A DNA stretch of 64,000 nt from Methylobacterium aquaticum (GTDB lineage Bacteria > Pseudomonadota > Alphaproteobacteria > Rhizobiales > Beijerinckiaceae). Under the pieces are notes generated by a model. It saw nothing but the letters and a program-made list of their open reading frames with translations. It did not search any database and had not been told where the DNA came from. Position numbers and translations under genes: made by a program. The DNA lies in the NCBI RefSeq assembly GCF_016804325.1, contig NZ_CP043627.1, positions 6,851,001 through 6,915,000 of the forward strand, given 5' to 3'. Below are positions 1 to 64,000 of this stretch, piece by piece. Position 1 is the first letter of the stretch, and each line of letters begins with the position of its first letter.

Positions 1-138
1 ACAATGGCCCGGGCGCAACACAGGCGCGGCAACTCGCACGGGAGCGCCGTCCCCGGCTTCGCGGGCTTACGGCCACGCTTTAGGCTCTGACGACGACTGA
101 TTCGCGGGCCCGCCCGCCGACCTGCAAGGTTTTCTCCG
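1..138. other. Left edge, no gene seen
   Basis: This GC-rich stretch precedes the first gene. A long reverse-strand frame crosses it, but it is antisense to the L,D-transpeptidase and has no family features. The last bases carry a purine-rich AAGG about 9 nt before the first ATG, the likely ribosome binding site of the next gene. Confidence 0.5.
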
Positions 139-765
139 ATGCGCCGCCGCCTCGCCCCCACGACCGTTCCCGTGCGGGCCGCCCTTCTGGGGGGCGCTCT
201 TCTGGGGACCATCCTGGCGCTGCCGGGCTGCATGTACCGCGCCACGCCCGATCCCGAATTGTCGGCCCGGGACAAGGAGTGGATGGCGATGGTGCCCGAG
301 CCGGAGGTGGACCGGCGCTTCGCCCGCTACATGATCGAGGATCCGACCGGCGAGGCTCCCGGCACCATCGTGGTCGAGACGCGTGAGCGCCAGCTCTACT
401 ACGTGCTGCCCGACCGCAAGGCGATCCGCTACGGCGTCACCGTCGGCGACGAGGCCTATGGCTGGTCCGGCACCGCGCGGATGTTCCGCAAGGCTGCCTG
501 GCCGGACTGGCACCCGCCGGCCGAGATGATCAAGCGCTGGCCCCACGTCCACGCCATGCAGGGCGGTCCCGCCAACCCGCTCGGCGCCCGCGCCCTCTAC
601 CTGGCGGATGCCACCGGCAAGGACACGCTCTACCGCATCCACGGCACCAACGAGCCGGAGCGGATCGGCCAGGCGGCGTCCTCGGGCTGCATCCGGATGC
701 GCAACATCGACGTGGTCGATCTGTACAACCGGGTCGGGACGGATGCGAAGGTGATCGTGCGCTAA
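139..765 (+). CDS. L,D-transpeptidase (YkuD/ErfK family), putative lipoprotein
   Basis: Predicted periplasmic L,D-transpeptidase that would make 3-3 peptidoglycan cross-links or anchor proteins to the wall. The 208-residue protein has a hydrophobic N-terminal segment (about 13-30) ending in a lipobox-like LPGC with Cys31, so it may be lipid-anchored. The YkuD domain covers about 74-207. The catalytic signature is visible as IHGTNEP around His168, followed by SSGCIRM with the nucleophile Cys184. The ATG is preceded by AAGG at a suitable distance. Its physiological substrate cannot be read from the sequence. It stands alone with no obvious operon partner. The family call is firm; the lipid anchor is an inference from the lipobox, whose -2 proline is not ideal. 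Confidence 0.92.
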   Translation: MRRRLAPTTVPVRAALLGGALLGTILALPGCMYRATPDPELSARDKEWMAMVPEPEVDRRFARYMIEDPTGEAPGTIVVETRERQLYYVLPDRKAIRYGVTVGDEAYGWSGTARMFRKAAWPDWHPPAEMIKRWPHVHAMQGGPANPLGARALYLADATGKDTLYRIHGTNEPERIGQAASSGCIRMRNIDVVDLYNRVGTDAKVIVR

Positions 766-887
766 GGCACTCTCCGACGCGGCGGTGGTCGGCTCATCGA
801 CGGAACATGCGGCTCCGGGCCGGCGCCACGGGTCGCGCTCCCAGCATCGTTCCGTTAGGGAAGACGAGGGCTTCCCGAGGAACCTTC

Positions 888-1442
888 ATGTCCCTGACCC
901 GACACCTCGTCCCCGCTTACGCCCAGATGCTGCGGGCGCTCTCCGGCTGGCTCGACAAGGCGCACGCGCATCACGGTGCGGAGGCCGGCGGGCCGATGTC
1001 CTGGCGTCTCGCGCCGGACATGCTCCCGCTGGCCTCGCAGATCCGCTTCGCCTGCCTGCAGGCGCAGGAGGCGACCTACCGGCTCCGCGGCGAGCCCCTG
1101 CCGCACGCGCTCGACGACCTGGCCCGCGCGGGACGGGAGGCGGGCGAGCGGCCGGGCTCCCTCGACGAGGCGAGAGACTGCATCGCCGACACGCTCGCCC
1201 GGCTCGAGGCCCTCGCGCCGCAGGCGCTCGATGGAGGGGTGGACGCGCCGGTCACGATCGAGCTTCCCGGGCTGACCTTCGATATGGTGGGCGAGTCCTA
1301 CGCGCGGGACTGGGCGCTGCCGCAATTCTACTTCCACCTCATGACCGCTTACGCGATCCTGCGCCACCACGGCGTCCCGCTCGGCAAGGCCGATTACGTT
1401 CCGCACATGTTCGGCTATCTCCGGACGGGACCAGGGGCCTGA
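888..1442 (+). CDS. DUF1993 domain-containing protein
   Basis: A 184-residue protein matching DUF1993, a family of helical proteins related in fold to the DinB/YfiT-like bundle. Its function is not established. Visible family features are the N-terminal LTRHLVPAYAQML helix, a central VTIELPGLTFDMVGESYARDW segment read in part, and the C-terminal FYFHLMTAYAILRHHGVPLGK helix, also read in part. I chose the ATG at 888 over an in-frame ATG at 807 because GAGGAA lies just upstream and the family begins with this first helix. No Cys or His cluster suggests a metal site apart from scattered His residues in the last helix. It has no recognisable operon partner. Confidence 0.85.
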   Translation: MSLTRHLVPAYAQMLRALSGWLDKAHAHHGAEAGGPMSWRLAPDMLPLASQIRFACLQAQEATYRLRGEPLPHALDDLARAGREAGERPGSLDEARDCIADTLARLEALAPQALDGGVDAPVTIELPGLTFDMVGESYARDWALPQFYFHLMTAYAILRHHGVPLGKADYVPHMFGYLRTGPGA

Positions 1443-1615
1443 TCGGCGACGCCGCTCGACCGGAGCGTCCAGACGGTTTTCCGCAAGGACTTGCAATCCG
1501 GGCGATGGCTGCCCGCGCCGCGCGGGCGGCCTCCCGGAGAGGGCGCATCGGCGGCATGCATTCGCGTGGCTTTGACGGAATCCTGTAAGCCTTCGGCAAT
1601 GACGTCTCGTTGTCA
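1443..1615. other. Intergenic, no gene seen
   Basis: I find no convincing coding sequence here. The last 20 or so bases are loosely similar to the region just upstream of the second copy of the direct repeat (about 3165-3187), so the duplication may originally have begun slightly earlier than the strictly identical part. Confidence 0.4.
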
Positions 1616-2152
1616 GGCTTTAACCTGAACAGGGATTCAGATCCCGCCGTTAACCTGTCGAAGGACTCCCGCCCCGCATAGTCCTCATCACACAGGGACA
1701 AGCACCGGCAGAACAAAAGCCGGGGAGGCAGGGACAGATGATCACCACTTCGTTGCAACACTTCTGCAACCGTATCGTCGCCGCCGGCACCCTCGGGCTC
1801 GAGGACGTGCGCGAGCTGAACCGCGACGTGCTGCCCGACGGGCTGACCTGCCGCGAGGAGGCCGACATGCTGTTCGGTCTCGACCGGGCGATGCCCGAGG
1901 CCGACGAGGCCTTCGGCGAGTGGCTGGTGGCCTCGGTGGTGGATTTCGCCGTGTGGGGCGAGCGGCCGACCGGGCACATCGATGCCGACACGGCCCATTG
2001 GCTCGCCGCCTCGCTGGCTTGCGGCCGCGGCCCGACCGCGACGGGGGCCCGCATCGCCGTCGAGGTGGTGCGCGAGGCCGAGACCAGCCACGCGGCGCTG
2101 ATCGCCTTCGCCCTCAAGGCCAATCGGGCGCGAGCCGGCGCCGAGGACGAGG
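1616..2152 (+). repeat. 537-bp direct repeat, copy 1
   Basis: This block recurs at 3188-3724, exactly 1572 bp downstream, in the same orientation. By eye I count four mismatches in 537 bp: three change a residue (Ile/Val, Ala/Thr, Ala/Thr) and one is silent. The 122 bp upstream of the start codon are identical in both copies, so promoter and leader were duplicated with the gene. Homology stops near the 3-prime end of each gene, and the last codons differ. The pair flanks a damaged vapBC module and could recombine to delete it. Confidence 0.93.
1621..1660 (+). promoter_or_regulatory. Candidate operator: two TTAACCTG repeats 30 bp apart
   Basis: TTAACCTG occurs twice with a 30-bp period (TAACCTG at 1621 and 1651), about three helical turns. 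The pattern is preserved in the second copy of the duplicated block (3193 and 3223). It lies about 80-115 bp before the start codon. A direct-repeat operator is inference; no regulator is identified. Confidence 0.3.
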
Positions 2153-2187
2153 TCGAGGAGATCCTGGCCTACGCCGTGGCGGCGTGA
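1738..2187 (+). CDS. Conserved hypothetical protein, duplicated gene copy 1
   Basis: A 149-residue acidic protein that I do not recognise by name. It is probably soluble and helical, with no signal peptide or membrane segment. The N-terminus reads MITTSLQHFCNRIVAAG, followed by an ELNRDVLPDG segment and a Trp-rich middle (EWLVASVVDFAVWGE, then HWLAASLACG). The start is supported by GGGGAGGCAGGGACAG just before the ATG. A second copy at 3310-3753 differs at only three residues over the shared part, but ends differently: this copy has DEVEEILAYAVAA after GAED. Having its own duplicated leader suggests that both copies are expressed in the same way. Function unknown. Confidence 0.75.
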   Translation: MITTSLQHFCNRIVAAGTLGLEDVRELNRDVLPDGLTCREEADMLFGLDRAMPEADEAFGEWLVASVVDFAVWGERPTGHIDADTAHWLAASLACGRGPTATGARIAVEVVREAETSHAALIAFALKANRARAGAEDEVEEILAYAVAA

Positions 2188-2285
2188 CCGCGGATCGCTG
2201 CGTGAGACCAACGGTCCAAGATGCCGACGCAGCGGCGTCGATCTCGGACCGGCCAGAGCTCGATGAAGCCGTCGGCCACCTCGAA

Positions 2286-2795
2286 TCATCGATGCCAGGC
2301 GAAAGGGATGCCAGGCGAAAGGCTGGATAGAAGTTCGAGAGCGGAGCCGAAGGTCGTTTCGACCAGCCATCGGCATCCAAGCCGATTCTCGACCGTAAGC
2401 CCACGGATACGCCGAGATTCCGCCTCTCTGGCGGTAATCACCGGTACCCCGCGTGCGAGCGCTTGGGCCGCGATGAGCAAGTCGTTCGATTCGATCCGAC
2501 ACGCGACCTCGAGTTCGACGCGACTGCGTCCATGGATGACATCGGCGGGCGGCTCGAACGGGACGACACCGATCGCTTTCAGGACGGCTGCGACGAGAGC
2601 ATTGCAAGACCGCGCTGCAATCGTGAAGCTCTCCAGGCCTTTGATTTTGCCGTATTTTCTGCGACGAACCGGTATCCACTTCGTTGGAGAATGCTCCGGG
2701 CGGAGGAGTCGCGTCGATCCGCGCTTCGCGCAGCCGTGACCGAGTTCGGCCTTCGATACGATACTCGCGGCGAGGGGAAAGCGCGGGCCGGTCAC
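2286..2795 (-). pseudogene. vapC toxin remnant, disrupted by a repeat element
   Basis: The C-terminal half is a recognisable PIN-domain toxin: NALVAAVLKAIGVVPFEPP, then IESNDLLIAAQALARGVPV and the RGLTVENRL ending, with a conserved Asp in SNDLL. Two defects are visible. The N-terminal strand with the first catalytic Asp (normally a LDTN-like motif) is missing, and the frame starts near SIVSKAELGHG. Also, about 34 residues after AELGHGCAKR are encoded by an R1 repeat (about 2596-2697), which is absent from normal VapC. The insert is close to a multiple of three, so the frame stays open. The protein should be inactive. It follows the antitoxin gene with a 4-bp overlap, the usual vapBC layout. 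Confidence 0.75.
2596..2697 (+). repeat. R1 dispersed repeat, copy A (inside vapC)
   Basis: R1 has a hairpin half with the conserved loop CGCGCTGC and a conserved tail containing GACGAACCGGTATCCACTTC. This copy matches copies B (39413-39516) and C (50105-50207) best in the tail (about 2635-2697). The left hairpin arm is degenerate. It lies in the coding strand path of the damaged vapC. Confidence 0.85.
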
Positions 2796-3049
2796 AGCGG
2801 ATCATCGTCCAACGGCGGCAGCGTCTCGTCGAAATCTGGAAAATTCTCCTCGATCGGTTCCAAGGCCGCCAGAACGTCGAGAAGATCCCTCTTGCCGATC
2901 GGCTCCAGAATCAGGCGGTCGCCATCGCGGCTGATGCGGACCCGGTCTCCGGGCAAGGCGAACTCGGCCGGGATGCGTACGGCCTGGCTGCGATCGTCGC
3001 GGAACAGTTTCGCCTCTCGAGGCTGCGGAAGCAGGGTCGGTCTCGTCAT
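2792..3049 (-). CDS. vapB: VapB-type antitoxin (AbrB/SpoVT fold)
   Basis: An 85-residue protein starting MTRPTLLPQPREAKLF. It contains the swapped-hairpin AbrB signature RSQAVRIPAEF followed by GDRVRISRDGDRLILEP (about 20-51), typical of VapB antitoxins that bind their own operator. The acidic C-terminus (ENFPDFDETLPPLDDDPL) would occlude the toxin. I chose the internal ATG at 3049 because the AbrB-fold protein begins there; an upstream in-frame ATG at 3160 would add residues unlike the family. It overlaps the vapC remnant by 4 bp. Since that toxin looks dead, this may be an orphan antitoxin that can still bind DNA. Confidence 0.82.
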   Translation of the reverse strand: MTRPTLLPQPREAKLFRDDRSQAVRIPAEFALPGDRVRISRDGDRLILEPIGKRDLLDVLAALEPIEENFPDFDETLPPLDDDPL

Positions 3050-3187
3050 CCCGGCACCTCGCAAGGGGCTATGCCGAGAATAGACCCGCCACGCGGCGGT
3101 CTCGAGGGCGTCCATGCCTGGCCGTGCGATCCCCCCGCCCTTATCGCGCCGCCCCCGCAACGGTTTGGCAACGCCGTCCCGTTGCCG

Positions 3188-3724
3188 GGCTTTAACCTGA
3201 ACAGGGATTCAGATCCCGCCGTTAACCTGTCGAAGGACTCCCGCCCCGCATAGTCCTCATCACACAGGGACAAGCACCGGCAGAACAAAAGCCGGGGAGG
3301 CAGGGACAGATGATCACCACTTCGTTGCAACACTTCTGCAACCGTGTCGTCGCCGCCGGCACCCTCGGGCTCGAGGACGTGCGCGAGCTGAACCGCGACG
3401 TGCTGCCCGACGGGCTGACCTGCCGCGAGGAGGCCGACATGCTGTTCGGTCTCGACCGGGCGATGCCCGAGGCCGACGAGGCCTTCGGCGAGTGGCTGGT
3501 GGCCTCGGTGGTGGATTTCGCCGTGTGGGGCGAGCGGCCGACCGGGCACATCGACGCCGACACGGCCCATTGGCTCGCCGCCTCGCTGGCTTGCGGCCGC
3601 GGCCCGACCGCGACGGGGGCCCGCATCGCCGTCGAGGTGGTGCGCGAGGCCGAGACCAGCCACGCGGCGCTGATCACCTTCGCCCTCAAGGCCAATCGGA
3701 CGCGAGCCGGCGCCGAGGACGAGG
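3188..3724 (+). repeat. 537-bp direct repeat, copy 2
   Basis: Second copy of the block at 1616-2152, with four mismatches by eye. It includes the identical 122-bp leader with the paired TTAACCTG motifs. Confidence 0.93.
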
Positions 3725-3753
3725 CAATCATCTCCTACGCGGTCGCTGCATGA
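3310..3753 (+). CDS. Conserved hypothetical protein, duplicated gene copy 2
   Basis: A 147-residue paralogue of the protein at 1738-2187, identical except for Val12, two Ala-to-Thr changes near the C-terminus, and a different tail (DEAIISYAVAA). It has the same ribosome binding site and leader. Homology to copy 1 ends inside the gene at about 3724, so the last ten codons come from a different parental sequence, as expected if unequal recombination joined two diverged paralogues. Its stop codon lies within a 30-bp tandem repeat. Function unknown. Confidence 0.75.
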   Translation: MITTSLQHFCNRVVAAGTLGLEDVRELNRDVLPDGLTCREEADMLFGLDRAMPEADEAFGEWLVASVVDFAVWGERPTGHIDADTAHWLAASLACGRGPTATGARIAVEVVREAETSHAALITFALKANRTRAGAEDEAIISYAVAA

Positions 3754-3834
3754 GAACGGGCTTCGCCCTGTCGTGCTGCATGAGGACGGGCTTCGCCCTG
3801 TCGTGCCGCGTGGGAGCCCGTTTCGCCCGTTTGG
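3745..3834 (+). repeat. 30-bp tandem repeat, two full and one degenerate unit
   Basis: Units run 3745-3774, 3775-3804 and 3805-3834. The first two differ at a single base; the third is diverged but keeps the spacing. The unit starts GCTGCATGA, so the stop codon of the preceding gene lies in unit 1 and is repeated as a silent copy in unit 2. The core (GGGCTTCGCCCTGTCGT) is itself weakly palindromic. Confidence 0.85.
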
Positions 3835-3942
3835 CCGAGAACAGCCGGCTTTGCGGCGCGCGCGCCATGCTTTAACGGGAATGAGCTTGGGTGTGATCCA
3901 CCCGGGTCCGGCTCCCCCCTGAAGGCTCGAGTGCGCGCTCCG

Positions 3943-5946
<2,004 letters not shown>

Positions 5947-5950
5947 GCCG

Positions 5951-6367
5951 GTGCCTCTGTATTTCGCCTACGGCTCCAACATGGACCGGGCCGCCATGGC
6001 CCGGCGCTGCCCCGCCTCGCGGGTGCTCGGCCTCGGCCGGCTCAACCGCCACCGCCTGGTGATCATGCGCGAGGGCTACGCCTCGGTGGAGCGTTTCCCG
6101 ACCGGGACGGTCTGGGGCGTGCTCTGGGACCTGGCACTCTCCGACGTGCCGGCCCTCGACCGCTACGAGGGCGTGGCGAGCGGGCTCTACGTCAAGGCGC
6201 AGCAGCCGGTCTCGACCGAGGGCGGGGTGCGGCGGGCTCTGGTCTATCTCGGGCGCGGCAACGGCGGCGTGCCGCGGCCGGGCTACCTGGAAGGGGTGAT
6301 CGCGGCGGGCCGGGAGAATGGATTGCCGGAGATGTACCTGAAGGGGTTGGCGGCGCTGAAGCGGTGA
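5951..6367 (+). CDS. Gamma-glutamylcyclotransferase-like protein
   Basis: A 138-residue protein of the GGCT/AIG2-like fold. The N-terminal YFAYGSNMD motif is the substrate-binding loop of this family, and Glu in RYEGVASGLY is a good candidate for the catalytic acid. Related enzymes release 5-oxoproline from gamma-glutamyl peptides, but this subgroup is mostly untested. It starts at a GTG only 4 bp after the stop of pccA, so it is probably translationally coupled to it. A functional link to the carboxylase is not obvious. The IS element lies just downstream. Confidence 0.85.
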   Translation: MPLYFAYGSNMDRAAMARRCPASRVLGLGRLNRHRLVIMREGYASVERFPTGTVWGVLWDLALSDVPALDRYEGVASGLYVKAQQPVSTEGGVRRALVYLGRGNGGVPRPGYLEGVIAAGRENGLPEMYLKGLAALKR

Positions 6368-6383
6368 AGACCCGCGAGGCCTG

Positions 6384-6543
6384 ACCCCTCCCCCCTCTGC
6401 GGGGGAGGGCGCCCGGCGGAGCCGGGTGGGAGAGGGGAACCACGCTTCCGGAGAGGCCGCGACCTCGATGAAGGGTGCCAACCGAATCCGCGTCGCGCTG
6501 CCCCTCTCCCGGCTCGCTCCGCTCGCCACCCTCCCCCGCAGAG
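6384..6543. repeat. R4 palindromic repeat, copy a (split by the IS element)
   Basis: The left arm contains CTCTGCGGGGGAGGG and GGGTGGGAGAGGGG; the right arm is the reverse complement type (CCCCTCTCCC, then CACCCTCCCCCGCAGAG). The right arm is cut by the IS element, and its last bases (GGGGGAGGG) resume at about 7837. Other R4 copies are at 30277-30460 and 38713-38848. It lies between convergent genes, where it could act as a bidirectional terminator. Confidence 0.8.
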
Positions 6544-7829
6544 GCAGGGCTGTCCGGGGAAAATTTGGGTCTGGGTGCATGCCCTGCCACGCCGGAGGTG
6601 ATCCGGGAGTTGTCCGGTTGTCGAGACACGAACATCCGGGCAGGACATGCACCCCAGCGATACCCGCTTCGCCCAGCTGCTGGAAGGCCTCGATCGCCAG
6701 CAGATCGCCCAAAGCGTCGCGCGCCACGGCGCCGACGCCTACGACAAGTGCTTCTCCTCCTGGGATCACCTGCTGGCCCTGATCTTCGCCCAGCTCAGCC
6801 CCGCCGCCAGCTTGCGCGCCCTGGAGGTCGCCTGGAACGCTCACGCCGCGGCCCATCCCCAGCTCGGCACCGGGCGGCTGCATCGCTCGACCCTCTCGGA
6901 TGCCAACCAGCGCCGCCCCCTGGCGGTGTTCACCGAGACCTTCGCCCGCCTGGTCGGCCAACTCGACCGTCGCCTGCGCCGCGACGGACGCACCTTGCTG
7001 CGCCTGATCGATGCCACCCCGATCCCGCTCGGCGCCCTGCACGGCTGGGCCCGCTCGAACGGCCGCATCCGCGGGATGAAGCTGCACCTGGCCTACACAC
7101 CCGAAACCCACCAGCCCCGCCTGCTCGACCTCACCCCCGCCACCCGCAACGATGCCGAGATCGGCCGCCGGATCCCGCTGGAGCGCGGCGCCACATACGT
7201 CTTCGACAAGGGCTATTGCCACTACGGCTGGTGGAGCGCCATCGCCGAGGCCCAGGCGACGTTCGTCACCCGACCCAAGACCAACATGCGCCTGCGCGTG
7301 CGCACCGGCCGTCCCCTGCCGCCCGAGCCCGAGCGGGAGGGCGACGGCTTCACGCTGCTGGCCGATCACGAGGTCGCCCTGGCCAGCAAGGGCGACTCGC
7401 GCCTGGGCATGGGCCTGCGCCGGATCCAGTTGCGCCGCCACGAGGGCGGAGCACGCCTGACGCTGGTGACCAACGACCTGACCCGTCCCGCCACCCAGAT
7501 CGCCGCCCTCTACAAGACGCGCTGGCAGATCGAGCTGTTGTTCCGCTGGCTCAAGCAGCACCTGGCGATCCGCCGCTTCCTGGGCCACAGCGAGGAAGCC
7601 GTGCGCCTGCAGTTGGTGGCGGCGATGATCACCTTCGCGCTGCTGCGCCTGGCGCTGCGCCGCCACTGCCCGCGCGTGCCGATCCTGCGCTTCGTCGACC
7701 TGCTGCGACAGGGCTTGTTCGAGCCGCAGACCTGGGCCGAGGTCCGGGCCCTGCTATCGCCAAGACCGACCGCAACCAGGCGCAGAAGGAGGACGGCCCA
7801 TGCCTCCTAACTTCCCCGGACAGCCCTGC
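6544..7829 (+). mobile_element. IS4-family insertion sequence, intact
   Basis: A 1286-bp element with perfect 17-bp terminal inverted repeats, GCAGGGCTGTCCGGGGA at the left end and its reverse complement at 7813-7829; weaker similarity continues for a few bases. It is flanked by a 7-bp direct repeat CGCAGAG (6537-6543 and 7830-7836), the expected target duplication. It carries one full-length transposase. The target is the GC-rich arm of an R4 palindromic repeat. Intact ends, duplication and open frame point to a recent insertion. The ISfinder name cannot be assigned from reading alone. Confidence 0.93.
6647..7810 (+). CDS. IS4-family transposase
   Basis: A 387-residue DDE transposase with an N-terminal DUF4372-like region (about 1-75) and a DDE_Tnp_1 core. 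The catalytic triad can be placed at Asp122 (LIDATPIP), Asp187 (VFDKGY) and Glu296. The last sits in a perfect IS4 signature Y-x2-R-x3-E-x6-K (Tyr289, Arg292, Glu296, Lys303). The frame is complete, and the C-terminal tail is Arg-rich. It ends 19 bp before the right end of the element. It should be functional. Confidence 0.95.
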   Translation: MHPSDTRFAQLLEGLDRQQIAQSVARHGADAYDKCFSSWDHLLALIFAQLSPAASLRALEVAWNAHAAAHPQLGTGRLHRSTLSDANQRRPLAVFTETFARLVGQLDRRLRRDGRTLLRLIDATPIPLGALHGWARSNGRIRGMKLHLAYTPETHQPRLLDLTPATRNDAEIGRRIPLERGATYVFDKGYCHYGWWSAIAEAQATFVTRPKTNMRLRVRTGRPLPPEPEREGDGFTLLADHEVALASKGDSRLGMGLRRIQLRRHEGGARLTLVTNDLTRPATQIAALYKTRWQIELLFRWLKQHLAIRRFLGHSEEAVRLQLVAAMITFALLRLALRRHCPRVPILRFVDLLRQGLFEPQTWAEVRALLSPRPTATRRRRRTAHAS

Positions 7830-7860
7830 CGCAGAGGGGGGAGGGTTGAGCGGCGGTGCT

Positions 7861-8279
7861 TCAGGACGCGCTGGGAACCAGCTTCACCGCCCCGCTATCC
7901 GCGTCATAGCTCACGCCCCGATAAAAACAGTCCCGCCGCCCGGTATGGCAGCACCCGCCATCGCCGCCGACGCGCACCCGCAGCAAGAGCGCGTCCTGGT
8001 CGCAATCGACCCGCATCTCGACGAGCGTCTGGATCTGCCCGCTGGTCGCACCCTTGTGCCAGAGCTCGGCCCGCGAGCGCGACCAGTACCAGACCTCGCC
8101 GGTGCTGAGCGTGCGCGCCAGCGATTCGGCGTTCATGTGGGCGAGCATCAAGACCGCGCCCGTATCGGCATCGACCGCGATCGCCGTGATCAGCCCGTCA
8201 GCGCCGAATCGCGGGGTGAAGGTCTCGCCCTCTTCCAGCGCCCGCTTGTCGCCGGGCGGAGCGAAGGTCGCAAGCGCCG

Positions 8280-8283
<4 letters not shown>
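7861..8283 (-). CDS. hisI: Phosphoribosyl-AMP cyclohydrolase
   Basis: A 140-residue enzyme for the third step of histidine biosynthesis, opening the adenine ring of phosphoribosyl-AMP. The family core is visible as [14 protein letters not shown], then [34 protein letters not shown] and [12 protein letters not shown], read in short pieces. The metal ligands are in the DCDQD motif and the CCHTG cysteines. It is the single-domain form without a HisE extension. The start ATG overlaps the folE stop by 4 bp, so the two are coupled. Its 3-prime end lies 24 bp from the R4 repeat and IS element. Confidence 0.96.
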
Positions 8284-8939
<656 letters not shown>

Positions 8940-9191
8940 CACGCCTCCAAGATCGAGACCGCCCCCGTCGGGCAGCCATGCCGGGACCGAAAGATGCGCC
9001 CCGATCCGGCCGTGCCTCGCACCGCCGGGCAACCGTGCCTATATCGGAAATCCGCCCGGCGCGCGCAATGCACCGGGCGCGCAGCAGGTCACCGCGTCCG
9101 AACCCATCCTTCCGTCAAGCCAAAGTCAGACCCGTTCGGTCAAGTCCGATTCGTCCGTCCCGCGGCCCCTCTCGTCCAAAGTACGAATGCC

Positions 9192-9650
9192 ATGCTCGAC
9201 GACATCTACAACGCCCGCATCCTCGCCCTCGCGGCGGACATCCCCCATCTCGGCCGGCTGCCGAGCCCGCAGGCGAGCGCGTCCAAGCACTCGAAGCTGT
9301 GCGGCTCGACCATCACGGTGGATCTCGTCGCCGAGGGCGGCACGGTCACCGACTTCGCCCACGACGTGAAGGCCTGTGCGCTCGGCCAGGCCGCCTCCTC
9401 GCTGATGGCCCGCCACGTCGTCGGGGCGAGCGCCGAGGAACTTCGCTCTCTCCGCGAGACCGTGCGGCGGATGCTGAAGGAGAACGGACCGGCGCCGGAG
9501 GGCAAGTTCGCCGACTTCGCCGTGCTGGAGCCCGTGCGGGACTTCAAGGCGCGCCACGCCTCGACGCTGCTCACCTTCGACGCGGTGGTCGATGCCCTCG
9601 ACCAGATCGCCGCCAAGGGTGAAACGAAGGGTGAGGCGGTGCCGGCGTGA
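9192..9650 (+). CDS. IscU/NifU-N-like scaffold protein lacking the third cysteine
   Basis: A 152-residue protein of the IscU/SufU scaffold fold. Two of the three cluster cysteines are visible, Cys37 in KLCGSTI and Cys62 in KACALGQAASS. In IscU the third Cys lies in a KCALL-type motif near the C-terminus; here the aligned region reads FKARHASTLLTF, with no Cys. An Asp usually conserved near the first Cys is also not obvious (STITVDLV). The folE-hisI / IscU-like / yidD / thrS order recurs in Hyphomicrobiales as I remember it, which suggests a dedicated role. Whether it binds a cluster or zinc is open. Confidence 0.85.
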   Translation: MLDDIYNARILALAADIPHLGRLPSPQASASKHSKLCGSTITVDLVAEGGTVTDFAHDVKACALGQAASSLMARHVVGASAEELRSLRETVRRMLKENGPAPEGKFADFAVLEPVRDFKARHASTLLTFDAVVDALDQIAAKGETKGEAVPA

Positions 9651-9964
9651 GCCCGACCCGCCGCGCGGCGCATCTCGCCATCCGCGGCTACCAGCTGACC
9701 CTGTCGGGCCTCGTCGGACGCCAGTGCCGGCACTGGCCGTCCTGCTCGGCCTATACCGACGAGGCGATCCAGCGCCACGGCCTGTGGGCCGGCGGCTGGA
9801 TGGGATTTGCCCGGATCTGCCGCTGCGGCCCGTTCGGCACCCACGGCATCGACCTCGTGCCCGAGGCCCCGCCTCCCGGGGCCGCCTGGCACCGCCCCTG
9901 GGCCTATGCCCGCTGGCGCGGGGTCAACGCGCCGCCGCCGCTCTGCGAGAGCGTCGAGGGCTAA
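9647..9964 (+). CDS. yidD: Membrane protein insertion efficiency factor YidD
   Basis: A 105-residue small YidD protein with the family core GYQLTLSGLVGRQCRHWPSC and SAYTDEAIQRHG, read together as the CRxxPSCSxYxxxAI-type motif. It is thought to assist YidC-mediated insertion at the inner membrane. The GTG start overlaps the TGA of the preceding IscU-like gene by 4 bp, so the two are translationally coupled. The Pro-rich C-terminus (about 76-105) is longer than in minimal YidD proteins. Confidence 0.93.
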   Translation: MSPTRRAAHLAIRGYQLTLSGLVGRQCRHWPSCSAYTDEAIQRHGLWAGGWMGFARICRCGPFGTHGIDLVPEAPPPGAAWHRPWAYARWRGVNAPPPLCESVEG

Positions 9965-10119
9965 GCGCGAAGGCGCAGGACTGTGTCTGACATGTCCCGC
10001 CGTCGCTGCTATACGGCGCGAGGTCCGGTGCGTGGCTCGAGCCCGCCGGACGTAACGTCCACCACCCGGCTTACCTGCACCGTGCGCAGGAGTGAGCCCC
10101 GAGGAGCTTTTCGAGACCC

Positions 10120-12132
10120 ATGCCGATCCTGACATTTCCCGATGGCGCCACGCGGTCCTTCGACGGCGCCGTGACCGGCCGCACCGTGGTCGAGGGCATC
10201 GCCAAGTCCCTGGCCAAGCGCACCGTGGCGATGGCCATCGACGGCACCGTCCGCGACCTCGACGACACGATCGAGGCGGATGCCCGCATCGAGTTCCTCG
10301 ACCGCACCGACCCGCGGGCGCTGGAGCTGATCCGGCACGATTGCGCCCACGTGCTGGCGGAGGCGGTGCAGTCGCTGTGGCCGGAGACGCAGGTCACGAT
10401 CGGCCCGGTGATCGAGAACGGCTTCTACTACGACTTCCACCGCGAGACCCCGTTCTCGCCGGAGGACTTCCCGGCGATCGAGGCGCGGATGCGCGAGATC
10501 ATCGCCCGCGACGCCCCCTTCACCAAGGAGATCTGGGCCCGCGACGACGTGCGCACGCTGTTCGAGCAGAAGGGCGAGCATTTCAAGGTCGAGCTGGTCG
10601 ACGCGATCCCGCCGGGCGAGGACCTGCGGATCTACCGCCAGGGCGAGTGGTTCGACCTCTGCCGCGGCCCGCACATGACCTCGACGGCCAAGATCGGCAG
10701 CGCCTTCAAGCTGATGAAGGTGGCCGGCGCCTATTGGCGCGGCGATTCGACGAAGCCGATGCTGAGCCGGATCTACGCCACCGCCTGGGCCAACCAAGCC
10801 GATCTCGACGCCTACCTGAACCGCCTCGCCGAGGCCGAGCGCCGCGACCACCGCCGCTTAGGCCGCGAGATGGACCTCTTCCACTTCCAGGAAGAGGGGC
10901 CGGGCGTGGTGTTCTGGCACCCGAAGGGCTGGACCCTGTTCCAGTCGCTGATCGCCTACATGCGCCGGCGCCTGAAGGGCGACTATGCCGAGGTGAACGC
11001 GCCGCAGATCCTCGACAAGGCCCTGTGGGAGACCTCCGGCCACTGGGACTGGTACCGGGAGAACATGTTCGTCACGAAGACCGAGGACGAGCGCGTCTTC
11101 GCGATCAAGCCGATGAACTGTCCCGGCCACGTCCAGATCTTCAAGCACGGCCTGAAGTCGTACCGCGACCTGCCGCTGCGCATGGCCGAGTTCGGCACGG
11201 TCTCGCGCTACGAGCCCTCGGGGGCTTTGCACGGGCTGATGCGGGTGCGGGCCTTCACGCAGGACGACGCCCACGTCTTCTGCACCGAGGACCAGCTCGC
11301 CGCCGAGTGCCTGAAGATCAACGACCTGATCCTCTCGACATACGCCGATTTCGGCTTCGACGAGATCGTGGTGAAGCTCTCGACGCGGCCGGAGAAGCGC
11401 GTCGGATCGGATGCTCTGTGGGACCATGCCGAGGAGGTGATGACCCGGGTGCTCTCCCAGATCGAGGAGCAGTCGGGCGGGCGGATCAAGACCGCGATCA
11501 ACCCCGGCGAGGGCGCCTTCTACGGCCCGAAATTCGAGTACGTGCTGCGCGACGCCATCGGCCGCGACTGGCAATGCGGCACCACGCAGGTCGACTTCAA
11601 CCTGCCGGAGCGGTTCGGCGCGTTCTTCGTCGATGCCGACGGGCAGAAGAAGACCCCGGTGATGGTCCACCGGGCGATCTGCGGCTCGATGGAGCGCTTC
11701 ACCGGCATCCTGATCGAGCATTTCGCCGGCCATTTTCCGCTCTGGCTGGCGCCGCTCCAGGTGGTCGTCGCGACGATCACCGGCGAGGCCGACCCCTATG
11801 CCCGCGAGGTCCTGAAGGCGGCGGATGCCGCGGGCCTGCGGGCCGAGGCCGATCTTCGCAACGAGAAGATCAACTACAAGGTCCGCGAGCATTCCCACGC
11901 CAAGGTGCCGGTGATGCTGGTCGTCGGCCGCAAGGAGGGCGAGGAGCGCACCGTCTCGATCCGCCGCCTCGGCAGCCCGCAGAGCCGCACCCTGCCGCTC
12001 GACCAGGCCTTGGCCGAACTGGTGGCCGAGGCGACCTTCCCGGATCTGCGCCGGGCGCAAGCCGTGGCCGATGCCGTGCCGAGCGAGGGCGTGACGCTCG
12101 ACGGGCAGCACGGCGAAACGCCGGTGCCGTAG
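10120..12132 (+). CDS. thrS: Threonyl-tRNA synthetase
   Basis: A 670-residue class II synthetase. The order is TGS domain (about 1-60), the second editing/SAD domain (about 85-220), the catalytic core, and a C-terminal anticodon-binding domain (about 550-650). The zinc ligand Cys334 sits in KPMNCPGH, and class II motif 2 ([20 protein letters not shown]) and motif 3 ([11 protein letters not shown]) are clear. The editing domain carries [17 protein letters not shown] lies about 13 nt before the ATG. The gene is probably read with or just after yidD, 155 bp upstream. It converges with nhaA across a strong hairpin. Confidence 0.97.
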
Positions 12133-12136
12133 GACC

Positions 12137-12176
12137 GGGAGGGGGCGAGGCCGGTCGGCCGGCCCCGCCCCCTCCC
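12137..12176. terminator. Bidirectional hairpin between thrS and nhaA
   Basis: GGGAGGGGGCG (12137-12147) pairs perfectly with CGCCCCCTCCC (12166-12176), and the inner loop also pairs partly. It lies in the 51-bp gap between two convergent genes. No T-tract follows, so termination is inferred from position and stem strength. Confidence 0.6.
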
Positions 12177-12183
12177 GCAACGA

Positions 12184-13392
12184 TCAGGACGTCCGCGACT
12201 TGGCAGGCGCGGGCGCAGGCGGGGCCAGCCGCAGCACCAGGGCTCCGGCCGCCATGCAGAGCAGCGAGCCGGCCAGCACGCCGATCTTGGTCTCGGCCTC
12301 CAGTTCGGGACTGTCGGCGAAGGCCAGGAGGCCGATGAACAGGCTCATGGTGAACCCGACCCCGCACAGCAGCGCCACGCCGTAGACCTGAAGCCAGGTC
12401 GCGCGGGCCGGCCGCTGCGCCCAGCCGAGCCTGACCACGCCCAGCACGAACCCGAACACGCCGAGCTGCTTGCCGACGAACAGGCCCAGAGCCACGCCGA
12501 GAGTCACGGGATCGAGCAGCATCGCCGGCTTGAACCCGGCCAGGGACACGCCCGCATTGGCGAAGCCGAAGATCGGCAGGATCAGGAATGCCGACCACGG
12601 ATGGATCGCGTGTTCGAGGATGTGCAGCGGCGAGGTCGGGTCGTCCGGCTTGCCGACGCTGAGGCGCAACGGGATCGTCAGCGCCAGCAGCACGCCGGCG
12701 ATCGTCGCGTGGATGCCGGATTTGAGCACGAACACCCACAGCACCACGCCGAGCAGCAGGTAGGGCCACAGGCGCGCGACGCCGGCCTTGTTGAGCCCGT
12801 AGAGCACGGCGAGCGTCAGGCCGGCGCCCCCGAGCATCGGCAGCGACAGGTCGGCGGTGTAGAAGGCCGCGATGATCAGGACCGCGCCGAGGTCGTCGAT
12901 GATCGCGAGCGCGGTCAGGAAGACCTTGAGTGAGACCGGCACGCGCGAGCCGAGCAAAGCCAGCACCCCGAGGGCGAAGGCGATGTCGGTGGCGGCCGGA
13001 ATCGCCCAGCCGCGCAGGGTCTCCGGGGAATGCCAGTTGATCGCGGTGTAGACCAGCGCCGGCATCATCATGCCGCCCAGCGCCGCGACACCCGGCAGGA
13101 TGCGGTCCGGCCAGGTGCGCAGCCGCCCGTCCAGAACCTCGCGCTTGATCTCGAGGCCGACCAGCAGGAAGAACACCGCCATCAGGGCGTCGTTGATCCA
13201 GTGCAGCAGGCTCAGCGGGCCGAGATAGGCCTTCAGGGCCGCGAAATAGGTATCCGCATAGGCGGAATTGGCGACGACCAGCGCGAGCGCCGCGCTCGCC
13301 ATCAGCACCAGGCCGCCGCTGGCCTCGTTGTGCAGCATGGCGCGCAAGGCCGAGAACGGCCGGCGAATGGGCAGGGGTGCCTGGATCGTCAT
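12184..13392 (-). CDS. nhaA: Na+/H+ antiporter NhaA
   Basis: A 402-residue inner-membrane antiporter that exports Na+ in exchange for H+ under alkaline or salt stress. About 11-12 hydrophobic segments are visible. The ion-binding aspartate pair lies in [16 protein letters not shown], and the family [16 protein letters not shown] segment is intact, as is the [14 protein letters not shown] helix. Length is normal for the family. The last residues are a short Ala/Pro-rich cytoplasmic tail. It is a single gene, convergent with thrS. Confidence 0.96.
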
Positions 13393-13489
13393 GTCGTCAC
13401 CTTGCGGGTCCGCAGGGGAGGGGGCAGCGGAAACCGCCGATGGTCGGGGATGCCGTCGTCGTGAGCGCGGCCGGGCCGGGGCGGAGCCG

Positions 13490-13690
13490 TCACGAGGGCT
13501 GCGCCGGGGCCGGGGCCGTGGCCAGAGCGTCGCCGGGGCCGATCAGGCGGCCGACCAGCACGAGGCAGACCACGCCGAGGATCGCCACGAGCGCGACCGC
13601 CAGGACGACGTCGGCGGCGCGGACGGTCGCCGGGGCGCGGCGGCTGGCGACCGATGGCCGGAAGCGACGATGGCCGGTCGGACGGGGCAT
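13490..13690 (-). CDS. Small single-pass membrane protein, hypothetical
   Basis: A 66-residue frame: a basic N-terminus ([13 protein letters not shown], about 1-25), one hydrophobic helix of about 20 residues ([20 protein letters not shown]), and an Ala/Pro tail. The ATG at 13690 has GGAGA about 10 nt upstream. A positive start followed by a single helix fits an inner-membrane miniprotein with the N-terminus inside. I do not recognise a family. It could be a chance frame, but the hydrophobic profile and the start favour a gene. Confidence 0.45.
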
Positions 13691-13860
13691 GGGCACGGGT
13701 CTCCGCCACTGGCGGCCCGACCAGCGGTAGACATCCTGCAAGCCCCGTCGCGAGGCCGCACACCTTGGCGCCCGTATCCCATCGATCGGCGGCGCGTGCA
13801 ATGGCGCGCGCCAAGCCCGGATGCGGTATGGGGCACGCCCGCCTCGCCCGACCGGACCCC

Positions 13861-13900
13861 ATGTCCTCCCTGAAAACCCGATGTCCTCCCTGAAAACCCG
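13861..13900 (+). repeat. 20-bp tandem duplication across the channel start codon
   Basis: ATGTCCTCCCTGAAAACCCG occurs twice in a row (13861-13880 and 13881-13900). The second copy holds the in-frame start of the ion channel. The first puts an identical ATG 20 bp upstream in another frame, where it would give an 11-codon frame (MSSLKTRCPP plus stop) ending inside the channel gene. Confidence 0.93.
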
Positions 13901-14651
13901 ATTGCAGGCCCTCTACGAGGGCGACACCGACCAGGCGCACCGCTTCCGCTACGCCCTGCTCGCCTTCGACGTCGCGACGATCGCCTTCGTGATCGCGACC
14001 TCGTTCCTGCCGCTCTCGCCCTGGATCCTCGCCCTCGACGGAGTGCTCGGGCTCGGGGTGCTGGCGGATTTCCTCGGCCGCCTGATGATCAGCCGGGCGC
14101 CGGCCCGCGAGTTCCTGCGCCTGAGCACCTGGACGGACGTGGTCGCCATCGCCTCCTTCCTGGCGCCGATGTTCGCGGAGGGCGTCGGCTTCCTGCGCAT
14201 CCTGCGCACGCTGCGCCTGTTGCGCACCTACCAATTGCTCGAGCGCCTGCGCCACGACAGTGCGTTCTTCCGGCGCAACGAGGAGGCGATCCTCGCGGCG
14301 ACCAACCTCGTGGTGTTCGTGTTCGTGATGACCGGCGTGGTCTACGTCACGCAGCACCGCACCAATCCGGCGATCGGCAGCCCGGTCGATGCCCTGTACT
14401 TCACCGTCACGTCGCTGACGACAACCGGCTACGGCGACATCACCCTCCCAGGCACGTCCGGACGGCTGATCTCGGTGTTCGTGATGATCTGCGGCGTGAC
14501 GCTGTTCTTCCGCCTCGCCCAGGTGGTGTTCCGGCCCTACAAGGTGCGCTTCCCCTGCCCGACCTGCGGCCTGCAGCGGCACGAGCCCGATGCCGTGCAT
14601 TGCAAGGCCTGCGGCACGACGCTGAACATTCCCGATGAGGGCGCCGACTGA
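13881..14651 (+). CDS. Voltage-gated potassium channel with C-terminal zinc ribbon
   Basis: A 256-residue six-helix Kv-type channel. The S4-like helix carries regularly spaced arginines (RILRTLRLLRTYQLLERLR), and the selectivity filter is TTTGYGD at residues 180-186, followed by S6. The C-terminus is unusual: CPTC (226-229) and CKAC (241-244) form a predicted zinc ribbon instead of a cyclic-nucleotide-binding domain. The true start is taken as the second of two tandem ATG copies, because only this one is in frame. It is divergent from a small membrane-protein gene. Gating ligand unknown. Confidence 0.92.
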   Translation: MSSLKTRLQALYEGDTDQAHRFRYALLAFDVATIAFVIATSFLPLSPWILALDGVLGLGVLADFLGRLMISRAPAREFLRLSTWTDVVAIASFLAPMFAEGVGFLRILRTLRLLRTYQLLERLRHDSAFFRRNEEAILAATNLVVFVFVMTGVVYVTQHRTNPAIGSPVDALYFTVTSLTTTGYGDITLPGTSGRLISVFVMICGVTLFFRLAQVVFRPYKVRFPCPTCGLQRHEPDAVHCKACGTTLNIPDEGAD

Positions 14652-14785
14652 GACCGCTGCGCCGGGAGGGGGCGTTGCGCGGCGACATGATCGGGGTTCG
14701 ACCCCTGAGCGTGCCGTGTGCGGGTCGGCACGGCGAGCGCGGTCCGGTGGGCGTACCAGATGGCCGGCAAGCCAGGACGCACGCC

Positions 14786-15022
14786 ATGTCCGAGATCGTC
14801 TCCGACGTCACCCGCTACGCCATCCGCCGCGACCGGGCCGGCTGGACGGTCTACGACCTGCGCTCCGGGGCGGTCGCGGTCATCGGCGATGTGCTGCAGA
14901 TCGGGCTCGACCGCGACGAGGCCGAGAGCGTCGCGGAGGCTTTCAGCGATGGGCCGCACGCCTCAGCGCTCGCGGGCGTGCTGCCGCGATTCGCGTGGTT
15001 CCAGGCACCGGCCCGTCCGTGA
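14786..15022 (+). CDS. Small conserved hypothetical protein
   Basis: A 78-residue protein starting MSEIVSDVTRYAIRRDRAGW. It reads like a small soluble alpha/beta protein with the pattern WTVYDLRSGAVAVIGDV and LDRDEAESVAEAFSDG. I do not recognise a named family. The internal ATG at 14786 is preferred over 14675 because the sequence upstream of it looks non-coding and Arg/Gly-rich. No strong ribosome binding site is visible. It lies downstream of the channel gene on the same strand, 134 bp away. Confidence 0.55.
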   Translation: MSEIVSDVTRYAIRRDRAGWTVYDLRSGAVAVIGDVLQIGLDRDEAESVAEAFSDGPHASALAGVLPRFAWFQAPARP

Positions 15023-15080
15023 AAGTGTGCTCGACCGGCGCCGTCTTTCGATCCGGCGGGAATAGCGGAATATCCCGACC

Positions 15081-15199
15081 ACTCACCTCATCCTGAGGTG
15101 CGACCGGAGGGAGCCTCGAAGGAGGGCTCCAGAAGCCTCGGCGATCCCTGGAGCCCTCCTTCGAGGCTCACTTCGTTCGCACCTCAGGATGAGGTGAGT
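15081..15199. repeat. R3 palindromic repeat, copy a
   Basis: Outer arms ACTCACCTCATCCTGAGGTG / CACCTCAGGATGAGGTGAGT pair over about 20 bp, and the inner arms CCTCGAAGGAGGGCTCCAG / CTGGAGCCCTCCTTCGAGG also pair. Similar flanking sequence continues to about 15250. Matching copies are at 47408-47535 and, as a remnant, about 41240-41335. The 311-bp gap to the next gene holds only this repeat and its flanks. Confidence 0.9.
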
Positions 15200-15333
15200 A
15201 GGTAGGAGGATCCTGCCCGCCTCAAGTCTTGGGTAGAAGTCTTGCTCAATCAAGTTGTCAGGATGAGGCTGGAGGACAGGAATCTCGGCTTTCCGGAACG
15301 TCCAAAAATCGGGCCTCTCCCGAAACTGCGAGA

Positions 15334-16089
15334 TCAGGCCCGAAACCCCTCGAACACCATCTGATCGGCATGCGCCCGCGCCAGCCGCACCTGCGCCTCG
15401 GTCCTGACCGTCCAGGTCATCACCGGCATGCGCCCGAGCAGACGGCAGAGATGGGTCGCGGCGTTGGGCAGGTCGTCGACGCGCCAGGACAGGAAGTCCG
15501 GGCGGCTCTCGGAGACATGCAGCAGGTTCGCCAGCCCGTGCCGTTGCGCCTCGGTGAGGGCGGCATAGGCCGGATCGTCGTGGCGGCTCTCCGCCACGAT
15601 CCCGCGGGGAATCCCCGGCGCGAGGTCGGCCAGCGCCCCGACGATCACGGGATCGAACGATTTCAGCGCCACCGGGCCGTCATAGGCGGCGACGATCTCG
15701 GCGGTGCGGTGCGCCAGGGCGAGGTCGCCGTCGTGCCGGGTCTTCACCTCGATCACCAGCGGCGTGCGGCCGGCGATTCTTGCCAAGAACTCCGACAGGG
15801 TCGGGACGCGCTCGGCGCTGCCGAGCACCGTCAATTGCCCGAGGTCGGCGGCGTCGCGCTCGCGCACGAGCCCGTCGGCCCCGGTGAGCCGGCCTAGGCC
15901 GGCATCGTGGAACACCATCGCCTCGCCGTCCCGGCTGAGCTGGACGTCGCACTCGATCGCGTAGCCGCCACCGATCGCGGCCTCGGCGGCGGCGATCGTG
16001 TTCTCGGGAATGCCGGCGGCGCGGTCGTGCAGGCCGCGATGGGCGATCGGGCGGGCGGTCAGCCAGCCGGGGGCGAGGCGCTCGGACAT
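15334..16089 (-). CDS. Glycerophosphodiester phosphodiesterase
   Basis: A 251-residue GDPD-family TIM barrel that hydrolyses deacylated phospholipids to glycerol-3-phosphate and an alcohol. The catalytic pair of histidines is seen in IAHRGLHD and VFHDAGLGR, and metal-binding residues are in PENTIAA and [19 protein letters not shown] and [11 protein letters not shown] are further family blocks. There is no signal peptide, so it is likely cytosolic like UgpQ. It starts 4 bp after the stop of the RidA gene and is probably cotranscribed with it. Confidence 0.93.
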
Positions 16090-16093
16090 GATT

Positions 16094-16567
16094 CTATCGG
16101 ATCTCGAACAGGCCCTCGACCTCGACCACGGCGTCGAGGGGAAGCTCCGCGACGCCGATCGTCGAGCGAGCGTGGCGGCCGCGCTCGCCCAGCACCTGCA
16201 CCATCAGGTCGGAGGCGCCGTTCATCACGCCCGCGATGGCCGAGAAGCCCGGCGCCGCGTTGATGAAGCCGCCGAGCCGCAGGCAGGACACCACCGCGTC
16301 GTCGAGGTTGCCGGCCGCCGCGCGCAGCTGCGCCAGCACGTTGAGGGCGCAGTGCCGCGCCGCCTCGGCGGCCAGCTCCGGCGACACCGCGCCGCCGACC
16401 TTGCCCTTGTGGGCCGGGTCGATCTGGCCGTCGGCGCCGAAGGGCAGCTGGCCCGAGATGATCACCAGATTGCCGCTGCGCTGGAAGCCGACATAGTTCG
16501 CCACGGGGGCCGCGGCCGGCGGCAGGGTGAAGCCGAGCTCCTTCAGGCGGTCGAGGGTCGCGCTCAT
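16094..16567 (-). CDS. RidA/YjgF-family protein
   Basis: A 157-residue member of the RidA superfamily, close to the YjgF-like subgroup that includes longer, less studied members. The trimeric barrel motif is visible in [28 protein letters not shown], and the C-terminal [17 protein letters not shown]. The Arg residue that defines true RidA deaminases (usually in a R-x-C/A-I-x-V motif near the C-terminus) is replaced around RHARSTIGV, so enamine deaminase activity is not assured. GGGAGA precedes the ATG. It heads a two-gene operon with the GDPD gene. Confidence 0.88.
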
Positions 16568-16754
16568 CGGTCCAATCTCCCACCAGGCCCGTCCGCTCGC
16601 CGCGTCGGGGCCGGTTCGTCGTCCCCGCGGCACAGGGCACCGCGGCGCGGCCGAGACCGGCCGCCCGAGGGTCTGTGCCCCGAAGGAAGTCCGGCCGCAA
16701 CCCCGGGCGGGGCGATGTGGCGGTGTCATCTCGGCGTCATCTTCATCGACGGCG

Positions 16755-16782
16755 TTGACAGGGCGCGCTCGTTCCATAGTAT
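16755..16782 (+). promoter_or_regulatory. Sigma-70-type promoter of argD
   Basis: TTGACA (16755-16760), a 16-bp spacer and TAGTAT (16777-16782) form a near-consensus housekeeping promoter, about 77 bp before the argD start. It lies in the divergent gap between RidA and argD. Confidence 0.72.
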
Positions 16783-16858
16783 CCGCGCGCGCCGCCCTTC
16801 GAGGCGGCGCTTTGCTTTCCGGTCGACCGACCCACTCGACCGCGACGGAGACGAGATC

Positions 16859-18052
16859 GTGACCTCCTCGCTGCTGCCGACCTACGCCCGGGCCAAGGTG
16901 TCCTTCGAGCGCGGTGAGGGCGCTTGGCTCATCGCCCGAGACGGCTCGCGATACCTCGATTTCGGCGCCGGCATCGCGGTCAACTCGGTCGGCCACGGCC
17001 ATCCGCATCTCGTCGCCGCGCTGACCGAGCAGGCCCAGAAGGTCTGGCACGTCTCGAACCTGTTCGAGGTGCCGGAGGCCGAGCGGCTGGCCCAGCGCCT
17101 GACCGAGGCGAGCTTCGCCGACGTGGTGTTCTTCGCCAATTCCGGTGCCGAGGCCAACGAGGCCTGCATCAAGATGGCGCGCAAGTACCACGCCGCCGGC
17201 GGCCATCCGGAGCGCTACCGGATCGTCACCTTCGAGGGCGCCTTCCACGGCCGCACGCTCGCCACCATCGCGGCCGGCGGCCAGCAGAAGTATATCGACG
17301 GCTTCGGCCCGAAGGTCGACGGGTTCGACCAGGTGCCGTTCGGCGACCTCGAGGCCCTGAAGACCGCGATCACGCCCGAGACCGCCGCCCTGATGATCGA
17401 GCCGATCCAGGGCGAGGGCGGCCTGCGGGTCGTCTCGCACGAGTGGCTGCGCACCCTGCGGGCTCTGTGCGACGAGCACGGCCTCCTGCTCATCATGGAC
17501 GAGGTCCAGACCGGCATCGGCCGGACCGGCAAGCTCTTCGCCCATGAATGGTCGGGCGTGACGCCGGACATCCTGTCCTCGGCCAAGGGCCTCGGCGGCG
17601 GCTTCCCCGTCGGCGCCTGCCTCGCCACCCGCGAGGCCGCCCGCGGCATGGTGGTGGGCAGCCACGGCACCACCTTCGGCGGCAACCCGCTCGCCATGGC
17701 GGTGGCCAATGCCGTGCTCGACATCGTGCTCGCCCCCGGCTTCCTCGACCAGGTGCGCCAGACCGGCCTGCTTTTGAAGCAGCGGCTCGCCGCCCTCAAG
17801 GACCGCCACCCGGACGTCGTCGACGAGATCCGCGGCGAGGGCCTGATGACCGGCCTGCGCCTCCTCGTGCCGAACACCGATTTCGCCGCCGCCGCCCGGG
17901 ACGAGCACCTGCTCGTCATCCCGGCCGGCGACAACGTCGTGCGCCTGCTGCCGCCGCTGATCATCGGCGAGGCCGAGGTGAGCGCGGCGCTGGACAAGCT
18001 GGAGGCGGCCTGCGCCGCCATGGAGACGAGGGGCCGGAAGGCCGCCGAGTGA
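16859..18052 (+). CDS. argD: Acetylornithine aminotransferase
   Basis: A 397-residue class III PLP aminotransferase for the fourth step of arginine synthesis. The PLP lysine is Lys243 in [11 protein letters not shown], with [11 protein letters not shown] upstream and the cofactor-phosphate [13 protein letters not shown] loop. The GTG at 16859 is chosen because GGAGA lies 7 nt upstream and the family starts here. It overlaps argF by one base (TGATG), giving tight coupling. The promoter at 16755-16782 fits it well. The enzyme could also serve as succinyldiaminopimelate aminotransferase, as in related bacteria. Confidence 0.95.
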
Positions 18053-18999
18053 TGAATGCGCCCCTGAAGATCGCGCCGGCCCCCCGGCATTTCCTCGACC
18101 TGACCGATTTCAGCGGCACCGAGCTGCGCACGGTCCTCGATGCCTGCGCCGACCTGAAGCGCCGCCGTCGCCGGGGCGAGCCCCCGGCCGAGCGTCCGCT
18201 CGCCGGCAAGTTCCTCGGCATGGTGTTCGACAAGCCCTCGACCCGCACCCGCGTCTCCTTCGACGTGGCGATGCGGGAGCTGGGCGGCGAGACCCTGATG
18301 CTCACCGGCCGGGAGATGCAGCTCGGCCGCGGCGAGACCGTCGCCGACACCGCCCGGGTCCTGTCGCGCTACATCGACGCCATCATGATCCGCATCCTCG
18401 ACCACGGCATGATGCTGGAACTGGCCGAATACGCCACCATCCCGGTCATCAACGGCCTGACGAAGGATTCGCACCCGTGCCAGATCATGGCCGACGTGCT
18501 GACCTTCGAGGAGCATCGCGGGCCGATCAAGGGCCGCACCGTGGCCTGGTCGGGCGATTCCAACAACGTGCTGGCCTCCTGGGCCCATGCCGCGGCGCGG
18601 TTCGACTTCACGCTCAACGTCGCCTGCCCGTCGGAGATGCCGGTGCCGGAGAGCCTGATCGCCCGCGCCAAGGCCGAGGGCGCCGTGCTCAACGTCACCA
18701 CCGATCCGTTCGAGGCGGTGGCGGGGGCCGACGCGGTCGTGACCGATTGCTGGGTCTCGATGGGCGACGAGGACGAGGCGCACCGCCACAACCTGCTGAT
18801 GCCCTACCAGGTCAACGGCCGGCTGATGGCCGCCGCCGCCAAGGATGCGGTGTTCATGCACTGCCTGCCGGCCCATCGCGGCGAGGAGGTCACCGCCGAG
18901 GTGATCGACGGGCCGCAATCGGTGGTGTTCGACGAGGCCGAGAACCGGCTGCACGCGCAGAAGGGTATTCTGGCCTGGTGCCTCGGCGCCGTTTCCTGA
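18052..18999 (+). CDS. argF: Ornithine carbamoyltransferase
   Basis: A 315-residue enzyme that makes citrulline from ornithine and carbamoyl phosphate. The carbamoyl-phosphate loop STRTR is at residues 63-67, HPCQ is present, ornithine binding is shown by DCWVSMGDE, and HCLPAHR carries the active-site Cys271. Length is typical. The ATG overlaps the argD stop. The strict argD-argF-hslO order seen here is common in Hyphomicrobiales; the hslO gene follows after a 415-bp gap containing an R2 repeat. Confidence 0.96.
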
Positions 19000-19017
19000 G
19001 CACCCGACAACCTCCTG

Positions 19018-19155
19018 GTCATTCCGGGGCCGCGAAAGCGGAGCCCGGAATCCAGACACTCGGTTCTTGGCGAACGAAGCGGACCGGTGCCCGCCTTTTC
19101 CTGATCCATCCGCGGTTCTGGATCCCGGGCTCCGCTTTCGCGGCACCGGGATGAC
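19018..19155. repeat. R2 palindromic repeat, copy a
   Basis: Left arm GTCATTCCGGGGCCGCGAAAG and right arm ending CTTTCGCGGCACCGGGATGAC are inverted. The inner CCCGGAATCCAGA and TCTGGATCCCGGG parts also pair. Related copies are at 34087-34250, 57179-57318 and, interrupted, about 41155-41437. It could fold into a long hairpin downstream of argF. Confidence 0.9.
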
Positions 19156-19414
19156 GCGGAGGGTGTGGGGTCCCGGGGAGACCTGCCGGGAAGGCTCCCG
19201 CCGGCCCCGGGTGACAACCCCTTCGAAAACATCGGTCAGGCCACCATATGGCGGCATACGCCGGTCTCTCGCCGCGGCGTCTCCCGCTCCATGCTTCCGT
19301 GTGCCCGCTCTCTCCGAGCGCCTGCGCGGCGGTCCGCGCGGAAGGCGCCTCGCCGGGAGACCTTCATCATTGGCGCGAGAGCCGGCCTTCAGGCTTGCCG
19401 GCGGCGGTGAGAGC

Positions 19415-20425
19415 ATGTCCGAGATCACTCCTTCCCCATCCTCCGAGGGCCGCGACGACGCGATCCTACCCTTCGCCGTCGAGCCCCTCGACGTGCGCGG
19501 CCGCATCGTGCGCCTCGGCCCCTCGGTCGACACCATCCTGCGCCGGCACGGCTATCCCGGGACGGTGGCGCGTCTCCTCGGCGAGGCCGCGGCGCTGACG
19601 GTGCTGCTCGGCTCCTCGCTGAAGTTCCAGGGCCGGTTCCAGCTCCAGACCAAGTCCGACGGCCCGGTCGACATGGTGGTGGTGGATTTCGAGGCGCCCG
19701 ACCGGGTGCGCGCCACCGCCCGCTTCGATGCCGGCCGCGTCGCCGAGGCCGGTCCCCGCGCCGGCACCGCCGATCTCCTCGGCCGCGGCCATCTCGCGAT
19801 GACCATCGACCAGGGCTCGGTGCAGAGCCGCTACCAGGGCGTGGTCGCGCTCGAAGGCCAGGGCTTCGAGGAAGCGGCGCACCAGTATTTCCGCCAGTCG
19901 GAGCAGATCCCGACCCGGGTCCGCCTCGCCGTCGCCGAGCAGATCGAGGGCGGGGGAGAGGCTCACGGCAACTCCTGGCGTGCCGGCGGCCTGCTGATGC
20001 AGTTCCTGCCGCACTCGCCCGACCGGGCGCGGCTGGCCGACCTGCCGCCCGGCGACCTGCCGGAGGGGCACGCGCTCCTCGACGAGAGCCGGCAGGAGGA
20101 CGACGCCTGGGTCGAGGCTAAGTCCCTGGTGGCGACGATCGAGGACCACGAACTCGTCGATCCGACCGTCTCGAGCGAGCGCCTGCTCTACCGCCTGTTC
20201 CACGAGCGCGGCGTGCGGGTGTTCGAGGCCCAAGGGGTCCACGAGGCCTGCCGCTGCTCGCGCGAGCGGGTGATGGGCATGGTGCGCAACTTCTCGCCCG
20301 AGGAGCGCCGCGACATCGTCGGCGAGGATGGCCGGATCGGCATCACCTGCGAGTTCTGCTCGCGCCACTACGACCTCGATCCCGCCGAGGTCGAAGCCGA
20401 GATCGCCGCCGACCCGCAGGCCTGA
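19415..20425 (+). CDS. hslO: Redox-regulated chaperone Hsp33
   Basis: A 336-residue holdase that is activated when its zinc centre is oxidised. The four zinc cysteines are Cys279 and Cys281 (ACRCSRERV) and Cys312 and Cys315 (CEFC). The N-terminal chaperone core contains LGEAAALTVLLGSSLKF. I chose the ATG at 19415 because family homology begins with the SEITPS/ILPFAVEPLDVRGR region and the upstream part is R2 repeat and Arg-rich filler. It is separated from argF by the repeat, so it probably has its own promoter. Confidence 0.95.
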   Translation: MSEITPSPSSEGRDDAILPFAVEPLDVRGRIVRLGPSVDTILRRHGYPGTVARLLGEAAALTVLLGSSLKFQGRFQLQTKSDGPVDMVVVDFEAPDRVRATARFDAGRVAEAGPRAGTADLLGRGHLAMTIDQGSVQSRYQGVVALEGQGFEEAAHQYFRQSEQIPTRVRLAVAEQIEGGGEAHGNSWRAGGLLMQFLPHSPDRARLADLPPGDLPEGHALLDESRQEDDAWVEAKSLVATIEDHELVDPTVSSERLLYRLFHERGVRVFEAQGVHEACRCSRERVMGMVRNFSPEERRDIVGEDGRIGITCEFCSRHYDLDPAEVEAEIAADPQA

Positions 20426-20519
20426 CGCTGCGAAAGGGAGGGGGCGAGGGAACTTTTCGCACCGCAACCGACTCATATTCCGCCCGAGCATGTCGGGCGT
20501 CTGATGCCGGAGCCGTTCG

Positions 20520-21056
20520 ATGTCCCGCCCCCTCCTCGCCGCCGCGTTCCTCCTCGTCGCCGGCGTCAGCGCCGGATCGGCGCAGGATGCGAGCGGTCTC
20601 AAGCCGGTCCCCGGCACGCCCGCCACCCTGAACAACGACCTGCGGCCGACCTTCGTCGCCCAGGAGCCGAGCGACCTCATGGCCTCGAAGATGATCGGCC
20701 AGAGCATCGTCAACGGCGCCAACGAGACGATCGGCTCCGTCGCCGACATCGTGCTCGGGCCCGACCTGGCGGTGAAGTCCTACGTCGTCGGCGTCGGCGG
20801 CTTCCTGGGGCTGGGCACCAAGTACGTCTCGGTGGCGAAGGAGGCCCTTCAGGTCACCCGGGTCGACGACAAGACCCTCAAGGCGGTGATCAACACCGAC
20901 AAGGATCAGCTCCGCGCCGCGCCGGAATACGTCTATCTCGGTCAGCAGCCCTCGAAGGCGGAGACCACGAAGTCCGGCGCACAGGCGACCGACACCTCGA
21001 AATCCGACGTTCCCGCCTCGACCGGCACCACGACGACCCAGCCGGCGCAGCAGTAA
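20520..21056 (+). CDS. Secreted PRC-barrel domain protein
   Basis: A 178-residue protein with a clear signal peptide (about 1-22, cleavage near GSAQDA). One PRC-barrel domain (about 58-125) is seen as MIGQSIVNGANETIGSVADI, read in part, then VKSYVVGVGGFLGLGTKYVSV. The Thr/Ser-rich tail (about 145-178) looks disordered. PRC-barrel proteins bind partners or membranes; exported ones are frequent in this group and have no assigned role. It stands between hslO and a LysE-type exporter on the same strand. A paralogous, non-secreted PRC protein lies at 51152-51586. Confidence 0.88.
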   Translation: MSRPLLAAAFLLVAGVSAGSAQDASGLKPVPGTPATLNNDLRPTFVAQEPSDLMASKMIGQSIVNGANETIGSVADIVLGPDLAVKSYVVGVGGFLGLGTKYVSVAKEALQVTRVDDKTLKAVINTDKDQLRAAPEYVYLGQQPSKAETTKSGAQATDTSKSDVPASTGTTTTQPAQQ

Positions 21057-21126
21057 TCCTTTTGCCTGGTGGGGCGGCGGCCTGCGTGGCACGCTGCCGT
21101 CCGGTTCGAACCCGGAACGCCCCGCC

Positions 21127-21738
21127 ATGCCCCTCGACCTCTATCTCGGCTTCGTCGCCGCCACCCTCGTCCTGATTCTGATCCCGGGTCCGAACGTCGC
21201 CCTCATCGTCGCCAACAGCGTGGCCCACGGCACCCGCTACGGTCTCGTGACGGTGGCGGGGACGAGCGTGGCCTTGACGATCCAGCTCGCGCTCACCGTC
21301 GCCGGCCTCTCGGCGATGCTGAGCCTCATGGCGACATGGTTCGAGGTGCTGCGCTGGCTCGGCGTCGCCTACCTCGCCTGGCTCGCGATCCGCGCCTGGC
21401 GGGCGCCTGCGACCGACCTCGCGCAGACCGCGCCGGAGCCCCGGGCGGTCCGGGCGATCGCGCTGCGCGGCTTCCTCGTCGCGCTCACCAACCCGAAGAC
21501 CTTGCTGTTCTTCGGCGCCTTCCTGCCGCAATTCGTCAGCCCGGACGCGGCGCCCCTCGGCCAGTTGACGCTGCTCGCCGCGACCTTCCTGGTTCTGGCG
21601 ATCGGCGGCGACGCGGTCTGGGCGGCGTTGGCCGGCCGGGCCCGGATCGTGCTGGCGCGCGGGCGGTGGCGCAGCCGACTGACCGGCGGGTTGCTGATGG
21701 GCGCGGGCGTCGGGTTGGCGCTGGCGCGGCGGCCGTGA
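21127..21738 (+). CDS. LysE/RhtB-family amino acid exporter
   Basis: A 203-residue inner-membrane protein with about six hydrophobic segments. The family start is visible as GFVAATLVLILIPGPN, followed by YGLVTVAGTSVAL and the central FLVALTNPKTLLFFGAFLPQF block. These proteins export amino acids or homoserine lactones; the substrate cannot be told from sequence. It sits near argE and the arg cluster, which makes arginine or lysine possible but unproven. It converges with argE across a very long perfect palindrome. Confidence 0.9.
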   Translation: MPLDLYLGFVAATLVLILIPGPNVALIVANSVAHGTRYGLVTVAGTSVALTIQLALTVAGLSAMLSLMATWFEVLRWLGVAYLAWLAIRAWRAPATDLAQTAPEPRAVRAIALRGFLVALTNPKTLLFFGAFLPQFVSPDAAPLGQLTLLAATFLVLAIGGDAVWAALAGRARIVLARGRWRSRLTGGLLMGAGVGLALARRP

Positions 21739-21774
21739 GGTGGAACTGAACAGCTCCCCGGCTTTGAAAGTAAA

Positions 21775-21836
21775 GCGCGTCCCCCTCTCCAGGCGATACC
21801 GGGCTTGTCCGGTATCGCCTGGAGAGGGGGACGCGC
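21775..21836. terminator. Perfect 28-bp inverted repeat between lysE-type gene and argE
   Basis: The 28-bp arms 21775-21802 and 21809-21836 are exact reverse complements around the 6-nt loop GCTTGT. The arm begins GCGCGTCCCCCTCTCC. It separates two convergent genes and has only a short AT-rich stretch (TAAAATT) on the right. Termination in both directions is inferred. It does not match R1-R4. Confidence 0.75.
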
Positions 21837-21883
21837 GACTAAAATTGACAGCAACAATCAATTTGAATGAGGGTCATCGACCC

Positions 21884-23068
21884 TCACACCGGACTCCACC
21901 CCGCCGCGCAGTCCCGCACCAGCTGCCGCAGAAACATCTCCCCCGCCTCCAAAGCCGCGAGCGTGATGTACTCGTCCGGCTGGTGGGCCTGGTCGATCGA
22001 GCCGGGGCCGCAGACCACGGTCGGCAGGCCGGCGAGCTGGAAGCGGCCGGCCTCGGTGGCGTAGGGCACCGTGATGGTATGGTTGCGGCCGGCGAGCCGC
22101 AGGGCCAGGCGCTCGGCCGGGGAGCCGGGCTCGGGCGCCAGCCCCGGCACCGCCGCATCCTCCTCGGTCTCGACACGGCCGTAATCGCCGAACCGGTTGA
22201 GCCGCTCGCGGGTCACCCGCTCGACCTCCCGTTCGAACAGGGCCGGGATCTCGTCGCGCGGAAGATCCGGCAGGCCGCGGAACTCCCACTGGAACTCGCA
22301 GGTCTTGGGCAGGATGTTGCGCGCGGTGCCGCCGCCGATCACCCCGACATGCACCGTGGTGTAGGCCGGATCGAACCGGCCGCTCGCATCGCCCTTGGCC
22401 GCCACCTGGTCGGCGATGCGGTTGAGCCCGGCCACCAGCTCGGCCGCCGCCATCACCGCGTTGGCGCCGAGCGCGGGCTTGGAGGAATGCGCCTCGTGGC
22501 CGTGGACGGTGGTGCGGTAGGTGTAAATGCTCTTGTGGGCGTCGGCCACGTCGAGGTCGGTCGGCTCGCCGACGATCACCGCGCCCGGCCGCGGCAGATC
22601 CTTGCCGAAGCGGGCGATCACGTCGACGACGCCGAGGCAGGTCAGCTCCTCGTCGTAGGAGAGCAGGATGTGGATCGGCGTCTTGAGGTCGGCCGCCAGC
22701 ATCTCCGGCACCAGGGCGAGGCAGAGCGCGTCGAAACCCTTCATGTCGACGGCGCCGCGGCCATAGGCCCGGCCGTCGGCGATGCGCAAGGTATAGGGAT
22801 CGCTGGTCCAGTTCTGCCCGGCCACCGGCACCACGTCGGTATGGCCCGACAGCACCACGCCGCCATCCCGCATCGGCCCGATCGTGGCGAAGAGCGCTGC
22901 CTTGTCGCCGGTCTCGTTGGGGGCGACGATATAGGGCACGCCCCAGGCGTCGAGGTACTCGCCCACCCACGCGATCAGCGGCAGGTTCGACTTCTGGCTC
23001 TCGGTGTCGAATGAGACCAGCCGGGCGAGGAGTTCGAGCGGGGTCAGGCGGGGGCCGGTCTTGGTCAT
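21884..23068 (-). CDS. argE: Acetylornithine deacetylase
   Basis: A 394-residue M20-family zinc hydrolase that releases ornithine from N-acetylornithine. Metal-site motifs are SGHTDVVPV (His and Asp), GRGAVDMKGF (Asp), YDEELTC (paired Glu) and GEPTD. The C-terminal CGPGSIDQAHQPDEY carries the last zinc His. Its start has no strong ribosome binding site. With argD and argF nearby, three steps of arginine synthesis are encoded in about 6 kb, though argE is on the other strand. Confidence 0.94.
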   Translation of the reverse strand: MTKTGPRLTPLELLARLVSFDTESQKSNLPLIAWVGEYLDAWGVPYIVAPNETGDKAALFATIGPMRDGGVVLSGHTDVVPVAGQNWTSDPYTLRIADGRAYGRGAVDMKGFDALCLALVPEMLAADLKTPIHILLSYDEELTCLGVVDVIARFGKDLPRPGAVIVGEPTDLDVADAHKSIYTYRTTVHGHEAHSSKPALGANAVMAAAELVAGLNRIADQVAAKGDASGRFDPAYTTVHVGVIGGGTARNILPKTCEFQWEFRGLPDLPRDEIPALFEREVERVTRERLNRFGDYGRVETEEDAAVPGLAPEPGSPAERLALRLAGRNHTITVPYATEAGRFQLAGLPTVVCGPGSIDQAHQPDEYITLAALEAGEMFLRQLVRDCAAGWSPV

Positions 23069-23667
23069 CGGGGCGGGCTATCTCGCGCAAACAGGACGGT
23101 AGTGCCGGTCTTAGCGCAAGCTCAAGACGCCCGACAGCCGCTCCGGTGCAGGGTTCCCCAGACGCCGGAGCACGCATCAGCGCACGGTCCGACGAAGCCG
23201 ATGCCGGGTCGCCGCAGAATATACGGCACCATCAACGGCCTGGACGGTTCGGTCGCGGAGCGTGATGGTGCGGGGCACTCGTGGACACGGACGGGTCGTC
23301 TGTCACGCTTTGCAGATGGCCTCGCAGGGGCGAGCCTGCGAAGGCCGTAAGGCGACGTGCGAAGTTTTTCGGCTGCGGCAAAGTCGGCAGGGTGTTGTTC
23401 GCTTCACTCGCGCGGGAAGACTGCACCCTCAAATCCCGTGATCGAACATCCAAGAGAAATCTGTTGGACGTCACATCAACCCGTCACAGGCCTTTTGCGG
23501 TCCCTCGCGGTTGAAACCAGTCCGCGAAACGCCGTCGCGATGTCTGCCCGGGACGGCGATTGTCCAAGCGGCCTGGATGGGAAGGCCCGCGGAGCGGAGC
23601 GTCCACGCTGGTTCCGGTCCCGTCGCGCGAGCCTGATGACGGCCTCGCGCGACGATGTCCGGCGGCG
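23069..23667. other. 600-bp intergenic region with one decayed R1 repeat
   Basis: No frame here has family features, a convincing start or a ribosome binding site. The only structure I see is a degenerate R1 repeat (about 23187-23244). The remaining sequence has lower codon-like bias than the flanks. Confidence 0.5.
23187..23244 (-). repeat. R1 dispersed repeat, copy D (degenerate)
   Basis: Read on the minus strand it follows the R1 tail, CCTTTGATTTTGCC-like then GACG-CCGG-ATCC-like with many changes. It shares CCGACGAAG and GTCGCCGCAGAAT with the consensus in reverse orientation. No hairpin half is recognisable. Confidence 0.6.
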
Positions 23668-24426
23668 TCAGCCGTCGAGCATCACCGTGCCGGCATGTCC
23701 CATCGCCGAGCGGGTGAGCCGGTCGGCCCCGAGCTCGCCGCCGGAATAACCGAGGAGTTCGGCGAGCTTGTCGCGGGCGCGGCAGACCCGGCTCTTCACC
23801 GTGCCGACCTTGCACTGCATCAGCGCGGCGGCATCCTCGTAGGACAGGTCGCCGACGGCGACCAGCATCAGCGCCTCGCGCTGCTCGGCCACCAGCTTGT
23901 TGAGCGCGGCCTGGAGATCCTGCACGTCGAGGCGGTCACCCTGGTTGGGCGCGGAGGTCAGGCGGGCCGAGTACACGCCCTCGCCGTCCTCGACCTCGCG
24001 GGAGCGCTTGCGGTGCTCCGAATAGAAGGCGTTGCGCATGATCGTGAACAGCCACGCGCTGAGATTGGTGCCGTGCTCGAACCGGTCGCGGTTCTGCCAG
24101 GCCTTCAGCATCGTGTCCTGCACCAGATCGTCGGCCCGGGCCGGGTTGGCGGTCAGGGTCAGGGCGAAGCGGCGCAAGGCCGGCGCCGCCGCGAGCAGGT
24201 CCTCGCGGAACCGGTCCTCCTTGGGCGCGCCGAGGGCGGCGAGCGCCAGGTCCAGCCGGCTGAGCAGCTCCGAGAAGGCATCGGGCGCCGCCTCGTCCTC
24301 GACCGCCGCGTAATGGGCGCGAAGCCGCTCGCCGAGGTGCTCCTGCACCGACAGGGGCAGGGCCGGGGCGGTCTTCGGAAGGCCGGGGGGCATCTGGGTC
24401 ATCGGGTCGTTCGGCTGGCGCGGCAT
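23668..24426 (-). CDS. ECF sigma factor, EcfG-like (general stress response)
   Basis: A protein of about 252 residues with sigma region 2 (ADDLVQDTMLKAWQNRDRFEHG, read in part, then NLSAWLFTIMRNAFYSEHRKR) and region 4 (LSYEDAAALMQCKVGTVKSR). The pattern YSEHRKRSREVEDGEG and the long N-terminal extension of about 75 residues resemble EcfG-type sigma factors, which drive the alphaproteobacterial general stress response and are released by PhyR from NepR. Neither partner is seen here. The start is uncertain: ATG at 24426 or 24402. A candidate EcfG-type promoter lies in front of the csbD gene at 25246, in the same cluster. Confidence 0.85.
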   Translation of the reverse strand: MPRQPNDPMTQMPPGLPKTAPALPLSVQEHLGERLRAHYAAVEDEAAPDAFSELLSRLDLALAALGAPKEDRFREDLLAAAPALRRFALTLTANPARADDLVQDTMLKAWQNRDRFEHGTNLSAWLFTIMRNAFYSEHRKRSREVEDGEGVYSARLTSAPNQGDRLDVQDLQAALNKLVAEQREALMLVAVGDLSYEDAAALMQCKVGTVKSRVCRARDKLAELLGYSGGELGADRLTRSAMGHAGTVMLDG

Positions 24427-24540
24427 CGTGCGCAAGCTAGACCATAAGCCTCCCGGAGGCGAGGCCGAACCGGCCCTGCCATCGATGCAGCGCAACAAAG
24501 GGGCCGCCGCGTGGCCGCGGCGGCACTCCGGGCCCTCGCG

Positions 24541-24912
24541 TCAGTGGCGGCCCTTCAGCAGCCAGCCGGCGACGAAGGCGAGGCCGGCCACCGCGACGAG
24601 CGTCTCGGTCGGGTGCGATTCGGCCCGGCGCAGGGCGGACCGGCCGCGGTGGCGCGCCTCGCCATAGGCCTCGCGCCCGCGCGCATAGGCGTGGCGGCCC
24701 CGCGTCTCGATCTCGCGGGCAAGCGCCGCTCCGTCATGCGACAGATCCTCGGCGACCTCCCGGCCGCGGCCATAGGCGTATTGGGCGCCGCCCAGGACCT
24801 GGTTCACCGCGCCTTCCGCCTGCGGCCGGGCCCGGCCGGCGACGGCGCCGAGGGCGGTCTGGCCGCGGCCCTTGAGGTGGCGCAATCCACCCTCGATCTG
24901 GTCCCTGTTCAT
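24541..24912 (-). CDS. CsbD-like protein with C-terminal membrane anchor
   Basis: A 123-residue protein. The N-terminal part resembles CsbD (MNRDQIEGGLRHLKGRGQ), the middle is a charged amphipathic stretch with YARGREAYG-type repeats, and the end is a hydrophobic segment with a short basic tail (ETLVAVAGLAFVAGWLLKGR), as in ElaB/YqjD-type ribosome or membrane anchors. AAGGAG precedes the ATG at 24912. It is in the sigma factor and csbD group and is similar in plan to the protein at 39071-39415. Stress-related function is inferred from the family. Confidence 0.78.
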   Translation of the reverse strand: MNRDQIEGGLRHLKGRGQTALGAVAGRARPQAEGAVNQVLGGAQYAYGRGREVAEDLSHDGAALAREIETRGRHAYARGREAYGEARHRGRSALRRAESHPTETLVAVAGLAFVAGWLLKGRH

Positions 24913-24956
24913 CACGATCTCCTTGGCAAGAGGAACAAGACGCAACTTCGCGAAAG

Positions 24957-24996
24957 AAAAAAGGCCGGATCCCGCGCGATCCGCGAGAAACCGGCC
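24957..24996 (-). terminator. Rho-independent terminator after csbD
   Basis: Read on the minus strand, GGGCCGG and CCGGCC close a GC-rich stem with an imperfect inner part, followed directly by TTTTTTCTTTC. It lies between the two CsbD genes, so the upstream one (25043-25246) ends here. Confidence 0.75.
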
Positions 24997-25042
24997 CGAT
25001 GATTCGCGAGTTGGGGCCGGCGCAGGCCGGCCCGCACCGCGC

Positions 25043-25246
25043 TCAGATCTTGCTCTTCACCGTGTCGGCGGCATTCTTGATGCCGTCCTTGACGTCGCCG
25101 GTGGTCTTCTGGGCCTCGCCCTTCAGCTCCTGGGCCTTGCCCTCGGCCTGCAGCTTCTCGTTGCCGGTGGCGCTGCCGATACCCTGCTTGATGTTGCCGA
25201 CGGCTTCGTTGGCCAGGCCCTTGATCTTGTCGGTGGTGCTGCTCAT
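25043..25246 (-). CDS. CsbD family stress protein
   Basis: A 67-residue protein that matches CsbD over its whole length: KIKGLANEAVGNIKQGIG and LQAEGKAQELKGEAQ, ending in KSKI. CsbD proteins are small, hydrophilic and abundant under general stress, with no known biochemical activity. GAGGAGC precedes the ATG. A GGAAC-N16-GGTT element 48-72 bp upstream resembles an EcfG promoter, and the neighbouring gene encodes an EcfG-like sigma factor, so direct control is plausible. Confidence 0.93.
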   Translation of the reverse strand: MSSTTDKIKGLANEAVGNIKQGIGSATGNEKLQAEGKAQELKGEAQKTTGDVKDGIKNAADTVKSKI

Positions 25247-25293
25247 GGGAAGCTCCTCGTCTCTTGCAGTTCAGCGACTGCTCAGGTCTGAAG

Positions 25294-25318
25294 AACCGCC
25301 GAGGCGGCGCCTTGTTCC
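25294..25318 (-). promoter_or_regulatory. Candidate EcfG-type promoter of csbD
   Basis: On the minus strand GGAAC (25318-25314) and GGTT (25297-25294) are 16 nt apart. The alphaproteobacterial EcfG consensus is GGAAC, 16-17 nt, then CGTT. The match is good but not perfect. It lies 48 bp before the csbD start. Confidence 0.55.
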
Positions 25319-25413
25319 GCTGCGACAGAGCCGGAATCCGCGTCCGGGCTGGACCGGGGCCCCGGAACCCGCTAGGTCGCGCGCCCTCCCTTGAGCTCCG
25401 GCAGAGATTCGGC

Positions 25414-26661
25414 ATGGCGGCCTGCGGCCTCGATTTCGGCACTTCGAACACCACCCTCGGCCTGATCGGGGCCGGCGGGCTCGCGCTGGCGCCGCTGGAG
25501 GGAGAGGCGGTCACGATCCCGAGCGCGATCTTCTTCCCGCCGGCCGGCGACGAGGCGATCGGCCGGGCCGCCATGGCGGCCTATGTCGAGGGCGATCCCG
25601 GGCGGCTGATGCGCAGCCTCAAATCGGTGCTCGGCTCCTCGCTCCTCGACGAGACCACCCCGGTCGGGCGCCGGCGGCTGTCGTTCCGGGCGGTGATCGC
25701 CCGCTACCTCGCCGCCGTGAAGGCGCGGGCGGAGGACAAGGCGGGCGAGGCCCTGACCCGGGTGGTCCATGGCCGCCCGGTCCACTTCGTCGACGGCGAC
25801 GCGGAAGGCGACCGCCGCGCCGAGGAGGCGCTTGCCGGCATCGCCCGGGAGGTCGGCTTCACCGACGTGTCGTTCCAGTACGAGCCGATCGCCGCGGCGC
25901 TCGACTACGAGCGCGGACTGGACCGCGAGGAGGTGGCGCTGATCGCCGATATCGGCGGCGGCACCTCGGATTTCTCGGTGGTGCGCCTGAGCCCCGAACG
26001 GCACCGGGCGGTGGAGCGGGCCGGCGACATCCTGGCCAATGACGGCGTGCGGATCGGCGGCACCGATTTCGACCGGACGCTGAGCGTCGGCGAGGTGATG
26101 CCGCTCCTCGGCCTCGGCAGCCCGATGCGGCGGCCGGGCCTCGACGTGCCCTCGTCCTATTTCCACGACCTCGCCACCTGGTCGCAGATCAACCGGCTCT
26201 ACGACGGCAAGACCCTGCGCGAGCTGCGCTCGCTCCGCCGCGACGTGGCGCGGCCCGAGCTGATCGACCGCCTCGCCGCGGTGATCGAGGCCGAGCGCGG
26301 CCACACCCTGGCGATGGAGGTCGAGGAGGCCAAGATCGCCCTGTCGGAGGTCGAGCGGGTCGGCCTGCCCCTGGGCTGGGTCGAGCCGGGCCTGGAAGCC
26401 GAGATCGACCGCCCCGACCTCGCCCGCCACTCGGCCGACCTCGCCCGGCGCATCGGCGCCTGCATCACCCGCTGCCTGCGCGACGCCGCCGTGAAGCCCT
26501 CGGAGATCGACGCCCTGTTCCTCACCGGCGGCTCGACCCGCCTCGCCCCGGTCCGCGAGGCGATCCTGGCGGCGGCGCCCGAGGCCCGGGTGGTCGAGGG
26601 TGACACCTTCGGCTCGGTCGGCCTCGGGCTGACGGTGGAGGCGGCGCGGCGCTACGGCTGA
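25414..26661 (+). CDS. yegD: Hsp70-like ATPase, YegD type
   Basis: A 415-residue actin/Hsp70-fold protein with only the nucleotide-binding domain. ATPase motifs are CGLDFGTSNTTLG near the start, ADIGGGTSDFSVV in the middle and LFLTGGSTRLAPVR near the end. No substrate-binding beta domain follows, which is typical of YegD. Its client is unknown. I took the ATG at 25414 because the fold starts there. It ends 2 bp from the end of the convergent ssuA gene, with no terminator between. Confidence 0.9.
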   Translation: MAACGLDFGTSNTTLGLIGAGGLALAPLEGEAVTIPSAIFFPPAGDEAIGRAAMAAYVEGDPGRLMRSLKSVLGSSLLDETTPVGRRRLSFRAVIARYLAAVKARAEDKAGEALTRVVHGRPVHFVDGDAEGDRRAEEALAGIAREVGFTDVSFQYEPIAAALDYERGLDREEVALIADIGGGTSDFSVVRLSPERHRAVERAGDILANDGVRIGGTDFDRTLSVGEVMPLLGLGSPMRRPGLDVPSSYFHDLATWSQINRLYDGKTLRELRSLRRDVARPELIDRLAAVIEAERGHTLAMEVEEAKIALSEVERVGLPLGWVEPGLEAEIDRPDLARHSADLARRIGACITRCLRDAAVKPSEIDALFLTGGSTRLAPVREAILAAAPEARVVEGDTFGSVGLGLTVEAARRYG

Positions 26662-26663
26662 CC

Positions 26664-27650
26664 CTACTGGGTCGCCGCCGCGGCGCCGGCCCGGGTCGCC
26701 GCGTTGAACGAGGCGTCGAACACCCCCGGCGCCGCGAGCGGCCGCGGGATCAGCCCGGCGCGGTGATAGAGGTCGGCGACGCGCTGCTCGTCGGCGATCA
26801 CGCTCGCATCGATCGGCACCGGGCGGATGTCGGCCCGGCGGAAACAGGCGAGCGGCACCGCCTCGGGCAGGCCGACCAGGGCCGACCAGCGTCTGGCGAA
26901 GGCCTCCGGGTTCGCCGTGCCCCAGACCCGGGCCCGGGCCAGCCGCCGCACGAAATCCTCGAGCGCCGCCCGCTTTTCCGCGATGGCGGCGTCGCGAGCG
27001 ACCTGGAAGGTCAGGCCCGGGGTGAGCCCGCGGCCATCGGCGACGATGCGGGCCCGGCCCGAGGTCTCGAGCTGCGAGGTATAGGGCTCCCAGGTCGCCC
27101 AGGCCTCGACCGCGCCGGAGGTCAGCGCCATCTGGGCGTCGGCCGGCGGCAGGAACGACAGGGTGAGGTCGCCCTTGCCCCAGCCGGCGCGCTCGGCTTG
27201 CGCCAGGACGAGCATGTGGCCGATCGAGCCGCGCCCGGTGGCGATCCGCTTGCCCTTCAGGTCGGCGAAGCTCCTCACGCCCGAATCCGGCCGCACCAGC
27301 ACGGCGAGGCCGGCCTGGTTCTGGCGGACGGCGAAGATCGCCTTGATCGGCACTCCGGCGGCGGCCGCGAAGGTGAAGGGCGCGTCGCCGGCGATGCCGG
27401 TATCGATCGCCCCTGCATTGAGCGCTTCGAGGAGCGGCGCGGCCGCGGCGAATTCGCGCCAGTCGATCCGGTAGGGCAGGCCGTCGAGGACGCCCGCCGC
27501 CTCCATCAGGGCGCGCGAGCCGCCCTTCTGGTCGCCGACCCGCAGGACGGTTTCGGCATGGAGGGGCAAGGTGATGGCAAGGCCGGTGAGGAGGAGGGCG
27601 AGGAGAGCCGGAAGCTTCCCGCTGAGCATCTTGCGCATGCCCGGCCTCAC
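26664..27650 (-). CDS. ssuA: Sulfonate ABC transporter substrate-binding protein, SsuA-like
   Basis: A 328-residue periplasmic binding protein with an N-terminal signal (about 8-31, cut near LHAET). The family core is LRVGDQKGGSRALMEAAGVL, then IDTGIAGDAPFTFAAAAGVP and WATWEPYTSQLE. It would capture aliphatic sulfonates for uptake. No permease (SsuC) or ATPase (SsuB) gene is in this window, so the transporter would need partners elsewhere. The GTG start at 27650 overlaps the monooxygenase stop by 4 bp; an ATG at 27638 is the alternative. Confidence 0.88.
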   Translation of the reverse strand: MRPGMRKMLSGKLPALLALLLTGLAITLPLHAETVLRVGDQKGGSRALMEAAGVLDGLPYRIDWREFAAAAPLLEALNAGAIDTGIAGDAPFTFAAAAGVPIKAIFAVRQNQAGLAVLVRPDSGVRSFADLKGKRIATGRGSIGHMLVLAQAERAGWGKGDLTLSFLPPADAQMALTSGAVEAWATWEPYTSQLETSGRARIVADGRGLTPGLTFQVARDAAIAEKRAALEDFVRRLARARVWGTANPEAFARRWSALVGLPEAVPLACFRRADIRPVPIDASVIADEQRVADLYHRAGLIPRPLAAPGVFDASFNAATRAGAAAATQ

Positions 27651-28741
27651 GCGGCGGCCGGGCGGTGGGACGGCGCGCCGGCGAGATGCCGGAAGGCCGG
27701 GATCAGCTCGCGTCCGTACTGCACCGCATCCTCCAGCGGATCGAAGCCGCGGATCAGGAAGGTCGTCACCCCGAGAGCGTGGTACTCGTGCAAAGCCTCC
27801 GCCACCTGTTCGGGCGTGCCGACCAGGGCCGTGGAATTGCCCTGTGCGCCGGTCTCGGCGGCGATCGCGGTGTAGAGCCGCCCTTCGGGCCGGTCGCCTT
27901 GCGCCGCCGCCGCGAGCAGCCGGCGCGAGCCCTCGTTCTGCGGCGCCCCCGCGGGTCCGAGGCCGCGTGCGGCGCGCAGGGCCTTGGTGCGCGTCAGGAT
28001 GTCCTCCGCCCGCGCCCAGGCCGCGTCTTCCGTCGCCGCCAGGATCGGCCGGAACGACAGGCTGAAGCGGATTGTTTCTTCTCGCCCATGCGCTCGGGCG
28101 GCGGCGCGCACCCGGGCGATCGTCTCGCGCACCTGCGCCTTCGTCTCGCCCCAGAGGGCGTAGGTGTCGGCGTGCCGGCCGGCCACCGCGATGGCCGCGT
28201 CCGAGGCGCCGCCGAAATAGACCGGCAGATGCGGCTGCTGCACCGGCTTTACCGCCGAAAACCCCTTGGCGACGCGGTAATGCCGGCCCTCGTAGTCGAA
28301 CGGCTCGCGGCCGGTCCAGGAGGCCTTGAGGATGTCGAGGTATTCGGCGGTGCGCGCATAGCGCTCGTCCTTGGTGAGGGCATCGCCGTCCTGCGCCAGC
28401 TCGGCATCGTTGCCGCCGGTGATGATGTGGACGGCCGCGCGTCCATCGGTGATCTGGTCGAGGGTGGCGAGCTGGCGTGCCGCCACGGTCGGCGCCTGGA
28501 AGCCCGGCCGGTGCGCGATCATCAGGCCGATCCGCTCGGTCACCGAGGCGGCGTATTGCGCCAGCGCGAAGCTGTCCGGCGCCGTCGAGTGGAAGGCGAT
28601 CAGCACCCGGTCGAAGCCGCCAAGCTCGTGCGCCTGCGCCGCCGCCCGGAGATAGGCCCGGTCGATCACCGGCCCGGTGGGGGCGTGGATCTCCGACCCG
28701 TACTGGGCACCGACGAAGCCGATGAAGTTCACGTCCGGCAT
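27647..28741 (-). CDS. ssuD: Alkanesulfonate monooxygenase-type LLM flavin enzyme
   Basis: A 364-residue luciferase-like monooxygenase that would use FMNH2 and oxygen to release sulfite from alkanesulfonates or related organosulfur compounds. Family blocks are FDRVLIAFHSTAPDSFALAQ, RIGLMIAHRPGFQAPTVAA, and AVHIITGGNDAELAQDGD. The C-terminal GTPEQVAEALHEYHALGV is also typical. GGAGAG precedes the ATG at 28741. It lies between an acyl-CoA-dehydrogenase-like gene and ssuA, so the three form one sulfur acquisition operon. The substrate is not certain. Confidence 0.86.
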   Translation of the reverse strand: MPDVNFIGFVGAQYGSEIHAPTGPVIDRAYLRAAAQAHELGGFDRVLIAFHSTAPDSFALAQYAASVTERIGLMIAHRPGFQAPTVAARQLATLDQITDGRAAVHIITGGNDAELAQDGDALTKDERYARTAEYLDILKASWTGREPFDYEGRHYRVAKGFSAVKPVQQPHLPVYFGGASDAAIAVAGRHADTYALWGETKAQVRETIARVRAAARAHGREETIRFSLSFRPILAATEDAAWARAEDILTRTKALRAARGLGPAGAPQNEGSRRLLAAAAQGDRPEGRLYTAIAAETGAQGNSTALVGTPEQVAEALHEYHALGVTTFLIRGFDPLEDAVQYGRELIPAFRHLAGAPSHRPAAA

Positions 28742-28755
28742 GGACAACTCTCCTC

Positions 28756-29916
28756 TCAGCCCAGGGCCGCGCGGCCGGCCGCCAGCCGGACCGCGTCGCC
28801 CTGGGGCGTGTGGATGCGCGCGCAGAGCACGTCGCGCAGGTGGCGCTCGAGCGGGTTCTCTCGCGAGAGGCCGGGATTGCCGACGAGCGCGACCGCGCCC
28901 TGCACGACCTGGATCGCGTTCTCGGTGACGGTGAGCTTGATCAGCCCGCTCTCGGCGACGGAGGGCGGCGCGCCCGCGTCGGTCTCGGCGGCGGCGCTGC
29001 GCAGGAGCCGGCGGTTGACGACGAGCAGGCGCTCGTTCTCGCCGACCGCCTCCTGGAACCGGGACAGGCTCGCCAGCGGCGCGCCGAGATTGGCCGGCGC
29101 CCGCTCGGCGAGGTAGGCGCACAGCCACCCTTGCGCCGCCCGGGCGACGCCGTCGTAGAGGCTGGCGAGCAGGGTGGTGTTCCAGGCCAGCGTGACCGCG
29201 TCGGGTGCCGCCCCGGCGGCGGGCGGGCGCCAATCGACGGCGTGGTCCTCCGGCACCAACACCCCCTCGAGCACCACGTCGTGGCTGCCGCTCGCCCGCA
29301 GGCCGAGATGGTCCCAGGTCTCCTCGATCCGCACGCCGGGTGCCGCCATCGGCACCACCACGAACCCGACCCGCGGCTCCGTCTCGTCGGTGCGGGCCCA
29401 GACCAGCCCGAAGGCGAGGATCGGCGCGCCCGTCGAGTAGATCTTGCGCCCCGTGACCCGCCAGCCCTCCGGCACCCGCCGCGCCACCGTCTCCGGCAAC
29501 CCGCCGCGGGCCGGCGATCCGAGGGCCGGCTCGACCCGGAGCGCATTGACGAAGGCGCCCTCGCGGAGGGCCGCCCCCTGCAGCCGGGCCGCGAGGTCCG
29601 CCGGCCAGTCCGACCGGGCGATGGTGGCGTGGTGGACGTATTGCATCGCCAGGACGAGGCTCGCCGCCGGGTCGGCCTCGGCGAGGGTCCCGATGACGGC
29701 GCCGGCGACCGCGAGCCCGGCACCGGGGCCGCCGCGCGCTTCCGGCACCGTGAGGGCGGCAAGACCGGCATCCCGGATCGCCGCCAGACTGTCATGCGCG
29801 AACCGTCCTTCGCGGTCGGCGGCGGCGGCGAGGGGGGCGAGGACGGGGACGAGGGCGCGCGCCATCGCGACCGGGTCGCGGCCTGCCGGGGCGAGGCGGT
29901 GCGACGAGGCCGTCAT
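28756..29916 (-). CDS. Acyl-CoA dehydrogenase-like flavoprotein (SfnB/DszC type)
   Basis: A 386-residue flavoprotein with acyl-CoA dehydrogenase fold. Visible parts are the N-terminal helical domain (LVPVLAPLAAAADREGRFAHD), the middle beta domain (GWRVTGRKIYSTGAPILAF) and the C-terminal helical domain (ASLYDGVARAAQGWLCAYL). The active-site Glu of true dehydrogenases is not evident, as in the SfnB and DszC oxygenases linked to sulfur acquisition. It is 14 bp upstream of the SsuD-like gene in the same operon. The start is the ATG at 29916; another at 29958 is possible. Confidence 0.8.
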   Translation of the reverse strand: MTASSHRLAPAGRDPVAMARALVPVLAPLAAAADREGRFAHDSLAAIRDAGLAALTVPEARGGPGAGLAVAGAVIGTLAEADPAASLVLAMQYVHHATIARSDWPADLAARLQGAALREGAFVNALRVEPALGSPARGGLPETVARRVPEGWRVTGRKIYSTGAPILAFGLVWARTDETEPRVGFVVVPMAAPGVRIEETWDHLGLRASGSHDVVLEGVLVPEDHAVDWRPPAAGAAPDAVTLAWNTTLLASLYDGVARAAQGWLCAYLAERAPANLGAPLASLSRFQEAVGENERLLVVNRRLLRSAAAETDAGAPPSVAESGLIKLTVTENAIQVVQGAVALVGNPGLSRENPLERHLRDVLCARIHTPQGDAVRLAAGRAALG

Positions 29917-30039
29917 GCCTGGGCAGCCCCGGAATGGGCTCGCCGGACCGGTCGGCATGGGATCATGATCGCATTCCTTCCTGCGCCGGACATGCCGTCG
30001 TTTCCGGTTTTTCGTCTTGAGCGGCAGTGACGTCGGCAG

Positions 30040-30125
30040 GGATCGAAACTTGATCTGAGATATCCTGAACGTCAACCGGAATGATTTTCTGGATATATTA
30101 TGGTAATGAGGAGTATTTTTCTTGG
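30040..30125 (-). promoter_or_regulatory. AT-rich regulatory region upstream of the ssu-type operon
   Basis: This stretch is strikingly AT-rich for the window (GATATCC, GGATATATTATGGTAATGAGG). On the minus strand it holds TTGACG as a possible -35, without a good -10 at 16-18 nt. Sulfur operons are often controlled by CysB/Cbl-like activators that bind AT-rich sites; that is inference. Confidence 0.3.
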
Positions 30126-30276
30126 ATAGAGCGCGGCGGGTGAAGCCGTTCTCGTCGAGCGGGCGAATGCAGCAAGGCCGTACGTTCAAGCGATGTAAAA
30201 TCGCAGATCGTGATGCCAACCACGATACACGGCACGGCAGGCTACGCGGTGCAGGGGCGACGGCCATGCGCATGAA

Positions 30277-30460
30277 CCTCCCCTTTCTGCGGGGGAGGGT
30301 GGCCTGCGGAGCAGGCGCAGCGGGACGAAGTCCCGCCGAGAGGGGCAGCGCGACGCTGATTCCAGAGGGCGCCCTTCAGAACGGTTCAGTCTTGTCCTGA
30401 AGCGGCGTCCCCTCTCCCGCCCGGCTTCGCCGGGCACCCTCCCCCGCAGCGGGGGGAGGG
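30277..30460. repeat. R4 palindromic repeat, copy b
   Basis: Left arm CCTCCCCTTTCTGCGGGGGAGGG pairs imperfectly with the right end CCCTCCCCCGCAGCGGGGGG. Inner hairpins are GCGGGACGAAGTCCCGC and CCCGGCTTCGCCGGG. Same family as 6384-6543 and 38713-38848. With the AT-rich patch it fills the 627-bp gap between the flavoprotein and VWA genes. Confidence 0.85.
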
Positions 30461-30543
30461 TTCAGGCGCGGCCACTATCGCTGTCGCCCTGCGCCACCTG
30501 CTGTGTCGTGTACCGTAGCCGGCAATCCGCGCGGCCCGTCGCC

Positions 30544-31710
30544 CTACGCCACTCCACCACCCCCCGCCGCCGGCACCGCCGCGATCCCGGCCCCCGCCGC
30601 CCACACCCCCAGATCCTGCTTGCGGATCGCCGCCGCCATCATGTCGGGGAAGAGGTCCGGCGTGCAGGCAAACGAGGGCACCCCGAGGGCGGCGAGACGG
30701 GCGGCGAGCGCCCGGTCGTAAGCAGGCGCACCCTCGTCGGAGAGGGCCAGCAAGACGACCACCTGCACGCCGGCGGAGACCAGGCGCTGCGCCTGCGCCA
30801 GCAGCCCGGCCTCCACCCCGCCCTCGTAGAGATCGGAGATCAGCGCCAGCACCGTGTCCTCGGGCCGGGTGATCCGCGACGCGCAATAGCCCACTGCCCG
30901 GTTGATGTCGGTGCCGCCGCCGAGCTGGACTGAGAACAGAACCTCGACCGGATCGTCCAGCTCGTCGGTCAGGTCCACCACCTGGGTGTCGAACACCACG
31001 AGCCGCGTCGAGACCGCGGGAAGGGACGCCATCACCGCCCCGAAGATGCTCGAATAGACCACCGAATTCGCCATCGAGCCGGATTGGTCGATGCACAGGA
31101 TTACGTCTTTCAGCGACCCGCGGCTCTTGCGGCCGTGGCCGAGGCGGGTTTCCGGGATGATGGTGCGGTATTCGGCCTGGTAGTGGCGCAGGTTCGCCCG
31201 GATGGTGCGGTGCCAGTCGATCTCGGCGTGGCGCGGCCGGCGGTTGATGCTGGCGCGATCGATCGCCCCGTTGACCGCCTGGCGGACCGGCTCCTCCAGC
31301 CGCTTCATCAGCTCGTCCACCACCTTGCGCACCACGAGGCGGGCGGTCTCCCTGGTGCGCCCGCCGAGCAGGCCGCGCATCGAGATCAGGGTCGAGACGA
31401 GGTTCACGTCGGGCTGGAGCGCGTCCAGCATCTCCGGCTCGGTCAGCATCCGCTTGAGGTCGAGCCGCTCGAAGGCGTCGCGCTGCATCACCTGGACGAC
31501 GGAGGCCGGGAAGTAGTCGCGGATGTCGCCGAGCCAGCGCGGGACGGAGGGGGCGGAGGCGCCGAGGCCCCCCTTGCGGTCGGAATCGTAGAGGGCGCCC
31601 AGCGCCCGGTCGAGGCGCAGGTCGCGCTCGCCCAAGGTGCAGCCGGTCCCCTCCGCGGCCCCGCCGCCGAGGACGAGGCGCCAGCGGCGCAGGCGTTCGG
31701 TCTCGCTCAT
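30544..31710 (-). CDS. VWA domain protein, CoxE/MoxR-partner type
   Basis: A 388-residue cytosolic protein with a C-terminal von Willebrand A domain. The MIDAS metal site is Asp208, Ser210 and Ser212 in LCIDQSGSM, with the Thr-containing GGGTDINRAV loop and the third Asp in LISDLYEG. The N-terminal half (about 1-190) is helical and similar to VWA partners of MoxR ATPases, which hand substrates or cofactors to the AAA+ ring. The ATG overlaps the stop of the DUF5682 gene by 4 bp. It is the last gene of the five-gene block. The Ala/Gly-rich tail looks unstructured. Confidence 0.88.
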   Translation of the reverse strand: MSETERLRRWRLVLGGGAAEGTGCTLGERDLRLDRALGALYDSDRKGGLGASAPSVPRWLGDIRDYFPASVVQVMQRDAFERLDLKRMLTEPEMLDALQPDVNLVSTLISMRGLLGGRTRETARLVVRKVVDELMKRLEEPVRQAVNGAIDRASINRRPRHAEIDWHRTIRANLRHYQAEYRTIIPETRLGHGRKSRGSLKDVILCIDQSGSMANSVVYSSIFGAVMASLPAVSTRLVVFDTQVVDLTDELDDPVEVLFSVQLGGGTDINRAVGYCASRITRPEDTVLALISDLYEGGVEAGLLAQAQRLVSAGVQVVVLLALSDEGAPAYDRALAARLAALGVPSFACTPDLFPDMMAAAIRKQDLGVWAAGAGIAAVPAAGGGGVA

Positions 31711-34004
31711 GCGGCGTCTCCAGCGGTCGTCGTGGGCGCGAGCAGCAGGCGCAGGATCGGCAGCACGCCCGCGGCCCGCCTGGCATCGAATCCCTCCGGC
31801 CCCTCCGCGCCGGGGGCGGCGCCCCCCGGACGGGCCAGGGCCTCGCCGATGGCCCGGCGCTCGGCCGGGGCGAGGGTCGCGAAGGTGCGGCGCACCAGCG
31901 GCAGCAGCTCGGTGAACAGGGCCTCGTCGAGGCCGGCGAGCCACCCGTCGACGATGCCGAGCAGGCCCTGGCCGTGGATCAGGACCGGGCCGCTCTCCTC
32001 CAGGAAACCCTCGATCCAGGCGGCGGCCGGCACGGCGCCGGCGGCCCGCGACAGGGCGAGATGCAGGCGGGTGCCGGCCTCTTCGGCATCGATGGCGCGG
32101 TCGTCGAACAGCAGCCGTACGGCCCGGCCGACGACGCGGCCATGGACGTGGTCCTGGTCGGCGAGCGCCCGCAAGGCGTCCTGCCAAGCCGCCTTCAACT
32201 CCGGGTCTTCCAGCAGGGCGACCGCGCCCGAGACGGCGACGATGCGCTTTTTCGCGGCTTGCGCGGCATCGTCGTCGAGGCTCTGGCAGGCGGCGACGAG
32301 GCCGGCGGCGGCCCGGGGCACCAGGCCCCGCACCAGCGCCAGGACCGGCTCGGTGTCCGAGGAACGCACCGAGCCGTAGCGGGCAAGTTCGGCGAGGGCC
32401 GGCAGCGCGTCCATCAGGTCGAACACGTCGGCCGAGACCGCGGCGCGGTCGTCGAGCGCCCGGACCACCTGCGCCGTCGCCTCGGGCAGGTCGGCATCGA
32501 GCAGCGTCCCGACGAGGCCCGACAGCTCGGCGACGCGCTGCGCCCCCCGGGCCCGGGTCTTCACCCGGGAGGCGGCGGCCTCCGCCACGGTGCCGCCTTC
32601 GGCCGAGGCCGCCACCAGCTCCACCACCCAGTCCGGCTGCCAGGCGAGGAACCACGCCTCCTTGAAGGTGCCGCGCCCGCGCGCCTCGCGCCGCGTGCCC
32701 CAGGGCACGCCGATCAGCGCCAGCCGGTTGAGGAAGTGGCTGCGGGCGAGATCGGTCTCCTTGCGCAGGTCGAGGACGAGGTCGCCGGCCGCCGCGCCGG
32801 GCTTCAGCCGCAGGCGCCTGCACTGCGCCTCGAAATCCGCCTCCACCGGCGTGCCGGGGCTGTCGGGCGGGGTGGCGCCGAGCCGCTCGCCGATGACGAG
32901 CTTGCGCCGGATCAGCCCCATCGGCGCCGGGTCGGCGAAGCAGAGGGTCGCCTGCGTCGCCTCGTCGAGGTCGTCGAGGGAGGGGCGGGACCGCCCGCGG
33001 AACGCCGCCAGGGCCTCGGCGAGGCGCGCCGCCTCGATCACCGAGGCCGGCGAGGCGTCGAGGTCTTCCGCGCGCAGGAGCGCGGCGGCCCGGGCCAGCC
33101 AGCGGGCGGCGACCCGGCCCTCGTGGTGCCACAGCGTGTCGTACCACTCGGGAGACAGAACCCCGGCGCGGTAGCCGGAGGCCGAGGCCAGCCGCTCGTA
33201 GGACCAGGGCGCCCAGGCAGCCGCGACCTTGGTCTTCGGTAGACCCTTGAGCACGGCGTTGTCGGCGGAGGCCTGGCCCTTGGCATCGTGGCGGGCGAGC
33301 GCCGGCACGTGCCAGGCGCCGCAGATCACGGCGATCTTCGAAAAATCCTCCTTGGCGGCCTTGCGGATCGCCGCCCGCATATGGGCCTCGCGGGCCTCCT
33401 CGCGCAGACCGTCCACCGGATCGGGCTCGGGCACGTCGCGTAGGGAGCCCATCGCCTCGGCGATCGCCGCGAACACGTCGCCGTCGGCGCCGGCCCGGCT
33501 CTCCACCAAGGCGTCCCACCAGCGCTCGCCGTCCGGATAGCCGGCGGCGGCGGCGAGTTCCCCGAGGGGATCGCGGCGGATCGCGGCCGGGGCCGGCACC
33601 GGTCCCGGCGCCTCCTCCGCCGCGTCGGCGACCGGCTCGGCCTCGATCGGCGCGGCATCGCCCTCCGGGGCTCTCCCGAACCCGTCGGCGAGCTGGATCG
33701 CCTGCGGCAGGTCGATGAAGCGGATCGCGGCGCCCGCCGCCAGCCCGTGGCGCATCGCCACCCATTCGGGCGAGAAGGCCGCGAAGGGGAAGAACGCGCA
33801 GTCGCGCGGCCGGTCGGGCCGGTAGACGAGGAGCGCCACCGGCGGCGCCATCGCCTCGTGCGCGGCGAGCGGGATCAGCGCGTCGGCATCCGGCGGCCCC
33901 TCGATCAGCAGGCAGTCGGGCGCGAAGTCGATGAGCGCCGCCCGCAGCGAGCGGGCCGAGCCGGGGCCGTGGTGGCGGATGCCGAAGAGGCGGATGTCGG
34001 GCAT
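31707..34004 (-). CDS. DUF5682 protein, TraB/ChaN/EreA-like N-terminus
   Basis: A 765-residue protein of DUF5682. The N-terminus reads RLFGIRHHGPGSARSLRAAL followed by PDCLLIEGPPDAD, a His-rich loop then a conserved Glu, closely resembling the metal-site pattern of TraB/ChaN/EreA hydrolase-like proteins. About 228-238, ICGAWHVPAL recalls the second His motif of that fold. The large C-terminal part (about 350-765) is helical with HEAT-like character. It has no signal peptide or membrane segment. It is coupled to the VWA gene. The catalytic assignment is my inference; the DUF call is from memory of the family motif. Confidence 0.8.
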   Translation of the reverse strand: MPDIRLFGIRHHGPGSARSLRAALIDFAPDCLLIEGPPDADALIPLAAHEAMAPPVALLVYRPDRPRDCAFFPFAAFSPEWVAMRHGLAAGAAIRFIDLPQAIQLADGFGRAPEGDAAPIEAEPVADAAEEAPGPVPAPAAIRRDPLGELAAAAGYPDGERWWDALVESRAGADGDVFAAIAEAMGSLRDVPEPDPVDGLREEAREAHMRAAIRKAAKEDFSKIAVICGAWHVPALARHDAKGQASADNAVLKGLPKTKVAAAWAPWSYERLASASGYRAGVLSPEWYDTLWHHEGRVAARWLARAAALLRAEDLDASPASVIEAARLAEALAAFRGRSRPSLDDLDEATQATLCFADPAPMGLIRRKLVIGERLGATPPDSPGTPVEADFEAQCRRLRLKPGAAAGDLVLDLRKETDLARSHFLNRLALIGVPWGTRREARGRGTFKEAWFLAWQPDWVVELVAASAEGGTVAEAAASRVKTRARGAQRVAELSGLVGTLLDADLPEATAQVVRALDDRAAVSADVFDLMDALPALAELARYGSVRSSDTEPVLALVRGLVPRAAAGLVAACQSLDDDAAQAAKKRIVAVSGAVALLEDPELKAAWQDALRALADQDHVHGRVVGRAVRLLFDDRAIDAEEAGTRLHLALSRAAGAVPAAAWIEGFLEESGPVLIHGQGLLGIVDGWLAGLDEALFTELLPLVRRTFATLAPAERRAIGEALARPGGAAPGAEGPEGFDARRAAGVLPILRLLLAPTTTAGDAA

Positions 34005-34086
34005 CGTCGCTGAGAGCCTGTTTGACCGTGTGTGCGGATCGTCCCACCCGCGATCCCGGAGCCTGTCCGATTGGTCTCGACGGTCT

Positions 34087-34250
34087 CGAAACCCTCCATG
34101 TCATTCCGGGGCCGCGAAAGCGGAACCCGGAATCCAGAACCGCAGGTGTGAAAGGATAGAGCGGAACGCGATCCGCCTTTTTCTGCACTCTCGGCGGCTC
34201 TGGATTCCGGGTTCCGCTGCGCGGCCCCGGAATGACATGGAGGGTTCGAG
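34087..34250. repeat. R2 palindromic repeat, copy b
   Basis: The clearest R2 copy: outer arms read CCCTCCATGTCATTCCGGGG and the inverse, and inner arms CCGGAATCCAGA / TCTGGATTCCGG. It occupies the middle of the 349-bp gap between the DUF5682 and MoxR genes. If it terminates, the five-gene block would be two transcription units. Confidence 0.9.
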
Positions 34251-34353
34251 ATCCGGAAGAGACCAAACGAGCACGAACCCGGGATGAGGTCGTGGGTGGG
34301 AGAGATGTGTGAGGCTGCCGAATCGACGGATATCGATCGGACGGCCCGCGGGC

Positions 34354-35460
34354 TCACGCGCTCGCGCGGGCCGCCTTGTAGAAATCCTTCCAGCCCTCGC
34401 GCTCCTTGACCACGGTCTCGAGGTATTCGCGCCAGACGATCGCGTCCTGGACCGGGTCCTTCACCACCGCGCCCGAGATGCCCGATACGAGGTCGTGCGC
34501 CGAGAGGCGGCCGTCGCCGAAATGCGCGGCGAGCGCCAGCCCGCTGCCGACGACGCTGATCGCCTCCGCCGTCGAGAGCGTACCGGAGGGCTGCTTGACC
34601 TTGCTCTTGCCGTCCACCGTCACGCCCTCGCGCAACTCGCGGAAGATCGTGACGACGCGGCGGATCTGGTCGGCGCCGGGCGGCTCGGCCGGGATCTCGA
34701 AGGCGCGCCCCAACGACGCCACCCGGGTCTCCACGATGGCGATCTCCGCCTCGATCGTCGCCGGCGGCGGCAGCACCACGGTGTTGAAGCGGCGCTTGAG
34801 CGCGCTCGACAATTCGTTGACGCCGCGGTCGCGGTTGTTCGCCGTCGCGATGAGGTTGAAGCCCTTCTGCGCCGGCACCTCCTCGTTCAGTTCGGGGATC
34901 GGCAGGGTCTTCTCGGAGAGGATGGTGATGAAGCTGTCCTGCGTCTCCGAGGGGATGCGGGTCAGCTCCTCGACCCGGGCGATGCGGCCCTCGTTCATCG
35001 CCCGCATGATCGGCGAGCCGACCACCGCCTCGCGGCTCGGCCCCTTGGCGAGCAGCAGCGCGTAGTTCCAGCCGTAGCGGATCGCCTCCTCGCTGGTGCC
35101 GGCGGTGCCCTGGACGATCAGCCGCGAGGTCCCGCAGATCGCCGCCGCCAGGTGCTCGCTGACCCAGCTCTTGGCGGTGCCGGGCACGCCGAGCAGCAGC
35201 AGCGCCCGGTCGGTGGCGAGGGTGGCCACCGCCACCTCCATCAGGCGCCGGTCGCCGATGTATTTCGGCGTCACCGCGAAGCCGGAGGCGAGCGTGCCGC
35301 CGAGAAGGTAGGTGACGACCGCCTGCGGCGACATCTGCCAGTTCGGCGGGCGCGGCCGGTCGTCGGCCTGCCGCAGGGCGGCGATCTCCTCGGCGAAGGC
35401 ATCCTCGGCGGCTTGCCGAAGCTGAGAGACCTGGCGCGACTGCGCAGCTTTGATGGTCAT
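34354..35460 (-). CDS. MoxR-family AAA+ ATPase
   Basis: A 368-residue AAA+ protein of the MoxR group. Walker A is GVPGTAKS (91-98). The Walker B strand reads RVEELTR (162-168), with catalytic Glu in the EE pair. Sensor 1 is IATANNRDRG, and the SSALKRRF segment supplies the arginine finger. MoxR ATPases form rings that remodel or activate proteins with VWA partners, as in cofactor insertion and, in some systems, defence. It lies 39 bp downstream of the DUF5691 gene and probably shares its transcript. Confidence 0.93.
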   Translation of the reverse strand: MTIKAAQSRQVSQLRQAAEDAFAEEIAALRQADDRPRPPNWQMSPQAVVTYLLGGTLASGFAVTPKYIGDRRLMEVAVATLATDRALLLLGVPGTAKSWVSEHLAAAICGTSRLIVQGTAGTSEEAIRYGWNYALLLAKGPSREAVVGSPIMRAMNEGRIARVEELTRIPSETQDSFITILSEKTLPIPELNEEVPAQKGFNLIATANNRDRGVNELSSALKRRFNTVVLPPPATIEAEIAIVETRVASLGRAFEIPAEPPGADQIRRVVTIFRELREGVTVDGKSKVKQPSGTLSTAEAISVVGSGLALAAHFGDGRLSAHDLVSGISGAVVKDPVQDAIVWREYLETVVKEREGWKDFYKAARASA

Positions 35461-35499
35461 CCTCGGGCTGTCTCCTCGGTGCGGGTCAGGCTGTGGGCG

Positions 35500-37056
35500 T
35501 CATTGCTGGAATTCGCGCCGGATCGCGACGCGCAGCTCCAGTGTCTCGGCCAGGGTGGTGACCTGCTGGCGCAGGCGGTCGTGGCCCTCGTCCTTCGGCA
35601 GCCGCGCGCCAAGGGCGCCGGCCGTGGCCGCGATGTCCTCGCCCGGCCACAGCCGCTCGCCGAGGCGGGCGATCAGCCAGGGTTTGGCGAGGTCGCGCCG
35701 CAGATTCTCGGAGCCGCGGATGACGAAGGCGAGCCAGTCGATCACGACGGCGCTGAACCGTTCGGAGAAGGCATCCGGGCCCTTCTCCAGCATCGCCAGC
35801 ACCACCTCGATCTTGCGGGCGTGGATCAGCCCGGTCACCCGCGCCTCCCATTCGGGTCCGGGCAGCAGGTCGATGGCCTCTACCCACCGGCGGAGGAGTT
35901 CGTTGGTGCGCCGGATACCGGACAGCTTGCCCTCGTAGGCCTCGGCGAGCCCGTCGGCGATCTGCGTCGTCCAAGCCGGGTCGCCGTCGCGGGCGACCGC
36001 CGAGAACAACCCTCGCAGGATCGGCTCGGCCCATTCGCTGCGCAGGGCGAGTTCGATCCAGAGCCGCGGCGGATGGCCCGAGAAGGCATGGAGCGGGGCG
36101 GCCGCCAGGATGTCCCGCAGCAGGCCGGCCCGGATGCCGCCGCCGCGCTGTTCCCAGGCATTCGGGGCGACGCCGTCGCGGGCGAGCGTCGGGGATTCCT
36201 GCGGCAGGGTGACGACCAGTTCGTGCGTCGTGCTCCGCAGCAGGCGGGCCTTGCTCTCGATGACGAGCGCGGCCGTCGCCCGGACCGCCATGCGCGAGGC
36301 GAAGAGCGAGCGGGGCAGGCGCGGCAGCAGGCGCTGCGCGGCCTCGCGGACGCCCGCGGCGCGGTCGTCGAGGCAGGTTTCGAGGAAGGGGCCGTCGGCG
36401 TCCGACAGTCCGGTCCACAGGGCGCCGACCAGGGCCGTACGGGTCTCCGCCTTCTCCTTGCGGAACACCGCCTCGAGCGCCGTCCGCGCGCCGTCCGGGT
36501 CGCGGGCGCGGAAGGCCGCGAAGGCGGCGCGGCGCTCAGGCAAGCTGCCCTCGGTCCAGTCGGCCGGGGCATCGGCCGAAGGACCGTCCTGCTCCCCGCC
36601 GCAGGCGGCGGCGAGCCAGGCGAGGTCCGGGCCGATGACGGCGCCGGCCGATTCCGGCAGGTTGCCCGCCTGGAGCATCAGCGCCTGGTGGAGCCAGGCG
36701 GGCGGGCGTACCTGCAACGAGGCGGCGAGGTCGAACCATTCGCGCAGGCGCTCGCGCCCGGCGTGGCCGCCGGTGAGGAGGGCATGGAGCCGGTTCGCCG
36801 CGGCCGGCGGGCATTCGGGCCCGGCCGTCTCGCGGACCGCCAGCGGTTCCATCGCGCCGGGCGCGAGGTCGAGCCCGGCGAGGTGGTGGATGCCGTGGAG
36901 CGCCAGCCGCGCCAGGAGCGCGCTGCCGGGATCGGACTCGGTCACGAGATCCGCCAGGGGGCCGGGGGCGGCAGGCGGGGCGCGCCCGGCGCCGAGCAGG
37001 GCGGCGGCCAGGATCGGCTCCCAGCCGTCGGCGACGAGGTCGGTCGGGTCGGTCAT
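35500..37056 (-). CDS. DUF5691 domain protein
   Basis: A 518-residue protein that I assign to DUF5691 from its position and motifs. It is helical, with HEAT-like pairs of helices over about 200-518, including TRTALVGALWTGLSDADGPF and FASRMAVRATAALVIESKARL, read in part. No catalytic motif is obvious. The start at 37056 is an ATG 16 bp after the SWIM gene stop, with GAGG directly before it. A scaffold or adaptor role for the MoxR/VWA pair is plausible but not shown. Confidence 0.72.
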   Translation of the reverse strand: MTDPTDLVADGWEPILAAALLGAGRAPPAAPGPLADLVTESDPGSALLARLALHGIHHLAGLDLAPGAMEPLAVRETAGPECPPAAANRLHALLTGGHAGRERLREWFDLAASLQVRPPAWLHQALMLQAGNLPESAGAVIGPDLAWLAAACGGEQDGPSADAPADWTEGSLPERRAAFAAFRARDPDGARTALEAVFRKEKAETRTALVGALWTGLSDADGPFLETCLDDRAAGVREAAQRLLPRLPRSLFASRMAVRATAALVIESKARLLRSTTHELVVTLPQESPTLARDGVAPNAWEQRGGGIRAGLLRDILAAAPLHAFSGHPPRLWIELALRSEWAEPILRGLFSAVARDGDPAWTTQIADGLAEAYEGKLSGIRRTNELLRRWVEAIDLLPGPEWEARVTGLIHARKIEVVLAMLEKGPDAFSERFSAVVIDWLAFVIRGSENLRRDLAKPWLIARLGERLWPGEDIAATAGALGARLPKDEGHDRLRQQVTTLAETLELRVAIRREFQQ

Positions 37057-37072
37057 CCTCGGTTCCCTGCCT

Positions 37073-38446
37073 TCAGGCGACGTGCAGCAGCACGGCTTGC
37101 GCGGCCTGCGCGGGCATCGCGTAGAGGCGGCCCCCGGTCGCCAGCGCCAGCGGGGTGAGACCGTGGCCGTCATGCAGGCCGAACAGGTCGACCGGGCGCC
37201 CGCCCGCCACCGCGAGCAGGCTCGGCAGGCGCGGATCGGCCCGCAGGGGCAGGCAGCCGGTCCCGTCGCCGGCCGCGAAGGCGACCGCGCCGCCCGCCTG
37301 CCCCGGCAGCCGGCCGAGGCGCACCCCGGCGAGCCGGACCGGCCAGCTTTCGGTCCAGGGCGCCCGGGCCAGCACCTCCGCGAAGGTGTCTCGCGCCGCC
37401 GCGACGCTGCCGCCGCCGGGCAGGCCGGGCTCCGACGCCGGGCCTGCCCGGCCCTCGCGAAACACCGCCCGCAGGGGTGGATCGCCGGGATGGAAGGCAA
37501 GGCTCCCCGAAAAATCCTGGCCAGCGGCGGGCACCGGGGGCAGGGGCGAGCCGGCGGTGCCGTAATCGAGCACCTGCGCGACGGCGCCGGAGCGGCGGCC
37601 GACGAGCCAGACCGAGCGGGCGGTCAGCCGGTCCTCCTCCTCGATCGCGTGGGCGAGCACCGCCCAGTCGTCGGTCCGGTCCGGCCGGGCCGCCATCTCC
37701 TCGGCGGTGACCGGATAGCCGAGCGCCGCGCGCAATCCCGCCGCCTGCTCGGGCGCCAGGGCATCGAGCCGGCGCGCGGCGCGCACCAGGAGGGCGATGC
37801 GCCCGAGCGCCAGGCCCAAGGCCGCCTCCGGCCGGGCCGCGCCGGCCTGCGGCGCCGCCGCGACCAGCCCCGGCAGGGCGCGCACCCGGCGGGCGAGGCC
37901 GGAGGCCTGCCCGTCGACGAGGCGCCCGGCCATGCGGTCCCAGAAGGCGTAGGGCTCGGCGCGGGCCGCCGCCAGGCCGCGGCGCATCAGGTCGCGCAGC
38001 CAGAGGTCCAGCTCGTCGAGGGCTCCCGCGACCTTCTCCTCGCGGGCCTGGCGGCGCCGGACCTGCGCCTTCTCGTCGACGGGCTTGGCCGGCTCGGCAG
38101 CCTTCGTCTCCGCCGCCGCGGCGCGGCTCTCGCGGCCCCTGGTCCAGGCCGCGACCCAGTCCGGCGGCTCGGCCTCCGCCAGGGCGGCGGCGGCATCGAC
38201 CAGCATCAGGCCGATGCCGTGCTTGCAGGGGAACTTCCGGCTTGGGCAGGTGCATTTCGAGGCCGGCCCGGCGAGGTCCGCGACGGTGCGGTAGGGGCTC
38301 GCGCCGCTGCCCTTGATCTCGCCCCAGATCACCGATCCGGCCCGGCCGAGCCCGCTCCATTTCGCCGGCTTGGCCTGGTCCTGCCCGGCCTTGCGGCTCG
38401 CGGCATCGGGGGCGAGGTCGAGGATTTGCGCAGTCGTCAGGCTCAT
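37073..38446 (-). CDS. SWIM zinc finger protein
   Basis: A 457-residue protein with an N-terminal SWIM zinc finger, C-x-C-x6-C-x-H: Cys65, Cys67, Cys74, His76 in KCTCPSRKFPCKH. A Lys/Ala/Glu-rich linker (about 105-145) follows, then a long helical region with WF/DRM blocks and a C-terminal part of unknown fold. SWIM domains bind nucleic acid or protein. The ATG at 38446 is chosen because the SWIM module starts right after it. It is the first gene of the block, so the complex might be targeted to DNA, RNA or a protein by this subunit. Confidence 0.88.
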   Translation of the reverse strand: MSLTTAQILDLAPDAASRKAGQDQAKPAKWSGLGRAGSVIWGEIKGSGASPYRTVADLAGPASKCTCPSRKFPCKHGIGLMLVDAAAALAEAEPPDWVAAWTRGRESRAAAAETKAAEPAKPVDEKAQVRRRQAREEKVAGALDELDLWLRDLMRRGLAAARAEPYAFWDRMAGRLVDGQASGLARRVRALPGLVAAAPQAGAARPEAALGLALGRIALLVRAARRLDALAPEQAAGLRAALGYPVTAEEMAARPDRTDDWAVLAHAIEEEDRLTARSVWLVGRRSGAVAQVLDYGTAGSPLPPVPAAGQDFSGSLAFHPGDPPLRAVFREGRAGPASEPGLPGGGSVAAARDTFAEVLARAPWTESWPVRLAGVRLGRLPGQAGGAVAFAAGDGTGCLPLRADPRLPSLLAVAGGRPVDLFGLHDGHGLTPLALATGGRLYAMPAQAAQAVLLHVA

Positions 38447-38712
38447 GCGGCGGTTGGCTGTCTGTCCGTGCATCATGTCCGAGGTGCGGCGCAGTCTGCA
38501 CGAAACGATCTCGCAGGCAACCCCGGCCTGCGGCGCAAGAACAGGGTTCGCTCGACTTTAAATCAATTCCAGGAATGGTCTTGGGGTCTGGACAGCAGGT
38601 CGTTTGCCGGCTCGGGCGAAGGGATATGAAGCCGGCGATCGTCTTGTGCGCGCCTCAAGACGACGCTCCGGCATGGCGCTGGTTTGCGGGAAAGCAGCAC
38701 TGCTGCGAACGA

Positions 38713-38848
38713 ACCCTTCCCCCTCCCGGGGCGGGCGGCGGGCGGGAGAGGGGAGCCACGCGTTCAGGCGAAGCAGACCCGTTCTGACCGGCGCCCTGCG
38801 GATCGGGGTCGCGCCGCCCCTCTCCCGACCCCGCCGACGAGGGGTTCG
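38713..38848. repeat. R4 palindromic repeat, copy c
   Basis: Contains CCTTCCCCCTCCCGGGGCGGG and GGGAGAGGGGAGCC on the left and CCCCTCTCCCGACCCC on the right. It is shorter than copies a and b. It lies in the 624-bp gap upstream of the SWIM gene; nothing else in that gap looks coding. Confidence 0.75.
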
Positions 38849-39070
38849 TGCTCCCGGCTGTCGCGCCTCCACCCCGCGGCCTCCTGCGCCGCTCGGCGAC
38901 GGCGACGGCTGCGGCATCTCGCCGTTGCGCCCGGCCCGCGCATCACCCGACGGGGCCGAGAGGAATGTCGTCCGCGGCCATTGCCGCGCCCTTTGACCGT
39001 CCCACCTGTCGTCGGACGGCTTCGATACGGGGCGCGTCCTCGAGGCGCCCCTCCGGCAAGGGAGAGACAG

Positions 39071-39415
39071 ATGGTCGATACCGATCGCATCACCGGCGCG
39101 GCGCGCGAGATCGGCGGCAAGGCGCAGGCCGCCCTCGGGGACCTGGCGGGCGACCGCCGGGCCCAGGTCGAGGGCCGGTTCCGCGAGGCGCAGGGGCAGG
39201 CCGAGAGCCTGGCCGGCCAGGCCCGCGACGGCCTGCGCGACGCCGCCGACACCGCCATCGACTACGCCGAGGATGCCTACGAGCGCGGGCGCCACGCGGC
39301 GCAGCGCGGCACCCGCACGGTGACCCACGCCGTCGAGGAAACCCCGCTCCTCGCGCTGCTCGTCGCGGGGGCCGTCGGCTACGGCCTCGCGCTCCTGGTG
39401 CATGGGCGCCGCTAG
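39071..39415 (+). CDS. CsbD-like protein with C-terminal membrane anchor
   Basis: A 114-residue protein with a CsbD-type N-terminus (DRITGAAREIGGKAQAALGDL), a long amphipathic middle and a C-terminal hydrophobic helix (PLLALLVAGAVGYGLALLV) with a basic end. Its plan is the same as the protein at 24541-24912, suggesting a paralogous pair of membrane-anchored stress proteins. GGAGAGACAG gives a strong ribosome binding site. Its TAG stop codon is part of the left end of R1 copy B. Confidence 0.82.
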   Translation: MVDTDRITGAAREIGGKAQAALGDLAGDRRAQVEGRFREAQGQAESLAGQARDGLRDAADTAIDYAEDAYERGRHAAQRGTRTVTHAVEETPLLALLVAGAVGYGLALLVHGRR

Positions 39416-39516
39416 AGCACTTCACGATCGCGCTGCAATCGCGAATCTCCCTAGGTCATTGATTTTGCCGCATTTTCTGCGACGAACCGGTATCCACTTC
39501 GTCGGAAAATGTCTTA
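39413..39516 (+). repeat. R1 dispersed repeat, copy B
   Basis: Starts TAGAGCACTTCACGAT, the reverse of the TGCTCTA end of copy C, so R1 appears to have short terminal inverted repeats. It has the loop CGCGCTGCA and the tail GCGACGAACCGGTATCCACT. The first TAG is the stop codon of the upstream gene. Confidence 0.9.
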
Positions 39517-39628
39517 AGCGGACTTCGCCGAAGCGGTGACCGGTTCGGCGTGAAAAATCTGCGACATGACAAGAACCTGAGCGGGCGAAGCGTTGGCCTG
39601 CCGACGCAAGTCCGCTCAGGCGTGTCGG

Positions 39629-39994
39629 TCATCGGACGGCCGGAGGCAGAGGCGGCGGCTGGCGCGGCAGGCCGCCATCGCCGAGTTGCAGGCAGGTCAG
39701 CAGGGCGACGAAGGACGGTGATCCGCCGATCCCGTTCATCGCCCGGCAGTTCCGCCGGTCGGCGAGCGGAAACCGGGTCCAGCCGTGCCGCAGGCGGCGC
39801 CGTGCCGCGCGCTCGTCGGACAGGCAGCCGCGGTAGCTCGTGGCCCGGGCTCCGGAGCCGCGCTCCAGTCCGCAGGCCGCGCGTGGGGCGAAGGCGGGGA
39901 AGTCGTTCCCCCGCGCCTCGGTCCCCCGGGCCGCCGCGGGGCCGCATAGGGCCAGTCCGACCAGAACGGGAAGCGCGCTCCAGGACAATGTCAC
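39629..39994 (-). CDS. Small secreted cysteine-containing protein, hypothetical
   Basis: A 121-residue protein with a signal peptide (TLSWSALPVLVGLALCGPAAA) and four cysteines in the mature part (AACGLERG, RGCLSDERAAR, DRRNCRA, LTCLQLG). The pattern CLSDERAARRRL then W-x2-F and C recalls small exported proteins with LprI/DUF1311-like spacing. The GTG at 39994 has GGGAG 6 nt upstream. The C-terminus is Pro-rich. Its function is unknown; it may be periplasmic with two disulfides. Confidence 0.62.
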   Translation of the reverse strand: MTLSWSALPVLVGLALCGPAAARGTEARGNDFPAFAPRAACGLERGSGARATSYRGCLSDERAARRRLRHGWTRFPLADRRNCRAMNGIGGSPSFVALLTCLQLGDGGLPRQPPPLPPAVR

Positions 39995-40108
39995 GGCGAA
40001 CTCCCGATGGCCGGCTCCGGACGGGGAGGGCCCGGGACGGACGCGCCGCCCCGGGCCCTCACGGTGACTCACCGCTTCGACAGCTTCACCTTTCACTTCG
40101 CCCACTCT

Positions 40109-40924
40109 TTACTTGACCGTCTTACCGTCCGCGGTCGCGGCCGAGTGCTGGGAAGCGGGCCTGGCGGCGCTGCCCGTCACGCCGGCCTTCGGGAGGCCGA
40201 TCGCGTCGATCACGTCGAAGTGCATCCCGTCCTCCGCGGTCTTCAGCGCGGCATTCGCCTCGTAATACTTGCCCTGGTTGATCAGCGCGGCCGCCTGGTT
40301 CACGTCGGCGGTGGTCTTGTCGAGGGGCAGGACCGCCATGACGAAGTTCACGTCGACATGGGCGAGCCGCAGCTTCTCGATGGCGCCCTTCTGGTCGCCC
40401 TTGGCGAGGCTCTTGTTCGCCTCGGTCACGGCCGAGGCTTTCTCGGGCGTCGCGATGAAGTCTTCGCCGAGCGTCATCTGGGCATCGACGGGCACCCAGG
40501 CGACCTTGTCCTTGGACGCCGGCTTCGCCTCGGCTGTCTTGGCATCGGTAGTCTTGGCATCGGCAGTCTTGTCGGTCTTCGCCGTCTTGGCTGTCGCCAT
40601 GTCCGCCGGCGTCTTCAGCTCCGACTCGGCCTTGAGGAACACGGCGTCGTCGGTCTTCGCCTTGGTGAGGGCGGCCTGCGCCTTGGCGATTAGGCTCTTG
40701 GCCTGGGACGGGTCGGCGTCGAAGATGGCGATGCGGGCGAGATGCATGTCGCGGAACGCCTGGGCGCCGTCCTTCGAGAGCTTGCCGACATCCTGGTCGA
40801 CCGCCCGCTGGGCCGCGTTCTCCTGCGTCGCCGCCGGCTTGGTCGCCTGCTCGGTCGCATAGGCGGCGCCTCCGAGGAATGTCGTGGCGACGAGAGCGAC
40901 AGCGAGAGATTTCCGGTAGGACAT
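40109..40924 (-). CDS. YfdX family protein
   Basis: A 271-residue exported protein with a signal peptide (KSLAVALVATTFLGGAAYA). The YfdX family core is split: residues about 40-100 (DVGKLSKDGAQAFRDMHLAR) and about 150-250 (WVPVDAQMTLGEDF, then AIEKLRLAHVDVNFVMAVLP). In between is a low-complexity Lys/Thr/Ala/Asp linker of TAKTAKTDK and DAKTTDAKT type (about 112-140). YfdX is acid- and stress-linked in enterobacteria and reported to act as a periplasmic chaperone; here only the family is clear. AGAGGAGG precedes the ATG. Confidence 0.88.
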   Translation of the reverse strand: MSYRKSLAVALVATTFLGGAAYATEQATKPAATQENAAQRAVDQDVGKLSKDGAQAFRDMHLARIAIFDADPSQAKSLIAKAQAALTKAKTDDAVFLKAESELKTPADMATAKTAKTDKTADAKTTDAKTAEAKPASKDKVAWVPVDAQMTLGEDFIATPEKASAVTEANKSLAKGDQKGAIEKLRLAHVDVNFVMAVLPLDKTTADVNQAAALINQGKYYEANAALKTAEDGMHFDVIDAIGLPKAGVTGSAARPASQHSAATADGKTVK

Positions 40925-41154
40925 GGCATGCCTCCTCTTGAAATCGATGCCGACTTTGTTTGCGGCATCAGCGCGTTGGCGACATTCAGATAATACACCG
41001 ATGTGAACCGGGTTGCTGAATGACTTCATTAAAAGGTCGTAACGCCACGGAAAGGGATGACGTCGGGGGCCGGCAACCGGCAACCGGCACCTGGCGGCAG
41101 GCCGTGCGGCGGCGCCGGCCAGCATGACTCGGGCGGCGCTCCTCCGACCCTCCT

Positions 41155-41437
41155 CGTCAATCCGGGGCCGCGAGAGCAGAGCCCGATCCGGAAACTCAGC
41201 GCCTGGATGAGCGGAGTGATTTGAAAAAACCGAAAGGGATCATGGGATATCCCACCCTTCCACTTCAGAATGAGGTTAGAGTATGGGATGATCTCGCCTG
41301 CTCAGGTATTTGGTAGAAAATCATGCCCAAAAAGGCTTTCAGGTGGTGCGGAAGGAAGCGGGACGCTCTTCGCTTGATCCTGAACGATCAACGGCTTTGG
41401 ATTTCGGGCTCCGCTGCGCAGTCCTGGAATGACATGG
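41155..41437. repeat. R2 repeat, copy d, interrupted by an R3 remnant
   Basis: The left half (CAATCCGGGGCCGCGAGAGC, 41157-41196) and the right half (GGATTTCGGGCTCCGCTGCG to GGAATGACATGG, 41396-41437) belong to R2. Between them about 41240-41335 matches the flanks of R3 (GATATCCCACCC and CTCAGGTATTTGGTAGAA), with its palindromic core mostly lost. It fills the 600-bp gap between yfdX and bdhA. Confidence 0.65.
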
Positions 41438-41529
41438 TTGATATGACTATCGTCGCGAAAATCGAAGAGATAATTTGCTTTTTCTCATCGGGGGAGCCGT
41501 CAAACCCGGCTCCCCCGCCTCTCATCTCG

Positions 41530-42339
41530 TTACTGCGCCGTCCAGCCGCCATCCACCGTGAGGTTGCTGCCGGTGATCTGGCTCGCCGCATCCGAGCACA
41601 GGAAAGTCGCGATCGCCGCGACCTGATCGACGGTGACGAATTCCTTGGTCGGCTGGGCCTTCAGCAGCACCTCGTCGATCACCTGGTCCTTGGTCAGGCC
41701 GCGGGCCTTCATGGTGTCGGGGATCTGCGCCTCGACCAGCGGGGTCCAGACGTAGCCCGGCGAGATGCAGTTGACGGTGATCTTGTGGGTGGCGAGTTCG
41801 AGCGCCGCGGTCTTGGTCAGGCCGGCGATGCCGTGCTTGGCCGCCACGTAGGCCGACTTGTAGGGCGAGGCGACGAGGGAATGGGCCGAGGCGGTGTTGA
41901 TGATCCGGCCCCAGCCCCGGTTCTTCATGCCGGGGATCGCCGCCCGCATGGTGTGGAAGGCCGAGGACAGGTTGATCGCGATGATCTGGTCCCACTTCTC
42001 GACCGGGAATTCCTCGATCGCCGAGACGTACTGGATGCCCGCATTGTTGACCAGGATGTCGACCGCGCCGAAGTCTTTCTCGGCGTCGGCCACCATGGCG
42101 GCGATCTCGTCGCCCTTGCTCATGTCGGCGCCGGAATAGACCACGCGGACGCCGAACTCGGATTCGATGCCGGCCCGCTCCGTCTCGATCGCCTCCGGCT
42201 TGCCGAAGCCGTTGATGACCACGTTGGCGCCCTGCTCCGCCAGGGCCCTGGCGATGGCGAGACCGATGCCGCTCGTCGAGCCGGTGACGAGGGCGGTCTT
42301 CGATTGCAGGGTTTTGGATTTCAGCGACATGGGATCCAT
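41530..42339 (-). CDS. bdhA: 3-hydroxybutyrate dehydrogenase
   Basis: A 269-residue classical short-chain dehydrogenase that interconverts 3-hydroxybutyrate and acetoacetate with NAD. It has TGSTSGIGLAIA for cofactor binding, NNAGIQYVSAIE, the catalytic Ser in TASAHSLVASP and the Y-x3-K in SAYVAAKHG. The C-terminal LTVDGGWTAQ is typical of bacterial BdhA. It belongs to a three-gene run with adc and a patatin gene, 4 bp after adc, which fits breakdown of polyhydroxybutyrate or short-chain acid turnover. Confidence 0.93.
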   Translation of the reverse strand: MDPMSLKSKTLQSKTALVTGSTSGIGLAIARALAEQGANVVINGFGKPEAIETERAGIESEFGVRVVYSGADMSKGDEIAAMVADAEKDFGAVDILVNNAGIQYVSAIEEFPVEKWDQIIAINLSSAFHTMRAAIPGMKNRGWGRIINTASAHSLVASPYKSAYVAAKHGIAGLTKTAALELATHKITVNCISPGYVWTPLVEAQIPDTMKARGLTKDQVIDEVLLKAQPTKEFVTVDQVAAIATFLCSDAASQITGSNLTVDGGWTAQ

Positions 42340-42343
42340 CTCC

Positions 42344-43087
42344 TCAGGCCAAGTAGTCGTGCAGCACGTGGCCGTACGGCAGGGTGAAATCGACGATCTG
42401 GTGGCGGGCGCGCACGATCCGTCGTACCGGCAGGTCGGCGACGCGGCAATTGACGTGCGGGATCAGGTGCAGCCGGGCTTCGCCCTCCCAGGCGCCATGG
42501 ACGGTGATGTCCTGGAGCCGGTAGCCGACGAGCTGCGCCACCTTCACCCCGCCATCGACGTCCGGGATCAGCTTCAGGTTGACGTTGAGCTGGCCGATTC
42601 CGTCGCGGACCGTGTCGAGCTGAGCCTCCAGGCTGCGATGCTTGTAGGTCATCGTGCCCATCGCCACCCGCTCGTCGTCGTAGTGCAGGGTGCCGGTCAG
42701 CGTGTCCTTCATCACCTTGAGGCGGGGCACGCCGTATTTCTTCGGAAACCCCCAGATCTCGCGGCCGGCGGTGATCGGCGGCTCGTCGTCGAGATACATC
42801 TGGACCGAGTAGTTGCACGGCTCGCCGTTGTAGGTCGCGACGATGGCCGAGCCGCTCTCCTCGTAATCGCCGAAGCCGGAGGAATCCGGCATCTTCATCC
42901 ACTCGTAGAAGGCGAGGTTGCCGGGCGCCGGCTCGAGCGGCTCGGGCAGTGCGGCGCGCAGCGCGTCCGGGTCGGTCTCGTAGGTGATGATCAGGTATTC
43001 GCGCCGCAGGAAGCGGTACGGCCCGTGCGGGTAGCTCGGGCTGAAGGCCGGCATCGAGGGGGCCTTCAGGATCTCGTCGCGGGTCAT
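42344..43087 (-). CDS. adc: Acetoacetate decarboxylase
   Basis: A 247-residue enzyme that turns acetoacetate into acetone and CO2 through a Schiff base. The nucleophile is Lys116 in GREIWGFPKKYG, matching the conserved Lys-Lys pair. PDSSGFGDYEESGSAIV supplies other active-site residues. The start at 43087 is an ATG preceded by GAGCGA. It lies between a patatin lipase and bdhA. In this group such enzymes may act on other keto acids, so acetone production is inferred. Confidence 0.92.
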   Translation of the reverse strand: MTRDEILKAPSMPAFSPSYPHGPYRFLRREYLIITYETDPDALRAALPEPLEPAPGNLAFYEWMKMPDSSGFGDYEESGSAIVATYNGEPCNYSVQMYLDDEPPITAGREIWGFPKKYGVPRLKVMKDTLTGTLHYDDERVAMGTMTYKHRSLEAQLDTVRDGIGQLNVNLKLIPDVDGGVKVAQLVGYRLQDITVHGAWEGEARLHLIPHVNCRVADLPVRRIVRARHQIVDFTLPYGHVLHDYLA

Positions 43088-43107
43088 GCGTCGCTCCTCG
43101 TCCAGGG

Positions 43108-44238
43108 TCAGTCCCGTGCGTCGCGGGTGAGGTCGAACACGGTCACGCCGAGATCGGGCCGGCAGCGCTCGATCCAGCGGCGGTGGCGCAGGGAGCGGCG
43201 CACGTCGTTGCGCCCGGCCTTCCAGTGCTCCAGCATCGTGGTGCGCGAGAACTCGTAATCCTTGGCGTCGCTCTCGTAGTTCTTGGCGCGGTAGATCAGC
43301 TGCAGGATCGTCACCGCGTTCTGGTGGCTCACCTCGGCCAGGAAGGCGACGTCCGGGTCCTGGCGCAACGCCGGCGGCAGCTTGTCGTAGAGACGCCGGA
43401 AGGCGGTCTTGGCCTTGAAGATCTCGATCTGGTCGTTGGTGTTGAGCCGGGTGCGGCTGGAGAAGCGGATGTCCTTCTCGCGCTCGGCCGCCTCGGAGAG
43501 GGTGCGGGGCAGGGGCCCGCGGGCGCTGAACAGGTCGACCTGGAACACCGCGAGGTCGCGGATCCGTTCCTCGTCCAGCACGAATTGCAGCGGCGTGTTC
43601 GAGACGATGCCGCCGTCCCAGTAGAGTTCGCCGTCGATCTCCACCGGCGGGAAGCCTGGCGGCAGGGCGCCCGAGGCCATGATGTGCTCCGGGCCGATCC
43701 GCTCGCGGTGATTGTCGAAATAGACGAAGTTGCCGGTGCGGATGTTGACCGCGCCGACGCTGAGCCGCGTCGCGCGCGCGTTGATCCGATCGAAGTCGAT
43801 CAGTTCCGTGAGCGTCTGCCGCAACGGCGCGGTGTCGTAGTAGCTCAGCGCCTGGTGCGCGCCGGCCGGGTAGAGCGGGGCCGGGGGAACGCGCGGGGTG
43901 AAGAACCCCGGCACCCCTGCCAGGGCCCCGAAGGCGGCGCTCCAGGCGTTGAAGACCTCGCGGGCCTGCTCGCCGGGCCACCACGGCGAGACGGTGATGC
44001 CCGACGACACCTTGTCCCAGAATGCCTGCAGCCGCTCGACCCGGCGCCCGGGCGGGTTGCCGGCGATGAGCGCGGCGTTGATCGCCCCGATCGAGATGCC
44101 GGCGACCCAGTCGGGCGAGAGTGCGGCGTCCTCCATCGCCTCGGCGACGCCGGCCTGGTAGGCGCCCAGCGCCCCGCCGCCCTGGAGCACCAGCACCCGG
44201 CATTCGTCGCGGCCATCCACTCGATCCCGCTCGTCCAT
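43108..44238 (-). CDS. Patatin-like phospholipase/esterase
   Basis: A 376-residue cytosolic patatin-fold protein. The oxyanion loop is LQGGGALGAYQAG (about 18-30), the nucleophile Ser49 lies in GISIG, and the catalytic Asp is in WDGGIVSNTP. The DUF3734-like C-terminal part (about 250-376) is seen with RRSLRHRRWIERC. Such proteins are often coupled to adc and bdhA in Hyphomicrobiales and may act on polyhydroxybutyrate or lipids. The ATG at 44238 has GGAGGC 5 nt upstream. First gene of the operon. Confidence 0.9.
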   Translation of the reverse strand: MDERDRVDGRDECRVLVLQGGGALGAYQAGVAEAMEDAALSPDWVAGISIGAINAALIAGNPPGRRVERLQAFWDKVSSGITVSPWWPGEQAREVFNAWSAAFGALAGVPGFFTPRVPPAPLYPAGAHQALSYYDTAPLRQTLTELIDFDRINARATRLSVGAVNIRTGNFVYFDNHRERIGPEHIMASGALPPGFPPVEIDGELYWDGGIVSNTPLQFVLDEERIRDLAVFQVDLFSARGPLPRTLSEAAEREKDIRFSSRTRLNTNDQIEIFKAKTAFRRLYDKLPPALRQDPDVAFLAEVSHQNAVTILQLIYRAKNYESDAKDYEFSRTTMLEHWKAGRNDVRRSLRHRRWIERCRPDLGVTVFDLTRDARD

Positions 44239-44417
44239 GGGGCCTCCGCTGCCCGCCGCACGAATCCCGGCGGTTAGATGATGCTGCACTGCCGCATGAC
44301 AAGCCCGCAGCCGGTTCGGGGTCGTCGCCCCGGCCGGTGGGATCGGCCCGCCGCTAAGGCCGGTGTAACCATCGCGCCGGTAGCATGCCGCGAGGTTCGT
44401 GACAGGATGTTCGCCCG

Positions 44418-45464
44418 ATGGCGTCGGCCGCGGCTTTGCAATCCGGGAGATCCCGCCGACCCGGGACGGCCCGACCGGCGGCCTCGCTCGCCGACCTGGT
44501 CGAGGCGGCCGAGCGGGTCGGCGATGCGGCCCGGGTTCTCGACGGCATGGCCGACCTCCTGGTGGCCCGGGCCGACGGGCTCTCGGTCCTGCAGATCGGC
44601 GCCTTCGACGAGGTGATGACGGTGCTCGCCGAGGGCGCCGGCACGGGATCCCGCGGGCGGCTCGCCCGGCAGGTCGTCGGCCTGTCCCGGCCGCCGCGCA
44701 AGCTGGCGCGGCGGCTTGCCTGCGATTCCGAGGCGAGCGTCGCGGTGCCGGTGCTCGCGCGCTGCCCCGTGCTCTCCGACGAGGTGCTGCTGGACATCGC
44801 CCGCCGCCGGGGGCCGGTGCATCTCGCGGCGATCGCCCGGCGCGAGAGGGTCGCCGCCCGGGTGGCGGATACGCTGGCCGAGCGGGGCGACCAATCGGTG
44901 CTGACGACGCTCGTCGCCAACCGCGGGGCGCACCTCTCGCTCCTCGCGCTCACGCTCCTGTCCGAGCGGATGGAGGACCGGGACCGCCTCGCGGCGGGGC
45001 TCGAGGCCCGCAATGGGCTGCTGCCGCGCCAGCGCGATGCGCTCCTGCGGCCCACCCGTCCCGATCCCGCACCCGGGCGGCGCGCCGTCGCGGCGGTGGC
45101 CCTGCGGATCCGGCTCGGACTCGACGAATCGGACCTGCGCCTGTGGCTCGCGGAGGGCCGGACGGACGAGGCTCTGATCGGTCTTGCCCATCTCGCCGGC
45201 TGTTCGCCCACGCAGGCGCGGGCGGCGCACCGCGCGACCGGCCTCGACGCCCTGGCGCTGATCGTGCGGGCGGCGGGCCTGCGGCTCTCGACCCTCGGCG
45301 CCTACCTGCGCGCTCGGTCCGGCCCGGCCCCGACGGCGGAGGCGGCCGGCGCGGCGGTGCAGGCCTACCGGGCGGTGACGGTGGCGCAGGCCCGGGGAGT
45401 GGTAGCGGAGCGGTCCGAAGGAGGGCCGCCGTCGATCCCTCGGCCCGTCCGCAACTTGCCCTGA
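44418..45464 (+). CDS. DUF2336 domain protein
   Basis: A 348-residue helical protein of DUF2336, a HEAT-like family common in alphaproteobacteria. The visible repeats are of the form DLVEAAERVGDAARVLDGMA, VPVLARCPVLSDEVLLDIA and LVANRGAHLSLLALTLLSE, read in pieces. No enzyme motif is present. Its function is unknown; regulatory roles have been suggested for some homologues. It is divergent from the patatin gene and lies 190 bp upstream of a chemoreceptor. Confidence 0.85.
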   Translation: MASAAALQSGRSRRPGTARPAASLADLVEAAERVGDAARVLDGMADLLVARADGLSVLQIGAFDEVMTVLAEGAGTGSRGRLARQVVGLSRPPRKLARRLACDSEASVAVPVLARCPVLSDEVLLDIARRRGPVHLAAIARRERVAARVADTLAERGDQSVLTTLVANRGAHLSLLALTLLSERMEDRDRLAAGLEARNGLLPRQRDALLRPTRPDPAPGRRAVAAVALRIRLGLDESDLRLWLAEGRTDEALIGLAHLAGCSPTQARAAHRATGLDALALIVRAAGLRLSTLGAYLRARSGPAPTAEAAGAAVQAYRAVTVAQARGVVAERSEGGPPSIPRPVRNLP

Positions 45465-45654
45465 CCGGATTGATTCCGAAGGATATCGATCCCGAGCGTA
45501 GGACTTTGTACCTATATCTTCGGATGCGCGATCGATCGCTGCCGCATGAAACTGTTAGCTTCCTCAGTTTCCATGAATGCGTGTAAGCGCTTCAGATCCC
45601 CTTAACGATTTGTGGAAACTAATCGCCACGATCTTCAACTCTCGGTCGTGGCCC

Positions 45655-47352
45655 ATGACGTTTCTCGGCAATACCCGTATCCTGATCAAGGCCGCGCTGC
45701 CGCTCCTGATCGTCGCTGCCGTCGCGGGTGGGCTCGTCCTGTATGCGCGGACCAATCTCCACGATCTGGCGGCGCAGGCGCGCCAGATCGTGCAGGTCCA
45801 GATGGTCCGTGTCCATGGCATCCTGACCATCCGCATCAACGTGAACGAGGCGGCGGTCCAGAGCCGCAACATGGCGATGGAAACCCGCCAGGAGCAGATG
45901 GCGGGCTACAAGGAGCGCTACGAGGGCGCCGAGAAGGCTGCCCTCGCCAGCGCCGACACGCTGATCGCCCTGTCGGACACTCCCGAGCGCAAGGCGATGA
46001 CGCGGGATCTGCGCGAGACCCTGGTCGAGTTCTTCGCGATTTCCGCCCGGGCCAACACCCTGGGGCTCCAGAACGACAACGGCGGCGCGGGCAAGCTCCT
46101 GCTCGTCGACGCCGCGCCGATCCGCGCGAAGGTCCGCGACGTGGTGCAATCGCGCATCGATGTCCTCGCGGCGGAGCTCAAGCAGGCGAGCGACGCCGCC
46201 GACCTGGCCTCGGCCAAGGCCGGTACGGTGCTGGTCGGCGCGGCCGCCATCGGTCTGCTCGCCGCCCTCGGGCTCGCCATCCTCATCGTGGTCTTCGGCA
46301 TCACCCGCCCCCTCGGCAGCCTCGTCGCCGGGCTCCAGCGCATGGCGCGGGGCGAGGCGGATGCGGCGATCGGGGAGGCGGCGCGCGGCGACGAGATCGG
46401 CGCCGTCGGTCGCGCGGTCGAGAGCATTCGCGACATGGTCGCCCGCAAGGCGGCCGAGCAGGCGGAGGTCAAGCGCCTGGCCGAGGCGGCGGCCGCCGCC
46501 GAGCGCAGGCGGACGATGGCGGAGATGGCCGACGGGTTCGAGCGCGCCGTCGGCGGGATCGTCGGCCTCGTCTCGTCCTCGGCGACCGAGCTGCAGGCCA
46601 CCGCCAGCACGATGACCGCCACCGCGACGCAGACCGCGTCGCAATCCTCCACCGTTGCCGCCGCCGCCGAGGAGGCCGCATCCAATGTCGGCACGGTCGC
46701 GGCGGCGGCCGAGGAGCTGGGCGCCTCGGTCCAGGAGATCGGCCGCCAGGTCCAGGGCTCGGCCGGCCTTGCCCAGGCCGCGGTCGGCGAGGCGGACAAG
46801 ACCGGCCACCTCGTCCAGGCGCTGAAGACCACCTCGGCCCGGATCGGCGACATGGTCGGGCTGATCTCCAACATCGCCGCGCAGACGAACCTCCTGGCTC
46901 TCAACGCCACGATCGAAGCGGCGCGTGCCGGCGAGGCCGGGCGGGGATTCGCCGTGGTCGCGGCCGAGGTCAAGCAGCTCGCCTCCCAGACCGCCAGGGC
47001 CACCGAGGAGATCGCCGGCCAGATCGGCGAGATCCAGGGCGTGACCGATCAGGCGGTCTCGGCCATCGACGGGATCACCGGCCGGATCCGCGAGATCAGC
47101 GCGGTCGCGGTCTCGATCGCCTCGGCGGTCGAGCAGCAGGGTGCGGCGACGCAGGAGATCGTCCGCAACGTCTCCCAGGCCGCAACCGGCGCCGGCGAGG
47201 TCACCAGCACCATCGCGGGCGTGGCTCAGGCCTCCGAGGAGACCGGTGCGGCGGCAAGCCAGGTGCTCGCGGCGGCCTCCGAACTGTCGCGCCAGTCGGA
47301 GTACCTGGCGGGCGAGGTCGGGCGGTTCCTCGATACGGTGCGGGCGGCCTGA
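45655..47352 (+). CDS. Methyl-accepting chemotaxis protein
   Basis: A 565-residue transmembrane receptor. TM1 is about 12-30 and TM2 about 187-212, with a helical periplasmic sensing domain of about 155 residues between them. A HAMP domain follows TM2, then a long cytoplasmic signalling region whose hairpin tip is [20 protein letters not shown] and [16 protein letters not shown]. No C-terminal NWETF-type CheR tether is seen. The ligand is not predictable. I prefer the ATG at 45655 over 45577 because the protein starts directly before TM1. Confidence 0.93.
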
Positions 47353-47407
47353 GAGTTCGGGCGAATCGATCCATCAAAGCAGCGAGGATGGGCAGCGCAT
47401 CCCACCC

Positions 47408-47535
47408 GCCCACCTCATCCTGAGGTGCGACTGAAAGGAGCCTCGAAGGAGGGCTCCAGGGATCGCCGGGACTTCTGGAGCCCTCCTTCGAGGTCAGTCG
47501 ATCTTCGATCGACTGACACCTCAGGATGAGGTTGG
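47408..47535. repeat. R3 palindromic repeat, copy b
   Basis: CCCACCTCATCCTGAGGTGCG and CACCTCAGGATGAGGTTGGG form the outer arms, with inner CCTCGAAGGAGGGCTCCAG / CTGGAGCCCTCCTTCGAGG arms as in copy a. The loop differs, and an extra GTCGATCTTCGATCGAC hairpin is present. It lies between the receptor and the hydrolase. Confidence 0.9.
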
Positions 47536-47618
47536 GGACAGGATGTCTGAATACCCTCAAGCACTCTCAGAGGCGTGCTAGACGTCGGCGCGTTCCAGGC
47601 AGCCGCCCATTCCGCGCA

Positions 47619-48776
47619 TCACGGCGTCTTCGCCGCGCTTCCCAGATGCTTGTCCAGGAACCCGGCGATCTCGGTGAAGACCTCGCGGGTCTCCGGCGCA
47701 TCTGGGTCGAACAGGTACTGGGCGTGGCTCATGCCCTCGAAGACCTGGAGCGAGGCCTCGACCCCGGCCTGGCGCAGCTTGCGGTGGGTGCGCACGGTGT
47801 TCGACAGAAAGAGGTCGCGGGTGCCGGTGGTCAGGATCGTCGGGGGCAGGCCGCGCAGGTCGCCGTAGATCGGCGAGAGCTGGGGGTCGCGCAGGTCGCG
47901 GCCGGCGGCGTAGAGCCGGGCCGCCCGGGTCAGGACGCCGTCATAGGAGACCAGCACGTTGTCCAGCCACTCGTTGGCCTTGTAGCTGTCGCCGGTCTCG
48001 GTCAGGTCGGACCAGGGCGTGCCGGGCGCGATTGCCGCGGGGAGCGGCACGCCCTCGCGCTTGGCCCGCAGCATGAGCGCCAGCGTCATGCCGCCGCCGG
48101 TCGAGGTGCCGAACACCGCCATGTTCTCGGCCGGCTGCAGGCCGAGCGCCGCCTTCCACACCGCCATGGCGTCGTCCATCGCCGCCGGGTAGGGCGCGTC
48201 CGGGGGCATGCGGTAATCGAAGGAGATGACCGTGAAGCCGCCGAAGGCCGCCATCAGCACCGCCTCGACCGTGCCGGCCTCGCCCGGGTTGTAGACGTAG
48301 CCGCCGCCATGGATGTGGATCAGCAGCCGGTGGCGGTTGCGCTCGGGCACGACCTTCGGGGCGATGATCCAGGCCTTGACGCCGCCGATCACCTCCGGGG
48401 TCGAGACGACGCCCAGGCGCTCGCGCAGGGCCGGCAGGGGCGCGGCGGTCTGGGCGGCGAGCCTGGCCACCAGCGCCTTCCACTCCGCCGCATTGCCCGG
48501 ATCGGCGTTCCAGGCCGGAACCCGGTAGGGCGCCGCGATCGCCGCCTGGAATTCCGGGCTCACCGTGCCCGGCACCGGGATGCGCCGGCCCGGGACGCTG
48601 CGCGCGCCCGGCACGGCGTTGGCGGCGTTCTGGGCCGCCTCCATCCTGGCGAAATCCGAGGCGTCGGCGTTCGGGGCCGCCGGCGGTTGCTGCGCGAGGA
48701 CGGTTGCCGGCAGCGCGACGGCCAGGAGCGGCGCAACGGCCAGGAGCAGGGCGGCGAGGCGACGCGGGCCGGGCAA
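47619..48776 (-). CDS. Secreted alpha/beta hydrolase, HSL-type esterase
   Basis: A 385-residue exported hydrolase with a signal peptide (RLAALLLAVAPLLAVALPAT, cut near LAQQP). The oxyanion motif is IHIHGGGYVYNPG and the nucleophile elbow is GTSTGGG (short-chain esterase type rather than GDSAGG). The catalytic His is near GMSHAQYLFDP, and the Asp is in TTGTRDLFL. It probably cleaves short esters in the periplasm. The best start is a TTG at 48776, since an ATG nearby is in another frame. Its natural substrate is unknown. Confidence 0.85.
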   Translation of the reverse strand: MPGPRRLAALLLAVAPLLAVALPATVLAQQPPAAPNADASDFARMEAAQNAANAVPGARSVPGRRIPVPGTVSPEFQAAIAAPYRVPAWNADPGNAAEWKALVARLAAQTAAPLPALRERLGVVSTPEVIGGVKAWIIAPKVVPERNRHRLLIHIHGGGYVYNPGEAGTVEAVLMAAFGGFTVISFDYRMPPDAPYPAAMDDAMAVWKAALGLQPAENMAVFGTSTGGGMTLALMLRAKREGVPLPAAIAPGTPWSDLTETGDSYKANEWLDNVLVSYDGVLTRAARLYAAGRDLRDPQLSPIYGDLRGLPPTILTTGTRDLFLSNTVRTHRKLRQAGVEASLQVFEGMSHAQYLFDPDAPETREVFTEIAGFLDKHLGSAAKTP

Positions 48777-48867
48777 GGAATGAACATCCTGTCAGCGTGG
48801 AACCGCCCGCACGAGTCGCATGCCGAGGTTCATCCGGCAAGATGGGCCGGCATCGACGGGCCCGGGT

Positions 48868-49542
48868 CTACGGCACCCCGCGCCGCAGGGGCGAACTCGC
48901 ATAGCCGTCGAGCAGGTCCTGCGGGTCGCGGTAGATCGCGGTGCAGCCGGCCTCGCTCAAGCCGGCCTCCGGGAAGCCGCCGCAGAGGACGCCGATCACC
49001 GGCAGCCCGGCCTTCACCGCGGCCTCGGCGTCGTAGGGCGAATCGCCGATCACGATCGCCTGGCCCTTGGGCGGATGGCCGAGCCGGGCGAGCGCCGCCT
49101 CGAAGATGTCCGGATGCGGTTTCGAGCGCTCGGCCTCGTCGGAATTGGTCGCCACGTCGATGAGGTCGCGGATGCCGGCGATCTCCTGGTAGCGCTCGAC
49201 CTCCGAGGCCTTGCCCGAGGAGGCGAGCGCCAGGACGTGGCCCTCCGCCTTCAGCCGCTCGAACAGGGCCCGCACGCCCGGAAACGGCCGGACCCGCGGG
49301 AGGTACGTCTCCTTGAACAGGTCCGAGCGGAATGTCTCGATGTCCTCGCCCTCGCGCTCCAGGCGGTCCTTCGGCACGAAGACCGGCATCAGCTGGTCGC
49401 CGCCCTTGCCGATCTGGCTGCGGACCGCCTCCGGCGCGACGTCGATGCCGAAGTGGCGAAACGCCTCCGCCCAGGCGTCGGCGTGCAGATCGACGCTGTC
49501 GAGCAGGGTCCCGTCGATGTCGAAGATCAGGTTGCGGATCAC
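48868..49542 (-). CDS. HAD-family phosphatase, phosphoglycolate-phosphatase-like
   Basis: A 224-residue HAD hydrolase. Motif I is FDIDGTLLDSVD (catalytic Asp pair), motif II ALASSGKASE, the Lys is in ERSKPHPDIF and motif IV is VIGDSPYDAEA. A helical cap lies at about 17-85. It resembles phosphoglycolate or beta-phosphoglucomutase-like enzymes but cannot be assigned to a substrate. The GTG at 49542 starts the domain directly; an ATG at 49587 would add 15 residues. Confidence 0.87.
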   Translation of the reverse strand: MIRNLIFDIDGTLLDSVDLHADAWAEAFRHFGIDVAPEAVRSQIGKGGDQLMPVFVPKDRLEREGEDIETFRSDLFKETYLPRVRPFPGVRALFERLKAEGHVLALASSGKASEVERYQEIAGIRDLIDVATNSDEAERSKPHPDIFEAALARLGHPPKGQAIVIGDSPYDAEAAVKAGLPVIGVLCGGFPEAGLSEAGCTAIYRDPQDLLDGYASSPLRRGVP

Positions 49543-49713
49543 GGCGAGACTTTCTGTCTGTGGCAGCCGAGCACGAAAGCCCGGCAAAGCATCGGGGTTC
49601 CGTGCGCGGGCGGACGGCGCGGCTGGCCTTCGGGCGCCTCGGCCGTTAGAGGTTCGTCAACGCCGTTCCCCGCTCCCCGGCGGGCCGGCCCCCAGGAACC
49701 CGGAAAGTTGCCG

Positions 49714-50079
49714 ATGTCCGTCCTGTCCAGAGCCTGCCTCGTCGTGGCCGTGGCCGCGCTCGCGGGCGGCTGCATCAACAATCCCCTCGGCCAGGTCGGC
49801 GGCGTGCTCCCGACCGGCGATGTCGGCCCGCCGCCGTCCTTGCGCGGCGACGTGAAGCTGCCGGCCCGCAGCAACGGCGACCTCGCCCAGGCCGCGACCG
49901 AGCCGACCCGCCGCCTCAACGTCCCGAGCAGCACCCGCGGCGGCGACACCCTGACCGCCCAGCCCCGGCGCATCCGCCGCGAGGACATCGAGGGCGAGGG
50001 CGGCCCGAGCGGCAGCAGCGGCGGCCTGTCGCCCACCATGGGGTCGGGCGGGTCGGTCGGACTCGGCGGCAAGTTCTAG
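49714..50079 (+). CDS. Putative lipoprotein, hypothetical
   Basis: A 121-residue protein with a lipoprotein signal (ACLVVAVAALAGGC, lipobox LAGGC, Cys20). The mature part is low-complexity, rich in Gly, Ser, Pro and Arg, ending SGGSVGLGGKF, and probably disordered. Its function is unknown. The start is set by AGGAACCC and the signal sequence. It ends 26 bp before R1 copy C. Confidence 0.7.
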   Translation: MSVLSRACLVVAVAALAGGCINNPLGQVGGVLPTGDVGPPPSLRGDVKLPARSNGDLAQAATEPTRRLNVPSSTRGGDTLTAQPRRIRREDIEGEGGPSGSSGGLSPTMGSGGSVGLGGKF

Positions 50080-50104
50080 GAGCCGGGTTCCGAAAGCCGG
50101 ATCT

Positions 50105-50207
50105 GGAGCGGCGTCCGATCGCGCTGCCATCGGACGCCGCTCCAGCCCTTTGATGTTGCCGCATTTTTTGTGACGAGCCGGTATCCACGTCGTCGGACAA
50201 TGCTCTA
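50105..50207 (+). repeat. R1 dispersed repeat, copy C
   Basis: The best-folded R1 copy: a perfect 15-bp stem (50105-50119 with 50129-50143) around the loop CGCGCTGCC, then the tail with GACGAGCCGGTATCCACG, ending TGCTCTAG. The final CTA is, on the minus strand, the TAG stop of the next gene. Confidence 0.92.
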
Positions 50208-51143
50208 GCGGGGGTCGCGGGTCTCCACCTCGGCGGCCGCCCGTTTCTTCCGGGTCTCCTGCGCCCGGGCGGTCTCGCGCAGGCGCCGCAGGCGTTCCTC
50301 CAGGCCGGCGCGGGTCGCCGGCCACCAGCCGCGGCCGGGCGCATCGGGGAATGCCGCCGGAACCGTCTCGGCGATCTCGTTGAAGGTCGGGATCCGCCAC
50401 CAGCCCCAGACCAGGGGCCCCGGCACGGTGATCGCCGGATAGTGGGCCAGCGCCTCGGTCTCGGTGACGGGGGCGTCGTCGAGGGCCTCGAACACCACCA
50501 CGCCGGCTTCCGCCACCTCCACCGCCGCGCCGAGCGGCGGGGCATCGCCCCGCGGCACCGGATGGCGACGGCGCCGCCGCTCCGCCTCGGCGGCGGGGTT
50601 GCGGGCGGCCTCGCGCCGGGCGCGGCGCGCCGCCGGCTCGTTCTCGACCGCCGCCGCCTCGATCATGGGCCAGGCCTCCTTCAGCGCCTCGTAGGAACGC
50701 CAGGGCACCCGCCAGGCCCGGATCTCCGGCGCCCAGGCGGCGAAGGGGATGGTGCGCAGGGTGTCGACGACGATCCGCGAATACGGCGTGCGGACGAGCA
50801 GCGCCTCGGGCCCGGCGATCAGGTAGGGGCTCGCCAGCGGCTCGAAGGCGTAGGCGTCGCGGCCCTTGTCGTCGCCGTAGGCGTCGAGGGCCGAGATCTC
50901 CCGGGCGATCCAGGCATCCGCCCGCTGCTCGGCGGTGGTGCCGGGCACGAACCATCGCCGCAGCTTGCGCCGCCAGCGGGCGGTCGGAAAACTCTCCTTG
51001 AAGCGGGCCAGCAGGGCGCGGTCGAACGGCATCGCCACCAGCACCCCGGGGCGCTTGACCGTGCCCGGCGCCACCGCGAAGCCCGCCCCGCGGGCGACCT
51101 CGCCGGCCGGCGCCTCCCGTTGCTCCTGGCCTGCGTCGCTCAC
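50205..51143 (-). CDS. Hypothetical protein with two HARP-like segments
   Basis: A 312-residue protein that I do not recognise by name. Two segments resemble the HARP domain found next to SMARCAL1-type helicases: about 39-67 (FDRALLARFKESFPTARW, then RRWFVPG) and about 120-157 (YSRIVVDTLRTIPFAAW, then IRAWRVP). HARP modules bind branched DNA in their helicase context. Here no helicase part is present. A basic Arg-rich region follows (about 170-200), then a Trp/Pro segment (VWGWWRIPTF) and a charged tail. GTG start with GAGG 6 nt upstream. Its stop lies in R1 copy C. Confidence 0.65.
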   Translation of the reverse strand: MSDAGQEQREAPAGEVARGAGFAVAPGTVKRPGVLVAMPFDRALLARFKESFPTARWRRKLRRWFVPGTTAEQRADAWIAREISALDAYGDDKGRDAYAFEPLASPYLIAGPEALLVRTPYSRIVVDTLRTIPFAAWAPEIRAWRVPWRSYEALKEAWPMIEAAAVENEPAARRARREAARNPAAEAERRRRRHPVPRGDAPPLGAAVEVAEAGVVVFEALDDAPVTETEALAHYPAITVPGPLVWGWWRIPTFNEIAETVPAAFPDAPGRGWWPATRAGLEERLRRLRETARAQETRKKRAAAEVETRDPR

Positions 51144-51151
51144 GGCTGGCC

Positions 51152-51586
51152 TCAGATCGTCGGCGCGCGGCCGCCGTAATAATCGTCGAGGCGCTCGCCA
51201 TAGGCCGGATCCGAGAACGGGTCCTCGCCCGGGCCGTGGCGCGGCGCCTCGGCCAGGGCGCCGGGATCGATGTCGATGACGTAGCCGCCGAGGCGCACGT
51301 CGTAGGTCAGGGCCTTCCAGGGCACCGGGTGGTAGCTCTCGCCGAAGCCGAGGAAGCCGCCGAAGGACAGGACCGCGTAGGCGACCTGGCCGGTCACCTT
51401 GTCGACCATGAAATTGTAGACGCTGCCGAGATGCTCGCCCTTGCGGTCGTAGACGGCGGTGCCCTCGACCTTGTTCGAGGCGATCAGCCGGCGGGTCTCG
51501 TCGAGGGCGACGCCGTCGCCGGACGGGTCGAGCTCCATCGTGCCGGGCGCGCGGAGGGAGCGCTCGTTGGGGAGTTCGGTCGGCAT
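51152..51586 (-). CDS. PRC-barrel domain protein
   Basis: A 144-residue cytosolic protein with one PRC-barrel domain (about 30-110): LIASNKVEGTAVYDRKGEHL, read in part, then VAYAVLSFGGFLGFGESYHP and VPWKALTYDV. The acidic C-terminus (GPGEDPFSDPAYGERLDDYY) is specific to this subgroup. Proteins of this type are widespread in Hyphomicrobiales and have no assigned role. GGAGA precedes the ATG. Upstream of the HARP-like gene and possibly cotranscribed with it (8-bp gap). Confidence 0.9.
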   Translation of the reverse strand: MPTELPNERSLRAPGTMELDPSGDGVALDETRRLIASNKVEGTAVYDRKGEHLGSVYNFMVDKVTGQVAYAVLSFGGFLGFGESYHPVPWKALTYDVRLGGYVIDIDPGALAEAPRHGPGEDPFSDPAYGERLDDYYGGRAPTI

Positions 51587-51654
51587 GGCGGGCTCTCCGG
51601 GATCGGGGGCGGGTTCCTTGGGGAACCGACCTCGTCCGGGACGGTTCCGCGGGC

Positions 51655-52125
51655 TCAGCGCGCCGGGTTCTCCGCCTCCTCCTGCTGCTGCTGGGCCACC
51701 TCGGTGCGCACGGTGCGGCTTGCCAGCATCATCTCGATCGCGAAGGCGGTGAGCGAGGCCAGCGTGCAGACGGTCGCGGCGCCGAACAGGCTGAACAGCA
51801 CGCTCGCCACCGCGGCGTCCCGCAGGGTGCCGACGAACAGGGTCAGCACCGCGCCGCAGATCGCGACGCCGCCGAGGGCCGCGATCACCACCGCCACGTC
51901 GAGGGCGAGGCTGCGCCGGCGCAGGTCGCGCAGCCGGGCCTGGTCGCCGGGCCGCTCGCTCGCGCGGTCGGACAGCTTCTCGACCTGATCGGCGACGCGG
52001 GCGTGGCGGGTCGAGAAGACGTTGAGCAGGGTCGCGATGCCGGAGAGCAGGAAGACCGGCGTCAATGCCACCTGGATGATGTGGGCGGTCGAATCGACCT
52101 GGGACGGATCGGTGGGGGTGAGCAT
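51655..52125 (-). CDS. DUF2721 membrane protein
   Basis: A 156-residue inner-membrane protein of DUF2721. Three hydrophobic segments are visible: TPVFLLSGIATLLNVFS, LDVAVVIAALGGVAICGAVLTLF and ASVLFSLFGAATVCTLASL, with a charged loop between the first and second (ARVADQVEKLSDRASERPG). The C-terminus is Gln/Glu-rich and cytoplasmic. Function unknown. It is the most upstream gene of a minus-strand run with the PRC-barrel and HARP-like genes. Confidence 0.87.
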   Translation of the reverse strand: MLTPTDPSQVDSTAHIIQVALTPVFLLSGIATLLNVFSTRHARVADQVEKLSDRASERPGDQARLRDLRRRSLALDVAVVIAALGGVAICGAVLTLFVGTLRDAAVASVLFSLFGAATVCTLASLTAFAIEMMLASRTVRTEVAQQQQEEAENPAR

Positions 52126-52587
52126 GCGGGGTCGGGTGAGGGAGGAGACGGGGCGCCGGATCGATCCCGCGCCCGGTCCGATATAGTGCGCCCCTGCTGG
52201 ACCGGCATCACGCAGCGTGAGGGATGCGGTCTCGTGATGGATCGACCGCCGACAAAGCCGATCTTCACCCGGCACCCCGCAATTACAAAATGATATATAT
52301 CTTGTTACATGTCCGGCGTCGCATATTTATACTAATTATGCCATCGAATAAAAATATCATAAGAAATATTCGACCTGTCGTCCCTCTGTGCTGCCTTCTG
52401 AGTTGCTGGCCAGCACGAGAACCAGCATCGACGCTCGGACCGCCAGTGCAATGCCGTCTGCCGGGTCGTCGGAGTGGGAGGCCTCAATCCGTGTGCCCTG
52501 GTGGGAGCGGGGAGGTATGCCATTCTCTTCCCCAGGCAGCCTTGCGCCCGCGGAGAGGAGAAAACCCATCCCACTGGATTGCTCCGG
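52126..52587. other. Intergenic region with a strongly AT-rich core
   Basis: From about 52280 to 52380 the base composition drops sharply (ATGATATATATCTTG and ATAAAAATATCATAAG). Several TATATT-like boxes are present but none has a clear -35 partner at the right distance. No gene is evident. It could be a silencer-bound or promoter region for the divergent genes, or a small acquired segment. Confidence 0.5.
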
Positions 52588-53997
52588 CTATCCCACCGCC
52601 GGCCACGGCGGCAAAGCGGGACGGATCCGCTCGACGGCACGGGCCAGGCGCAGCACCCCGACATCGTCGAAGCGCCGACCGGCGATCTGGAGGCCGACCG
52701 GCAGCCCGCCCGGCGTGACGCCCGCCGGGACCGAGATCGCCGGCTGCTCCGACATGTTGAACGGCACCGTATAGGCGATGTGGGCCATCGCCCGGGCCGG
52801 GTCGTTGGTCGGCGAGGCGTGCTCGGCCGGGAAGGGCGGGTTCGGCGAGACCGGGCCGATCAGGAAGTCGAACGGCCGGATCGCCGCCAGCGCGGCGTCG
52901 CGCATCGCCGCCATCTGGCTCATGCCGTGGAACACGGCAGCCCCGCTCAGACTCCGGCCGCCCGCCGCCCAGTCGCGGATGAAGGGCAGTACGCGGGCGC
53001 GACGACCCTCGTCCAGCGCCTCGATGTCGAGGGAGGCGCGCTGGCGCCAGAACAGGTCGAGCCCGTCGAGCATCGACGGCGTCAGGAAGGCCGGCACCGG
53101 CTCGACGATCGCCCCGGCCTCGGCAAGGAGCCGCGCGGCCGCCTCGATCACCGCGCGGTTGGCCGGATCGAGGGGCAGCCCGGCCCCGGCCTCCATCACC
53201 AGGCCGAGACGCAGGCCCTTCAGCGCCATGCCGTCGAGATCGAGCCAGGGCAGGTCGGCCGGTGGCAGGGCGGTGGCGTCGCGCTCGTCCGGCCGGCTCA
53301 GGGTCCGCATCATAAGCGCCGCGTCGGCGACGCTGCGGGCGAGCGGGCCGGCGCAGCGGCCGTAATAGGGCGGATCGAGCGGGACCCGGCCATGGCTCGG
53401 CTTCAGGCCGACCACCCCGCACCAGGAGGCGGGAAGCCGGATCGAGCCGCCGATATCGGTGCCGAGATGCAGCGGCCCGTAGCCCGCCGCCGCGGCGGCG
53501 CCCGCCCCGGAGGAGGAGCCGCCGGGGCCCTTCGCGAGATCCCAGGGGTTGCGAGTGAGGGGGTGAAAGCTCGACAGTCCCGAGGACAGCATGCCGTAAT
53601 CCGGCATCGTCGTGGCGGCGAGGATCACCGCGCCGTCCTCGCGCAGGTGGGCGGTGGCCGGCGCGTCAATCGGGCTCGGGACCGCGTCGTCCCGGGCGGC
53701 GGTGCCGAGCGGCATCGGCACGCCCTGCCGGGCGACGTTCTCCTTGATGGTGACCGGCACCCCGTCGAGGGGAAGCGGTTCGGCCTTCATCCACCGCGCC
53801 TCGGAGGCGCGGGCGGCGGCGAGCGCGGCCTCCGGCGCGAAGGCGTAGAGGGCGTGCAGATGCGGCTCGGCGGCCTCGGCCCGGGCGATCACGGCCTGCG
53901 TCACCGCCACCGGCGAGAGGGCGCGGCGCGCATAGAGGCGCAGGAGCTCGGTGGCCGGCAGGTCGGCGAGGTTCGCGCAGGAGGGCTCGGGCGCCAT
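52588..53997 (-). CDS. Amidase (amidase signature family)
   Basis: A 469-residue enzyme with the Ser-cisSer-Lys triad: Lys85 in VTIKEN, the cis-Ser in GPGGSSSGAGAA (about 161-162) and the nucleophile Ser185 in DIGGSIRLPA. It hydrolyses amides; GatA is excluded because no gatB or gatC is nearby and the length and motifs fit general amidases. The substrate is unknown. The ATG at 53997 begins the protein without a signal peptide. The Smr-like gene is 4 bp upstream, suggesting coexpression. Confidence 0.93.
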   Translation of the reverse strand: MAPEPSCANLADLPATELLRLYARRALSPVAVTQAVIARAEAAEPHLHALYAFAPEAALAAARASEARWMKAEPLPLDGVPVTIKENVARQGVPMPLGTAARDDAVPSPIDAPATAHLREDGAVILAATTMPDYGMLSSGLSSFHPLTRNPWDLAKGPGGSSSGAGAAAAAGYGPLHLGTDIGGSIRLPASWCGVVGLKPSHGRVPLDPPYYGRCAGPLARSVADAALMMRTLSRPDERDATALPPADLPWLDLDGMALKGLRLGLVMEAGAGLPLDPANRAVIEAAARLLAEAGAIVEPVPAFLTPSMLDGLDLFWRQRASLDIEALDEGRRARVLPFIRDWAAGGRSLSGAAVFHGMSQMAAMRDAALAAIRPFDFLIGPVSPNPPFPAEHASPTNDPARAMAHIAYTVPFNMSEQPAISVPAGVTPGGLPVGLQIAGRRFDDVGVLRLARAVERIRPALPPWPAVG

Positions 53998-54001
53998 CGT
54001 C

Positions 54002-54349
54002 TCAGCGCGCCTCCGGCGCCTTGTCGGGGCGTCCGGCAAGCGCGATGTAGAAGCCGAGCCCGTCCTGGGACGGCAGGGTCTGCAGGCGCTCGACCCAGCC
54101 GCGGCGCTTGGCGTCGAGGAGCTGGCGGCCGACCGGCTGGAACAGGGTCTCGCCGCCGCCGGGCACCGGCGCGTCGAGGCGCACCGCCACGGTCTTGCCC
54201 TTGGCGAAGCGGCTGCGCTCCAGCATGTCGGCGAGGGAGGCCTCGGCCTGGGCCCGGGGGGCGCCGCGCAGGTCGAGCACCGATTCGGCATCGGTCACCC
54301 CGAGGGTGCCGCGCAGCTTGTTGGCGTAGAATTCGTCGAAATGGGGCAA
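54002..54349 (-). CDS. Divergent Smr-like small protein
   Basis: A 115-residue protein. The pattern VLDLRGAPRAQAEASLADML followed by KTVAVRLDAPVPGGGETLF and QDGLGFYIAL has the strand-helix-strand layout of the Smr domain (LDLHG start, final GxGxYxV/I), but the HGKG signature is replaced by VRLDAPVPGGG. It may therefore be a binding rather than a nuclease domain. No ATG is at the start; a TTG at 54349 is used, and a longer N-terminus is possible. It overlaps nothing and lies just after the broken Uma2 gene. Confidence 0.55.
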   Translation of the reverse strand: MPHFDEFYANKLRGTLGVTDAESVLDLRGAPRAQAEASLADMLERSRFAKGKTVAVRLDAPVPGGGETLFQPVGRQLLDAKRRGWVERLQTLPSQDGLGFYIALAGRPDKAPEAR

Positions 54350-54363
54350 GGGCGGCTCGGGCG

Positions 54364-54929
54364 TCAGAGGGGGATGCCATCGTAAAGGGCGGCGACGGGG
54401 ATTTCCCCGCCGAGATCGGGCAGCGGGATCGTGCCGTCGCGGCCGAGGACGCGCAGGGACCAGTCCGGGCCGTCCCCGCGTGACCAGACCTCCACCCGGG
54501 CCTCGTCCTGATAGACGATCAGGTAGGCGCGCAGGGTCTGGAGGCCCTGGTAGAACTCGGCCTTGCGGCCCCGGTCGTTGTTCAGGGTGGAGGGGACAGC
54601 ACCTCGGCGGCGACGAGCGGGTCGCGGGCGTAGCCGTCCTGAAGAAGCGGGCCGCGGCGGACGACGACGTCGGGGATCGGCGCGTAGTCGTCGACGAAGT
54701 CGTTGCGCAGGCCCAGGCCCGGCAGGGCGCGGCAGCCGAACTTCGCCACCAGCGGGCGCAAGGCGGCGAGAAGGTTGCTGACGATCAGCTGATGCCGCTC
54801 ACCCGGCGGCGCCATCAGCACCGCCTCGCCGTCGAGAAGCTCCCAGCGCTCCTCGTCCGGGCGGTCGCGGATCATTGCGATGAAGTCGGCGACCCGCATC
54901 CGCGGGGCGCGCCTGAGCGCGAGCGACAT
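54364..54929 (-). pseudogene. Uma2-type restriction-endonuclease-like protein, frameshifted
   Basis: The N-terminal part (54582-54929) reads MSLALRRAPRMRVADFIAM, then WELLDGEAVLMAPPGERHQ and IPDVVVRRGPLL, the Uma2/DUF820 fold. It ends early after AAEVLSPPP. The rest is in another frame directly downstream: NNDRGRKAEFYQGL, LRAYLIVYQDEARVEVW and the family ending ALYDGIPL, stopping at 54364. One missing base near 54587-54595 explains it (SPPP-stop instead of the family SPSTLNND). The catalytic core is split, so it should be inactive unless this is a sequencing error. Confidence 0.85.
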
Positions 54930-55044
54930 GACGGCTCCCTGTCACCGCCACGATGGTAGCACCGGGCGGGGACGGGCGACAGCCTCGCTGCGCTGCGGCA
55001 CCGCGCCCGAACGATGGGACGCGATGCCGGATCGAGGGGCGGCT

Positions 55045-56478
55045 TTACGCGCCGTGCACCAGCACGTTGCGGAACTGCCAGGGATCGCTCTCGTCGATGT
55101 CCTCCGGGAAGAGGCCCGGGCGGCCCGAGAGCGGGGTCCAGTCGGTATAGACCCCGATCACCGGACCGAGATACGGCGTCTGGACTTCCAGGCAGCGGCG
55201 GAAGTCGACCTCGTCGGCCTCGACGATGCCGGCCTCCGGGTTCTCCAGCGCCCAGACCATGCCGGCGAGCACGGCGGAGGTCACCTGGAGGCCGGTGGCG
55301 TTCTGGTAGGGGGCGATCCGGCGGGTCTCCTCGATGGAGAGCTGCGAGCCGTACCAGTAGGCGTTCTTGCCGTGGCCGTAGAGCAGCACGCCGAGCTCGT
55401 CGATGCCGTCGACGATCTCGTTCTCGTCAAGGATGTGGTGCTTCTCCTGCACCTTGCCGGCCTGGCCCCACATCTCGTGCAGCGACAGCACCGCCTCGTT
55501 GCAGGGATGGTAGGCGTAGTGGCAGGTCGGCCGGTAGACCGCCTTACCGTCCTGGCGCACGGTATAGTAGTCGGCGATCGAGATCGCCTCGTTGTGCGTC
55601 ACCAGGAAGCCGAACTGCGCCTGCGCGGTCGGGGTCCAGGAACGCACGCGGGTGTCGGCGCCGGGCTGGAGCAGGTAGATCGCCGGGGCGTCGTCGGGCA
55701 GGGTGCGGCCGTTCTCCGGCATCCAGGTCTCGTGGGTGCCCCAGCCGAGCTCGGCCGGCTGGTTGCCCTCGGAGACGAAGCCCTCGACCGACCAGGTGTT
55801 GACGAAGACGCCCTGCGGCTTCTCCGACTTGGCGCGCTGGGTGTCGCGCTCGGCGATGTGGATGCCCTTGACGCCGGTCTCGCGCATCAGCGCGGCCCAT
55901 TCCTCGCGGGTCTTCGGCTCAGGCGTCTGGAGCCCGAGATCGGCCGCGACGTTGAGGAGCGCCTGCTTGACGAACCACGACACCATGCCGGGATTGGCGC
56001 CGCAGCACGACACGGCCGTGGGACCGCCGGGCTTGCGGCGGCGGGCGTCGAGCACCTGCTCGCGCAAAGCGTAGTTGGTGCGGTCGGCGGGGCCGGCATT
56101 CTTGTCGAAGTAGAAGCCCGGCCACGGCTCGGCGACGGTGTCGATGTAGAGCGCGCCGATCTCGCGGCACAGCTCCATGATGTCCCGCGACGAGGTGTCG
56201 ACCGAGAGGTTGACGCAGAAGCCCTGGCCGCCGCCCTCGGTGAGGAGGGGCTTGAGCACTTCGCGATAGTTGTCCTTGGTCAGCGCCACCTGCTCGAAGC
56301 GCAGGCCGTGCTTGTCGGCGAGCGCCTTGTGGGCATCCGACGGCTCCACCACCGTGAACCGGGCCTTGTCGTAGGTGAAGTGGCGCTCGATCAGGGGGAG
56401 GGTGCCCCGGCCGATCGAGCCGAAGCCGATCATCACGATGGGGCCGCTGATGCGGCCGTGGACGGGCCAGTCGGTCAT
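55045..56478 (-). CDS. hss: Homospermidine synthase
   Basis: A 477-residue NAD-dependent enzyme that makes sym-homospermidine from putrescine, the main polyamine of many Hyphomicrobiales. The Rossmann motif is GFGSIGRG (18-25). Further family blocks are NLSVDTSSRDIMELC, CCGANPGMVSWFVKQAL and CHYAYHPCNEAVLSLHEMWG. Its length equals the bacterial family. There is no strong ribosome binding site, though GAG lies before the ATG. It stands alone on its strand, with a 344-bp gap upstream. Confidence 0.95.
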   Translation of the reverse strand: MTDWPVHGRISGPIVMIGFGSIGRGTLPLIERHFTYDKARFTVVEPSDAHKALADKHGLRFEQVALTKDNYREVLKPLLTEGGGQGFCVNLSVDTSSRDIMELCREIGALYIDTVAEPWPGFYFDKNAGPADRTNYALREQVLDARRRKPGGPTAVSCCGANPGMVSWFVKQALLNVAADLGLQTPEPKTREEWAALMRETGVKGIHIAERDTQRAKSEKPQGVFVNTWSVEGFVSEGNQPAELGWGTHETWMPENGRTLPDDAPAIYLLQPGADTRVRSWTPTAQAQFGFLVTHNEAISIADYYTVRQDGKAVYRPTCHYAYHPCNEAVLSLHEMWGQAGKVQEKHHILDENEIVDGIDELGVLLYGHGKNAYWYGSQLSIEETRRIAPYQNATGLQVTSAVLAGMVWALENPEAGIVEADEVDFRRCLEVQTPYLGPVIGVYTDWTPLSGRPGLFPEDIDESDPWQFRNVLVHGA

Positions 56479-56822
56479 GGCGCTCGAGGTCTCCGGATTG
56501 TCGTTACGATATGCCCCGCCCGGGGGAGACCCCCGGCCGGTCGGCTCGCCTAGCAGGCCAGCATGACGCACGGGCGACGGCGCCGGGCGAGGAATGCGGG
56601 CGAAGGGTGATTGACGCGTCGGGTCCCGCCGGTCAACCCCGCCAACCCGTTGATCCGCAACGGGCAAGCCTCACCATCGGGTTAATCGCCCCCCTGCACC
56701 CGACATGCCGGATTCGCATGGCGCCGCTGCAACCGCCGCGCTTGTGTGCAGCGCGGCAGCATCCATATTGCGTTGCAACAAGAACACCGGAAACGCCCGC
56801 GCGCACTCTTCAGGAGATCCCC
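56479..56822. other. Intergenic region between hss and the small gene
   Basis: This divergent gap holds no gene that I can support. A GCAACG/TTGCAAC-type segment near 56770 is the only local AT-richer patch. The last 20 bases carry the ribosome binding site CAGGAGATC of the next gene. Confidence 0.5.
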
Positions 56823-57035
56823 ATGCTCGCGGTCATCACTCACTCCCTCATCGCCCCCATCGACGAGCGCTCCGACATGGAGCCCGGCATCCTCACCCTC
56901 GTCAGCCGCATGGTCCACGCGATCCACGCCGCCAACCAGCGCCGCCTGGAGCGCCAGATCGGCGAGTACGTCGAGGTCAATGGCGGCCGCATCACCGACG
57001 ATCTCGAGCGCCGGATCGGCCAGTTCTTCTGCTGA
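56823..57035 (+). CDS. Small hypothetical protein
   Basis: A 70-residue protein: MLAVITHSLIAPIDERSDME, then helices rich in charged residues (QRRLERQIGEYVEVNGG and DDLERRIGQFFC). AGGAG lies 6 nt before the ATG, and a good terminator follows, so it is very likely a real gene. It resembles no family that I can name. A compact helical fold and a possible DNA- or protein-binding role are guesses. Confidence 0.68.
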   Translation: MLAVITHSLIAPIDERSDMEPGILTLVSRMVHAIHAANQRRLERQIGEYVEVNGGRITDDLERRIGQFFC

Positions 57036-57081
57036 TCACGCCGCCCCGGCGAGCCGGGGCGATTCTCTCGATGGTTCAAGC

Positions 57082-57120
57082 AAGGCGCCAGGGGCGAAAT
57101 CGCCCCTCAGGCGCCTTCTT
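57082..57120 (+). terminator. Rho-independent-type terminator after the small gene
   Basis: AAGGCGCC and GGGGCGA pair with TCGCCCC and GGCGCCTT in a long stem with a 2-nt loop, followed by CTTCTT. A second, smaller hairpin CGCCCCGG-CGAG-CCGGGGCG precedes it at 57043-57062. Confidence 0.72.
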
Positions 57121-57178
57121 CGTATCGGGGGTCTGGGCGCGTCCGGTCGCTGTCCGCGACACTCTTGAAACCCTCGAT

Positions 57179-57318
57179 GTCATCCCGGGGCCGCGTAGCG
57201 GAACCCGGGGTCCATAACCGCTGACGATGCCGGGTGAAGCGGAACGGTCTTCGCCCTCTTCCTCAATGTCAGCGGTTATGGATCCTGGGTTCTCGTCTCC
57301 GACGAGCCCCAGGATGAC
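57179..57318. repeat. R2 palindromic repeat, copy c
   Basis: Left GTCATCCCGGGGCCGCGTAG and right end CCCAGGATGAC, with inner arms CCATAACCGCTGA and TCAGCGGTTATGG that form an extra 13-bp perfect stem. It lies between the small gene and proB. Confidence 0.88.
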
Positions 57319-57363
57319 GCGGAGAGGGGCGGAATCGGGGGCGAATGCGGACGGTTTTCGCCC

Positions 57364-58452
57364 TCAATCCCCCACCACCGCCAGGTCGTCCCGATGCACC
57401 ATCGCGGCGCGGCCCGGATAGCCCAGAACCGCCTCGATCTCCCGGCTCGACCGTCCGAGGATGCGCGCCGCATCCTCGCTGTCATAGGCCACGAGGCCGC
57501 GGGCGAGCACCGTGCCGTCCTCGGCCCGGATCGTCACCGCGTCGCCGCGGCTGAAGCTGCCCTCGACCCGCCGGACGCCGACCGGCAGCAGGCTCGCCCC
57601 GCCCTGGAGCGCGCGGGCCGCGCCGGCATCGATCGTGAGCGTGCCGCGGGGTTCCAGCGAGCCGGCGATCCAGGTCTTGCGGGCAGCCCCCGGCGTCGAG
57701 CCGGCGAGGAACCACGAGCAGCGGGCGCCGTTCGCCACCGCCTTCAGCGGGTTCTTCACCCGCCCGTCGGCGATCATCATCTGGGTGCCGCCCGAGATCG
57801 CGATCTTGGCCGCCTCGACCTTGGTGCGCATGCCGCCGCGCGACAGCTCCGAGGCCGGCCCGCCCGCCATCGCGTCGATCTCCGGGGTGATCCGGGCGAT
57901 GACGGGCAGGTGCTCGGCTGTCGGGTCGCTCGCGGGCGGGGCGGTGTAGAGCCCGTCGATGTCGGAGAAGAGCACCAGCAGGTCGGCGCCGATCATCGTG
58001 GCGACGCGCGCCGCGAGGCGGTCGTTGTCGCCGTAGCGGATCTCCGAGGTCGCGACGGTGTCGTTCTCGTTGACGACCGGGACGGCGCGCTCTTCCAGGA
58101 GCTTCAAGGTGGTCGCCCGTGCGTTGAGGTAGCGCCGGCGGGATTCGGTGTCCTGCGGCGTCACCAGGATCTGGCCGGCGACGATGCCGTGGTGGGACAA
58201 CGCCTCCGACCAGTGCCGAGCCAGCGCGATCTGCCCCACCGCGGCCGCGGCCTGGCTCTCTTCCAGGCGCAACGGGCCGGGACTGAAATTGAGCACGGTG
58301 CGCCCGAGCGCGATCGAGCCGGAGGAGACCACCAGCACGTCGACGCCGCGACCGTGCAGCTCGGCGATGTCCTCGGCGAGCGCCGCCAGCCAGGCATGGC
58401 GCAGCCGCCCCCGCGCCCGGTCGACGAGGAGCGCCGAGCCGACCTTGAGCAC
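57364..58452 (-). CDS. proB: Glutamate 5-kinase, N-terminus uncertain
   Basis: A protein of at least 362 residues that phosphorylates glutamate for proline synthesis. The kinase domain has [32 protein letters not shown] and [11 protein letters not shown]; the C-terminal PUA domain (about 275-355) has [20 protein letters not shown]. The start is unusual. Codons for TLDQFRRVV precede LKVGS in the same frame, as in the family, but there is no start codon upstream in that frame. A GTG at 58452 gives the start used here. An ATG at 58514 in another frame would fit if one base were missing. Confidence 0.88.
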
Positions 58453-58525
58453 GACGCGGCGGAACTGGTCGAGGGTGGGGGTCTCGGGCGAGCGGGGGCG
58501 GGAAGCGTGGACATGGAACCGGGGA

Positions 58526-58606
58526 TCAGGGGGCGGCGGGAATGAGGTCCGTGTGGACGACGACGTTCCCCTTGACGAGGAGCGGCAGGTCCGGGGTCCG
58601 TGTCAT
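58526..58606 (-). pseudogene. C-terminal remnant of a second vapC
   Basis: The 26 codons read [20 protein letters not shown] and LIPAAP. The intact VapC at 59014-59418 ends DDLPLLFKGNDFTRTDLVPAV, so the two are homologous over the last 20 or so residues. No other part of a PIN domain is seen before it. It lies 12 bp upstream of the likely original proB start region, and is probably a leftover from an older toxin gene at this locus. Confidence 0.62.
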
Positions 58607-59013
58607 GGGGTTAAGCCATGCCGTCCCCCCTGTTCAACCGCGCCGGATGTCCATGCCGCGACCGGAGCGCCGAAAGGGGCCGGTGGCCGCGCGATCACGA
58701 TGAGCGCGGGCGTGTCGAGGGCGATCGGAATGGTCCGAGGGTGCGCCGGGCTGCCTGTGCCGGGCCACGTCCTGCACGAGGGCACGCAGGGCATCGTCAT
58801 CCGCCTGCTGGGCGGGGATGAGTGCGGCATACGCGGCTGCGCGCGATGCGGAGGGTTTCGGGAGATGCGGTAAGCTTCCGACACCCTTGACGGTCGGCGG
58901 CTTCTCCATCGGTCGCTCCATGGCTGCCCGAAACCGATACCCCGGTGATCCTTGAGGCGAAGAAGCGCGAAAGTGACTCCGTGACGTGGTGAAACCCGGA
59001 TCGAGAGCAGGTG
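58607..59013. other. Intergenic region between the vapC remnant and vapC
   Basis: No convincing gene, repeat or promoter is seen. Frames on both strands are short and have no family motifs. It may contain eroded remains of the older toxin-antitoxin module. Confidence 0.4.
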
Positions 59014-59418
59014 CTACGATTCCAGGCTCACCGCGGGCACGAGGTCCGTCCTGGTGAAATCGTTGCCTTTGAATAGCAAAGGAAGATCATCGCGTTTCGC
59101 GACCGCGTAGGACAGGCAGTCGCCGAAGTTGAGGGACGCAGGGTGTCCCATCCCCTTGCCGTACCGATCGAATGCCTGTTGCGCGATGAAGCTATGAGCT
59201 GCCGTGAACGGCAAGAGCGTGAGATTCGACAGGGTCATCAGTTTGCGGAGGATGTCCGTCGCATCGGGTTCGCCTCGGCGTTCGACGGCGATATGCGCCT
59301 CCAGGGCAGTTGGTGTGCCCAGGATGCAGTCTTCCCGTGTCAGCACGGCGAGGAAGATTGGAGCTTCCGGCTCTCCAAGCGCGATGGCGAGCAGGGCCGA
59401 GGTATCAACCGCGATCAT
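59014..59418 (-). CDS. vapC: VapC-type PIN-domain toxin ribonuclease
   Basis: A 134-residue PIN nuclease. Acidic catalytic residues are Asp5 (MIAVDTSALLAI), Glu in TALEAHIAVE, and Asp in NFGDCLSYAVAK. The order and the HPASLNFGDCLSYA segment are typical of VapC toxins of the type that cut tRNA or rRNA. It is coupled to vapB by a 4-bp overlap (ATGA). The module sits between obgE and proB, two genes that are usually adjacent in this group. Confidence 0.93.
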   Translation of the reverse strand: MIAVDTSALLAIALGEPEAPIFLAVLTREDCILGTPTALEAHIAVERRGEPDATDILRKLMTLSNLTLLPFTAAHSFIAQQAFDRYGKGMGHPASLNFGDCLSYAVAKRDDLPLLFKGNDFTRTDLVPAVSLES

Positions 59419-59699
59419 CGCGGCAGACCGTACTCGTCATAAAGATCGCTGTGATCGGAGTTCGTCCCCGGCGGCAGCTTGGCTCGCACAGATGCGCCAC
59501 GCGCCAAGATATCGGCGATGAACGCTTCTCGATCGCCAAGCGGTTGTCGCAGGGCCGTTACGACACGGGTCGCCGGCATCTCGTCATAAGCCCGCAACGC
59601 CTGCGCCACGGCATCGCCCGGCGTCGTCCCGAGACGTTCCGCGAGGCGCCGGGCGAGCAGCAAGGTCTCGTCGCTGTCGATGATCAGAGGCTCGGTCAT
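59415..59699 (-). CDS. vapB: VapB-type antitoxin
   Basis: A 94-residue protein with the RHH-like PSK-type N-terminus (DSDETLLLARRLAERLGTTP and GDAVAQALRAYDE) and an extended C-terminal region (PPGTNSDHSDLYDEYGLPR) that would bind the toxin active site. It would repress its own promoter together with VapC. ATG at 59699 with GGGGGCGAC-type weak ribosome binding site. It differs in type from the AbrB-fold VapB at 2792-3049. Confidence 0.9.
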   Translation of the reverse strand: MTEPLIIDSDETLLLARRLAERLGTTPGDAVAQALRAYDEMPATRVVTALRQPLGDREAFIADILARGASVRAKLPPGTNSDHSDLYDEYGLPR

Positions 59700-59748
59700 G
59701 GGGGCGACTCCTAGTGGCGTCGAATCTAGCGTCACCCCCACGCTGTCC

Positions 59749-60843
<1,095 letters not shown>

Positions 60844-61479
60844 TCAGGCGCCGACCCGGCATTCCGCCCGGTCGTGACGCTCGAAGACGAGACCGGCGGC
60901 GTGCCAGGTCTTCAGGCTGTCCCAGGCCCGCCGGTCGAGCCGGAAGCGGTCGACCGGGAAGACCCCGCCGCGGGCCGGGAAGGCCTGAAGGCCGGAGCCG
61001 ACCGAGGCGAAGCCGCACTTCTCCAGCACCCGCCGCGAGGCCGGGTTCACCACCCGGGCCGAGGAGGCGAGCTCGCCCCCCTCGGTATAGGCGAAGAAGG
61101 CGTCGATCATCGCCCGCGCGGCTTCCGTGGCCAGGCCCTGGCCCCAATGCGGGGTGCCGAGCCAGTACCCGAGATGCGGCGCACCGCCTTCAGCGTCGGG
61201 CTCGATGCTGACGACGCCGATCGCCCGGGTCGGGTGGCGCTGCGGCGTGATCGCCATGATCAGCGCCCGCCCATCCGCATTGGCCTGCCGCGACTCGAGG
61301 ATGAAATTATCGACGGAGGGCGGATCGAGCGGATGCGGAATTCGGGCGGTCATCCCGGCTACGGCTTTCTCACCGGCGAGGCGGACGAGAGCTTGCGCAT
61401 CGGCCTGACGGGCCCAGCGCAGCCACAGCCTCCGGGTCTCGAGCCGGAAGACATCGTCGCGGGTGAGGTCGGGAAACAT
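60844..61479 (-). CDS. GNAT-family acetyltransferase, RimJ/RimL-like
   Basis: A 211-residue enzyme of the Gcn5 fold. The acetyl-CoA loop is GTPHWGQGLATEAARAM, with LGYWLGTP before it, and N-terminal ETRRLWLRWARQADAQALVR. It would acetylate a protein N-terminus or small molecule. Genes of this kind lie between rpmA and obgE in many alphaproteobacteria, so a ribosomal protein substrate is likely but inferred. Confidence 0.92.
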   Translation of the reverse strand: MFPDLTRDDVFRLETRRLWLRWARQADAQALVRLAGEKAVAGMTARIPHPLDPPSVDNFILESRQANADGRALIMAITPQRHPTRAIGVVSIEPDAEGGAPHLGYWLGTPHWGQGLATEAARAMIDAFFAYTEGGELASSARVVNPASRRVLEKCGFASVGSGLQAFPARGGVFPVDRFRLDRRAWDSLKTWHAAGLVFERHDRAECRVGA

Positions 61480-61541
61480 CGCCTGACTCCGATTCCGAAC
61501 CCAGAGCCTCCCGCTCGGGCGCGGTTACGAGAACGACGAAA

Positions 61542-61565
61542 GGGAAGGTGGTTCCCCACCTTCCC
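61542..61565 (-). terminator. Hairpin after rpmA
   Basis: GGGAAGGTGG and CCACCTTCCC form a perfect 10-bp stem with a 4-nt loop. On the minus strand it is followed by TTTCGTCG. It lies between rpmA and the GNAT gene and could reduce read-through from the ribosomal genes. Confidence 0.6.
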
Positions 61566-61674
61566 CTCGTGGTCTCGCTCGGAGCCAGGCCGTTTTCAGG
61601 CCGGAAATGAGCTAAGAGTCGCCGGGTCGGTGTGGGGACACCGGCGGAGCTCCCTCGTCACTGGCTCCGTCGGA

Positions 61675-61956
61675 TTATTCTGCGGCCTCCAGGGCCGGGG
61701 CGGCGTCGTTGGCGACGACCGTTACGAAGGCGCGACCGCGTTTCGTCACGAATTGCACCTTGCCGGCGGTGAGCGCGAACAGGGTGTGGTCGGTGCCCAT
61801 GCCGACATTGACGCCGGGATGCCACTTGGTGCCGCGCTGACGCACGATAATGTTGCCGGCGATGACGGCCTCGCTGCCGAACTTCTTCACGCCGAGACGA
61901 CGACCGGCCGAATCGCGACCGTTGCGGGACGAACCGCCTGCCTTCTTATGAGCCAT
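61675..61956 (-). CDS. rpmA: 50S ribosomal protein L27
   Basis: A 93-residue ribosomal protein with the family start [20 protein letters not shown] and the core [19 protein letters not shown]. The N-terminal tail reaches the peptidyl-transferase centre. It has an Ala-rich C-terminal extension (about 82-93). It lies 43 bp downstream of rplU. Confidence 0.98.
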
Positions 61957-61999
61957 GGGGCTAACTCCTGAATTCTGGAAAAGGGGCTCGCAGCCAGCT

Positions 62000-62317
62000 T
62001 TAGGCGGCGCTGATGCCCGTGACGCGGACCACGGTGAGGTCCTGGCGGTGACCGCGCTTGCGGCGCGAGTTCTGGCGGCGGCGCTTCTTGAAGGCGATGA
62101 CCTTCGGGCCGCGGGCCTGCTTCACGATCTCGCCGGCGACGCTGACGCCGGAGACCAGCGGGGCGCCGACCTGGGTCGCGCCGGCGCCGTCGGTGAACAG
62201 CAGCACCTCGCCGAAGGTGACCGCGGTGCCGGCCTCGCCCTCGAGCTTCTCGATCGTGATGACGTCGTTGGCGGCGACGCGGTACTGCTTGCCGCCGGTC
62301 TTGATCACTGCGAACAT
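62000..62317 (-). CDS. rplU: 50S ribosomal protein L21
   Basis: A 105-residue ribosomal protein beginning [20 protein letters not shown] with the basic [16 protein letters not shown] signature near the C-terminus. First gene of the rplU-rpmA-GNAT-obgE run. A promoter is visible about 135 bp upstream. Confidence 0.98.
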
Positions 62318-62452
62318 CGTTCTCGTCCGTGTTCCATCCGGCCTCCGGCGTTGCGCCGGGGTCGTCTTTTTGGCAATTGACGTCCGGACACCCGAGCGGG
62401 CCGCCGCGAACGCGACGGCGCGCGGACCGTGCAGCCCGCGCGCCAGATGTCA

Positions 62453-62481
62453 CCGTTACGGGTGCGGACGCCCTCTGTCAA
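62453..62481 (-). promoter_or_regulatory. Sigma-70-type promoter of rplU
   Basis: On the minus strand TTGACA (62481-62476), 17 nt, then TAACGG (62458-62453). The -35 is perfect, the -10 weaker. The leader of about 130 nt before rplU shows no clear riboswitch. Confidence 0.6.
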
Positions 62482-62593
62482 CGCCGACGCCCCGGTTTTG
62501 CCGCGCCTGCCTTGATTTCGCGGCGACCTTCGCCGAAGACCGCCCGGAGCGTGCGGGCCGGCAGGTCGCATGCGACACGTGCGGGAGACCACG

Positions 62594-62989
62594 ATGGAAG
62601 AGCTTGTTGCCCGGGTGACCCAGGCCACGGGACTGGACGCGACCACGGCCCAGAAGGCGATCGGGCACATCCTGGCCTTCCTGCGGAAGGAGGGCCCGCC
62701 GGAGGAGGTCAATAAGCTGATCGCGGCGATGCCGGGCGCCGAGGCGGCGCTCGCCCAGGCCGGCGACGGCGGCCCCGGCGAGGGCGGCGGCGGCCTGATG
62801 GGGATGCTCGGCGGCATGATGGGCGGCGGCGTGATGGCGCTCGGCCAGAAGCTGATGTCGGCCGGCGTGCCGATGGGCCAGATGCAGCCCCTCGGCCGCG
62901 AGCTGTTCGCCTATGGCCGCGAGAAGGCCGGCGAGGACGTGATGGGCCCGATCGTCGGCTCGATCCCGGGGCTGAACCAGTTCGTCTGA
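62594..62989 (+). CDS. DUF2267-like helical protein
   Basis: A 131-residue protein. The N-terminal helical part (MEELVARVTQATGLDATTAQ and KAIGHILAFLRKEGP) fits DUF2267. A Gly/Met-rich linker follows (GGGLMGMLGGMMGGGVMALG), then a short C-terminal helix ending PGLNQFV. The linker is hydrophobic and could touch membranes. GGGAG lies 6 nt before the ATG at 62594. Divergent from rplU. Function unknown. Confidence 0.8.
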   Translation: MEELVARVTQATGLDATTAQKAIGHILAFLRKEGPPEEVNKLIAAMPGAEAALAQAGDGGPGEGGGGLMGMLGGMMGGGVMALGQKLMSAGVPMGQMQPLGRELFAYGREKAGEDVMGPIVGSIPGLNQFV

Positions 62990-63034
62990 TCCTTTCGGCC
63001 GCGGCATCCAGGATGCTGCGGCCTCTCCCTGTTC

Positions 63035-64000
63035 TCAAGGGCGCGGGCCGGTGCCGAGGTCGCTCGGCCGGAACAGCAGGCGCCGCCCGTCGACCGCAAG
63101 GTCAGGCAGGACGGGCTTGATCGGAGCGGCCTCACCGGCCCGGATCGCGGCCCGCGCCCGTTCGCTTTCTGCCCGGTCGAACGGCAACGACAGCGTGCCG
63201 ACTTGGTGCCAGACTCCGTCATCGCGGCGCTGGAAGACGTCGGCCTCGGGAAGTGAAATGCTCCCGCTTGTCGCGGAGGACGGATCCGCGAAGACCAGCA
63301 CCTCCGGCGTGCCGTCCCCGTCGAGATCGATGACGAGCAGGAGGCAGGGCCGGGCCGAGGACAGGCAGGCGGATGGCCGCCAGCGCGGCGTGTCGCGCGG
63401 CCAGTCCTGCTCGCGGAAGCCCGCCGGCAGCGAGGCGCCGGGCGGCGCGATCGTGGCGCCCGCGAAGGCCGGGCCCCGGGGAGGCCCCTCGTTCCCGCGG
63501 AGCATGCCCTTGCTCCGGGCCTCCCGGGCGAGATCCGCGACGACCGGGTCCGTTGAGGCCGCGAGCCGATCCAGCGCCTCCCGGCCATAGCGGGCGAAGC
63601 GGAAGCGGAACGCCGTGAAATCGATGCTCTCCGGCCTCACCCTGCCGCTCTCCAGGCGCGCCATCTGGTCCGCCGTCGACAGCCGGGCCGGATCGGCCAC
63701 CGGCGAGAGCAGGAGCAGCAGTACCAGCACGGTCGCGACCGCGCCGATCAGGTTGGTGGTGCCGAGCGCCGCCATCCAGGGCCGCGCCCGCAGCGCCCCC
63801 CAGCCATAGCCCAGGGCGTAGACCGCACCGACCGCGCAGGCGGCGAGGCCCCAGACCCGGACCGGCGTCAGCCCGTGCTGTTCGACCCGCAGGACGAGTG
63901 CCATCAGCGCGAGGCCGATGAGGGGAGCCAGGAGCAGGCCGGCGAGCCGCACCGTCCGTCGCAAAAGGGGGGACAGGGCCTCCGGCGTCAGGCCGTCGCC
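63035..64000 (-). CDS. DUF4153-type membrane protein, C-terminal part (cut by the window edge)
   Basis: At least 321 residues, with the N-terminus beyond 64000. The visible part has three hydrophobic segments (LAGLLLAPLIGLALMALVL, AACAVGAVYALGYGWGALR and LIGAVATVLVLLLLLSPVA). After these comes DPARLSTADQMARLESGRV, typical of DUF4153 proteins, and a soluble C-terminal part with LLVIDLDGDGTPEVLVFAD, an EF-hand-like calcium loop. The frame stays open to the edge, so the TTG at 63964 is not a real start. Function unknown. Confidence 0.85.
   Translation of the reverse strand, partial: GDGLTPEALSPLLRRTVRLAGLLLAPLIGLALMALVLRVEQHGLTPVRVWGLAACAVGAVYALGYGWGALRARPWMAALGTTNLIGAVATVLVLLLLLSPVADPARLSTADQMARLESGRVRPESIDFTAFRFRFARYGREALDRLAASTDPVVADLAREARSKGMLRGNEGPPRGPAFAGATIAPPGASLPAGFREQDWPRDTPRWRPSACLSSARPCLLLVIDLDGDGTPEVLVFADPSSATSGSISLPEADVFQRRDDGVWHQVGTLSLPFDRAESERARAAIRAGEAAPIKPVLPDLAVDGRRLLFRPSDLGTGPRP

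What the first reader, a model, noticed from the sequence alone, without database searches (positions are those of the whole stretch)
30544..38446. Five-gene SWIM / DUF5691 / MoxR / DUF5682 / VWA block of unknown function
Seen: five adjacent minus-strand genes with short gaps or overlaps (16 bp, 39 bp, 4-bp overlap), interrupted only by a repeat between the MoxR and DUF5682 genes. Known: MoxR AAA+ ATPases work with VWA proteins to remodel or activate client proteins, and related pairs occur in some conflict systems. Inference: the SWIM zinc finger recognises nucleic acid or a protein, MoxR and VWA supply an ATP-driven switch, and DUF5682 is the effector. No methanol dehydrogenase or CO dehydrogenase client lies nearby, so the usual cofactor-insertion role is not supported by context. 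It may be a stress, quality-control or defence complex.
Basis: partly seen in the sequence, partly recalled or inferred. Interest (0 to 1): 0.72.

Follow-up and report, generated by a model that had tools for sequence, protein, structure and literature searches.

The report
Widespread DNA-damage-linked AAA+ gene cluster
The five genes are a real, old and patchily spread operon, already named ddrTUVWX in radiation-resistant Deinococcus where radiation switches it on, and one of its proteins appears to carry a hydrolase-like fold that the motor proteins may control; what it does in the cell is still unknown.

Summary
SWIM, DUF5691, MoxR, DUF5682 and VWA genes form one minus-strand operon at 30544-38446 with the stated spacings. 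Of 80 DUF5682 loci kept from a genome scan, 63 hold all five genes and 62 of those keep this order on one strand, over about 12 phyla.

It is not a new system. It matches ddrTUVWX, an operon of unknown function that is radiation-induced under IrrE/DdrO control in Deinococcus deserti. The window's MoxR is 69% identical to the D. taeanensis copy. It is also related to E. coli yehLMPQ (MoxR to YehL, DUF5682 to YehM). A DUF4132 protein (YehI type) is a recurrent extra partner.

New here: the N-terminal 300 residues of DUF5682 are predicted to have a TIKI/EreA/ChaN hydrolase-like fold with near-invariant His, Glu and His.

Best guess: a MoxR-VWA motor that matures or gates a TIKI-fold effector in a DNA-damage or stress response. 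The effector role, and any damage link outside Deinococcus, are inferred; upstream LexA/RDRM scans gave no support.

Defence is not supported: no PADLOC hit, no defence enrichment in flanks, no variable effectors. No cofactor client was found linked.

The parts
37073..38446 (-). SWIM zinc-finger protein, DdrT-like (ORF can start at 38476); finger CTCPSRKFPCKH
   Evidence: Pfam SWIM 21.9 bits; 40% identical over 462 columns to the D. taeanensis SWIM protein; CxC-CxH pattern in 74 of 77 relatives
35500..37056 (-). DUF5691 protein, DdrU-like (518 aa); not modelled
   Evidence: Pfam DUF5691 254.8 bits (run on 513 of the 518 residues); only a short weak BLASTP match to the D. taeanensis copy, E 2e-06; fused to SWIM in 3 of 62 SWIM proteins measured
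34354..35460 (-). MoxR-type AAA+ ATPase, DdrV/YehL-like; Walker A GVPGTAKS
   Evidence: AAA_5 131.5 bits; 69% over 352 columns to D. taeanensis, 40% over 347 columns to YehL, only a 23-residue match to RavA
34090..34246 (.). dispersed palindromic repeat in the MoxR-DUF5682 gap; not part of the system
   Evidence: inverted arms of 27 nt, 100% complementary; 80 matches in the own genome counting both strands
31707..34004 (-). DUF5682 protein, DdrW/YehM-like (765 aa)
   Evidence: Pfam DUF5682 852.9 bits; 43% over 756 columns to D. taeanensis, 27% over 508 columns to YehM; AlphaFold2 pLDDT 88.0
33105..34004 (-). DUF5682 N-terminal domain (residues 1-300), predicted TIKI/EreA/ChaN-like fold; near-invariant R10 H11 H12, E35, E80, R205, G229, H232
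31824..32630 (-). DUF5682 C-terminal helical solenoid (residues 459-727)
30544..31710 (-). VWA (CoxE-type) protein, DdrX/YehP-like, DQSGS motif
   Evidence: VWA_CoxE 175.5 bits; 53% over 377 columns to D. taeanensis, 37% over 369 columns to YehP

Best explanation
The block is a ddrTUVWX-type operon, related to E. coli yehLMPQ. Its products most likely form one machine. A MoxR ATPase ring (DdrV) couples through its VWA partner (DdrX) to DdrW (DUF5682), which carries a TIKI/EreA-type hydrolase-like domain plus a helical solenoid. ATP-driven remodelling by DdrV-DdrX matures or gates DdrW. DdrT, with its SWIM zinc finger, and DdrU recruit the complex to its target or signal, probably nucleic acid or a damaged complex; DUF4132 proteins do a related job in many lineages. 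The machine serves a DNA-damage or similar stress response. SHOWN: gene content, order, orthology and spread (here); radiation induction in D. deserti (published). PREDICTED: the TIKI-like fold. INFERRED: the physical complex, gating of DdrW, nucleic-acid recruitment, and any damage role outside Deinococcus.
For: Operon order in 62 of 63 complete loci. D. taeanensis locus L024 has SWIM-DUF5691-AAA-78 aa ORF-DUF5682-VWA; its species paper says ddrTUVWX is present with an extra 78-residue ORF between ddrV and ddrW (PMC9510100, passage), which fixes the gene-to-name mapping. D. deserti: Deide_18730 (SWIM) >10-fold and three further operon genes >5-fold radiation-induced, IrrE-dependent, with an RDRM (PMC5552922, passages). 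TIKI-like fold of DUF5682 residues 1-300. MoxR-VWA pairs remodel targets and insert metal (NorQD; PMC13036017, abstract).
Against: No upstream LexA or RDRM support: strict patterns hit 1 of 66 regions and not the window; a loose RDRM scan gives 4 of 66 regions at 5 or fewer mismatches against 5.0 expected from shuffles, window best 6. These scans are weak: they use consensus letters I recalled, and the D. taeanensis site itself scores only at chance level. Deide_18700, by order DdrW itself, does not occur in the main text of PMC5552922. The TIKI match is structural only: Foldseek E 0.12 at best in the PDB, 4e-3 in the viral set, no Pfam TraB match. Only three of the four 2His/2Glu positions have an obvious counterpart. 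17 of 80 loci lack at least one gene in the stretch held; L053, L055, L066 and L086 show DUF5682 alone. The own genome has no DUF4132 match. No complex was modelled.
Confidence: 0.42

Rival explanations
1. Maturation chaperone: MoxR and VWA insert a metal or other cofactor into an enzyme, either DUF5682 itself or an unlinked client; the damage link is incidental to Deinococcus.
For: The MoxR-VWA pair NorQD does this (PMC13036017, abstract); ChaN in the same fold list binds haem (title of 2g5g); DUF4132/MolR has an old molybdate label (PMC8533742, passage).
Against: No client gene recurs: among the longest 130 of 148 flank proteins from 15 loci no Pfam family matches more than 3 proteins, and those with 3 are DUF4132, FGE-sulfatase and common kinase, AAA and AraC domains (25 of 140 families shown). 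D. radiodurans moeA and moeB did not change on DdrO depletion (PMC8533742, passage).
Confidence: 0.26
2. Nucleic-acid repair or quality-control complex: SWIM and DUF4132/WGR bind damaged DNA or RNA, MoxR-VWA remodel it, and DUF5682 is a non-catalytic scaffold.
For: A WGR domain on a DUF4132 partner (L123, 62.7 bits); listed among the most induced genes with recA, ruvB, ssb and uvrB in D. deserti (PMC5552922, passages).
Against: Near-invariant polar residues of DUF5682 fit TIKI-like active-site positions by order, which a pure scaffold would not need; no nuclease or ligase domain was found in the five proteins.
Confidence: 0.17
3. Anti-phage or other conflict system related to the VMAP/bpMoxR ternary systems.
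For: Patchy spread: 20 of 61 genomes; plasmid copies; TIKI-fold enzymes include toxic effectors (PMC6254334, passages); the Iodobacter type B locus sits beside type I restriction genes.
Against: bpMoxR profile below its cut-off (20.5 versus 27); no profile of a VMAP-type third component among the Pfam matches; VWA tails of at most 16 residues in 71 loci; no PADLOC hit; flank PADLOC families 35 versus 45 in controls; no relative confirmed in IMG/VR.
Confidence: 0.1

Closest known systems
ddrTUVWX operon of Deinococcus (Deide_18730 to Deide_18690; D. taeanensis TS293)
   Same: Same five families in the same order; against D. taeanensis 40% (T), a short weak match (U), 69% (V), 43% (W), 53% (X).
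   Different: No RDRM seen upstream in the window; no 78-aa ORF between MoxR and DUF5682; a dispersed repeat lies in that gap.
E. coli yehLMPQ with yehI (DUF4132)
   Same: MoxR, DUF5682, VWA and SWIM proteins; YehL 40%, YehP 37%, YehM 27%.
   Different: SWIM gene last; no DUF5691 signal in YehQ (hhalign probability 0.1%) and only a weak one to the type A SWIM protein (23%); DUF4132 gene upstream; the DUF5682 tree puts the two types on two sides of a branch with support 100.
NorQ-NorD, CbbQ, CoxD-CoxE and other MoxR-type maturation pairs (names partly recalled)
   Same: AAA_5 ATPase plus VWA_CoxE partner.
   Different: No client enzyme found linked; three further conserved partners.
VMAP and other MoxR-vWA ternary conflict systems (PMC7159879, passages)
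   Same: MoxR-vWA core with a further conserved component.
   Different: No VMAP profile, no C-terminal effectors on VWA, bpMoxR profile below cut-off.
TIKI/TraB/EreA/ChaN superfamily
   Same: Predicted fold of DUF5682 residues 1-300; near-invariant His, Glu and His at comparable places.
   Different: No Glu two residues before the first His; a long C-terminal solenoid; operon with MoxR-VWA.

Membership tests
ddrTUVWX operon family | Five genes SWIM, DUF5691, MoxR, DUF5682, VWA in this order on one strand | tested here: met
IrrE/DdrO radiation response (RDR) regulon | RDRM palindrome upstream of the first gene | tested here: inconclusive
   none in 400 nt upstream in the window by a strict pattern; best loose match 6 mismatches of 17, no better than chance; the scan also fails to single out the D. 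taeanensis copy, so it is insensitive
YehL subfamily of MoxR ATPases | Closer to YehL than to RavA and other MoxR proteins | tested here: met
   40% over 347 columns to YehL; only a 23-residue match to RavA; a tree of 33 rows groups types A and B apart from six other proteins, with weak support
E. coli-type yeh operon (type B) | DUF4132 gene beside MoxR and SWIM gene last | tested here: not met
   no DUF4132 match in the own genome
VMAP/bpMoxR ternary conflict systems | bpMoxR profile above cut-off | tested here: not met
   20.5 versus 27 bits
VMAP/bpMoxR ternary conflict systems | Variable effector domains fused C-terminal to vWA | tested here: not met
   0 of 71 VWA proteins have more than 16 residues beyond the profile
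TIKI/TraB/EreA/ChaN superfamily (DUF5682 N-terminal domain) | TIKI fold (central beta sheet flanked by helices) | tested here: met
TIKI/TraB/EreA/ChaN superfamily (DUF5682 N-terminal domain) | 2His/2Glu catalytic set | tested here: inconclusive
   near-invariant H11/H12, E35 and H232; no Glu two residues before the first His; E80 and D98 (16 of 16) are alternatives; no residue-level structural alignment was seen
Pfam TraB_PrgY_gumN (PF01963) | Profile match in DUF5682 | tested here: not met
   not among Pfam matches at E up to 1; no match in the own genome
MoxR cofactor-insertion systems | Linked client enzyme | tested here: not met
   no recurrent client among 130 flank proteins; eight window neighbours unrelated
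Known anti-phage defence systems (PADLOC) | Match to a PADLOC model | tested here: not met
   0 of 5 proteins at E up to 0.01

The most novel reading that the evidence does not exclude
ddrTUVWX and yehLMPQ are two branches of one pan-bacterial damage-response machine in which a MoxR-VWA motor switches on a TIKI-fold protease or hydrolase (DUF5682), with SWIM and DUF4132/WGR proteins as sensors of damaged nucleic acid. That would be an ATP-gated hydrolase response, separate from SOS, present in E. coli K-12 itself.
Probability: 0.18. Interest if true: 0.88.

Novelty: new member of a known kind. Interest (0 to 1): 0.57.

Why it matters
It turns five 'unknown' genes into a testable question. The same kind of machine sits in radiation-resistant Deinococcus (named, induced, unexplained), in E. 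coli K-12 (yehLMPQ, easy genetics) and in Methylobacterium relatives. A predicted hydrolase-like site in DUF5682 gives point mutations to test. If right, it would explain long-uncharacterised E. coli genes and an unexplained part of the Deinococcus radiation regulon together.

Tried and rejected
Defence reading: PADLOC on the five; flanks of 15 loci versus 15 control stretches of the same genomes (the longest 130 of 148 flank and of 152 control proteins were scanned; genes were picked mechanically, longest open frame first); IMG/VR (26 pattern hits, none a relative). No signal, but the control is small and most families counted are paralogous models matching one protein.

LexA/RDRM control: strict patterns in 66 upstream regions, window included, gave one hit (L057). 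Loose scans were at chance: RDRM 4 regions at 5 or fewer mismatches against 5.0 in shuffles, window 6; E. coli LexA consensus window 10 of 20. In the E. coli locus a relaxed LexA-like pattern gave 9 matches (shuffle mean 3.6, none of 100 shuffles reached 9), none of them within 300 nt upstream of yehI or yehL; the full consensus gave none at 3 mismatches. A stretch 7 mismatches from it lies at 6448-6467 of L021, just before yehF, the WGR-family gene at the molR end of the cluster; PMC8533742 says MolR was described as a LexA-regulon member (passage). Best within 300 nt of yehH, yehI and yehL is 9, 10 and 9. The RDRM-like site of D. taeanensis (begins 36 nt before the SWIM start) is likewise not significant by score.

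YehQ as a SWIM plus DUF5691 fusion: nothing by hhalign. Foldseek of the whole DUF5682 model in the PDB gave mostly helical-repeat chains, so the N-terminal domain was folded alone. YbaP as a way to name the Tetrahymena chain found no TraB structure; I recall, but could not verify, that it is TraB-like. The D98 column was mis-mapped and was read instead from alignment A2. In the MoxR tree one outgroup (L152) is probably read in the wrong frame, L148 was not recovered, and only 15 type A rows plus the window were used. In the DUF5682 tree L027, L028 and short pieces were left out.

Full report
WHAT IS THERE. Five minus-strand genes fill 30544-38446: SWIM 37073-38446, DUF5691 35500-37056, MoxR 34354-35460, DUF5682 31707-34004, VWA 30544-31710. 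Pfam confirms each. The window has Walker A (GVPGTAKS), the VWA motif DQSGS and the SWIM finger CTCPSRKFPCKH; the simple patterns hold in 83 of 101, 93 of 97 and 74 of 77 relatives. The repeat between MoxR and DUF5682 is a palindrome with 80 matches on the two strands of the own genome, so it is genomic background. Eight neighbouring genes scanned are unrelated: HSP70-like, NMT1-type binding protein, luciferase-like monooxygenase, acyl-CoA dehydrogenase, CsbD, YfdX, SDR, patatin.

CONSERVED UNIT. Of these 80, 63 hold all five genes in the fetched stretch and 62 of the 63 have them in this order on one strand; L056 is the exception. Seventeen lack at least one gene, many at contig ends, but L053, L055, L066 and L086 show DUF5682 alone. 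The type A rows carry the phylum names Pseudomonadota, Bacteroidota, Actinomycetota, Chloroflexota, Planctomycetota, Cyanobacteriota, Melainabacteria, Acidobacteriota, Verrucomicrobiota, Armatimonadota, Thermomicrobiota and Thermodesulfobacteriota, to which the D. taeanensis plasmid adds Deinococcota. Among 61 genomes (own plus 60 relatives) DUF5682 is in 20 and DUF5691 in 17, and all 17 also have DUF5682. Among 398 genomes of the phylum, 14 have DUF5682. Copies are in 27 plasmid records, some of them chromosome-sized. It is old and patchy, and probably mobile.

TWO ARCHITECTURES. Type A is the window's order. Type B is DUF4132-MoxR-DUF5682-VWA-SWIM, as in E. coli yehI-yehK-yehL-yehM-yehP-yehQ and Iodobacter. 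Pfam DUF4132 was confirmed for E. coli YehI, L106 and L123. In type A the DUF4132 gene follows VWA by 12-23 nt in five Bacteroidota loci, L054, L079, L084, L091 and L106. In the 61 genomes the three with YehM-type DUF5682 (G002, G029, G035) all have DUF4132; the other two with DUF4132 (G044, G045) have no DUF5682. Thirteen of 25 type A genomes reached through loci have DUF4132 somewhere. The DUF5682 tree puts A (93 rows) and B (12 rows) on two sides of a branch with support 100.

IT IS ddrTUVWX. D. taeanensis locus L024 has SWIM, DUF5691, AAA, a small ORF (11765-12001, 78 codons), DUF5682 and VWA. The species paper states that ddrTUVWX is present with a 78-residue ORF between ddrV and ddrW (PMC9510100, passage). 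That fixes T=SWIM, U=DUF5691, V=MoxR, W=DUF5682, X=VWA. Window identities to it are 40% (T), a short weak match (U, E 2e-06), 69% (V), 43% (W) and 53% (X). In D. deserti Deide_18730 is in the >10-fold and Deide_18720, 18710 and 18690 in the >5-fold radiation-induced, IrrE-regulated class; Deide_18700, by order DdrW, does not occur in the main text (PMC5552922, passages). The paper's table lists the operon with an RDRM in four of seven species (D. deserti, gobiensis, maricopensis, peraridilitoris) and not in D. radiodurans. In D. radiodurans the DUF4132 gene DRA0166 and the WGR gene DR2173 are strongly up on DdrO depletion (PMC8533742, passage). No paper in the library holds DUF5682 or DUF5691. 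Of two papers holding two or more of yehL, yehM, yehP and yehQ, the one I opened lists them in a deletion. The YehL subfamily of MoxR is recognised (PMC3893208, introduction passages). I found no paper linking ddrTUVWX to yehLMPQ in searches; I opened only some of the papers listed, and the library lacks most subscription journals.

AGAINST THE DAMAGE LINK OUTSIDE DEINOCOCCUS. Strict LexA/RDRM patterns hit 1 of 66 upstream regions, not the window; loose scans are at chance. E. coli shows no good LexA site within 300 nt upstream of yehH, yehI or yehL; a weak one precedes yehF. These scans use recalled consensus letters and do not single out even the D. taeanensis copy, so they neither support nor exclude damage control. 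Damage control is a published Deinococcus fact and elsewhere a hypothesis.

AGAINST DEFENCE. No PADLOC match. Flank proteins of 15 loci match 35 PADLOC families at E up to 1e-10, control proteins of the same genomes 45 (130 proteins each). VWA tails are uniform. The 'Bacteriophage sp.' record with MoxR-DUF5682-VWA is an unverified gut scaffold.

MECHANISM. The NorQD study proposes that a MoxR ring twists and stretches a linker of its VWA partner and so enables metal insertion into the target (PMC13036017, abstract). I place DdrV-DdrX in that role and DdrW as the target-effector, because its gene lies between theirs in 62 of 63 complete loci and it is the one non-ATPase protein in which I found an enzyme-like site; DUF5691 and the SWIM protein were not modelled. 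My odds: identity as a ddrTUVWX-type operon about 0.95; the mechanism as a whole 0.42; a catalytic DUF5682 perhaps 0.4.

Noticed in passing
window 34090-34246: Dispersed palindromic repeat, 80 matches on both strands of the own genome; a REP/MITE-like family.
   Followed up: partly
L027 (E. coli plasmid NZ_CP103756): The yehI-yehLMPQ block and its chromosomal neighbours lie between IS26 copies beside resistance genes on a conjugative plasmid, probably an IS26 capture of chromosomal DNA.
   Followed up: no
L028 (MT835988, 'Bacteriophage sp.'): A 14-kb gut scaffold labelled phage holds MoxR-DUF5682-VWA; probably bacterial DNA.
   Followed up: partly
L025 (Methylosinus plasmid) 14220-15388: VWA homology is spread over three reading frames in an IS-rich region; the gene looks broken.
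   Followed up: no
L124 (unnamed same-genus genome G028): The operon copy looks degraded: split DUF5691 and DUF5682 matches, stop codons inside one piece.
   Followed up: no
G460 and G473 genomes: Nine and ten DUF4132 matches in one genome, several clustered; an expanded family.
   Followed up: no
L024 11765-12001 and L023 11374-11985: A 78-aa ORF (D. taeanensis) and a 203-aa ORF (Hymenobacter) lie between the MoxR and DUF5682 genes.
   Followed up: no
L021 6448-6467: Weak LexA-like stretch just before yehF (WGR family), at the molR end of the E. coli yeh cluster.
   Followed up: partly
window 38684-39412 and 40109-41125: CsbD-like and YfdX-like genes just upstream of the operon; both names are stress-associated in my recall.
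   Followed up: no
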